The position numbers and the translations under genes were made by a program. Below, piece after piece: positions 1-33,609 of a stretch of 33,609 nucleotides of DNA. How positions within the stretch are numbered: the first letter of the stretch is position 1; each line of letters starts with the position of its first letter. The notes under the pieces were generated by a model. That model did not search any database. It saw only the letters and a list, made by a program, of their open reading frames with translations, and was not told the DNA's origin. Origin of the DNA: Dehalococcoidales bacterium (GTDB taxonomy: Bacteria > Chloroflexota > Dehalococcoidia > Dehalococcoidales > BS750m-G39); contig JAGMCH010000014.1 in assembly GCA_023129255.1 (NCBI GenBank), forward strand, positions 1 to 33,609. The letters are read 5' to 3'.

Positions 1-366
1 AAAGCTAACCTTTGTGAGTTGCGTAAGATTGCCGCTGACCTGGACATAGGACTTCCCAGATTTAGGGTGAAGAAACATTACTATCCCATAGAGGATGTAA
101 GCCCCTATATTCAGCGTGATTTATCAAAGTGTATTTTGTGCCAGAGATGTATAAGGGCTTGTAATGAAATAGCCAAGCATAATGTATTCAGCCTAGCCTA
201 TAGAGGTTTGGATTGTAAGGTTGTGGTTGACCTTGACCAGCCAATAGATAAAGATGTTTGCCGAGATTGTGGTGTCTGTATCTCCTTCTGTCCAACAGGG
301 GCGTTGAGCAAGCCTAAGAAGGAGGGGGAGGAGAAAAAGGGAAAGCCTTTGCTCATAAGTGGTTGA
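1..366 (+). CDS. HoxU/NuoG-N-like iron-sulfur subunit, 5' end outside window
   Basis: Open in frame from the first base (K-A-N-L-C-E-L before the internal TTG at 19), so the N-terminus lies upstream of the window. The leading C-E-L and following I-A-A-D-L-D-I resemble the end of the [2Fe-2S]/Cys-rich segment of NuoG, HoxU or HydA N-terminal domains. Two 4Fe-4S motifs follow: C-I-L-C-Q-R-C-I-R-A-C and C-R-D-C-G-V-C-I-S-F-C-P. The chain stops soon after them, so no molybdopterin or H-cluster domain follows; this is HoxU-like length rather than full NuoG. Family role: wires electrons between a flavin diaphorase and a partner enzyme in the cytoplasm. Its stop overlaps the possible GTG start of the NuoE gene, indicating one operon with the diaphorase and MTHFR genes. 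The real partner could also be a hydrogenase or formate dehydrogenase encoded further upstream, outside view. Confidence 0.8.
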   Translation, partial: KANLCELRKIAADLDIGLPRFRVKKHYYPIEDVSPYIQRDLSKCILCQRCIRACNEIAKHNVFSLAYRGLDCKVVVDLDQPIDKDVCRDCGVCISFCPTGALSKPKKEGEEKKGKPLLISG

Positions 367-898
367 TTGTTACTGTGGAGGAAGGAGAAAAAATCTACTA
401 GAATGGTGGTGGGTTAGTTTGAAAGGACGTACCAAAAGCCAGAAGCCCGACTTAACCAAAGTGGACAAGATAGTGTCTAAATATAAGGGTGAGGAGGGCG
501 TCTTAATCTCGGTGCTGCAGGAAGTTCAAGCCGAAGTCGGATGGATTCCTCTACAGGCCATACAGCGTATTGCCGATGCTTTAGAGGTATCGCTGGGGCA
601 GGTATATGGGGTGCTCACCTTTTATGCCCAGTTCTATTTAACTCCACGCGGTCGAAACACAATTCGTGTCTGTCGGGGAACGGCTTGTTATGTGCGGGGA
701 ACGAAGGCTAACTTAAGGGCTGTAGAGCGGATTTTGGGTATTAAAGAAGGCGAAACAACGAGCGACTTTAAGTTTTCCCTGGAGACAGTGGCTTGTCTGG
801 GGACATGTTTCCTTGCCCCGGTAATGATGATAAATCGCAATTATTATGGCAAGCTCACCCCTGGCAAGGTGGGGACTATTCTAAAACAATATAGTTGA
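359..898 (+). CDS. NuoE-like [2Fe-2S] thioredoxin-fold subunit
   Basis: 24-kDa-subunit family protein. The thioredoxin-like [2Fe-2S] ligands are visible as C-R-G-T-A-C and C-L-G-T-C near residues 115-120 and 150-154 of the long version. The N-terminal helical segment (V-D-K-I-V-S-K-Y, then S-V-L-Q-E-V-Q-A-E-V-G-W-I-P) is typical of NuoE/HoxE/HydC. Known role: passes electrons from the FMN of NuoF to downstream Fe-S clusters; in bifurcating enzymes it is part of the HydBC-like core. The start is uncertain. GTG at 359 overlaps the upstream stop by 8 bases; TTG at 419 would give 159 residues and removes a tryptophan-rich, unconserved leader. The purine-rich GGAGGAAGGAG at 377-387 has no in-frame start at the usual distance. 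The next gene begins within 20 bases, so the two are translationally linked. Confidence 0.87.
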   Translation: MVDCYCGGRRKNLLEWWWVSLKGRTKSQKPDLTKVDKIVSKYKGEEGVLISVLQEVQAEVGWIPLQAIQRIADALEVSLGQVYGVLTFYAQFYLTPRGRNTIRVCRGTACYVRGTKANLRAVERILGIKEGETTSDFKFSLETVACLGTCFLAPVMMINRNYYGKLTPGKVGTILKQYS

Positions 899-915
899 TG
901 CTAGGAAGAAGGTTA

Positions 916-3900
916 ATGGGAAAAATCAGAACGGCGGATGAATTAGACTCCCTGCGCCAGTCAATTATCCAGGAGACGGACCCTGATAAGAGCTGTGTCC
1001 GAATATGTATGACTGGATGCCGAGCCTATGGTGCCGAAGAAATCAGGGACGCATTTAATGAGGAAATCAGCCGAAGAGGTCTTGAGGATAAAGTAGAGAT
1101 TCGGGAGACTGGATGCCACGGCTTTTGTGCCAGGGCGCCGGTTATTGTCATTGAGCCTCAAGATATCTTTTATCAACAGCTAACCGCCGACGATGTCGCT
1201 GACATCGTGGAGAAAACTCTGGTAAAAGGTGACATTGTTGACCGCTTGGTTTATGCTGACCCCATGACCGGGGAAAAGATCCCCTTTGCCCACGACGTCC
1301 CTTTCTATAAAGGACAGACGAAAAATGTACTTCGTAAATGCGGTATAATCGACCCCACCAACCCATCCCACTATATTGCCCGTGATGGCTACGCTGCTTT
1401 GAGCAAGGTGCTTACCACTATGAGCCCGGAACAAGTGATTGAAACTGTTGAACGCTCGGGGCTACGCGGGCGTGGCGGGGCTGGTTTCCCCACCGGAAGG
1501 AAGTGGAGGCTGGTAAGGAGTGCCGCCGGCGATACCAAGTATGTTGTGTGTAATGGTGATGAGGGTGACCCTGGAGCCTTTATGGACCGGGCGGTGTTGG
1601 AAGGAGACCCTCATAGTGTGTTGGAGGGGATGCTTATCGCTGCCTATGCTATTGGGGCAGGGGTTGGTTATATTTATGTGCGGGCAGAGTATCCTATTGC
1701 CGTAGAACACCTTAAGATTGCCATTTCCCAGGCAGAAGAGCTAGGCTTTTTAGGCGAGAATATCCTGGGCTCCGAATTCAGCTTTGAAATCAGGATAAAA
1801 GAGGGCGCTGGTGCCTTTGTCTGTGGCGAGGAAACAGCGCTCCTTATGTCTATAGAAGGTGAGCGAGGTATGCCTCGCCCTCGCCCGCCGTTTCCAGCTC
1901 AATCAGGCTTATGGGGTAAGCCAACCAACATCAATAATGTGGAGACTTATGCTAATATCACCTCTATTATTCTTAACGGGGCCGACTGGTATTCCAAAAT
2001 GGGAACTGAGACGAGCAAGGGAACAAAGATATTCTCAGTAGCAGGCAAGATAAATAATACCGGTTTAGTGGAAGTGCCTATAGGCATTCCAATGAGGAAG
2101 GTCATCTTTGATATCGGCGGTGGCATACCTGACGGGAGAAAATTTAAGGCAGTCCAAATGGGTGGCCCATCGGGAGGTTGTGTACCTGAAAAGCATCTGG
2201 ATTTACCAATTGACTATGGCTCCCTGGAGGCGATTGGCTCTATAATGGGCTCGGGTGGAATGATAGTTTTGGATGAAAATACCTGTGCTGTGGATATAGC
2301 TCGGTATTTCCTAAGCTTTGTTCAATCTGAATCCTGTGGCAAGTGTACCCCCTGTCGCCTGGGCACCAAAGTAATGTTGGATACCCTGACTCGAATTACC
2401 CAGGGTGAGGGTTCCGAGGGCGATATAGAATTGCTGGAAAGCTTGGGCGAGCAGGTTAGAGATACCTCACTCTGCGGATTGGGGCGCACCTGCCCCAATC
2501 CGGTACTGACCACCATAAGATACTTTCGGGATGAATATGAAGCTCATATAAAAGAGAAGCGATGTCCGGCTGCTTCATGCGAGGCTTTAGTTTATGCCCC
2601 TTGTGAACATACCTGTCCAGTGAATGTAGACGCTGTGGGTTACATCGCCTTGATTGCCGAAGGCAGGTTTGAAGAAGCACTGCACTTAATCAGGCAAAGG
2701 AATCCCCTTGCCGGAATCTGCGGTTGTGTGTGTCACCATCCCTGCGAAGTTAGGTGCAAACGGGGGGAGGTTGATGAACCCGTTGCCATCGCCTCCCTGA
2801 AGCGGTTTGTGGCTGATTATGGGATGAAGCACGGGGTTGAAACAAAGGTTGATGTCAGCGAACCAAAATTTGAAAAGGTTGTCATAATAGGCTCTGGTCC
2901 TGCAGGGCTAACTTCAGCTTTTCACTTAGCCAAGCAAGGATATAAGGTAACTATCTTTGAAGCGCTGCCAGTGGCTGGTGGTATGCTGGTGGCAGGTATC
3001 CCCGAATATCGGTTGCCCAGAGACATTATCCATGCCGACATCAACTTTATTACCAGCCTCGGGGTTGAGGTTAAAACTAACACCCCCATCGGCAAAGATT
3101 TATCTATAGATGATCTCTTTGAACAAGGTTATAAAGCCGTATTTATCGCCGTTGGCGCCCATAAAGGCCAGAGGCTAGGCGTTCCCGGCGATAATCTAAA
3201 GGGTGTCTACGACGGTGTATCGTTCTTAAGAGATGTAAACCTGGGGAAGAATGTTAGGCTGGGGGGAAAGATAGCTGTTATTGGTGGTGGTAATGTGGCT
3301 ATTGATGCTGCCAGATCGGCACTTCGTTTAGGGGCTAAAGAGGTGTATATTATTTATCGAAGGTCAAGACAGGAAATGCCAGCCAATGTGGAGGAAATTG
3401 CGGAAGCAGAGTATGAAGGGGTTAAAATAACCTATCTGGCTACTCCTACCCAATTATCGGGTGAAGATGGAAAGGTGAACAGCATGGAGTACGTTCGTAT
3501 GGAATTAGGAGAATACGATGCCAGTGGACGGCGACGCCCTGTTCCTATAAAAGGCTCCGAGTTTTCCATGGACATTGACGCTGTCATAGCTGCCATTGGC
3601 CAAGTGCCAGATTTGTCCTTCTTGCTACCAGATAGCGACCTTGAGACTACGAAGGGGCAGACCTTCGTGGTCGACCCGGTGACACTGGCTACCAGTCGAC
3701 AGGGCGTCTTTGCTGGAGGAGACGTTGTAACTGGACCGGCTACTGTAATTGAGGCAATGGCTGCTGGGGAAAGGGCAGCTATATCTATCCACAATTATCT
3801 CACAGGTAAAAGTATGACCGAAGGGCATCTCCGCCAGGCGGAGAAACGACTGGAAATTCCACGGGCGGTGGAAACGCCTGAAGAAAAGGGACGGGTCAGA

Positions 3901-4020
3901 ATGCCTACCCTCACTCTTAAGCGGAGGCTTGGCAGCTTTCAGGAAGTTAACTTGGGTTACTCGGCACAAATGGCAATGGAAGAAGCCAAACGATGTTTGA
4001 GGTGCGATTTAGAACGATGA
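916..4020 (+). CDS. NuoF-GltD fusion: NADH dehydrogenase 51-kDa-like plus FAD/NAD(P) oxidoreductase
   Basis: About 1034 residues. Domains in order: N-terminal thioredoxin-like [2Fe-2S] domain (T-G-C-R-A-Y-G and T-G-C-H-G-F-C); NuoF FMN/NADH core with G-L-R-G-R-G-G-A-G-F-P-T-G near 182 and C-N-G-D-E-G-D-P-G-A-F; SLBB-like region; 4Fe-4S motif C-G-K-C-T-P-C-R near 474; then from about 555 a GltD/SfrB/NfnB-like half with a Cys-rich N-terminal part, FAD motif G-S-G-P-A-G-L near 659, NAD(P) motif G-G-G-N-V-A-I-D near 790 and the terminal F-A-G-G-D-V near 932. One chain therefore carries FMN, FAD, several Fe-S clusters and two possible nucleotide sites. ATG 916 is chosen because GGAAGAAGG ends 4-5 bases before it; TTG 895 and ATG 898 are alternatives. 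Similar fusions are known in anaerobes; the in vivo electron route (NADH, NADPH, ferredoxin) is inference. metV follows 15 bases downstream. Confidence 0.9.
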   Translation: MGKIRTADELDSLRQSIIQETDPDKSCVRICMTGCRAYGAEEIRDAFNEEISRRGLEDKVEIRETGCHGFCARAPVIVIEPQDIFYQQLTADDVADIVEKTLVKGDIVDRLVYADPMTGEKIPFAHDVPFYKGQTKNVLRKCGIIDPTNPSHYIARDGYAALSKVLTTMSPEQVIETVERSGLRGRGGAGFPTGRKWRLVRSAAGDTKYVVCNGDEGDPGAFMDRAVLEGDPHSVLEGMLIAAYAIGAGVGYIYVRAEYPIAVEHLKIAISQAEELGFLGENILGSEFSFEIRIKEGAGAFVCGEETALLMSIEGERGMPRPRPPFPAQSGLWGKPTNINNVETYANITSIILNGADWYSKMGTETSKGTKIFSVAGKINNTGLVEVPIGIPMRKVIFDIGGGIPDGRKFKAVQMGGPSGGCVPEKHLDLPIDYGSLEAIGSIMGSGGMIVLDENTCAVDIARYFLSFVQSESCGKCTPCRLGTKVMLDTLTRITQGEGSEGDIELLESLGEQVRDTSLCGLGRTCPNPVLTTIRYFRDEYEAHIKEKRCPAASCEALVYAPCEHTCPVNVDAVGYIALIAEGRFEEALHLIRQRNPLAGICGCVCHHPCEVRCKRGEVDEPVAIASLKRFVADYGMKHGVETKVDVSEPKFEKVVIIGSGPAGLTSAFHLAKQGYKVTIFEALPVAGGMLVAGIPEYRLPRDIIHADINFITSLGVEVKTNTPIGKDLSIDDLFEQGYKAVFIAVGAHKGQRLGVPGDNLKGVYDGVSFLRDVNLGKNVRLGGKIAVIGGGNVAIDAARSALRLGAKEVYIIYRRSRQEMPANVEEIAEAEYEGVKITYLATPTQLSGEDGKVNSMEYVRMELGEYDASGRRRPVPIKGSEFSMDIDAVIAAIGQVPDLSFLLPDSDLETTKGQTFVVDPVTLATSRQGVFAGGDVVTGPATVIEAMAAGERAAISIHNYLTGKSMTEGHLRQAEKRLEIPRAVETPEEKGRVRMPTLTLKRRLGSFQEVNLGYSAQMAMEEAKRCLRCDLER

Positions 4021-4035
4021 AGGGGGATTTAGAGC

Positions 4036-4689
4036 ATGAAAACAATCACTGAGCAAAAACCCTTTGAGGAGATCAGTGAAGCTCTCAGTGGGGTGGAGAA
4101 GGTGTATGTGGTGGGGTGTGGCACCTGTGCCACTATGTGCCATACCGGTGGCAAATCTGAGGTTCTAGATATGAAGGAAAAGCTTGAGGCAGCAGGTAAG
4201 AAAGTTACCGGCTGGATGGTGGTGCCCACAGCCTGCGACGAGCTTACCAGAGACGCCCTGGAAGAGAATGCCAAGGATGTTGAGGAGGCTGATGGCATCC
4301 TGGCTATGACCTGTGCCTTCGGGGTTCAAACCATTATCCTGTATACCAATAAGCCGGTTTATCCGTCATTGAACACTTTATTTGTCGGTAAGGAGGACAC
4401 ACCAGGGCATTTTATCGAAGTTTGCATGCAGTGCGGGAATTGCATTCTAGCTAAGACGGCAGGCATATGCCCCCTGGTCAGATGTGCTAAAAGTTTGCTC
4501 AATGGACCCTGCGGCGGCTCGGTAGATGGCAAGTGTGAAATATCACCAGATGTCCCTTGCGCCTGGCAGATGATTTACGACCGCCTGGCGGCTCTGGGGC
4601 AACTGGATAAGTTAGAGGAAATTGTGCCGATTCGGGACTGGAGCACCAGCTCCGCGGGAGGACCACGCCAGGTTACTATATCAGGTTAA
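4036..4689 (+). CDS. metV: MetV: MTHFR C-terminal zinc-binding domain protein
   Basis: 217 residues, matching the stand-alone MTHFR_C (MetV) family. The N-terminal V-G-C-G-T-C-A-T-M-C-H-T-G-G segment and the C-terminal Cys-rich block (C-M-Q-C-G-N-C, C-P-L-V-R-C, G-P-C-G-G, C-E-I, P-C-A-W) are family hallmarks. In acetogens MetV forms a complex with MetF, carries metal/Fe-S centres and lets the reductase take electrons from other carriers than NAD(P)H alone. Here it lies 15 bases after the NuoF-GltD fusion and before the kinase and metF, so an electron relay from diaphorase through MetV to MetF flavin is the simplest reading. GGGGG at 4021-4027 serves as a Shine-Dalgarno sequence about 9 bases before the ATG. 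The exact cofactor content cannot be read from sequence. Confidence 0.9.
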   Translation: MKTITEQKPFEEISEALSGVEKVYVVGCGTCATMCHTGGKSEVLDMKEKLEAAGKKVTGWMVVPTACDELTRDALEENAKDVEEADGILAMTCAFGVQTIILYTNKPVYPSLNTLFVGKEDTPGHFIEVCMQCGNCILAKTAGICPLVRCAKSLLNGPCGGSVDGKCEISPDVPCAWQMIYDRLAALGQLDKLEEIVPIRDWSTSSAGGPRQVTISG

Positions 4690-4708
4690 AAGCAGGATTA
4701 TTTGGTTT

Positions 4709-6160
4709 ATGATGAGCGCCAATAATAGAGACAACAAATTTTTTGCTGAGGAAGGTGGGCCGGAGCACCATCCTGAGGAAGCAGCTATCAGGATGTGGCT
4801 CAGGGTATTCATCACCATAAGGTGGATTACCATTCTGGGCATCATTTCTGCCACCTTAGTAGCGACAAGGATATTTAACATTGAGTTCCCAATCATCTCA
4901 GCGTATGGAGTATGTGCCTTTGTCGCTTTGTGTAATCTGGCGCTGATATTCCAGTCCCGAAGCCTAAAAAGAATGCGGACCGGGTTGTTAATTCACCGAG
5001 CTAGAACCTATGGCACCATTCATCTCTTACTTGACCTATTGGCATTCATTGTGCTACTTCACTTCACCGGAGGAATAGAGAATCCCTTCGTCTTCTACTT
5101 TGTGCTTCACATTATCGGGGCTAGTGTAATACTTCACTATAGGGTAGTTTATATGTTAGCCCTCTCGAAGATTGTTGCGGTTATGCTGCTAGTGGGCTTG
5201 GAATATGCCGGGGCGATACCTCATGTAAATCTGGTAGGATTTGCCGACCCTGCGCTATACAAGCAAGGAAGCTATATCCTGGCGGTTCTTATTGTCTTGG
5301 CAACTGCCCTCTTCGCTGCCGCCTATATGGCTACATCCATTTCCGGTGAATTGAAGAAAAGACAGCGGGAAGTGATGCAATTGAGCCAGCGTCTTCTTGA
5401 CAGGAGAACCAGAGAACTGGAACAGGCTTCCAAGGAGATAACTAAGCTAGAAGAGGCGAGGAATCGGTTTCTCCGCTTTCTGGGGGTAACGGTTCATGAC
5501 TTGAAAGCACCCCTTACTGCTATTCAAAGTTACTTCTGGGTCATGCTGGGTGGGTTTGCCGGGGCACTTACTGAGAAGCAAAGAGGTATGCTGGAAAGAA
5601 GTAGCCAGAGGATTAAGGAGCTACTGACTTTGGTAAGTGACCTTTTAGATATTCCACGCATCGAAACCGGACAAATCATCCAGGAGATGAAAGATGTATC
5701 TTTGAGCCGGGTAATCAAGGCTTCCATAGGGGACTTGCGTGACCTAGCGAAGCAAAAGAAGGTGAGGTTGAAGGCAGAAGTGCCTCTAGGTCTGCCCAAA
5801 ATTCGTGGCGCTGGCCCCAGGCTCCAGCAGGTGATAACCAATCTGATAGGCAATGCTATCAACTATACGCCTGAGGGCACGGTAACCATCAGGGTAAGCG
5901 AAGGGGATAAGGAGATGCAGGTTGAGGTTATGGATACCGGGATTGGCATCCCTTCTGAGGACTTGCCCCTTGTCTTTGATGACTTCTTTCGAGCCAGTAA
6001 TGTGGAGATGAAAGGGACGGGTTTAGGGCTATCCATAGCCAAGAGGATTGTGGAGGCTCATGAGGGCAGGATATGGGTTGAGAGCCCTTGCCCAGAGACG
6101 GGTAAAGGGAGTAAATTTATCTTTACCCTGCCCAAGAAAGTTGAAACCAAACGGAGGTGA
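4709..6160 (+). CDS. Membrane histidine kinase with RegB-like quinone motif
   Basis: 483 residues from ATG 4709 (a second ATG at 4712 is equally possible; upstream in-frame codons overlap metV and look non-coding). An N-terminal membrane part of about six hydrophobic helices (residues about 30-225) contains G-G-I-E-N-P-F at 121-127, matching the G-G-x-x-N-P-F motif through which RegB/PrrB kinases sense ubiquinone. A short coiled linker follows, then HisKA with the H-D-L-K-A-P box (phosphoacceptor His263), N box N-L-I-G-N-A-I-N-Y near 378, G1 box D-T-G-I-G-I-P and G2 box G-T-G-L-G-L near 436. No sensor PAS or receiver is fused. It sits between metV and metF and its stop TGA overlaps the metF leader, so kinase and C1 enzyme are co-expressed. 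Two receiver-only proteins downstream are the obvious partners. The RegB Cys-based redox switch is not evident. Confidence 0.88.
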   Translation: MMSANNRDNKFFAEEGGPEHHPEEAAIRMWLRVFITIRWITILGIISATLVATRIFNIEFPIISAYGVCAFVALCNLALIFQSRSLKRMRTGLLIHRARTYGTIHLLLDLLAFIVLLHFTGGIENPFVFYFVLHIIGASVILHYRVVYMLALSKIVAVMLLVGLEYAGAIPHVNLVGFADPALYKQGSYILAVLIVLATALFAAAYMATSISGELKKRQREVMQLSQRLLDRRTRELEQASKEITKLEEARNRFLRFLGVTVHDLKAPLTAIQSYFWVMLGGFAGALTEKQRGMLERSSQRIKELLTLVSDLLDIPRIETGQIIQEMKDVSLSRVIKASIGDLRDLAKQKKVRLKAEVPLGLPKIRGAGPRLQQVITNLIGNAINYTPEGTVTIRVSEGDKEMQVEVMDTGIGIPSEDLPLVFDDFFRASNVEMKGTGLGLSIAKRIVEAHEGRIWVESPCPETGKGSKFIFTLPKKVETKRR

Positions 6161-6165
6161 GGGTG

Positions 6166-7083
6166 ATGAAAGCGGGAACAAACCTGGAGAAGGTCTTGGT
6201 AAGCGGGATGTTTGCCGTCACTGCAGAGGCGGGTCCGCCTAAGGGGACTAGTGCTGCCGTAATGCAGAGGAAGGCTGAACTACTTCGCCACTGTTGTGAT
6301 GCCACTAATGTGACTGATAATCAAACTGCCATTGTGCGCATGTCCAGCCTGGCTGGCTGTGTGCTTTTGAAGCAGCAAGGCGTTGACCCGGTGATGCAGA
6401 TAGTCTGCCGAGACCGGAACCGGATAGCCATTCAAAGCGATGTATTGGGTGCTATAGCTTTGGGCATTGGCAATATCCTTTGTCTTTCCGGTGACCATCA
6501 AATGTTTGGTAATCACCCCACAGCCAAGAATGTCTTTGACATTGACTCCATTCAGTTGATTCAAGCCCTGAAAGCCATGCGGGACGAGAAGAAATTCATT
6601 TGCGGCGATGATATCTCGGGGGAAGTGCCCTTGTTTATCGGGGCTGCCGCCAATCCCTACGCTGACCCCTTTGAGTTCCGGGTAACGAGACTGGCTAAGA
6701 AGGTCAAGGCGGGAGCCGACTTTATTCAGACCCAGGCAGTCTACGATGTAGCCAAATTCGCCAAGTGGATGGAGATGGTTACCGACCAAGGGTTGGATAA
6801 GCAGACACATATTCTGGCGGGGGTGATACCCATCAGGTCAGCAGGAATGGCGCGCTATATGAGGGACTATGTTTCCGGGGTGAGTGTCCCCGATGAGGTA
6901 GTCACCAGGATGGAGCAGGCTAAGGACGCTAAAGAGGAGGGAGCAGGAGTAGCCATTGAGCTTATCGAACAACTCAAGGAGATACCTGGAATTCATGGCG
7001 TCCATATTATGGCAGTAGGCTGGGAAGACATTGTCCCTGAAATCGTAAAACAGGCTGGATTATTGCCTAGACCTGTATTATAA
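6166..7083 (+). CDS. metF: Methylenetetrahydrofolate reductase, catalytic subunit
   Basis: About 305 residues, a short MetF without C-terminal regulatory domain. Visible family marks: V-T-A-E-A-G-P-P-K-G-T near the N-terminus, whose Glu aligns with the catalytic Glu of FEFFPP in E. coli MetF; I-L-C-L-S-G-D-H with the Asp that contacts folate; and the barrel signature K-V-K-A-G-A-D-F-I-Q-T-Q-A-V-Y-D. Reaction: 5,10-methylene-THF to 5-methyl-THF with FAD, in the methyl branch of the Wood-Ljungdahl pathway or methionine supply. ATG 6166 is preferred because GGAGG at 6153-6157 is 8 bases away; GTG 6157 or 6163 are alternatives. Dehalococcoides mccartyi lacks this enzyme (established), so its presence argues for a different Dehalococcoidia lineage with C1 or acetogenic capacity. 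Confidence 0.92.
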   Translation: MKAGTNLEKVLVSGMFAVTAEAGPPKGTSAAVMQRKAELLRHCCDATNVTDNQTAIVRMSSLAGCVLLKQQGVDPVMQIVCRDRNRIAIQSDVLGAIALGIGNILCLSGDHQMFGNHPTAKNVFDIDSIQLIQALKAMRDEKKFICGDDISGEVPLFIGAAANPYADPFEFRVTRLAKKVKAGADFIQTQAVYDVAKFAKWMEMVTDQGLDKQTHILAGVIPIRSAGMARYMRDYVSGVSVPDEVVTRMEQAKDAKEEGAGVAIELIEQLKEIPGIHGVHIMAVGWEDIVPEIVKQAGLLPRPVL

Positions 7084-7098
7084 TGGCAAGGGGGAGAT

Positions 7099-7500
7099 AT
7101 GCCGAAGAAGATATTGGCAGTTGATGATGACCCTGATATCCGGGATGCGTTAACCATGGTTCTTGAATCTCAGGGCTATAAGGTAGTTACCGCCCAGGAT
7201 GGGATAGAGGCTCTAGCTAATCTTAAGGCGGAGAAACCAGACCTGATGATTCTTGACCTCCTGATGCCCAAGATGGATGGGTGGGCGGTATGCAAAGAGC
7301 TTCAAGACCCAAGGTGGGCAAAGTATAGGGATATACCTATCTTGATTTTAACCTCGGTGAGAGAAGAAGCCAGCCGCCGTCGCTATGAGCTGGAAACCGG
7401 TCTGGAGCTGGATGTGGATGATTATGTGGAGAAACCCTTCAGCCCTGATATCTTGCTGGAGAGGGTGGGGAGGCTCGTTGGGAAGAAGGGGAAGGGCTGA
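7099..7500 (+). CDS. Receiver-only response regulator 1
   Basis: 133 residues, a single REC domain and nothing else. Acid pocket D9-D10-D11, phosphoacceptor Asp53 in L-M-I-L-D-L-L-M-P, Thr in I-L-T-S-V, and conserved Lys in V-E-K-P-F. The stretch between L-T-S and E-K-P is about five residues longer than in a typical CheY-like domain and holds an acidic L-E-T-G-L-E-L-D-V-D-D-Y. GGGGG at 7090-7094 precedes the ATG. With no DNA-binding or enzymatic output, it must act by protein contact or as a phosphate shuttle from the kinase encoded at 4709-6160. It is the first of two adjacent single-REC genes immediately after metF. Confidence 0.92.
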   Translation: MPKKILAVDDDPDIRDALTMVLESQGYKVVTAQDGIEALANLKAEKPDLMILDLLMPKMDGWAVCKELQDPRWAKYRDIPILILTSVREEASRRRYELETGLELDVDDYVEKPFSPDILLERVGRLVGKKGKG

Positions 7501-7534
7501 ATTTAGACGGAAGCGCCTGAAGAGGTGACTGGGA

Positions 7535-7939
7535 ATGGGAAAGAGAGCTAAAATCCTCCTCGTTGACGATGATGCTGATTTTGTGGAGGCAACTAAGGTC
7601 ATCTTAGAAAGCAAGCCCTATGAGGTAGTTGTTGCTTCCAATGGGGATGAGGGATTACGGAAAGCGAGGGAGGAAAAGCCTGATTTAATCCTTCTTGACA
7701 TAATAATGCCAGTCAAGGACGGTTTTACCGCTGCTGAGCAGCTTAAAAAAGACCCTCAGCTCAGCAAAATCCCAACCTTAATGCTAACTGGTTTCGCCAC
7801 TAAGGGAACAGGAACCTCGATACCGGTTAGTCGGGGGTTCACGCTTGAGGCTGAGGACTATATTGACAAGCCTGTTAGCCCTGAGGAGCTACTAGCCAGG
7901 GTGGAGAAGCACCTGAAGAAGGCAGGCTTTAAGGGCTAA
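7535..7939 (+). CDS. Receiver-only response regulator 2
   Basis: 134 residues, one REC domain. Acid pocket D11-D12-D13, phosphoacceptor Asp55 in L-I-L-L-D-I-I-M-P, Thr in M-L-T-G-F and Lys in I-D-K-P-V. As in its neighbour, the region between beta-4 and the conserved Lys is extended, with L-E-A-E-D-Y before the D-K-P, suggesting a shared subfamily rather than two unrelated CheY-like proteins. GAGGTGA at 7520-7526 supports the ATG, though the spacing is about 8 bases. It closes the MTHFR operon; tRNA-Met follows 19 bases later. Target unknown: no output domain is visible here or nearby. Confidence 0.9.
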   Translation: MGKRAKILLVDDDADFVEATKVILESKPYEVVVASNGDEGLRKAREEKPDLILLDIIMPVKDGFTAAEQLKKDPQLSKIPTLMLTGFATKGTGTSIPVSRGFTLEAEDYIDKPVSPEELLARVEKHLKKAGFKG

Positions 7940-7958
7940 AGGGCACTTTTCCTCTCAT

Positions 7959-8030
7959 GGGCTCGTAGCTCAGCGGCAGAGCGGTCGGCTCATAACCGAT
8001 TGGTCGTAGGTTCGAATCCTGCCGAGCCCA
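7959..8030 (+). tRNA. tRNA-Met(CAT), elongator type
   Basis: Cloverleaf folds fully: acceptor GGGCTCG/CGAGCCC, D arm GCTC/GAGC, anticodon stem GTCGG/CCGAT with loop CTCATAA (anticodon CAT), T arm GTAGG/CCTGC with TTCGAAT. The anticodon stem lacks the three G-C pairs of initiators and the acceptor is fully paired, so elongator Met is favoured; a lysidine-modified tRNA-Ile2 (also CAT) cannot be excluded. CCA is not encoded. It starts 19 bases after the second receiver gene and may be co-transcribed. Confidence 0.95.
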
Positions 8031-8146
8031 CAAACGAGGTAAGTTTCTGTCTGAGCGGTGTGAAAGCCTAACCTGGCAAGACCTTCAGAAGCTTATCCAA
8101 GGCAAACTGCTTGATACATTATCAGCATATCCATCAATGACCCTTG

Positions 8147-8176
8147 CCTGTAATTTGCCTGCTGTTCAGTTACAGG
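8147..8176. promoter_or_regulatory. 7-bp inverted repeat upstream of MFS gene
   Basis: CCTGTAA (8147-8153) and TTACAGG (8170-8176) are perfect inverted repeats with a 16-base spacer, ending 15 bases before the MFS start codon. It could be an operator or a leader hairpin that controls translation start. I see no convincing -10/-35 pair in the 8031-8191 gap. Confidence 0.3.
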
Positions 8177-8191
8177 TAGCACAGTGAACAA

Positions 8192-9496
8192 ATGTGGAAC
8201 GCTAAAAATAGCTTATCAAAAGGGCAGGGTATCTTTTATGGCTGGGTTGTCCTAGGCGCAGCCTTTATCACCTTAATACTCGGCTTTGCTATCAGGAACA
8301 CCTTCTCAGTTTTCTATCCCACCATTGTGGAGGAGTTCGGTTGGGGGCGAGGCAACACCGCGCTGATGTTCTCCATTGCTATCCTCGTCTACGGTTTGGC
8401 GGCACCAATGGCAGGCGGCCTGGTGGATAGATTTAAGCCAAGATTGGTTCTACCGGTAGGGGCTTGCATTATGGGGGGAGGTATCGTCCTGTGCAGCTTA
8501 GCCACCTCTCAGTGGCAATTCTATCTCCTCTACGGGGTTGTAGCAGCCATAGGCTTCAGCTTAGTGGGTTGGACGCCGGTTACCGCCATAATCTCGAACT
8601 GGTTTGTCAAAAAGCGTGGTTTGGTCTTTGGTATTCTGGGTGCTGGCTTCGGCGGTAGTCTGGTAGCAGCTTCCATCGCCCAGTTTCTCATTTCCAGCTT
8701 CGGCTGGCAAACTGCCTATGTCATCATAGGGGTCCTCCCGATTGCCGTTATTGTGCCGCTATGTAGCTTCTTGATATACCGTAGCCCCAGGGACAAGGGG
8801 CTTTTGCCTGATGGTGAGATTCAGAAATCACCTGGGTCACAAGGCCTGGATGAGCCTGAGACAATAGCTGGCTTGGAAGGGAAGTGGGCTGGCACTAGCT
8901 GGACACTTCCGCAGGCGCTGAAGACCCATCAATTCTGGCTACTTTTTTTGATTGCTTTTTTCCTCCTGGGTCTTGCCGAGCAGATAGCAATAGCCCATCA
9001 GGTTTACTTCTTCAGGGATATAGGCTACGAGCCTATGGTGGCTGCCAGTATTTTTAGTGTATTTGGCGTTGCGTTTATACTGGGGAATCTGTGCAGCTTT
9101 TTCTCAGACCGCCTGGGGCGGGAAAAGGTTTTCATACCCAGCTGTCTGCTAAGTGCTGGTGCTGTATCCCTATTATTCCTGATGAGTGACACATCTCAGC
9201 CCTGGATGCCTTTCCTATTTGCCGTCTGTTTTGGCCTGGGGTTGGGCGCTGCGGCACCGGTGTTTTACGCTACAGTAGCTGACCTATTTTATGGGAGACA
9301 CTTTGGCTCTATCCAGGGCACTGTAGTCCTGGGCTTCTCCCTGGGTGGTGCCATCGCCCCATGGCTTGCCGGTTTTCTCTACGATAAGACCGGTAGCTAC
9401 TTCATGAGTTTCATCATACTTTTGGCTTCCTTGATAGTCTCTGTAGTGCTGATGTGGCTAATTGCCCCCCGCAAACTAAGGTCGGTGCCCGGCTAG
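8192..9496 (+). CDS. Major facilitator superfamily transporter, OFA/monocarboxylate-like
   Basis: 434 residues with about 12 hydrophobic helices in two halves and a central hydrophilic loop near 205-240. The N-terminus F-Y-G-W-V-V-L-G-A-A-F and later F-Y-P-T-I-V-E-E-F-G-W resemble the oxalate/formate antiporter and monocarboxylate porter group; G-G-L-V-D-R-F-K-P-R is the MFS loop 2-3 motif and S-D-R-L-G-R-E-K its second-half counterpart. Probable role: inner-membrane exchange or uptake of small organic acids. Substrate cannot be read from sequence. No strong Shine-Dalgarno is visible before ATG 8192, but no better in-frame start exists. It is monocistronic after tRNA-Met and is followed by a gene-free stretch. 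Confidence 0.85.
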   Translation: MWNAKNSLSKGQGIFYGWVVLGAAFITLILGFAIRNTFSVFYPTIVEEFGWGRGNTALMFSIAILVYGLAAPMAGGLVDRFKPRLVLPVGACIMGGGIVLCSLATSQWQFYLLYGVVAAIGFSLVGWTPVTAIISNWFVKKRGLVFGILGAGFGGSLVAASIAQFLISSFGWQTAYVIIGVLPIAVIVPLCSFLIYRSPRDKGLLPDGEIQKSPGSQGLDEPETIAGLEGKWAGTSWTLPQALKTHQFWLLFLIAFFLLGLAEQIAIAHQVYFFRDIGYEPMVAASIFSVFGVAFILGNLCSFFSDRLGREKVFIPSCLLSAGAVSLLFLMSDTSQPWMPFLFAVCFGLGLGAAAPVFYATVADLFYGRHFGSIQGTVVLGFSLGGAIAPWLAGFLYDKTGSYFMSFIILLASLIVSVVLMWLIAPRKLRSVPG

Positions 9497-9791
9497 ACCT
9501 GCTTTAGCAGGGAAGTTGACATAAAGTATCAACCTGACTAGTTATTGTCAACTAATTCTCCCCTTGCCAGGCTTGGGACCCCAAAATCACCCGACAAAAA
9601 TGACCAGCGCTCAGATTATTTATCATAGGAGAATAACTGTACCGGCATGGAAACTGATAAGTGGAAAAGAGCAAAAGGACAGCTATCGGCTAATCGGGCG
9701 GAAAGCAGGCTTCTTATGTCTGGTGGTAGATAGGGAGCTTACATAACAGCTATAGTGCGTCCCAAAGCAAAAGGAATTAATGGGAAGTGGT
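9497..9791. other. Gene-poor intergenic region with two inverted repeats
   Basis: No convincing gene: the longest open frame (60 codons from 9564) has no ribosome site or recognisable protein character. A 6-bp perfect hairpin CCTGCT/AGCAGG lies at 9498-9511 just after the MFS stop but has no T-run, so it is a weak terminator candidate. An 8-bp inverted repeat AGTTGACA (9514-9521)/TGTCAACT (9546-9553) with a 24-base spacer follows. The rest shows nothing I can name. Confidence 0.5.
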
Positions 9792-10337
9792 TTAACCTAT
9801 ATCCCGGGTCTTGATTTTGGTGGCTTCTTCGATGACTTTCAGGGCTAATTTCTCGATCTCAAATTCTTGCTCTTCCGCCTTTTGAAAATATTGCTCATCA
9901 TTAGCTTCTTTGCCTTTAGCTGTAGCATTGACTACCACGCTTTTCCATTCGGCTAGAAGTTCTACTTTTGATTCTAGTACCTCAATTAGATTATCAACTG
10001 CCTTTCCTAAATTATTGTCAATCTCTATAGCGATATCACTTACATATTTATTCCGTCCTCTTGTCTCAATAAAGTTCTCCATAACTTCAGCTATATGTGA
10101 CCATATGATTTTTTGTAGTTTTAACTTGTCTGTTATATCTGCTATGGCCCCAAAGATTCCTTTAGGGCGCCATTTTGTTATCTCAATTGCCCACTCGATA
10201 ATCTCATTCAATAGTCTTTCTTTTCGCTCCCTTTTTTGCATGGCACGAGTCTGCCTAATAGCTAGAAAAGCCATAAGTGCAAGTATAAGCGTGGCTCCGG
10301 CGCTAAGAGGCACTGCCCATTCTTTTAGCCATTCCAT
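9792..10337 (-). CDS. Hypothetical membrane-anchored helical protein
   Basis: 181 residues from the ATG at 10337. One hydrophobic helix near residues 9-29 is followed by a basic stop-transfer stretch (R-K-E-R-K-E-R) and a long charged, mostly helical remainder with coiled-coil-like heptads and no Cys or catalytic motif. I do not recognise a family. The fold suggests a single-pass protein with a cytoplasmic coiled coil. An ATG 18 bases further upstream exists, but it would overlap the 6 bases between a perfect TATAAT (10344-10349) and ATG 10337, so the shorter form is preferred and may be translated from a leaderless mRNA. Downstream of hflX on the same strand but separated by a hairpin-rich gap, so likely an independent unit. 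Lower GC than neighbouring genes. Confidence 0.65.
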   Translation of the reverse strand: MEWLKEWAVPLSAGATLILALMAFLAIRQTRAMQKRERKERLLNEIIEWAIEITKWRPKGIFGAIADITDKLKLQKIIWSHIAEVMENFIETRGRNKYVSDIAIEIDNNLGKAVDNLIEVLESKVELLAEWKSVVVNATAKGKEANDEQYFQKAEEQEFEIEKLALKVIEEATKIKTRDIG

Positions 10338-10343
10338 ACCACT

Positions 10344-10372
10344 ATTATACCACAATAATTACATATCCAAGT
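10344..10372 (-). promoter_or_regulatory. Candidate promoter giving a leaderless transcript
   Basis: Reading the minus strand, TATAAT (10349-10344) is a perfect -10, with only 6 bases to the ATG at 10337, so transcription would begin at or beside the start codon. A weak -35 (ACTTGG, 10372-10367) sits 17 bases upstream. No Shine-Dalgarno is present, which agrees with leaderless translation. Confidence 0.5.
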
Positions 10373-10412
10373 AGTATTATGTAAACTCACTCTCTCTTAT
10401 GTGAGGTGTTTA

Positions 10413-10511
10413 AGAGGGGCGATAGCCCCTCTTTATATAAAACTTTCCCCCTCCCTAGTAAGGGAGGGGGATTAAAAGCGGGTTCCCTGAAAAATCAAAG
10501 ATTTTTTAGGG
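10413..10511. repeat. Tandem hairpin repeat, site 1
   Basis: Three adjacent stem-loops: AGAGGGGC/GCCCCTCT with loop GATA (10413-10432); CCCCCTCCCT/AGGGAGGGGG with loop AGTA (10447-10470); and CCCTGAAAAATC/GATTTTTTAGGG with loop AAA and one G-T pair (10485-10511). Read on the minus strand, the order and spacing of the first two match those at 13881-13943 and 16916-16974 read on the plus strand. The copy lies between hflX and the hypothetical gene and may end hflX transcription. No gene is present from 10373 to 10634. Confidence 0.75.
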
Positions 10512-10634
10512 TGCTTTAAGGGGGTAGGTTGCTATGGGTCAAAAAGGGGCTAAATTGCCTCTTGTGGTCTTAAAGGTATCAAACCATTCGGAAGAATTTT
10601 TAGACGCCCAGATTTTGCTCTCAGAGCGTCATAT

Positions 10635-11789
10635 TTAGACTGGCTGCATGGTGTGGCTCAGCGTCCGGCTGATTAGCTCCAGGAGCTTACTCAACCCCCA
10701 TCTCTTGGTTGATGAGATGAGCACCGAGTTCTCATCGGCCTCGGTCTGGTCAGAAAGATAACTTATAGCTGTCTCCTCGTCCCAACTCCGGCTATCATTC
10801 AGCAGCAAATCAATTTTATTTAGTGCCGTAATCCGGGGCTTATCGCTGAGGTTGAGGTCGGCAAGGATATCCTCTACTATTTGACACTGCTCTGGGGCGT
10901 TATGACAAGTTAAATCGACTATATGGAGGAGCATATTGGCTTCAGATAGCTCCTCAAGGGTTGCCTTAAATGCAGTTACAATGGTGGGCGGCAATTTCCT
11001 GATAAAACCAACGGTATCGGTCAATAAAGCCACACTTTTATCAGGGAGGGTTATCCGCTTGGTGGTGGGATCCAGGGTGGCAAACAGCTTGTCCTCGACG
11101 AAGACATCGGCATGACTGAGAGCGTTCAGCAAGGTACTTTTGCCGGCATTGGTATAGCCGACTATGGCGACTATGGGGATACCAGTTTTGCGGCGCTGCT
11201 GACGATATAGCTGGCGATGCTTCCTTATATCATCTATCTGCGCCTTCAGACGATGTATCTTTCGCTGGATAAGGCGCCGGTCAGTCTCAAGCTGGGTTTC
11301 ACCGGGACCTCTGGTGCCGATGCCACCCCCCAGCCTTTCCAGGTGGCTCCACTGCCCGGCAAGACGCGGCAGAAGGTATTGGTGCTGGGCCAGCTCTACC
11401 TGCAATTGCCCCTCACGGGTTCTAGCCCGCCTGGCAAAAATATCTAAAATCAGGGCTGCCCGGTCAATCACCTTTACCTGGAGGGCTTCCTCCAGATTTC
11501 GCTGCTGGAGTGGCGAAAGCTCGTCATCAAAAATGGCCACATCATACCTGGTGCTATCCTTAAGCGATGCTAATTCTGCCAGTTTGCCCCTGCCTAGATA
11601 ATGGGTTCTTGATGCTCTGGGCAATCGCTGTATGAGTTTGCCGACCACCTCTGCCCCGGCTGTGCCCGCTAGCTGAGCCAGCTCATCTATAGAATCCTCC
11701 GCCGACCACCTATCAATATTTCCTTTGCTGGCTACGGCTACCAGGAATGCCCGCTCTGGAGAGGCACGGGTAACGATTGTTGCTTTAAT
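10635..11789 (-). CDS. hflX: Ribosome-associated GTPase HflX, probable ATT start
   Basis: GTPase that rescues or splits stalled ribosomes. Visible: glycine-rich G-G-G-I-G-T-R-G-P-G-E-T-Q-L-E linker, P-loop G-Y-T-N-A-G-K-S, G3 D-T-V-G-F, G4 N-K-I-D. The first ATG/GTG/TTG in frame (GTG 11648) would cut off conserved N-terminal sequence: upstream in the same frame lie E-R-A-F-L-V-A-V and E-D-S-I-D-E-L-A-Q-L-A-G-T-A-G-A-E-V-V-G, typical of HflX. Above that the frame runs without a canonical start to the dapL stop at 11808. GGAGG at 11801-11797 is 7 bases before ATT 11789 (and 4 before ATT 11792), so an AUU start is proposed, giving about 384 residues. It follows dapL by 18 bases in one operon. 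A sequencing error is the alternative. Confidence 0.88.
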   Translation of the reverse strand: MKATIVTRASPERAFLVAVASKGNIDRWSAEDSIDELAQLAGTAGAEVVGKLIQRLPRASRTHYLGRGKLAELASLKDSTRYDVAIFDDELSPLQQRNLEEALQVKVIDRAALILDIFARRARTREGQLQVELAQHQYLLPRLAGQWSHLERLGGGIGTRGPGETQLETDRRLIQRKIHRLKAQIDDIRKHRQLYRQQRRKTGIPIVAIVGYTNAGKSTLLNALSHADVFVEDKLFATLDPTTKRITLPDKSVALLTDTVGFIRKLPPTIVTAFKATLEELSEANMLLHIVDLTCHNAPEQCQIVEDILADLNLSDKPRITALNKIDLLLNDSRSWDEETAISYLSDQTEADENSVLISSTKRWGLSKLLELISRTLSHTMQPV

Positions 11790-11807
11790 AATAACGCCTC
11801 CACAACA

Positions 11808-13004
11808 TTATGTAAAGTCAATCCCCGGTCTTAGTCTTCTTCTGGTATCACGCCAGGTTGCCAACTGGGACAAACCTCTCACCAGTGCGGCATCAGGGAC
11901 AGTTAATGACAGCCGTATATAACCCTCGCCGTGCTTGCCGTAGCTTACCCCTGGAGTAACGACCACCCCTACCCTTTCCAGTAAATCGGTAGCAAAGTCC
12001 ACCGAGGTATAGCCTTCAGGAACCTTAGCCCATATGAGTAGACTTGCCTTCGGCGGCTGGGCTTTAAGTCCCATATTATTTAGCACCTCAATGACCAAAT
12101 CACGCCGTCTTTGGTAGATAGCATTATGCTCCTGGATGCAATCCTGGGAGCCGGTCAAAGCCTCAATGCCAGCATATTGAATAGCCTGTGGAATTCCTGA
12201 ATCCAGGTTGGATTTAACCCTCTTTAGCGCATCTATCATGGCAGCATTGCCCACCACCATTCCTATTCGCCAGCCGGTCATGTTATAGGTTTTAGACAGG
12301 GAGTGAAACTCCACTCCTACTTCCTTAGCCCCATCTGCCTGCATAAAGCTAACCGGTTGATAGCCGTCAAAGGCGACCTCTGAGTATGGTCCATCATGGC
12401 AGACAGCCAGGTCGTGGTGGCGGGCGAATTCCACTACCCTGTTGAAAAAATCGAGGTCAGCCACGGCACCAGTAGGATTGTTAGGGTAGTTGAGCCACAA
12501 TAACTTGGCCCTTCTCAGGACGTGGGTGGGTATGGCATCTAGATCAGGCAGAAAGTTGTTTTCTTCAGTGAGGGGCAGATAGTAAGGACTGCCACTGGCT
12601 AACATGGTGCTTACTGAATAAACGGGGTATGCCGGGTCAGGCACCAGGGCGATATCCCGGTAGTCAATAAAGCACAAGGCAATGTGAGCAATGCCTTCCT
12701 TGGCGCCAATGAGGGGTAACACCTCTTTGTCGGCGTCGAGGGAAACGCCAAAACGCTTTTTGTACCATTCGGCTATAGCCTGGCGCAATTCAGGCAAGCC
12801 TTCAGTCTCCGGGTAGCGGTGGTTAGCCGGGTCTTTGGCTGCCTGACATAGCTTATCGATTATGTTAGTTGGCGTGGGAATATCAGGGTCACCTACGGCA
12901 AAGCTGACTACTTCTTCACCCTTGGCTTTTTTCTCGGCAATCTTCTTATTAATCTCCACGAAAAGATAAGGTAGCAAATGCTCAACCCGTCTTGACATTT
13001 TCAT
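11808..13004 (-). CDS. dapL: LL-diaminopimelate aminotransferase-like PLP enzyme
   Basis: About 398 residues from ATG 13004 (M-K-M-S-R-R-V-E-H). Fold-type I aminotransferase with N-N-P-T-G, the PLP lysine in S-L-S-K-T-Y-N-M-T-G-W-R, and C-terminal R-L-S-L. DapL converts tetrahydrodipicolinate directly to LL-diaminopimelate, and dapF (next step, epimerisation to the meso form) lies immediately upstream and overlaps by 23 bases; this context is the main reason for DapL over a generic aminotransferase. A longer version (from 13067) reads further into dapF and lacks family character. ATG 12998 is an alternative start. Product goes to lysine and peptidoglycan. Confidence 0.85.
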   Translation of the reverse strand: MKMSRRVEHLLPYLFVEINKKIAEKKAKGEEVVSFAVGDPDIPTPTNIIDKLCQAAKDPANHRYPETEGLPELRQAIAEWYKKRFGVSLDADKEVLPLIGAKEGIAHIALCFIDYRDIALVPDPAYPVYSVSTMLASGSPYYLPLTEENNFLPDLDAIPTHVLRRAKLLWLNYPNNPTGAVADLDFFNRVVEFARHHDLAVCHDGPYSEVAFDGYQPVSFMQADGAKEVGVEFHSLSKTYNMTGWRIGMVVGNAAMIDALKRVKSNLDSGIPQAIQYAGIEALTGSQDCIQEHNAIYQRRRDLVIEVLNNMGLKAQPPKASLLIWAKVPEGYTSVDFATDLLERVGVVVTPGVSYGKHGEGYIRLSLTVPDAALVRGLSQLATWRDTRRRLRPGIDFT

Positions 13005-13860
13005 CTGGCCACTCTCCACTAAATACAATTTCCGCTGGACCGCTGAGGAATACTTCCCCTGCTCCATTCCACTCTACACCCAGCATTCCTCCTTGTAGTT
13101 TTATGTCAACTTTACTGTTGATGTAATCATGTAGCCGGGCTAAAACGGCTATGGCGCAGGCGCCACTGCCACAAGCCAATGTCTCCCCCACCCCCCTCTC
13201 CCATACCCGGGCTTCTATCTGCTTTCGGCTTACCACTCTAGCTACCTCAAAATTTACCCTGTTGGGAAATAGCCTATGCTGTTCCACCCTTGGTCCCAAT
13301 TGTGACAGGGGGAAATCAGATACCGGATGCTGCCAGAAATAAACGGCATGCGGATTTCCCATGGAGACGAAGCTCAGGGGCAGCTCCCTGTCGTCTACCT
13401 TAATCGGATAGTCCATTATTGGTTTTAGCGGCGAAGAGATATTTCCTCCCCGCCCTATCGCTACTGGGATATCCCTGGCTCCAAATTTCGGCTCACCCAT
13501 GCCTACCTGAATAGTAGTTACCTTACCTCCGGCGGTATGAAGCCTGGCTTTTCTTACCCCTGATATCGTTGCCACCGATATTTCCTTAGTCTTGCTATCA
13601 GCCAGTCCCTTATGTAGAGCATATTTAACCAGGCACCTCAAGCCATTGCCGCAAGCCTCGGCCTCGGAGCCATCAGGGTTGAATACCCGCATCTGGAAGT
13701 CGGCATTATTTGAGGGCAGCATCAGTAGCAAGCCGTCGCTGCCAACGCCGAAATGACGGTCGCACATAGCTATCGCTACCTGCGACCAATCACGCTGTGC
13801 TTTATCAGCCTCCACCAGTATAAAATCGTTGCCTGCACCCTGCACCTTGGTAAAATTCAT
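12982..13860 (-). CDS. dapF: Diaminopimelate epimerase
   Basis: About 292 residues. Begins M-N-F-T-K-V-Q-G-A-G-N-D-F, the standard DapF start. Both catalytic cysteines are present: A-C-G-N-G-L-R-C and A-C-G-S-G-A-C-A. Interconverts LL- and meso-diaminopimelate without cofactor in the cytoplasm. The frame stays open a further 25 codons upstream, but that part reads through the GC-rich hairpin repeat (I-K-G-K-G-I-K-G-I-G) and is not family sequence, so ATG 13860 is chosen. Overlaps dapL by 23 bases. Confidence 0.93.
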   Translation of the reverse strand: MNFTKVQGAGNDFILVEADKAQRDWSQVAIAMCDRHFGVGSDGLLLMLPSNNADFQMRVFNPDGSEAEACGNGLRCLVKYALHKGLADSKTKEISVATISGVRKARLHTAGGKVTTIQVGMGEPKFGARDIPVAIGRGGNISSPLKPIMDYPIKVDDRELPLSFVSMGNPHAVYFWQHPVSDFPLSQLGPRVEQHRLFPNRVNFEVARVVSRKQIEARVWERGVGETLACGSGACAIAVLARLHDYINSKVDIKLQGGMLGVEWNGAGEVFLSGPAEIVFSGEWPDENVKTG

Positions 13861-13880
13861 ATTGAACCCTATCCCCTTTA

Positions 13881-13961
13881 TCCCCTTCCCCTTAATAAGG
13901 GGAAGGGGAAGAATTTGTTTTTGAAGGGGCTTCACCCCTTCAATCTACCCCTGACAAGGGG
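13881..13961. repeat. Tandem hairpin repeat, site 2
   Basis: Perfect 13-bp stem TCCCCTTCCCCTT/AAGGGGAAGGGGA with loop AAT (13881-13909); 9-bp stem TTGAAGGGG/CCCCTTCAA with loop CTTCA (13921-13943); 5-bp stem CCCCT/AGGGG with loop GACA (13948-13961). Lies between miaA and dapF, 20 bases before the dapF start. The first two stems match sites 1 and 3 in layout. Confidence 0.8.
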
Positions 13962-14000
13962 AAATTTTTATTAGAGAGCTGTTCCCCAAAATTCCCCTAG

Positions 14001-14918
14001 TTACTCTCTCATAAATCTACTTAGTGGTGCCATGATTTGTGAATCCACCGTCCTCTGTATATCAAACCACTTTATTCTATCATCTTGCAACCGAAACCAG
14101 GTATATTGTTGCCGGACGAGTCGGTGGGTTTCAAACTTGATTTGCTGTATGGCGCCAGCCAGGATTAGCTCACCTCTAAGAAACATGCCAATTTGCTTAT
14201 AGCCTATGCCCGACATGGCTGTCAGATTGAAATTAAAGCCTCTATTCACCAGCCGCTTAACTTCGTCAACCAAGCCCCGCTCTATCATCTCGTCCACCCT
14301 CAAGTCAATCCTACGATATAGTTCCTCCCTATCGGCGGTTAGACCTATGATGAGGGTGTTAAACGGTGGTGCCTCTTTACGCTGAAGCCGGGAAAAGGGA
14401 GTCTCTGTCTCGCTGTATACCTCAAGAGCCCTTATGGTGCGGCGCACATTGCGAGGGTCAATCCTCTGCGCTGCAACCGGGTCAACACTGGTAAGTTCCT
14501 CATAAAGCTCATCTTCTCCTCCACTGGCTGCTTTCTCCTCCAGGCTCTGCCTGAATTCGGGGTCAGGCGCCACCTGCGGTATTCCCCACCCCTCCAATAC
14601 CGACCATACATACTGCCCGCTGCCACCTACCACTAAGGCTAGCTTATTTCGCCGTTGAATGTCCTCAATGGCTCTGTAGGCTAGCCGTTGATATTGAGCC
14701 AGGCTGAAGTCTTCATCAGGACTGGCTATATCAATCAAGTGATGAGTGACGAGGGCTCGCTCCTCCGGGCTGGGTTTAGCGGTGCCAATATCCATATAAC
14801 GGTAAATCTGCCGGCTGTCAGCACTAACTATCTCGCCATCAAAGGTCTGCGCCAGGCGGAGAGCTAGATTGCTCTTGCCTACGCCGGTAGGGCCAACTAT
14901 AGCCAATAGACGGTTCAT
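14001..14918 (-). CDS. miaA: tRNA dimethylallyltransferase
   Basis: 305 residues. P-loop G-P-T-G-V-G-K-S, then S-A-D-S-R-Q-I-Y-R-Y-M-D-I-G-T-A-K-P, H-H-L-I-D, and G-G-S-G-Q-Y-V, all MiaA hallmarks. Transfers a dimethylallyl group to A37 of tRNAs reading UNN codons. The donor DMAPP comes from the non-mevalonate route started by Dxs, which is encoded at the head of the same gene string. Its ATG overlaps the tpiA stop by four bases (ATGA), so translation is coupled. Length is normal. Confidence 0.95.
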   Translation of the reverse strand: MNRLLAIVGPTGVGKSNLALRLAQTFDGEIVSADSRQIYRYMDIGTAKPSPEERALVTHHLIDIASPDEDFSLAQYQRLAYRAIEDIQRRNKLALVVGGSGQYVWSVLEGWGIPQVAPDPEFRQSLEEKAASGGEDELYEELTSVDPVAAQRIDPRNVRRTIRALEVYSETETPFSRLQRKEAPPFNTLIIGLTADREELYRRIDLRVDEMIERGLVDEVKRLVNRGFNFNLTAMSGIGYKQIGMFLRGELILAGAIQQIKFETHRLVRQQYTWFRLQDDRIKWFDIQRTVDSQIMAPLSRFMRE

Positions 14919-15679
14919 CTTACCCGCTTAATCTCCGATGTTTGTTTCACTATGCTTAAGAACTCGCTTGCTTTCAGGCTTGCCCCACCGACAAGGGCGC
15001 CATCTATCTCAGGCTGGTTTACAAACTCGGCAATATTATCGGCGGTTACACTGCCACCATAGAGGACGCGCACCTCCTGGGCGGCTTTCATGCTATGTTG
15101 CTGGGAGATACGCTGGCGGATAAAGCCGATGGTCTCGTTTGCCTGCTTGCCGGTAGCTGCCCTGCCGGTGCCGATAGCCCAAATCGGTTCATAGGCTAAA
15201 ACCAGACCGCCGAAATAATATTTTTGGTCTGAGGGTGAGCTTATCTGCCGGGTTAATACTTCTTCCGTCCTTCCTGCCTCGTTTTCCTCCAAACTTTCTC
15301 CAATACATAAGATGGGCGTCAGACCAACCTCAAGCGCTGCTTTGACCTTCTTATCTACCACCTCTATAGTCTCATTGAAATGCTGCCTGCGCTCGGAGTG
15401 CCCAATGATAACAAACTGACAAAGGTCAGCTACCATTGATGGCGAAATCTCCCCGGTATACGCCCCCTTTTCCTCAAAGTATAGATTCTGTGCCCCCAGT
15501 TTTATCGTGCTTCCCTTGAGTAACTCCTTAATGGCGGCTAAAGAAACAAAAGGCGGGCATATTACCTTTTCCACATTGTCTATCCGGTCAAGCTCGGGGC
15601 GCATTTGGTTGACCAGCTCTACTGCTTCACTTACTGTGGTATTCATCTTCCAGTTACCAGCAATCAGAGGGACGCGCAT
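14915..15679 (-). CDS. tpiA: Triosephosphate isomerase
   Basis: 254 residues of a complete TIM barrel: G-N-W-K-M-N at the start (Asn and Lys of the active site), I-I-G-H-S-E-R-R (catalytic His), A-Y-E-P-I-W-A-I-G-T-G (catalytic Glu) and C-terminal Y-G-G-S-V phosphate loop with G-A-L-V-G-G-A-S. Interconverts dihydroxyacetone phosphate and glyceraldehyde 3-phosphate. Starts 9 bases after apgM and overlaps miaA; apgM and pgk upstream make a lower-glycolysis cluster. Confidence 0.97.
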   Translation of the reverse strand: MRVPLIAGNWKMNTTVSEAVELVNQMRPELDRIDNVEKVICPPFVSLAAIKELLKGSTIKLGAQNLYFEEKGAYTGEISPSMVADLCQFVIIGHSERRQHFNETIEVVDKKVKAALEVGLTPILCIGESLEENEAGRTEEVLTRQISSPSDQKYYFGGLVLAYEPIWAIGTGRAATGKQANETIGFIRQRISQQHSMKAAQEVRVLYGGSVTADNIAEFVNQPEIDGALVGGASLKASEFLSIVKQTSEIKRVR

Positions 15680-15688
15680 TTTAACCCC

Positions 15689-16906
15689 CTAAGCGCCAAA
15701 TTTAGCCAGCTTTAAAGCGTGAGCCATGGCTAGAGGCATAATCTGGGTGGCGGGGGACCTGCCCAGCCCGCCAAAAATACAGGCTGACTCGGAAAACTCG
15801 CCTACCCTATCAGGGCGGCACCACTTGGAATACAGCAGGATTGGCACCGGGTGCCAGCTATGTCCTTTGAGCAGGGCCGGCGTTGAATGGTCAGCGGTAA
15901 CCACAATGACATCGGGTTCAAGGCTGGTCAGGCTGGGCAAAACCTTATCAATCTCCTCTATAATCCTGACCTTGCCGTCAAAGTCGCCGTCTTCGCCAGC
16001 GGAATCAGTTCCCTTTATGTGTAAGAAAAAGAAGTCGTAATCGGCATAGTTCTGCTTTAGAGTGGCGAATTCCTCGGTGACGGCGGCACCGGTTTCCAGA
16101 ACCTGCATCCCGACTAGCTTGGCTAACCCCCGATACATGGGATAACCGGCAATGGCTGCTGGTTTTAATTTATAGGTTTCATCCATGGTGGGAAGGTGCA
16201 GTTGCTGGGAGAAGCCACGCAGCAGCACCATATTAGCGGGATGATGCTCGGCCAAGATTTTTCTGGCTTGAGCTACGAATTGGTTGGCGATGTTAGCCAT
16301 CATGTCAGCCTGTGGCTTCAGGGCAGTAACAGCCCTTGGTGCTACTCCTACCTGCTGGGGGTCAGAATCGCTGACTTCGGGAGCCAGCCCCTTCCCCCGA
16401 AACACCACGACAAAGCGATGTTCCCTAACCGGGCAAACAAGAAGTTTAGCCCCCTCTACTATCAATCCGTCGAGCAACTGGCATAGCTCGGTGCACTTCT
16501 CAGTGGAGATACGCCCTGCCCTGCGGTCGGTGACCAGTCCGTTTTTATCCACTGTACAGAAGTTACCCCGAGCCGCTATATCTCGCGGCTTTAGGTCAAA
16601 ATCAATCCCCATTGCCTCCAGCACCCCCCGCCCAATGTTAAACTTGAGCGGGTCATAACCAAATAGAGCCAGATGACCCGGGGCACTACCAGGGGTTATT
16701 CCCGGCCCCACCGGGTCAATAAGACCGCATATACCCTTGTTTGCCAGCCGGTCCAGATTCGGGGTATTGGCTGTCTCCAGCTCGGTCTTACCCGTTTTGG
16801 GATGAGGCAGCCCGCCTAAGCCGTCAATAACCAATAACACAATCTTGGTGGGTGAAGGCCTGGAAATTTCCTTGATTAGCTCTAAATTAATTATAAATAA
16901 CCTCAC
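15689..16906 (-). CDS. apgM: Archaeal-type 2,3-BPG-independent phosphoglycerate mutase
   Basis: About 405 residues from GTG 16906. Alkaline-phosphatase superfamily: V-I-D-G-L-G-G metal site at the N-terminus, T-P-N-L-D-R-L, G-S-A-P-G-H-L-A-L-F-G-Y with the catalytic-Ser region, and late metal ligands in H-I-K-G-T-D-S-A-G-E-D-G-D and T-A-D-H-S-T-P. Converts 3-phosphoglycerate to 2-phosphoglycerate. The start is unsettled: homologous sequence appears to begin at N-L-E-L-I-K-E-I, 6 codons inside; the only nearby canonical start is GTG 16906, whose ribosome site would lie inside the purine arm of hairpin repeat site 3. An ATG at 16930 falls within that repeat and is unlikely. Operon partner of pgk and tpiA. 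Confidence 0.9.
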   Translation of the reverse strand: MRLFIINLELIKEISRPSPTKIVLLVIDGLGGLPHPKTGKTELETANTPNLDRLANKGICGLIDPVGPGITPGSAPGHLALFGYDPLKFNIGRGVLEAMGIDFDLKPRDIAARGNFCTVDKNGLVTDRRAGRISTEKCTELCQLLDGLIVEGAKLLVCPVREHRFVVVFRGKGLAPEVSDSDPQQVGVAPRAVTALKPQADMMANIANQFVAQARKILAEHHPANMVLLRGFSQQLHLPTMDETYKLKPAAIAGYPMYRGLAKLVGMQVLETGAAVTEEFATLKQNYADYDFFFLHIKGTDSAGEDGDFDGKVRIIEEIDKVLPSLTSLEPDVIVVTADHSTPALLKGHSWHPVPILLYSKWCRPDRVGEFSESACIFGGLGRSPATQIMPLAMAHALKLAKFGA

Positions 16907-16915
16907 CCCGTTTAT

Positions 16916-16974
16916 CCCCCTCTCCTTCAAAGGAGAGGGGGAATAGTTTATGTAAGAGAGGCTTTGCCTCTCTT
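16916..16974. repeat. Tandem hairpin repeat, site 3
   Basis: 12-bp perfect stem CCCCCTCTCCTT/AAGGAGAGGGGG (16916-16941, two-base centre) followed by 9-bp stem AAGAGAGGC/GCCTCTCTT with loop TTT (16954-16974). Located between pgk and apgM. A short direct repeat TTTGCCTCTC trails it. Same two-stem plan as sites 1 and 2; the loop-proximal bases differ while the pairing is kept. Confidence 0.8.
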
Positions 16975-16983
16975 TGCCTCTCT

Positions 16984-18177
16984 CTATTTTTTCCTATTGA
17001 GCAATGCCTCCACACCGGGCAGTGTTTTGCCACCCAGGAATCGGAGTGAGGCACCGCCACCGGTAGAGACAAAGGTCATCTTGTCAGCCAGTTTCATCTC
17101 AGTTACTGCCTCAGCGGTAGAGCCTCCTCCAATAATAGTAGTAGCCTCAAGGCCGGCTAAAAGTCTAGCCATGGCTTGTGTGCCCTGAGCAAACTGAGCT
17201 ATCTCATATACGCCCATCGGTCCGTTCCAAAAGATTGTTTTGCACCGCTGTAATTCTTCGGAGAAGTTAGTGATAGTCTGAGGCCCGATATCCACAATTC
17301 TCCAATCTGGCGGTATTTCCCCTACCGATACTACCTCGGCTTTGGATTCAGCACTAACTTCAGCGGCAACAACCACGTCAACCGGCAGCATCAAGCGCAC
17401 TCCTTGCTGGGCTTCCTTCTTCATCAGCTTAGCTGCTAGCTCTATTTTATCATTTTCCACCAGGGACATGCCTACCTGATAGGATTTAGCCTTTAAGAAA
17501 GTGGCTGCCATGCTACCACCAATCAGGAGACAGTCCACCTTATCCATGGTATTCTCCAGCACACTGAGCTTGTCACTTACCTTGGCGCCACCGGCAAGCT
17601 CGGCGAAGGGATGACGGGGATTGGCTAGAATGCTACCCAGGACCTTGATTTCCTTCTCAACTAGTAAGCCAGCTACTGCTGGCAGATAATTGGCCACACC
17701 CACTACCGAAGCATGAGCCCGGTGACTGGCACCGAAGGCATCATTTACATAGATATCAGCTAACCGGGCTAGGGCTTGAGCGAAAGAGGCATCGTTGGCT
17801 TCCTCCTCGGGGTGAAAGCGAATATTCTCCAGGAGCAAAACATCACCCGGCTTCAATTTGGCTACCGCTTTCTCTACCTCGGCGCCAATACTGTCGGGAG
17901 CAACCTCCACCGAGTGGCCAAGAATCTGCGATAGGCGTTGGGCAACGATAGCTAAGCGCAATTTCTCAACTACCTTCCCCTTGGGTCGACCCAGATGCGA
18001 GCACAGGATAACCCTAGCCCCTCGGTCGATAAGATAATTGATAGTGGGCAGCGTGGCTTGGATACGGCTATCGTCAGTAATAGCCCCTGTCTCCCCGTCC
18101 AGGGGAACATTGAAGTCAGCCCTCACCAGGACCCTTTTACTGCCAACATCTATATCTCTGATTGTCAGCTTATTCAT
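16984..18177 (-). CDS. pgk: Phosphoglycerate kinase
   Basis: 397 residues, full length. N-terminal R-V-L-V-R-A-D-F-N-V-P-L, S-H-L-G-R-P-K-G, L-L-L-E-N-I-R-F-H-P-E-E, D-A-F-G-A-S-H-R-A-H-A-S, and C-terminal nucleotide loop T-I-I-G-G-G-S-T-A, S-T-G-G-G-A-S. Makes ATP from 1,3-bisphosphoglycerate, or runs backward in gluconeogenesis. Encoded between dxs and apgM on one strand. The 140-base gap to dxs holds the interleaved inverted repeats at 18210-18258, so pgk may be controlled separately from dxs. Confidence 0.97.
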   Translation of the reverse strand: MNKLTIRDIDVGSKRVLVRADFNVPLDGETGAITDDSRIQATLPTINYLIDRGARVILCSHLGRPKGKVVEKLRLAIVAQRLSQILGHSVEVAPDSIGAEVEKAVAKLKPGDVLLLENIRFHPEEEANDASFAQALARLADIYVNDAFGASHRAHASVVGVANYLPAVAGLLVEKEIKVLGSILANPRHPFAELAGGAKVSDKLSVLENTMDKVDCLLIGGSMAATFLKAKSYQVGMSLVENDKIELAAKLMKKEAQQGVRLMLPVDVVVAAEVSAESKAEVVSVGEIPPDWRIVDIGPQTITNFSEELQRCKTIFWNGPMGVYEIAQFAQGTQAMARLLAGLEATTIIGGGSTAEAVTEMKLADKMTFVSTGGGASLRFLGGKTLPGVEALLNRKK

Positions 18178-18209
18178 TTATTTATCAACCTCACCCCCCT
18201 AAGCATCTA

Positions 18210-18258
18210 TAGGCTCAGAAACAAAAATATCAGGCGTCTGAGCCTACACCTGATATTT
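18210..18258. promoter_or_regulatory. Two interleaved perfect 10-bp inverted repeats between dxs and pgk
   Basis: Arms in order: TAGGCTCAGA (18210-18219), AAATATCAGG (18225-18234), TCTGAGCCTA (18237-18246), CCTGATATTT (18249-18258). Arm 1 pairs with 3 and arm 2 with 4, so the two hairpins exclude each other. On the minus strand (direction of dxs to pgk) hairpin 2:4 ends in a T-rich tract (ATTTTTGTTT), like an intrinsic terminator, while hairpin 1:3 would break it. Confidence 0.7.
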
Positions 18259-18317
18259 CTAACTTGGCTTTCATTTATATACAAAGCTGCACATCCCTTG
18301 CCAGTAAATAATTGGAA

Positions 18318-20195
18318 TTAGCGGTTGGGAAATAACTCTAGGACCTGTTTTGTTATCCCTTCAGCATCAAGACCATACTTAGCCCGGAGGATAGCTTGGG
18401 TGCCCTGCTCCACAAACTCATCAGGGATACCAATGCTTTTTACCCGGGTATCACCGACGCCTGATTTTTGAAGAAGGTCAACTACACTATTGCCGAAGCC
18501 ACCGCTGAGAGCATTCTCCTCAACGGTAACCAGGCGCTTAATTTTTCTAGCCAAGTCTATTATAAGTTCGGAGTCCAGAGGCTTGGCAAAGCGGGCGTTA
18601 ACCACTGTAGCCTCAATTCCGTTTGAAGCTAGCTTCTGGGCTGCCTCAACAGCTGGAGCTACCATAGTTCCTATGGCTAATATGACGGCATCTTTGCCCT
18701 GCCTTACTATTTCCCCCTTACCTATAGAAATCTCATGCAGTTCCGCGTCTAATTCTACCCCCAAACCAGAGCCTCGGGGGTATCGTATCGCCATAGGGTG
18801 TTTTGACTTCACTGCGGTATAGAGCAGATGCTGAAGCTCATTCTCATCCTTGGGAGCAGCTATTATCAAATTGGGAATTAGAATTAGATAAGAGATGTCA
18901 AAAGTTCCCTGATGGGTCTTGCCATCGTCGCCAACAATGCCACTGCGGTCAATAGCGAAGATAACGGGCAAATCCTGAAGGCAGACATCATGTATTACTT
19001 GGTCGTAAGCGCGCTGCAGGAAGGTGGAATATATCGCCACGATAGGTATGAAACCCTGTGCTGCCAGCCCGGCGGCAAAGGTAACAGCGTGCTGCTCACA
19101 GATTCCCACATCAAACACTCGCTGCGGGAACTCAGCTTCAACTATGCTCAGGTAATTTCCCTCAGGCATAGCCGGGGTAATTGCCACCAGCCTGGAATCT
19201 TCCCGAGCCAGGCGGAGCACAGTCTGAGCAAATACCTCGCTGTAACTTGGTATTGCCTTATTGCTGGTGCTTTTAGCCGGCACACCATGAAAGTAAACGG
19301 CATCGCCCTCGGCTGGAAGATAGCCTTTGCCCTTGGTGGTGATGACATGAACAAAGGTCGGCTTCAAGCGGTAATCCCGTGCCTGGGTAAGAGCTGTTTC
19401 CAGTTCAGCAATGTTATGCCCGTTGATAGGTCCCATGTAGGTGAGGCCAAGCTCCTCCCAGAACACAGTAGGCATAATTAAGCCCTTGAATCCACTCCTA
19501 ACCCGTTGGCTTATTTGCCATATCTGTTTGCCCAAGGGGAGAGCCGACAGTACCCGTTTGCTCTCCTCCTCTGCCCAGCGGTAGCGGTAGTCGAAGCGCA
19601 CCCGGCTCAACAGTTTGGCCATGGCACCAACAGTGGGTGAAATTGACATCCCATTATCATTTAGAATCACGCAAATCCTGGAGCCCAAGTGTCCTACCTG
19701 GTTTAGTGCCTCAAGAGCCATCCCTCCAGTTATCGCCCCATCACCGATAATAGCAATCACGTGGTAGTCATCGTTGGAGAGGTCGCGAGCAATAGCCATA
19801 CCAAGGGCAGCAGAAACAGAGGTGCTGGCATGGCCGGCACCAAATGGGTCATGCTCACTCTCACTGCGATTGGTAAAACCGGATAGCCCTCCATATTGGC
19901 GAATAGAGGCAAAGCGCTGTCTTCTGCCGGTGAGCAGTTTGTGAACATAGCTTTGATGTCCCACGTCCCAGATAATCTTATCCCGTGGGCTATCAAACAC
20001 CCGATGTAAGGCTATAGTAAGCTCAACCGCACCCAGATTAGAAGCCAGATGACCTCCGTTAGCAGTTACTGTAGTCACCAGCTCCTGCCTAATCTCAGCA
20101 GCCAGCTGTTCGAGCTCCTGCTTTGTCAGCCCTTTCAAATCTGCGGGATTATCTATTTTGTCTAATAGTCTCAGCGTTGCCACCCTACTCACCAA
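18318..20195 (-). CDS. dxs: 1-deoxy-D-xylulose-5-phosphate synthase
   Basis: About 625 residues, normal for Dxs. Thiamine-diphosphate enzyme: D-V-G-H-Q-S-Y near the N-terminus, G-D-G-A-I-T-G-G-M-A-L-E-A-L-N metal/ThDP motif, central pyrimidine-binding domain with E-Q-H-A-V-T-F-A-A-G-L-A, and C-terminal transketolase domain. Joins pyruvate and glyceraldehyde 3-phosphate, the first step of the MEP isoprenoid route. Possible starts are TTG 20195, GTG 20192 and GTG 20183; none has a clear Shine-Dalgarno, and the predicted transcript start is only about 15-25 bases upstream. First gene of the long minus-strand string. Confidence 0.96.
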   Translation of the reverse strand: MVSRVATLRLLDKIDNPADLKGLTKQELEQLAAEIRQELVTTVTANGGHLASNLGAVELTIALHRVFDSPRDKIIWDVGHQSYVHKLLTGRRQRFASIRQYGGLSGFTNRSESEHDPFGAGHASTSVSAALGMAIARDLSNDDYHVIAIIGDGAITGGMALEALNQVGHLGSRICVILNDNGMSISPTVGAMAKLLSRVRFDYRYRWAEEESKRVLSALPLGKQIWQISQRVRSGFKGLIMPTVFWEELGLTYMGPINGHNIAELETALTQARDYRLKPTFVHVITTKGKGYLPAEGDAVYFHGVPAKSTSNKAIPSYSEVFAQTVLRLAREDSRLVAITPAMPEGNYLSIVEAEFPQRVFDVGICEQHAVTFAAGLAAQGFIPIVAIYSTFLQRAYDQVIHDVCLQDLPVIFAIDRSGIVGDDGKTHQGTFDISYLILIPNLIIAAPKDENELQHLLYTAVKSKHPMAIRYPRGSGLGVELDAELHEISIGKGEIVRQGKDAVILAIGTMVAPAVEAAQKLASNGIEATVVNARFAKPLDSELIIDLARKIKRLVTVEENALSGGFGNSVVDLLQKSGVGDTRVKSIGIPDEFVEQGTQAILRAKYGLDAEGITKQVLELFPNR

Positions 20196-20216
20196 CCAGG
20201 TTGGGAAGTTGACCTC

Positions 20217-20246
20217 ATACTAGCAATGTGGCTCAATGATTGTCAA
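20217..20246 (-). promoter_or_regulatory. Candidate dxs promoter
   Basis: Minus strand: perfect -35 TTGACA (20246-20241), 18-base spacer, -10 TAGTAT (20222-20217). Its -35 lies in one arm of the inverted repeat GTCAAGCT (20242-20249)/AGCTTGAC (20264-20271); the other arm holds the -35 of the divergent gene. Confidence 0.6.
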
Positions 20247-20266
20247 GCTAATCTCTTTGAGTCAGC

Positions 20267-20296
20267 TTGACGCTGATACTGCTTGTTTGCTACATT
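20267..20296 (+). promoter_or_regulatory. Candidate promoter of the export-family gene
   Basis: Plus strand: -35 TTGACG (20267-20272), 18-base spacer, -10 TACATT (20291-20296). Expected start is about 40 bases before the TTG start codon at 20344. Identical -10 and spacing to the tRNA-Arg promoter. Confidence 0.5.
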
Positions 20297-20343
20297 AGCT
20301 AAATAGGGTCTCTATTGGGCGATGACCCTGAGGAGCTTCTCGT

Positions 20344-20823
20344 TTGGATGTTTCTGATATCTTGGTAGTACTTGGTATTGCCGCTGCCCCCATAGCTGAA
20401 CTCCGAGTGGCAATACCTGTGGCTATAATCCAGTATCACTTCCCTTGGTATCAGGCTCTCCTGTTAGCTATCATTGGCAATATGTTGCCGGTACCCTTCA
20501 TTCTGTTATTCCTCAATACTGCTTCTCGACTACTAAGCAAAGTGGGTTTCTTCGACCGAATTTTGAACTGGCTCTTTGAACATACCAGGAAGCGAGGAAG
20601 ACTTGTCGAGAGGTATGAACGAATTGGTTTGGTGTTATTTGTCGCCATCCCTCTCCCGGTTACTGGTGCCTGGACAGGTTCATTAGCGGCTGTCCTTTTT
20701 GGCTTAAAATTCAAGCACGCCTTTTTATCTATCTTTATTGGAGTAGTTATTGCCGGCATCATTGTGACCTGTGCCACTGTTCTCGGCTGGACTATCTTTG
20801 GCATTTGGCAGGCATCAGGATAA
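20344..20823 (+). CDS. Small multidrug export family (COG2426-like) membrane protein
   Basis: 159 residues with about four to five hydrophobic helices. The pattern A-P-I-A-E-L-R-V-A-I-P-V-A-I near the N-terminus, G-N-M-L-P-V-P-F and F-V-A-I-P-L-P-V-T-G-A-W-T-G-S-L-A-A is typical of the Sm_multidrug_ex family (COG2426). The family name is historical; function is poorly known. TTG 20344 is accepted because GAGGAG at 20330-20335 is about 8 bases upstream and no ATG fits. Divergent from dxs with its own promoter; tRNA-Arg follows. Confidence 0.82.
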   Translation: MDVSDILVVLGIAAAPIAELRVAIPVAIIQYHFPWYQALLLAIIGNMLPVPFILLFLNTASRLLSKVGFFDRILNWLFEHTRKRGRLVERYERIGLVLFVAIPLPVTGAWTGSLAAVLFGLKFKHAFLSIFIGVVIAGIIVTCATVLGWTIFGIWQASG

Positions 20824-20870
20824 TTCAGTGATATGAGATGCAATATTTTGCCTATTGGCAAAAACCTATC

Positions 20871-20900
20871 TTGACCTTTGCCTGTGCCTCATGCTACATT
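20871..20900 (+). promoter_or_regulatory. Candidate tRNA-Arg promoter
   Basis: TTGACC (20871-20876), 18-base spacer, TACATT (20895-20900). Predicted start near 20907, 11 bases before the mature tRNA 5' end at 20918. Confidence 0.6.
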
Positions 20901-20917
20901 TGGGTAATGAATAGCTT

Positions 20918-20991
20918 GTCCCTGTAGCTCAGTTGGACAGAGCGGCTGCCTTCTAAGCAGCGGGTCGTGGGTTCGAATCCCTCCAGGGACG
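20918..20991 (+). tRNA. tRNA-Arg(TCT)
   Basis: Acceptor GTCCCTG/CAGGGAC, D arm GCTC/GAGC, anticodon stem GCTGC/GCAGC with loop CTTCTAA (anticodon TCT), T arm GTGGG/CCCTC (one G-T pair) with TTCGAAT, discriminator G; 74 bases, no encoded CCA. A PlsY-like gene remnant abuts its 3' side. Confidence 0.95.
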
Positions 20992-21007
20992 CTACAAAGC
21001 TAAATTT

Positions 21008-21127
21008 CCCGTCTCCATAATCTCTTATGTCTTTGCCTAAGACCCACCGACCAATCCACACCGAGAAGGGGCAGGCACCCAGCCCAAAAGCGGACAAGGC
21101 TAATAGCGTGAAGTAGGATACTTCCAC
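21008..21127 (-). pseudogene. N-terminal remnant of PlsY-like acyltransferase
   Basis: From GTG 21127, 40 codons resemble the start of glycerol-3-phosphate acyltransferase PlsY: a first membrane helix, then G-A-C-P-F-S-V-W-I-G-R and G-K-D-I-R-D-Y-G-D-G. In PlsY the next residues should be N-x-G-A-x-N, but the similarity ends abruptly and the frame runs into the tRNA-Arg gene in antisense. Normal PlsY is about 190-220 residues, so roughly four fifths is missing. It lies 38 bases downstream of rdhA on the same strand. I considered an RdhB-type anchor because of the position, but RdhB has several helices and no D-I-R-x-Y-G motif. A rearrangement beside the tRNA likely removed the rest. Confidence 0.65.
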
Positions 21128-21165
21128 TATACTAATAATCCTAGCTGCTTTTGTAGTGGCACCTA

Positions 21166-22572
21166 CTATATTCCTTGCGTGTTATTATAGCCATGCGGGG
21201 GTAAGTCAAGCTCCCACCACGCTTCAGGGTCCTTCCCGTAGCCGGGGTCGGTGTCTAATTTTCTGAACATTCCATTGAACATCGGCGTGGTAGCTATAAT
21301 TTGCCTCACAAAATCGTGTATATGTATAAACGACTTATCCTGCTTGGAGAAAGGGCAGGCAGCCAAGCAAATGCCACAATCATGCCCACCTAGCTTCATC
21401 CACTGTGAAAAACAGTTGGGTGCTTTTTCATAGTATGTCTTGACACCGGGGTTGTTCCAGACCCCCTGTACCTCCCATGAGGGTTCTGTTTCCATGCTAA
21501 GGGCATTAGAGGGACAGAACTCGGCACATTTCTTGCAGGTACGGCAGAAGCGGAATATACCGGCATCTATCGGCTTGGTGGGAGCCAGCGGCAAATCGGT
21601 AATCACCTTGAATACCCGTACCAAAGGTCCCCATCTTGGAGAAATCATTCTGTTCAAACGGCTCAACTCGCCCAGCCCGGCCAGCACACCGAAGCCAGGG
21701 CTATTACCCGAGGTGCCCATGTTGCCGTCAGCCAGGCACTGGTATCCCAGCCTGTTTATGAACTGCTGGAGACGGAGCTGGACCGAGGTACCCTCAGAAT
21801 AGGCTATTGAGGAGGCGGCGGTGGCCAATGCCGCCGGTGCTGTCGCTAGGGAGGGTGAGGACATCCGGATGGTGTAGACAATAACCCATTTCGCCTGGTA
21901 GGGTATCACCTTCTTCTTTTTCGTCTCGTAAGCCTTGTCTACATCCTCAAACTCCCACTTCCTGCCATCCCAGCCATCAATTGCGTAGAACAGTTTGCGG
22001 GTGTTTTCGTCAAGCTCCACCACACCTACAGAGGCGGCACCATAAAGCTTGGCTGCCGCCCGGACCATCCGGGTATTTTCCTCAGGTGTGCCCTCGTAGC
22101 GAGGGTAGTCAAGGTCGTCGGGTATGCCCGACATGGCGAAGGGGACGGGGAGTCCGGGGCCGAGGAAGGCACGTTCTGTGGTCAGCAGTGATGTTAGCCA
22201 TCCGCCAACAACCAGTGCCTTTTCTCTCAGGCTGAACCCCGGCTCTTTTTCAAGTATGTTTTGTGTGCCCGTCTCCATAGCCTGCCCCCCCAGCTTCATG
22301 GCATTCTCGGGACCCACCGCCTGGGCAAAACCATTGACAAACATGATGTTGCTGGAGTCGAAGCGCTGCATCGTGCTCCAGTCAATCTCCACTGTGGGTT
22401 TATCCCCTTCCCTTACCCACCATGGCAGTCTCCGCTCAGCTGCAGGCGACGCCTTGACCTCATCAAGGTCATGGTATAGTGGGGAAGCTATGCCCGCAGC
22501 ACTACTACCGCTTCCCCCCAGCCCCAACATCTTCATAAAGCTCCTCTTGCTTAGTGTGGTGTGAGATTTCAT
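21166..22572 (-). CDS. rdhA: Reductive dehalogenase homologue, no rdhB nearby
   Basis: 468 residues from ATG 22572, with GGAAGGAG about 7-8 bases before it. N-terminus S-K-R-S-F-M-K (residues 8-14) is a Tat-type signal with Lys-Arg instead of Arg-Arg, followed by a weakly hydrophobic, Gly/Ser-rich stretch. The core has typical RdhA blocks: G-A-A-S-V-G-V-V-E-L, L-G-Y-Q-C-L-A, A-G-L-G-E-L-S-R, G-P-L-V-R-V-F, T-D-L-P-L. Two 4Fe-4S sites: C343-C346-C349-C353 (then Pro) and C387-C399-C402-C406 (then Pro). These enzymes use a corrinoid to remove halogen from organohalides, exported and membrane-bound. The partner anchor RdhB is not encoded on either side, and no regulator gene adjoins. Could be a non-respiratory RdhA homologue. 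Preceded by a long structured leader. Confidence 0.92.
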   Translation of the reverse strand: MKSHTTLSKRSFMKMLGLGGSGSSAAGIASPLYHDLDEVKASPAAERRLPWWVREGDKPTVEIDWSTMQRFDSSNIMFVNGFAQAVGPENAMKLGGQAMETGTQNILEKEPGFSLREKALVVGGWLTSLLTTERAFLGPGLPVPFAMSGIPDDLDYPRYEGTPEENTRMVRAAAKLYGAASVGVVELDENTRKLFYAIDGWDGRKWEFEDVDKAYETKKKKVIPYQAKWVIVYTIRMSSPSLATAPAALATAASSIAYSEGTSVQLRLQQFINRLGYQCLADGNMGTSGNSPGFGVLAGLGELSRLNRMISPRWGPLVRVFKVITDLPLAPTKPIDAGIFRFCRTCKKCAEFCPSNALSMETEPSWEVQGVWNNPGVKTYYEKAPNCFSQWMKLGGHDCGICLAACPFSKQDKSFIHIHDFVRQIIATTPMFNGMFRKLDTDPGYGKDPEAWWELDLPPHGYNNTQGI

Positions 22573-22617
22573 GGCTACTACTCCTTCCAATTTTACATTC
22601 CCCCCCCCACTCCCTAT

Positions 22618-22707
22618 GGGCTTCTTACTAAACATAGAAGCCCGTGCCTAATTGCATGAGCTTCTGTTGGGCAAAACCACCAATCTCGCTGTGAGGTTCA
22701 TGTCACA
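22618..22707 (-). promoter_or_regulatory. Structured leader and palindrome upstream of rdhA
   Basis: Read on the minus strand: inverted repeat TGTGA-N8-TCACA (22707-22690); segment AGAAGCTC (22665-22658); GGGCTTCT (22625-22618 on plus-strand coordinates, 5' arm at 22643-22636 reading AGAAGCCC on plus) forming a perfect 8-bp hairpin with a 10-base loop over 22618-22643. AGAAGCTC can replace the 3' arm with one G-U pair, so two hairpins compete. A run of nine G (22608-22600) lies between the hairpin and the Shine-Dalgarno sequence. Confidence 0.5.
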
Positions 22708-22730
22708 TAATAAATATTTGCTGGATTTTG

Positions 22731-22759
22731 AGTTTAACACCGTCTCGTTAGCCTGTCAA
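22731..22759 (-). promoter_or_regulatory. Candidate rdhA promoter
   Basis: Minus strand: perfect -35 TTGACA (22759-22754), 17-base spacer, -10 TAAACT (22736-22731), the same -10 as proposed for tRNA-Lys. Start near 22724 gives a leader of about 150 bases. The TGTGA/TCACA palindrome would lie about 17-34 bases inside the transcript, a position suited to a repressor. Confidence 0.5.
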
Positions 22760-22809
22760 TGCTTTCTCAAAATAGTGCCAATTATGATGTATCATCGGCA
22801 AGGCTGCCG

Positions 22810-23382
22810 TCAAGTGTAGTAATAACGTGTCCGCCTTCTGAAGAAGTAGCCGGCTATCAGGCCGAGAACCAGACCGCCAAGGTGAGCCTGCCAGGCTACC
22901 TGTGGGAAAAAGGAAAGTATAAGGAAAATCCCAATAACTGCCACCCAAAGGGGAAGCGGGACTGGTATGGGGAAAATAAACACCCTCAATCTTGGTCTCA
23001 TCACCGTGAGCACTCCTCCGAGGGCAAAGATAGCTCCTGAGGCACCCACAGCTACGGCATATTGTGATGTTGCTAGAAGGAGATATAAAATATTTCCCAG
23101 TATGCCTCCGCAGAAGTAAACTATGAGGAATTTTTTCGTCCCAAGCAACCTGGACAGGTAGCCGCCAAAGAAGTAAAGGGTTATCATGTTGGCTAAAATA
23201 TGTAATATACCCCCGTGGATGAATAGGTTGGTCACCAGGGTCCAGGGTCTGTCTAAAAAGCTTGCTGGCTGCAATCCAAGAAGCAGGATAAGGTCTGGCT
23301 CTATAAGAGTGGCTATAAATAGCAGGAGGTTTATTGCTATTAGAAGCCATACCACAGTTGGATTGGAACCTCGATATGCCAT
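22810..23382 (-). CDS. Rhomboid-family intramembrane serine protease
   Basis: About 190 residues with six hydrophobic helices. Catalytic Ser in G-A-S-G-A-I-F-A and catalytic His in Q-A-H-L-G-G-L-V-L-G; upstream F-I-H-G-G-I-L-H-I-L-A-N-M has the conserved His/Asn segment that lines the active site. Cleaves membrane proteins within the bilayer; its substrate here is unknown. ATG 23382 (with GGGAAGG just before it, short spacing) is chosen; TTG 23424 would add 14 residues. The opposite-frame 200-codon open frame over the same DNA is a shadow. rdhA lies downstream on the same strand but after about 240 bases with its own promoter. Confidence 0.92.
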   Translation of the reverse strand: MAYRGSNPTVVWLLIAINLLLFIATLIEPDLILLLGLQPASFLDRPWTLVTNLFIHGGILHILANMITLYFFGGYLSRLLGTKKFLIVYFCGGILGNILYLLLATSQYAVAVGASGAIFALGGVLTVMRPRLRVFIFPIPVPLPLWVAVIGIFLILSFFPQVAWQAHLGGLVLGLIAGYFFRRRTRYYYT

Positions 23383-23559
23383 TACCTTCCCTATCACTGA
23401 TATTTGGGGAGTTAAACCAACCAATTATCGCATATAATAACCCTGAATGGCTAGTCTTATCAAAATTGGGTTAATTTTAGTGCCTGGTGTTGACAAGAGG
23501 CACATAAATGGCATATTATACGACTAAATGACAATCAGCTTCCAATCTCAAAGTGCCTA

Positions 23560-24390
23560 ATGCCAAAGTGTCCTAACTGTGGTCGAGAGACTGAAAGAAC
23601 CAAGGATTTAGCTTGCCAGTGGTGTGGTTACCCCCTAATAACGAGAGATTATCACTGGGGAGCTATAATTTACCTTCTGGCTATCACCGGAGCCGAGACG
23701 ACTACCGTTTTTTTTACCCCTCTGTGGGGGATAATTAGCCACATTATCATATTAGTTGCCTTAATATTGCATTCAGCTTTAACCAGCGAGCATCGCTATC
23801 AACAGCTAGTCCTGTCCCTGTCTCTGGTTCCTTTAGTGCGAATAATGAGCCTATCTATGCCTCTATCTGGTATTCCCCAGATTTGGTGGTATCCTATCAT
23901 CTATGCTCCGCTACTGGTGGCGGCAGTAGTGGTAATTCGGCTCACGGGTTATAGGGCGAGAGACGTCGGGCTTACCTTTAAGTTGCTCCCGCTCCAGCTA
24001 GCAATAGCCTTGACCGGGTTTTTGTTTGGTGTTGCGGAATACTTTATCCTGGCACCAGAGGCTATGGTGACTGCATTCACCTGGCAGCAGATATGGCTGC
24101 CGGCGTTATTACTTCTGGTATGCACTGGATTTACAGAGGAGTTCATCTTTCGCGGGGTGCTCCAGCGAAGCGCAGTGGAGGTATTTAAAGGATGGGGGAT
24201 AGTCTATGTCAGCTTGCTATTTGCTATCTTGCATATGGGCTTTCTCTCCTGGATTGATGTTGCCTTTGTTTTTGTTGTTGCCCTGTTCTTTAGCTGGGTG
24301 GTCAAAAGAACAGGGTCACTGCTTGGCGTGACCCTATCTCACGGCATAACCAATATAACGCTATACCTGGTATTCCCCTTCTTTCTCTAG
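23560..24390 (+). CDS. CPBP (CAAX-protease/bacteriocin-processing) membrane protein with N-terminal zinc ribbon
   Basis: 276 residues. The first 25 residues form a zinc ribbon, C-P-N-C-x10-12-C-Q-W-C, followed by about seven to eight hydrophobic helices. The C-terminal half carries the CPBP/ABI signature: E-E-F-I-F-R-G near residue 192, H-M-G-F near 226 and S-H-G-I-T-N near 267, which place the metal-dependent glutamate and histidines. Family members cut or modify membrane peptides; a target is not known. The ribbon could bring partners or sense zinc. It converges on the 82-residue gene, and the two stop codons share the palindrome CTAG at 24387-24390. Confidence 0.88.
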   Translation: MPKCPNCGRETERTKDLACQWCGYPLITRDYHWGAIIYLLAITGAETTTVFFTPLWGIISHIIILVALILHSALTSEHRYQQLVLSLSLVPLVRIMSLSMPLSGIPQIWWYPIIYAPLLVAAVVVIRLTGYRARDVGLTFKLLPLQLAIALTGFLFGVAEYFILAPEAMVTAFTWQQIWLPALLLLVCTGFTEEFIFRGVLQRSAVEVFKGWGIVYVSLLFAILHMGFLSWIDVAFVFVVALFFSWVVKRTGSLLGVTLSHGITNITLYLVFPFFL

Positions 24391-24635
24391 GCTAGTACCT
24401 CAGCGATTTTTACCCCAACCACAGCGGCAAACGCCATCAGCAGCGGGATAATACCTACACTGAGATATTTGCCAACACGCATGGATGAGCTGTTTCCACC
24501 TGCGCCAGCCAGCTCCTTAGTGGTTAAGAAGGCTATCAAGGTAACCACAGCAGCAATACTTATGGTGGCCGTCAACCCCAGAGCGGCTATAGTGGTTATA
24601 GTAGTGATAGTGGTAACGGTAACAGTAGAAATCAA
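24387..24635 (-). CDS. Small Thr/Val/Ile-rich two-helix membrane protein
   Basis: 82 residues from TTG 24635, supported by AGGGGGTG about 4 bases upstream and by a strong promoter. The N-terminus is an alternating Thr/Val/Ile run (T-V-T-V-T-T-I-T-T-I-T-T-I) encoded by near-repeats of ACT/ACC and GTT/ATA codons, leading into a hydrophobic helix with K-E-L-A at its end; a polar Gly/Ser loop and a second helix (about 58-78) follow. No catalytic motif. I do not know its function; its size and hairpin topology would suit a small regulatory or membrane-stress protein. Real gene judged from promoter, ribosome site and codon structure rather than homology. Confidence 0.72.
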   Translation of the reverse strand: MISTVTVTTITTITTIAALGLTATISIAAVVTLIAFLTTKELAGAGGNSSSMRVGKYLSVGIIPLLMAFAAVVGVKIAEVLA

Positions 24636-24665
24636 TTTGCACCCCCTACTGGTAAGACTTGGTTA

Positions 24666-24695
24666 AGTATAACATAAAGCACTTTATGTTGTCAA
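24666..24695 (-). promoter_or_regulatory. Strong promoter with a palindrome filling the spacer
   Basis: Minus strand: TTGACA (24695-24690), 18-base spacer, TATACT (24671-24666). A perfect palindrome AACATAAAG (24671-24679)/CTTTATGTT (24682-24690) occupies the spacer and abuts both boxes, so a dimeric repressor bound there would block polymerase. Serves the 82-residue gene at 24635. The rest of 24696-24840 shows nothing clear. Confidence 0.7.
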
Positions 24696-24840
24696 TAGTC
24701 CATTTGGATGACAATTTTTGTTTCCTATATCCCCCTTTTTTCCTATTTTGTGCCTTACATCAAGCCACTCGACGATTTATACTAGCACAATTGGGGACAT
24801 TTGTCAAGAGGCTTGCTCTCTCCCTGAGGGTTGAAGATAT

Positions 24841-25302
24841 TTAGAGATTTATTATTTCTCCCCTAATCTGTTCGCCAACAGTCAAGATTCCAAAGGAATT
24901 TCTTGCCTGACCCGGATTAAAGAAAAGGATACCCTTCTTTATCTCGTTCTGGGTATAGTGGGAATGACCATAAACAATAACATTAACATTAACATCTTCA
25001 AACATCTTCCCTACCCTATCGTCTATGCCGTAGGGACTGCCCCAGCCATGAATAATCCCAATCCCTTTCCCTTCTATCAAGAGTAGCTCCTTTTCTGGGA
25101 GAATCCGCTTAAGCTCATCTGAATCCATATTGCCCTGCACCGCTTTTACCTCCCCCAGCCGCTTCAAACCATCAAGCACATCTTTAGTCACGAAATCCCC
25201 GGCATGGATTATCAGGTCTACCTCAGCCAGGGCAGTCAATATCCTATTGGGAAACTGGGCAAATGAAGTGGCGTGGGTATCAGAGACTACTCCTATTTTC
25301 AT
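24841..25302 (-). CDS. YfcE/MJ0936-type metallophosphoesterase
   Basis: 153 residues, compact calcineurin-like fold with all metal motifs: S-D-T-H-A near the start, H-A-G-D, Q-G-N-M-D, and V-Y-G-H-S-H. The family hydrolyses phosphodiesters in vitro; natural substrate unknown. ATG overlaps the stop of the macrodomain gene by four bases (ATGA), so the two are translated together. That pairing hints at processing of phosphodiester or ADP-ribose compounds, which is inference. Length is full for the family. Confidence 0.92.
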   Translation of the reverse strand: MKIGVVSDTHATSFAQFPNRILTALAEVDLIIHAGDFVTKDVLDGLKRLGEVKAVQGNMDSDELKRILPEKELLLIEGKGIGIIHGWGSPYGIDDRVGKMFEDVNVNVIVYGHSHYTQNEIKKGILFFNPGQARNSFGILTVGEQIRGEIINL

Positions 25303-25859
25303 ACCACCTCCTCAAGAGCAGAGGAATAAGCCTCATAGGTTCTGGAGTCAAAGAGCACGAATACCACCTCCGTGAGTGAGGTGACCTGCTCCGTGAGAAA
25401 TGAAACCGCCACCTTAATTGCCACCCTTGCTGCCTCAGCTACCGGGTAGCCATAAGCACCAGTGCTGATTGAAGGAAAGGAGATACTGGTTAGATTGCGT
25501 TCTGCTGCCAGTTTCAGGCTCTCTCTATAGGCACTTTCCAGTAGAGCGGCTTCACCCTTATTCCCCCCCTGCCAGATAGGACCAACGGTGTGAATAACAT
25601 GCTTTGCCCTCAAATTCCCTCCGGTGGTGATGACTGCCTTACCCGTGGGCAAACGTCCCTGCTCGGCCACAATTTGCTTACACTCCTCCAAGATAGCTGA
25701 ACCTCCAGCCCGGTGAATAGCGCCATCTACTCCACCTCCACCCATCAGCCCCGGGTTGGCAGCATTAACTATGGCATCTGTAGCCTGCCTGGTGATGTCT
25801 CCCTGGATTATAGCTAATTTTGTCTGGTTAATCTTAACTTCTCTGGTTTGCTTCTCCAT
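25299..25859 (-). CDS. Macrodomain protein, ADP-ribose deacylase/hydrolase type
   Basis: 186 residues. Macrodomain marks: Q-G-D-I-T-R-Q-A-T-D-A-I-V-N-A-A-N, G-G-G-G-V-D-G-A-I-H-R-A-G-G, I-H-T-V-G-P and S-I-S-T-G-A-Y-G-Y-P. This fits the YmdB/MacroD class that removes acetyl from O-acetyl-ADP-ribose or ADP-ribose from proteins; the Asn and the Gly-Val-Asp loop used in catalysis are present. GAGGTGA lies about 5 bases before the ATG. Upstream on the minus strand a TATAAA (25888-25883) may be the -10. Leads a two-gene operon with the phosphoesterase. Confidence 0.92.
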   Translation of the reverse strand: MEKQTREVKINQTKLAIIQGDITRQATDAIVNAANPGLMGGGGVDGAIHRAGGSAILEECKQIVAEQGRLPTGKAVITTGGNLRAKHVIHTVGPIWQGGNKGEAALLESAYRESLKLAAERNLTSISFPSISTGAYGYPVAEAARVAIKVAVSFLTEQVTSLTEVVFVLFDSRTYEAYSSALEEVV

Positions 25860-25907
25860 CTCTTCACCTCTGGTACTTCAGTTTTATAATTGTAAAGTGG
25901 ATATGGT

Positions 25908-25948
25908 GAAGAGTCTAGCCCGGTTTTAAACCAGGTCAAAGACTCTTC
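25908..25948. promoter_or_regulatory. Stem-loop between divergent macrodomain gene and tRNA-Lys
   Basis: Perfect 9-bp stem GAAGAGTCT (25908-25916)/AGACTCTTC (25940-25948) with an inner GGTTT/AAACC stem. It lies between the start of the macrodomain gene and the tRNA-Lys promoter; an operator or a cruciform separating the two units is possible. Confidence 0.4.
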
Positions 25949-25951
25949 GAG

Positions 25952-25980
25952 TTGCACTGAGACTCGGGATTTGCTAAACT
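25952..25980 (+). promoter_or_regulatory. Candidate tRNA-Lys promoter
   Basis: TTGCAC (25952-25957), 17-base spacer, TAAACT (25975-25980); start expected near 25987, 8 bases before the mature tRNA. The -35 is only a half match. Confidence 0.4.
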
Positions 25981-25994
25981 GGCTTTGTTATAGT

Positions 25995-26067
25995 GGGCCG
26001 TTAGCTCAGTTGGCAGAGCACCTGACTTTTAATCAGGGTGTCACAGGTTCGAGACCTGTACGGCCTA
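25995..26067 (+). tRNA. tRNA-Lys(TTT)
   Basis: Acceptor GGGCCGT/ACGGCCT (G-T first pair), D arm GCTC/GAGC, anticodon stem CCTGA/TCAGG with loop CTTTTAA (anticodon TTT), T arm CAGG/CCTG with TTCGAGA, 73 bases, no encoded CCA. Confidence 0.94.
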
Positions 26068-26320
26068 CTAGCTAAATCCTCAGTATTTGCTAACATTTTG
26101 CTAACATTACTCTCTTTGAAACTGTTAGTATCCCTACAGGGCTAGCTGGCATGTCAAGTTTTCCCACCTTGCTGTTTTTGACGTCTTTATTAACCCTTAT
26201 GCCCCGCTTTTTTATTCTGCCGCCTTGTAAGCACCGCAGATATTTTTGCCTTAGTCTCAGCTGTGGGATGTCTACCTAATTGCTATACCCTATCTCTTTT
26301 CCATAGCGAGCTTTGTTGGA
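26068..26320. other. Gene-free stretch after tRNA-Lys
   Basis: No open frame with coding character on either strand. Right after the tRNA is a tandem pair of TTGCTAACATT units near 26091-26111. No integrase, no repeated tRNA 3' end and no terminator with a clear T-run are seen; the remainder is unremarkable. Confidence 0.5.
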
Positions 26321-26452
26321 GGCGGGATGCCACTTGCCGGCTTCCAGTCAGGGCTCCCCTATAACCGGAGGGGAGGAGGTAATTTAAGCTACCCAGGCAG
26401 AAAAACATTAAAACTTCCTGTAGCACCCTGATTTCCCCTGGCAGAGCCCGCC
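26321..26452. repeat. Long direct repeat, copy 1 (132 nt)
   Basis: Its first 69 bases match 26848-26916 at 66 of 69 positions, and its last 14 bases (TGGCAGAGCCCGCC) match the end of copy 2 with one change; about 36 extra bases lie in between. The ends pair with each other: GGCGGG (26321-26326) with CCCGCC (26447-26452), and TGCCA (26328-26332) with TGGCA (26439-26443). An inner hairpin CTCCCCT/AGGGGAG with loop ATAACCGG is at 26354-26375. It may be a structured RNA or a short non-autonomous mobile element. It lies downstream of the zinc-ribbon gene pair. Confidence 0.8.
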
Positions 26453-26471
26453 CATAGTAGCTCTATTACTT

Positions 26472-26615
26472 CTAAAGCTTGCCGATTCTAAATAACTTCG
26501 TCCCACATACTGGGCACACACCCTGAGTTGCTGGCCTCCCATTCTTCAAGGTGACCTGCTTCGGGTCTTTCATCTCCCTTTTCTGTCGGCACTTAAAGCA
26601 GTAAGCTGTTGGCAT
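26472..26615 (-). CDS. 47-residue zinc-ribbon protein, DUF5679-like
   Basis: Starts M-P-T-A-Y-C-F-K-C-R with a second knuckle G-V-C-P-V-C-G-T-K and the central K-x-V-T-L-K-N-G-R-P-A-T segment, which I recognise as the DUF5679 pattern of tiny zinc ribbons found in Chloroflexota and actinobacteria. AAAGGAG lies 6 bases before the ATG, a near-ideal ribosome site. Four Cys in two C-x2-C knuckles bind one zinc. Function of the family is unknown. It follows the 64-residue gene by 21 bases, so both are one transcript. A decayed relative of its last 14 codons lies at 28586-28640. Confidence 0.8.
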   Translation of the reverse strand: MPTAYCFKCRQKREMKDPKQVTLKNGRPATQGVCPVCGTKLFRIGKL

Positions 26616-26636
26616 GATGAGCTCCTTTCATTCTTA

Positions 26637-26831
26637 TTATTCCAGCAATTTCCAGCAGTCCCTACAATAAGGGAGAGGTGGGAAAAACTTGGTCGCAACC
26701 CTCATATCCTCAATGGGCTTTGGCTTACCACAAACCTTACAGGTAAAAATAATTCCCCTGCTGTCCACTCTTTTATTCCAGGGTACATTACCCTTGATAA
26801 AGTGCCCTCTCTTGTCCCTACATTCTGTCAT
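26637..26831 (-). CDS. 64-residue Cys-rich protein with P-W-N-K motif
   Basis: N-terminal G-H-F-I-K-G-N-V-P-W-N-K resembles the NUMOD-like/HNH-associated DNA-binding tail, followed by a four-Cys zinc knuckle pair (C-K-V-C and C-R-D-C) 24 residues apart. Possibly a nucleic-acid-binding mini-protein; the name is not known to me. Begins 16 bases after repeat copy 2, without a strong Shine-Dalgarno, so translation may depend on that leader. Gene order on the minus strand: copy 2, this gene, DUF5679-like gene, copy 1. Confidence 0.6.
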   Translation of the reverse strand: MTECRDKRGHFIKGNVPWNKRVDSRGIIFTCKVCGKPKPIEDMRVATKFFPPLPYCRDCWKLLE

Positions 26832-26847
26832 GTGCCTATCACTGGAA

Positions 26848-26943
26848 GGCGGGATGCCACTTGCCGGATTTCAGTCAGGGCTCCCCTATAACCGGAGGAG
26901 AGGAGGTAATTTAAGCCACTAAGCAGAAATGGCAGAGTCCGCC
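26848..26943. repeat. Long direct repeat, copy 2 (96 nt)
   Basis: Near-identical to copy 1 over the first 69 bases and sharing its terminal TGGCAGAG-CCGCC. End pairing GGCGGG (26848-26853)/TCCGCC (26938-26943) and TGCCA/TGGCA (26855-26859/26930-26934). Inner hairpin arms CTCCCCT (26881-26887) and AGGAGAG (26896-26902): the change from copy 1 leaves a G-U pair if read on the minus strand, whereas the end-stem change leaves a G-U pair on the plus strand, so the transcribed strand is not settled by these two changes. Sits between the acyl-CoA ligase gene and the 64-residue gene. Confidence 0.8.
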
Positions 26944-26954
26944 TACACTTTCCC

Positions 26955-28529
26955 TTATTCCTCTTCCTTGTACCACTCACGTATCCCTCGGCGCACGATC
27001 TTCCCAGTGGCTGTTCTCGGCATATCCTCTGCCTTAATAAAGTCCACCGACTTAGGCCGTTTGTAGCTGGCTATCTTACCTCGACAGTGCTCTATGATCT
27101 CCTGTTCCAACTCCTTGGACGGCTCCACACCCTCAACCGGAACAACGACCGCCTTGATTGCCTCTCCCCATTTCCGGTCGGGTACCCCAACTACTCCCAC
27201 CTCCTTTACCTTCGGGTGGCTGGCTACAAGTTGTTCTATCTCGGATGGGAACACGTTTTCACCACCGGTGATTATCATATCCGCCTTTCGATCCACTAAG
27301 ACGTAATACCCGTCTTCGTCACGAGAGGCCATGTCGCCGGTTCGGAAATATCCTTCGCCGAATTTAAAGGCTTCCCGTGTTTTTTCAGGGTCTTTAAGGT
27401 ACTCGGTGAACATCGAGGGAGCGCGGACACATATCTCACCTACCTCGCCCTCAAGAACCTCGCTCCCCTCCTCATCCAGAAGTCTTATCTTCTCGATCCC
27501 GTATAATTCTCTTCCGATACTCCCCAGTTTCTTTAGCTGCTCATGGGGCCGTAGTAAGGTTGTCCCACCCGCCTCGGTGGTTCCATACTCCTCATACAGG
27601 CCGGCGTTCTTCCAATACTCCATCGCCTCCAGTTTAGTATCCTTCCGAACAGGCGCAGAGGAGCACAGAAGCTTCCTCATAGAGGAAACGTCATATTTTG
27701 CTTTCACCTCGTCGGGCAAGTTAAGCATCATTATGTAGTGTGTGGGCACCAATGAAGTAAAAGTAACCGCTTCGTCCTGCATGGTCTTGATGTAATGCTC
27801 CGGGTCAAAGGTTGCCCGGTTATATATGCACACCCCTGCACCAGTCCAGGTAAAAGCCCACGAAAAAAAGATGGAGTTTATATGGCTTGTGGGCATTACC
27901 AGTAAGGCTATGTCGTCGTTAGCAAAGCCAAAATTAGCTACATGTAACCAATTATAGGCGATGAAGCTCTTATGCGAGCGCACCACTCCCTTGGGCTCCC
28001 CGGTGGTCCCAGATGTATAGGAAATAGTCCAGGGGGATTCTTCATCTACCTCTATGCCCGACTCCTTTGGAGACCCTTTCTCGATGACTTTTTCATAGTG
28101 TTGATATCCCTCAGGAGCCTTCTCATCCCCGAAGAAGAGGTAGTTATCACGAGGGATGGGCAATTGGTCACAAATGGAGTCCACTCCTTCCACGAATTCC
28201 TTCGCCACTATGAAGACCTTGGCTTCACCGTGTTCGCATATGTACTGATATTCCGAAGGCGACAATCGAAACAGGATAGGTATTATTGTTAACCCCGCTT
28301 TGGCTGCCGCCCCGTACATCTCCATCCACTCCACACAATTATACGCAATAGCTGCAAACTTATCCCCGGGCTGTAAACCCAAACCCAGCAGCGCATTGGC
28401 TAACCTGTTACATCTTTCATTCCATTGCTTAAAGGTTAGAGAACGGCCAAGATCCTTCGCTCCTATTTTGTCGGGATGCAGGTAAGCGTTGTTCCTTAAC
28501 ATATCTCCCGCATTTAACCATTTACCCAT
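26955..28529 (-). CDS. ANL-superfamily AMP-forming acyl-CoA synthetase
   Basis: 524 residues. Adenylation motifs in order: Y-T-S-G-T-T-G-E-P-K-G (P-loop), Y-E-E-Y-G-T-T-E-A-G-G, the Y-F-R-T-G-D hinge region, and C-terminal P-R-T-A-T-G-K-I-V-R-R with the catalytic lysine. Activates a carboxylic acid as acyl-AMP then the CoA thioester; substrate undetermined (fatty, aryl or amino-acid-derived acid). Co-directional with the upstream opine-dehydrogenase-like and aminotransferase genes, though about 200 bases of decayed repeat separate them. GGAGG at 28541-28537 (plus-strand CCTCC) lies 7 bases before the ATG. Full length. Confidence 0.9.
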   Translation of the reverse strand: MGKWLNAGDMLRNNAYLHPDKIGAKDLGRSLTFKQWNERCNRLANALLGLGLQPGDKFAAIAYNCVEWMEMYGAAAKAGLTIIPILFRLSPSEYQYICEHGEAKVFIVAKEFVEGVDSICDQLPIPRDNYLFFGDEKAPEGYQHYEKVIEKGSPKESGIEVDEESPWTISYTSGTTGEPKGVVRSHKSFIAYNWLHVANFGFANDDIALLVMPTSHINSIFFSWAFTWTGAGVCIYNRATFDPEHYIKTMQDEAVTFTSLVPTHYIMMLNLPDEVKAKYDVSSMRKLLCSSAPVRKDTKLEAMEYWKNAGLYEEYGTTEAGGTTLLRPHEQLKKLGSIGRELYGIEKIRLLDEEGSEVLEGEVGEICVRAPSMFTEYLKDPEKTREAFKFGEGYFRTGDMASRDEDGYYVLVDRKADMIITGGENVFPSEIEQLVASHPKVKEVGVVGVPDRKWGEAIKAVVVPVEGVEPSKELEQEIIEHCRGKIASYKRPKSVDFIKAEDMPRTATGKIVRRGIREWYKEEE

Positions 28530-28585
28530 TGATTAACCTCCTCTCTATAATGTTTTGTCAAAATCGCCCATGCTTTGTTACTTCT

Positions 28586-28709
28586 AAAGTTTGCCGATTC
28601 TAAATACCTTATCCCCGCAAACGGGGCAGAGGCTTTCCTGCAGTGTGAGTGGCTATGTGAAATTCCATTTCTCCTTCCTTCTCGAGATGCCACTTGCCCG
28701 ATTACAGCT
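28586..28709 (-). pseudogene. Decayed third copy of repeat plus DUF5679-like gene end
   Basis: Minus strand: 28709-28685 matches the inner edge of repeat copies 1 and 2 (CTG-AATC-GGCAAGTGGCATC, about 21 of 24 bases). After a remnant start region with GGAAGGAG and an ATG, the last codons read C-P-V-C-G-D-K-V-F-R-I-G-K-L, the DUF5679 C-terminus, but in a different frame from that ATG and after an internal deletion. The flanking TTACTTCTAAAG and TTGCCGATTCTAAATA match the 3' side of the intact gene at 26465-26495. It fills the gap between the opine-dehydrogenase-like and ligase genes. Confidence 0.6.
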
Positions 28710-28725
28710 GAAGCTACACGAATTC

Positions 28726-29826
28726 TTAAAATCCTTCCTGCAGTACCTTTACCAACTCCTCTTTCGTTAAACCTGCTATTCCTAGCTCTTCAAGTGACAA
28801 ACCTTCTTTCCAATAGTTCGTCTGGTTTACCACTGAGGCGAGCTCGATCACAGCATTGATAACCGGGGTAGCCACATTAAAGTGGCGCCCCAGTTTGGCG
28901 ATAGGCACTAGCCCGTAGGGGATATCTTCAGTTATATACCTGCTCTTTACCGATGAAGGGCCTGATATCTTGGCCACGGCACCTTCTTTATCAAAGGCAG
29001 CTCTAAAGTAGGTCGACATTATGGCACTCTTTTTCCAGAAATCCTCTTCCGGGTATTCGAGCATTGTTACCCCAACTGCATCAGCTACTTTGGAAACCTC
29101 TTCGAAAACCGCTTTAATTCCCTTGGATGTTGACAGGGTGTTTCCATCCCGGTAGAGGTGAAAGTCTTTCCCCATGGCATCAATCCAACCGGCATTCATA
29201 ACGGTACCAATCGGGTGGACAATCGGGTTCAGGTTATTGAGGGAAGTGGCAAGGACATTCTCCCCAGCGACTACTGGATACATCTTTCCGACATCATCCA
29301 TTACCCGGTCTATGTTCTTTGCTGGTAAGGCAGCCAACAGAAGCTTAACTGCCCAAACCATTATCTGCACCGTAGCCGGTGCTACCAGCCGACAGCCCCA
29401 AGGAAGAGTATGTGTCTCGGCGAGGGTAATCTCTTTCTCCACCCCCTTCTCCTTTAGCATGCTGGCAAATGATAATGCAGAGAAGTTCGCCGACCATTTA
29501 ACTATTGTTTGACCGTCTTCCAAGTAGGGCACTACATAGTTGAAGAAGTCTTTAGCTCCAATGGCGGGGACGGCCATCATAATGTAGTCAACACCATCTA
29601 GTGCCTCGGCGAAATTGGTGGTTGCTTTATTTAGCTTAACCGTGTGCTTCTCCCCCCAGGCGTCAATGAGGTCTATTGTTTGCCGCTCAAGCGTTGTGCT
29701 GAACGCCTTCTTAAATTCAGGTGCTTCACAAATGTTTACCTCATACCCCTTCAGCGTCAAGTCAGCCGCCATTGTATGAGCGCCATTGCCACCGCCTAGT
29801 ACAGCTATTCTTCTTGCATTAGTCAT
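28726..29826 (-). CDS. NAD/NADP octopine/nopaline (opine) dehydrogenase family protein
   Basis: 366 residues. N-terminal Rossmann motif G-G-G-N-G-A-H-T, then Y-I-M-M-A-V-P-A, and the C-terminal helical domain with N-L-N-P-I-V-H-P-I-G-T-V-M-N-A-G carrying the His used in opine dehydrogenases. The family joins an amino acid and a 2-keto acid by reductive amination, or runs in reverse. Here the aminotransferase 15 bases upstream could supply or consume the keto acid. The actual substrates cannot be told from sequence; an alternative is an unrelated ketopantoate-reductase-like role, but the N-P-I-V-H-P block favours the opine family. Confidence 0.88.
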   Translation of the reverse strand: MTNARRIAVLGGGNGAHTMAADLTLKGYEVNICEAPEFKKAFSTTLERQTIDLIDAWGEKHTVKLNKATTNFAEALDGVDYIMMAVPAIGAKDFFNYVVPYLEDGQTIVKWSANFSALSFASMLKEKGVEKEITLAETHTLPWGCRLVAPATVQIMVWAVKLLLAALPAKNIDRVMDDVGKMYPVVAGENVLATSLNNLNPIVHPIGTVMNAGWIDAMGKDFHLYRDGNTLSTSKGIKAVFEEVSKVADAVGVTMLEYPEEDFWKKSAIMSTYFRAAFDKEGAVAKISGPSSVKSRYITEDIPYGLVPIAKLGRHFNVATPVINAVIELASVVNQTNYWKEGLSLEELGIAGLTKEELVKVLQEGF

Positions 29827-29841
29827 TTGTTCCTCCCTTTA

Positions 29842-30918
29842 TTATAAGCAGTCTAGAAAATCATCCGCTTTGAGTGGTATATTAACCCTGACATAGTTGC
29901 TTTCTAGGTTCCTAAAATCTTTCCCGCTTTCAGTTAATATCCCTTTGGTCAGCAGTTGTTCCTCAAGGTCAAGACTCTCATCCGAATAACCCAAGACGAA
30001 GATAGGACACGAATCCAATGTTTCACTAACGAGATATCCCCTCTGCTTTAATTCCTCTATCAGCTTCCCCTTCTCCCTTTTCACCGTCTCTCGGCACTGG
30101 CTAATAAACTTCAGGTCTGAAAGGGCCTCTCTGGCCAGATAACAACCGATGTCGCTGGCAGCGAAAGGGACATTAACCTTTTCATAGTACTGCGTCAGCT
30201 TGAGCGGGAAGACCCCGTAGCCTACTCTCAAGCCAGCTAGCCCGAACCCCTTGGAGAAGGAACGAACCACTATTAAGTTCTGATACTTGTTCACCAGCTT
30301 AATGGCCGAGTTTTCCCTGCCCCAGTAGTCGCCAAAGGCTTCATCAATTATTACCACTATTCCCTTTTTTCCCGTCTCTAGGATTATTTCCTCTACCTTT
30401 TCCAGGCCAATAACCTGACCAGTAGGATTGTTGGGGTTATCTAGATAGGCTAGGCAATGCTTACGGCTCATCATCTTTAGCAACCTTTGGGTATTGAATT
30501 CGAAGTTTTCCTCTGGTTTCAACACGACTGCTTCGTATCGACCACCACTAGCCTCGATTTCAGTTACATACTCGGTGAATTGGGGGGAGTAACCTAGGAC
30601 TGTGGAGCCCTTTTCAATAAAGATCTTGTTGAGCCTCTCCAAGACGGCCATGGCCCCGCTGGCAATTTGAATCTGCTCCCCTTTTAAGTCGCTGAAATCG
30701 GCCCAGAACTGAATGACTGCCTGCCTCAACCCTTCGTGGAAGGGGTCGGAGTAGTGGTAAATGTCAGACCAATGATAATTTCTGGCTGCCTGAAGGACTT
30801 TCCCTGAAACACCAAAAGGGTTTGTGCCCAAGGAACAGTCTAGGATACTCTCCTTGGATAACTCTTTTACATAGGACTTTCTACCAGCAAAGTAATCGAG
30901 GTGGGATTTTATCCTCAC
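29842..30918 (-). CDS. HisC/CobD-like PLP aminotransferase
   Basis: 358 residues of fold-type I class I/II aminotransferase. N-terminal C-S-L-G-T-N-P-F-G, D-N-P-N-N-P-T-G, I-D-E-A-F-G-D-Y, and PLP lysine in S-F-S-K-G-F-G-L-A-G-L-R-V-G-Y, pattern of histidinol-phosphate aminotransferase or CobD-like threonine-phosphate decarboxylase. No his or cob genes adjoin, so the true substrate is unclear; proximity of an amino-acid-type ABC importer and an opine-dehydrogenase-like gene suggests an imported amino acid. Its start is 10 bases past the stop of the ABC ATPase stub, so the transport genes and this gene may form one transcript. Confidence 0.88.
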   Translation of the reverse strand: MRIKSHLDYFAGRKSYVKELSKESILDCSLGTNPFGVSGKVLQAARNYHWSDIYHYSDPFHEGLRQAVIQFWADFSDLKGEQIQIASGAMAVLERLNKIFIEKGSTVLGYSPQFTEYVTEIEASGGRYEAVVLKPEENFEFNTQRLLKMMSRKHCLAYLDNPNNPTGQVIGLEKVEEIILETGKKGIVVIIDEAFGDYWGRENSAIKLVNKYQNLIVVRSFSKGFGLAGLRVGYGVFPLKLTQYYEKVNVPFAASDIGCYLAREALSDLKFISQCRETVKREKGKLIEELKQRGYLVSETLDSCPIFVLGYSDESLDLEEQLLTKGILTESGKDFRNLESNYVRVNIPLKADDFLDCL

Positions 30919-30928
30919 TGTTTAGCCT

Positions 30929-31043
30929 CTAGCGGTGGCTGAGCAGAATGGTATCATCCGTGAATTGCTCACCAGCCGCCCCCTCAAAAGCAGTTACCAA
31001 GTCACTAATGGTAAGGGTTTTTCTGGCTTCCTGCTCAACGTCT
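30929..31043 (-). pseudogene. C-terminal stub of a second ABC ATPase
   Basis: After the stop of the intact ATPase, another frame reads D-V-E-Q-E-A-R-K-T-L-T-I-S-D-L-V-T-A-F-E, then G-A-A-G-E-Q-F-T-D-D-T-I-L-L-S-H-R and stop (30931-30929). It aligns with the last 33 or so residues of the ATPase just upstream (R-T-G-L-T-I-N-D-L-V-T-A-F-E-Q-A-S-G) with about 18 identities in 30, so it is a paralogue fragment rather than a fresh duplication. Everything upstream of that point is missing; the join lies within the end of the intact gene. No start codon or ribosome site. Confidence 0.7.
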
Positions 31044-31853
31044 AAGCAATATCTTATCTTCAATAAATTTTCTACCGCTGGCTTGCTCAAAGGCGGTTAC
31101 CAGGTCATTGATAGTGAGCCCGGTCCGCTGATCCTGATTTAGGTCAACTACAATTTTACCCTCATGCATCATAATCAGCCTATTACCGTATTTTAGTGCC
31201 AGCTCCATATTGTGGGTAACCATCATGGTGGTCATCTTTTCCTGCCGCACAATCATCTCGGTTAGCTCAAGCACAATCTGAGCTGTCCTCGGGTCTAAAT
31301 TAGCGATATGTTCGTCAAGCAGCAGCAGTGCCGGCTTACTTATAGTAGCCATGACCAGAGCTACCGCCTGCCTTTGTCCGCTTGAAAGCGTGCCCACCAT
31401 GGCATTTAATCTGTCTTCCAATCCTAACCCCAGAGGAGCTAAAGTCGAGCGAAAGAGTTCCCGGCGCTGTTTGTTACTGGCTGCCCTTAGCCCCCTTGTC
31501 TGCCCACGCAGCACCGCCATAGCCAGGTTCTCCTCTATAGTCATCTTGGTCGCAGTGCCTATATTAGGGTCTTGATATACCCGACCAATATATGCCGCGT
31601 GCTTATATTCACTCAAGCCGGTAATATCATTACCATTAATGATAACCTTACCCCCTCTCTCCGGAGGGAAGACACCGGCAATAAGATTAAGCATTGTAGT
31701 TTTCCCAGCGCCATTGCTGCCGATAATGGTAATATAGTCCTCAGCATTGACATCTAGCTTGATATTATCTAGAGCCTTAACCTCGTCTATAGTGCCCCTA
31801 GAGAATATCTTGGTTATTCCCTCAAGCTGTAGCAAGCTCTTATTTTCGCCCAT
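31035..31853 (-). CDS. ABC transporter ATPase, TrpZ-like
   Basis: 272 residues. Walker A G-S-N-G-A-G-K-T-T, Q-loop V-Y-Q-D-P, signature L-S-S-G-Q-R-Q-A-V, Walker B L-L-L-L-D-E-H-I-A-N-L-D with the D-E-H variant, and switch His in V-T-H-N-M. D-E-H instead of D-E-P is typical of the TrpZ/YtrB-like group that serves BPD_transp_2 permeases and lipobox-type binding proteins of the YtrF/TrpX class. Hydrolyses ATP for import of the ligand bound by the neighbouring binding protein. Starts 13 bases after the permease. Its 3' end is abutted by a paralogue stub. Confidence 0.92.
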   Translation of the reverse strand: MGENKSLLQLEGITKIFSRGTIDEVKALDNIKLDVNAEDYITIIGSNGAGKTTMLNLIAGVFPPERGGKVIINGNDITGLSEYKHAAYIGRVYQDPNIGTATKMTIEENLAMAVLRGQTRGLRAASNKQRRELFRSTLAPLGLGLEDRLNAMVGTLSSGQRQAVALVMATISKPALLLLDEHIANLDPRTAQIVLELTEMIVRQEKMTTMMVTHNMELALKYGNRLIMMHEGKIVVDLNQDQRTGLTINDLVTAFEQASGRKFIEDKILLRR

Positions 31854-31866
31854 CAGATACCTCCTT

Positions 31867-32778
31867 TTACCACCTCGCCGCTGGTGGCATCCACTCGTGC
31901 CGCAACTTCTTCTGTATGTATGGGATTGCCATGGCTATAATCACCAGCAGTGCCGTAATCAATTTCAAATTTCCTGGGGCTAAGCCAAGCCTGAAGGCAA
32001 TAGTTATGAACAAACGATAGAGGAAAGTGCCAACAAATGCCGCCAGCAACATTGAGGTGACACCCCGGGGGTGAATTAGTGCCTCACCGATTATTACTGC
32101 CGCCAAGCCCATTACAATCATCCCTATCCCCATATTGACATCGCTAAATTGCTGGTTTTGGGCTACCAGCGCGCCAGCCAGGGCAACCAGACCGTTAGAA
32201 ATAGCGACGCCGAGCAATATATTCTTATCAGTATCTACCCCCAGGCTACGCACCATCTGCTCATTATCACCGCTTGCCCTCAATGCCAGACCAATCTCAG
32301 TGCGTAGAAACCAGTTCAATAGCATAAAAACGATGAAGGCTATCACCGCAAAGACGATAATAACCAATATGGTGCTCCTCGCCATTCCAAACCAACTGGC
32401 AATACTATCAAACATGGTTACGCTGCGCAGCAGTGGGATATTTGGTCTTCCCATAATCAGCAGGTTTACCGAATAGAGTCCGACCATCATAAGAATGCCC
32501 GCCAATAAAGCCGGTATCCTCAGCTTGGTATTGAGCAGCCCGGTTATTGCACCACAAGCTAATCCACCGACAAAGGCAACTATTGTTGCCAGGAAAGGAT
32601 TATAGCCCCCAGCAATCATAACGGCTACAATAGAGCCCCCGACAACAAAGCTGCCATCTACAGTAAGGTCGGGAAAGGCAAGCACACGGAGGGTTAAGAA
32701 TACCCCGATGGCAATAAAAGCGTATACCAGCCCCTCAGAAATTGAAGTGTTTAGGATACCCTGTATTATGGGAGGCAT
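31867..32778 (-). CDS. ABC transporter permease, TrpY/BPD_transp_2 type
   Basis: 303 residues with about eight to nine hydrophobic helices. L-T-L-R-V-L-A-F-P-D-L-T-V-D-G-S-F-V-V-G-G at the N-terminal third and L-R-T-E-I-G-L-A-L-R-A-S-G-D-N-E-Q-M coupling loop identify the branched-chain/TrpY-like permease class; N-G-L-V-A-L-A-G-A-L follows. The single permease implies a homodimer. GAGG about 8 bases before ATG 32778. A G9/C7 hairpin separates it from the binding-protein gene upstream. Confidence 0.92.
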   Translation of the reverse strand: MPPIIQGILNTSISEGLVYAFIAIGVFLTLRVLAFPDLTVDGSFVVGGSIVAVMIAGGYNPFLATIVAFVGGLACGAITGLLNTKLRIPALLAGILMMVGLYSVNLLIMGRPNIPLLRSVTMFDSIASWFGMARSTILVIIVFAVIAFIVFMLLNWFLRTEIGLALRASGDNEQMVRSLGVDTDKNILLGVAISNGLVALAGALVAQNQQFSDVNMGIGMIVMGLAAVIIGEALIHPRGVTSMLLAAFVGTFLYRLFITIAFRLGLAPGNLKLITALLVIIAMAIPYIQKKLRHEWMPPAARW

Positions 32779-32811
32779 TTCTTGACCTCTAAAAATAATC
32801 CAAATCTCAAC

Positions 32812-32841
32812 GGGGGGGGGACAGAATATTACTGCCCCCCC
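32812..32841 (-). terminator. G/C homopolymer hairpin between binding protein and permease genes
   Basis: Nine G (32812-32820), a 14-base loop and seven C (32835-32841) form a very stable stem in both strands. No T-run follows on the minus strand, so it is more likely a partial attenuator or mRNA-stabilising hairpin that lets the binding protein be made in excess than a full terminator. Confidence 0.5.
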
Positions 32842-32874
32842 ATTGTCCGAATCACTACAGACATCTTGGTCTCG

Positions 32875-33609
32875 CTATTCTACTATTCGTGTGGCCCTAT
32901 CTATAACCGCTTGAGGAATGGTTATTCCCATTCTCTCCGCTGCCCCAGGATTAATTACCAGCAAACAGGCTTCCGGAGCGCACATTACAACCGGAATATC
33001 ACCAGGGGATTCACCCTCTAGTATTCGAACAGCATAGCGTCCTGCCTCCATGCCTATCCAGTGGTAGTCGGCACCCTGACCGGCAATGCAACCCCGGTCA
33101 ACCATATCTCCCGTAGAGCCAAAGAAGGGTATCTTATTCTCCTCGGCGACGGCAATTATAGCCTCAAGCCCGGAGACAGCAGTATTGTCGGTGGGAATAT
33201 AGATTGCATCACACCTGCCAATGAGGGAAGCGGCTGCGGTTGCCACCTCAGCTGTTGTCGAGCAAGTTACCTCTACCAGATCTTCAAAGCCAACATCCGC
33301 CATAATATCCTTTAGCTGGTCAATCTGCACAACAGAGTTCGGTTCACCAGCGTTGTAAATCACCCCAAGCACCGTAGCATCAGGGCAAATCTCTCTAATC
33401 ATCTCCATCTGAGGCAGCATGGCAGCCATATCACTGACACCAGTTACATTGGCATCAGGGCGAGGCGCATCCCAGGTAGACACAATCTCAGCCACAGCTG
33501 GAGCAGTGCAAGTGCTGAAAAGAACAGGAATTCCAGTCCCTTCAGCTGCACCCACACAGGCTTGAGCGATTGGGGTAGTGATAGCATGAATTAAATCCAC
33601 CTCTTCTGC
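32875..33609 (-). CDS. ABC substrate-binding protein, TrpX-like, 5' end outside window
   Basis: At least 244 residues; open frame continues through the right edge (A-E-E before the internal GTG at 33600), so signal peptide and N-terminus are not seen. Pattern D-L-I-H-A-I-T-T-P-I-A-Q-A, N-V-T-G-V-S-D, V-L-G-V-I-Y-N-A-G-E-P-N-S, A-I-Y-I-P-T-D-N-T-A-V, F-F-G-S-T-G-D-M-V-D-R-G and G-R-Y-A-V-R-I-L-E-G are typical of the TrpX/YtrF-like (DUF534) binding proteins linked to aromatic or other amino acid import. Partner permease and ATPase follow in order. Ligand not readable. Confidence 0.9.
   Translation of the reverse strand, partial: AEEVDLIHAITTPIAQACVGAAEGTGIPVLFSTCTAPAVAEIVSTWDAPRPDANVTGVSDMAAMLPQMEMIREICPDATVLGVIYNAGEPNSVVQIDQLKDIMADVGFEDLVEVTCSTTAEVATAAASLIGRCDAIYIPTDNTAVSGLEAIIAVAEENKIPFFGSTGDMVDRGCIAGQGADYHWIGMEAGRYAVRILEGESPGDIPVVMCAPEACLLVINPGAAERMGITIPQAVIDRATRIVE

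Follow-up and report, generated by a model that had tools for sequence, protein, structure and literature searches.

The window, that is, the whole stretch of 33,609 nucleotides from a Dehalococcoidales bacterium that was analysed here, carries dxs and pgk on its minus strand. The end of dxs (18318) and the start of pgk (18177) are separated by 140 nt, and pgk is followed by genes for phosphoglycerate mutase and tpiA. The spacer contains a hairpin that runs into a U-tract, a second inverted repeat interleaved with the first, and one end of a dispersed repeat. The features are as follows, with arms named a, b, a' and b' in the order of their coordinates:

16984..18177, minus strand: pgk, phosphoglycerate kinase, the downstream gene (Pfam PF00162, E 6.5e-157)
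18318..20195, minus strand: dxs, 1-deoxy-D-xylulose-5-phosphate synthase, the upstream gene (Pfam PF13292, E 5.9e-118)
18222..18261, minus strand: terminator-like hairpin (b/b' extended) with a stem of 16 pairs, including three G-U; 5' arm 18261-18246, 8-nt loop 18245-18238, 3' arm 18237-18222
18254-18249 and 18234-18229, minus strand: conserved core of the hairpin, ATCAGG and CCTGAT
18219..18228 (18228-18219 in the direction of transcription), minus strand: U-tract after the conserved core, ATTTTTGTTT, read from the sequence
18210-18219, minus strand: arm a, TAGGCTCAGA, complementary to the loop of the b/b' hairpin, non-recurrent in relatives and transcribed past the U-tract
18225-18234: arm b, AAATATCAGG, pairing with b'
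18237-18246, minus strand: arm a', made up of the 8-nt loop of the hairpin and the closing base on either side of it
18249-18258: arm b', pairing with b
18276..18304, minus strand: weak candidate promoter of pgk, predicted from sequence, CTGGCA (18304-18299), 17 nt, TATATA (18281-18276)
18169..18198, minus strand: dispersed-repeat end, GGGGGTGAGGTTGATAAATAA, which provides the ribosome-binding region of pgk in the window

Besides the window, the GGGGGTGAGGTTGATAAATAA repeat has 11 or more other locations, spread over six of the 11 family genomes (L017; L013-L016, L019-L024; L012). One of these is in the window's own genome (G000), on contig 28, where it forms the ribosome-binding region of a gene that, judged by eye from its start, we take to be ndk-like. 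A block resembling CYTATAGATAC (18200-18212 in the window) is placed between the U-tract and the ribosome-binding site and recurs in many leaders. Elsewhere in the window, a reductive dehalogenase gene (21166-22635, minus strand; PF13486 and 4Fe-4S domains) is located near a tRNA-Arg (20918-20992). The hairpin is overlapped in the window by a 14-codon ATG...TGA frame. Inspected by eye, this frame is not preserved in relatives: the hairpin falls in a different frame, or the frame stops early or lacks a start codon.

The preliminary description had named the presence of the same 49 bases in many unrelated places, as a mobile repeat, as an observation that would speak against it. The window's own genome, which is 91% complete, has one match to the spacer with all 140 nt and one match to the 22-nt hairpin core with up to three mismatches, and this single copy of each rules out a mobile or dispersed repeat. 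The plasmids searched gave no match. At the gathering score, Rfam identified three tRNAs alone in the window, and its best match to the spacer was a weak one to IhtA, with 19.6 bits against a cut-off of 76.

The interleaved arms

The four 10-nt arms follow each other in the order a, b, a', b' between 18210 and 18258, and both pairs are indeed perfect and interleaved. The window contains 18 perfect inverted seeds of 10 nt that lie within 60 nt, compared with 1.5 +- 1.6 in 60 dinucleotide shuffles; a/b/a'/b' is its sole interleaved set, and none of the 60 shuffles gave one. We agree with the preliminary description that a pseudoknot is unlikely. Its proposal of a terminator-like b/b' hairpin on the minus strand, which is the sense strand of both dxs and pgk, also holds: the hairpin has 16 pairs, a predicted energy of -19.3 kcal/mol and a stable stem with G-C pairs, and the U-rich tract follows directly after the stem, as in intrinsic terminators.

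It had further been proposed that a/a' dissolves this terminator, so that the two pairs form a mutually exclusive switch with a/a' as the antiterminator. Both pairs are perfect, and the match between the loop and the downstream sequence in the window, a run of 10 bp, is far beyond chance when taken alone (0/500 shuffles). However, the 3' arm of a/a' (18219-18210) starts at the final base of the U-tract and is therefore not yet made when the polymerase reaches the termination point, and in the predicted folds of the growing transcript b/b' is complete at 18222. Once both arms are present, b/b' is predicted to be the stronger fold, with -19.3 against -17.4 kcal/mol. Among 45 collected copies of the hairpin, pairing between the loop and the downstream sequence reaches p<=0.05 in four by longest run and in two by energy, the window being among both, which is approximately the level of chance. 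The order of transcription, the predicted energies and the chance-level recurrence together lead us to reject a/a' as an antiterminator, and we consider the switch barely credible. Nor did any other alternative helix recur among the 45 copies: upstream, none could be formed with the 5' arm and two with the 3' arm, and downstream, three with the 5' arm and five with the 3' arm, four of those five being from related genomes of family f27.

The second pair looks private to the lineage of the window. Consistently, the orientation of the loop is flipped between close relatives: the loops of G002, CTGAGCTT, and G010, AAGCTCAG, are reverse complements of each other without a mismatch, and the window's loop, AGGCTCAG, has the orientation of G010 with one base different. 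We infer that the a/a' match arose by inversion of the loop, as through template switching between the hairpin arms. Inversion of loops or spacers by template switching is on record (in the parts of PMC8794818 and PMC8604942 consulted), and the exact exchange of a loop for its reverse complement between close relatives, here G002 and G010, is shared with the cases in those parts. In contrast to them, the present case would concern an 8-nt loop in a bacterial intergenic hairpin, with a presumed role of the inversion in the a/a' match. An eye-catching second inverted repeat can thus be private to one lineage, and probably a product of loop inversion rather than a switch, and a mechanism should therefore be proposed for interleaved repeats only once relatives have been compared.

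Recurrence and conservation of the hairpin

In the family of the window, the hairpin is present in the dxs-pgk spacer of all eight genomes that have pgk behind dxs, and one genome of the same family (G001), in which pgk has no dxs in front, is without the motif. A covariance model built from 16 leaders (R1) was run, with a threshold of E<=0.1, on 156 genomes of the order. It matched 29 genomes, and in 28 of them the match is located upstream of pgk with the spacer alone between; b/b' thus recurs in relatives. The remaining match (G147) lies away from pgk. The distance from the hairpin to pgk is 103 nt in G151 and 175 nt in G002, where it is larger because 125 nt of repeat intervene; the insertion in G002 is a copy of the GGGGGTGAGGTTGATAAATAA repeat with 125 nt more and contains palindromic blocks.

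A second model (R2) was built from the 45 copies, G238 being one of its rows. At E<0.01 it matched 38 genomes of the order, 37 of which were in the training set while G102 was not, and every match is located just upstream of pgk. At E<=1, matches were obtained in 51 of the 156 genomes; the weaker ones lie upstream of pgk in G105, in G138 and for one of three in G136, and those in G018, G026, G043, G054, G081, G083, G085, G087, G126 and G147 are not beside known pgk places. Searches over 40 genomes used stricter filters, by which weak matches were lost.

Counted by leaders, the motif occurs within 130 nt of pgk in 41 of 105 by script, or 42 including G002, and is missing from 63, among them those of six single-contig genomes of family f9; some leaders are cut by contig ends (G121, G148). 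In G105 and G002, the motif is not the top-ranked hairpin in the script's scan of the leader. Other strong hairpins near the start of pgk are few among the leaders examined (G063, G071, G116, G152). Hairpins with changed sequence occupy the same place in G309 and G087, and a degenerate one is present in G325; these three, together with the match in G147, were left out of the 45-copy set. The pattern by which the 45 hairpins were collected required ATCAGG and [CT]CTG[AG]T, and the invariance of the half-sites in this set is therefore by construction. G238 was read opposite to the dxs strand in the counts with 45 rows; in the sense direction its core is identical to that of G335.

The U-tract and the pattern of substitutions both have a polarity. 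The 10 nt that follow the core contain on average 7.0 T, whereas the 10 nt that precede it contain 3.6 A (45 copies, including G238 on the wrong strand), and in 41 of the 45 the count of T behind the core is higher than that of A ahead of it. Equally, 41 of the 45 copies have at least six T in these 10 nt, and G055, G056 and G061 have four. The predicted stem energy has a median of -16.6 kcal/mol in the 45 collected copies. Changes on both sides of a pair were found in 24 cells against 10.5 +- 4.7 in shuffled alignments (0/500; 45 rows), and in 15 cells against 5.9 +- 2.1 when G238 was removed (0/1000; 44 rows), and the covariation score was 0.195 against 0.163 (0/500; 45 rows). Two other measures, both with 45 rows, did not exceed the shuffles: 4 pairs had changes on both sides (4.5 in shuffles), and 14 further pair types were present (14.7 in shuffles). 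The two inner pairs, to which the G-U test was confined, comprise 69 Watson-Crick, 13 G-U, 3 A-C and 3 other cells in 44 rows, the G-U cells coming from seven families and the A-C cells from one; related rows in these pair statistics are not independent. Seven extra copies outside the models add 9 Watson-Crick, 3 G-U, 1 A-C and 1 other cell. The pair changes and the bias towards G-U argue that the hairpin is kept on the mRNA strand, and the conserved element fits a terminator-like RNA hairpin on that strand with a U-tract.

The same half-sites could instead be a DNA operator, in which a dimeric protein would bind ATCAGG and CCTGAT. The half-sites are invariant in the set, though the set was collected with them, 33 of the 45 spacers are 13 or 14 nt long, and a count over the 11 family genomes gives 31 for the inverted pair and 2 for the reversed control pattern. 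However, the spacers have seven lengths from 7 to 17 nt, rather than the fixed spacing of a palindromic operator, and those of 7, 11, 12, 15 and 17 nt, in 12 of the 45 copies, break the helical phase. The T-run is one-sided, and the preference for G-U over A-C, 13 to 3, is expected of an RNA on the mRNA strand alone. Furthermore, five of six other sites that were read (five in the window's own genome and one in G010) overlap open frames, and the sixth is intergenic and has no T-run. We regard an operator as very unlikely.

Another non-terminator role, which we consider improbable if somewhat less so than an operator, is a hairpin at the 5' end that protects the pgk mRNA against degradation or signals where it is processed. 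In f34, a candidate TATAAT box ends 12 nt before the core (G137, G140), so that the mRNA would begin almost directly with the hairpin, and two copies in f12 have the hairpin but a poor U-tract. With the weak candidate promoter of the window, too, the mRNA would begin only a short way ahead of the hairpin. A protective or processing role needs no U-tract, yet at least six T in the 10 nt after the core are kept in nearly all copies, as counted above.

Association with dxs and with pgk

In five genomes (G058, G064, G065, G066 and G145), the hairpin is kept before pgk with no dxs in the flank. The next upstream frame of at least 100 aa is divergent in all five and resembles, by eye, the Sm_multidrug_ex gene of the window (20344-20823). 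Two of these genomes, G058 and G145, have no match to dxs at E<=1e-150, the other three being outside that sample. The hairpin is thus not solely a terminator of dxs, and it is also present in leaders that lack a frame of 100 aa on the same strand immediately ahead of it.

Among the other orders of the class, the arrangement dxs-hairpin-pgk is found in G354, G286 and G173, and the hairpin follows dxs without pgk as the next gene in G335, G238 and G265, where the next frame is, by eye, cooC-like or another one. Among 34 dxs 3' ends read from other orders, two of which are cut short, the pattern is present in four (G180, G206, G305 and G275) and absent from 30. In none of the four is pgk next; the following frame at some of them is, by eye, what we take to be polyprenyl-synthetase-like. 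The preliminary description had placed the element between isoprenoid and glycolytic genes. This is true of the dxs-pgk site, but elsewhere the hairpin stands before pgk without dxs or after dxs without pgk. Its ancestral place, to judge from this distribution, may be the spacer after dxs, with the hairpin staying with pgk in the window's order.

More widely in the class, R2 matched 34 of 393 genomes at E<=1, and at the 14 loci read, dxs adjoins in four and neither dxs nor pgk in ten. In the phylum, the model matched 15 of 301 genomes at E<=0.01, and none of the seven loci read beyond the class has dxs or pgk nearby. Three of these seven (L341, L344 and L346) have similar stems and T-runs between convergent frames, as ordinary terminators have, an arrangement that speaks for termination and makes a dedicated factor less likely.

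These results bear on a plain intercistronic terminator ending dxs, which would insulate pgk or fix the ratio of dxs to pgk without regulation, its stem being kept by descent and repair by template switching. Template switching can preserve the complementarity of arms without selection on the RNA (PMC8604942, in the part consulted). The hairpin after dxs with other genes next in the other orders and the stems between convergent frames both speak for such a terminator, as does the fact that no switching partner recurs, and internal terminators set stoichiometry in clostridial ABC operons (PMC9045158, as described in the part consulted). The stem-loop between two same-strand genes is shared with those operons; there, in the part consulted, the genes are those of ABC importers, whereas here the hairpin is kept even without the upstream gene in front. 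The five genomes with no dxs in front of the hairpin, the two of them without a dxs match and the 30 dxs 3' ends that lack the pattern all argue against it, and we consider a plain dxs terminator unlikely, though the most serious of the alternatives.

In G009, a start resembling that of phosphoglycerate mutase follows directly after dxs (L011), with pgk and the hairpin missing between them, and no pgk was found anywhere in this incomplete genome (67%).

A putative terminator in the pgk leader

On balance, and by a narrow preference, we favour the reading of b/b' as an intrinsic-terminator hairpin in the pgk leader that acts in the minus-strand RNA and would end a fraction of transcripts prematurely. 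RNA polymerase that reads on out of dxs, or that starts at a promoter in the spacer, would make the hairpin and the U-tract ahead of pgk, and a fraction of the transcripts would stop at the U-tract. Several families have candidate promoters upstream of the hairpin. They are clearest in f27, where TTGATA-17-TATAAT is present in five of ten genomes, with 43-45 nt from the end of the -10 to the core, and are also seen in f12 and f34; the candidate in the window is weak. The hairpin would thereby set the level of transcription of pgk, and probably also of the mutase gene and tpiA behind it. A terminator-like hairpin in the leader of a regulated gene is the feature shared with attenuators, and it recurs in the genomes matched by R1. 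Against a premature terminator of pgk stand the 63 of 105 pgk leaders without the motif, the three copies with four T in 10 nt, the position after dxs with other genes next in other orders, the failure of any switching partner to recur, the two covariation measures at the level of the shuffles, and the ability of template switching to maintain complementary arms in the absence of selection on RNA.

The sequence shows the hairpin and its U-tract, their recurrence ahead of pgk, the polarity towards the mRNA strand and the persistence of the hairpin where dxs is not in front; from this we infer that transcription ends there, in part and perhaps under control. As no antiterminator recurs, the element would be either a fixed partial terminator or one modulated by a trans-acting factor; a cis-acting modulator is disfavoured, since the search for alternative pairings gave none that recurs. 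A more specific version is that the element is an undescribed cis-regulatory RNA of pgk in the Dehalococcoidales and neighbouring orders, in which a trans-acting factor reads the AUCAGG/CCUGAU stem and ties pgk, or elsewhere the genes after dxs, to carbon status, and which was kept after the loss of dxs. We hold this version to be doubtful.

By the classes of PMC11109978, as given in the part consulted, the pgk-leader hairpin would be a "terminator stem candidate". It shares with that class, and with intrinsic (Rho-independent) terminators, the single strong hairpin, the compensatory changes and the U residues that follow. It differs from the class as described there in that it is tied to one gene in the order and has a recurring stem sequence, and a run of five U is not present in every copy. 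With the transcription attenuators with premature terminators in the consulted part of PMC2965389, it shares the terminator-like hairpin in a gene leader; unlike in them, we found neither an antiterminator nor a conserved leader peptide here, and no known aptamer either. A word search of that paper gave none of pgk, phosphoglycerate, Dehalococcoides or Chloroflexi, and no pgk-leader hairpin for this group was found in the literature searched, which comprised open-licence PMC papers.

A recurring terminator-like hairpin before pgk offers a concrete spot for term-seq. To our knowledge, little is known about the control of central carbon genes in these bacteria, which have small genomes and are hard to grow.

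Some leaders contain further pairing potential around the hairpin. The leader of G139 (L199) has another perfect hairpin, AACTATC-AGG-GATAGTT, which shares bases with the 5' arm of the conserved one and which is the fold predicted there. In leaders of family f27 (for example G089, G090 and G092), the ribosome-binding site, CTCAGGAG or ATCAGGAG, could pair with the 3' arm of the hairpin, and in some genomes of this family an RBS-like CAGGAG can pair with the 3' arm, which may constitute a second layer in the family.
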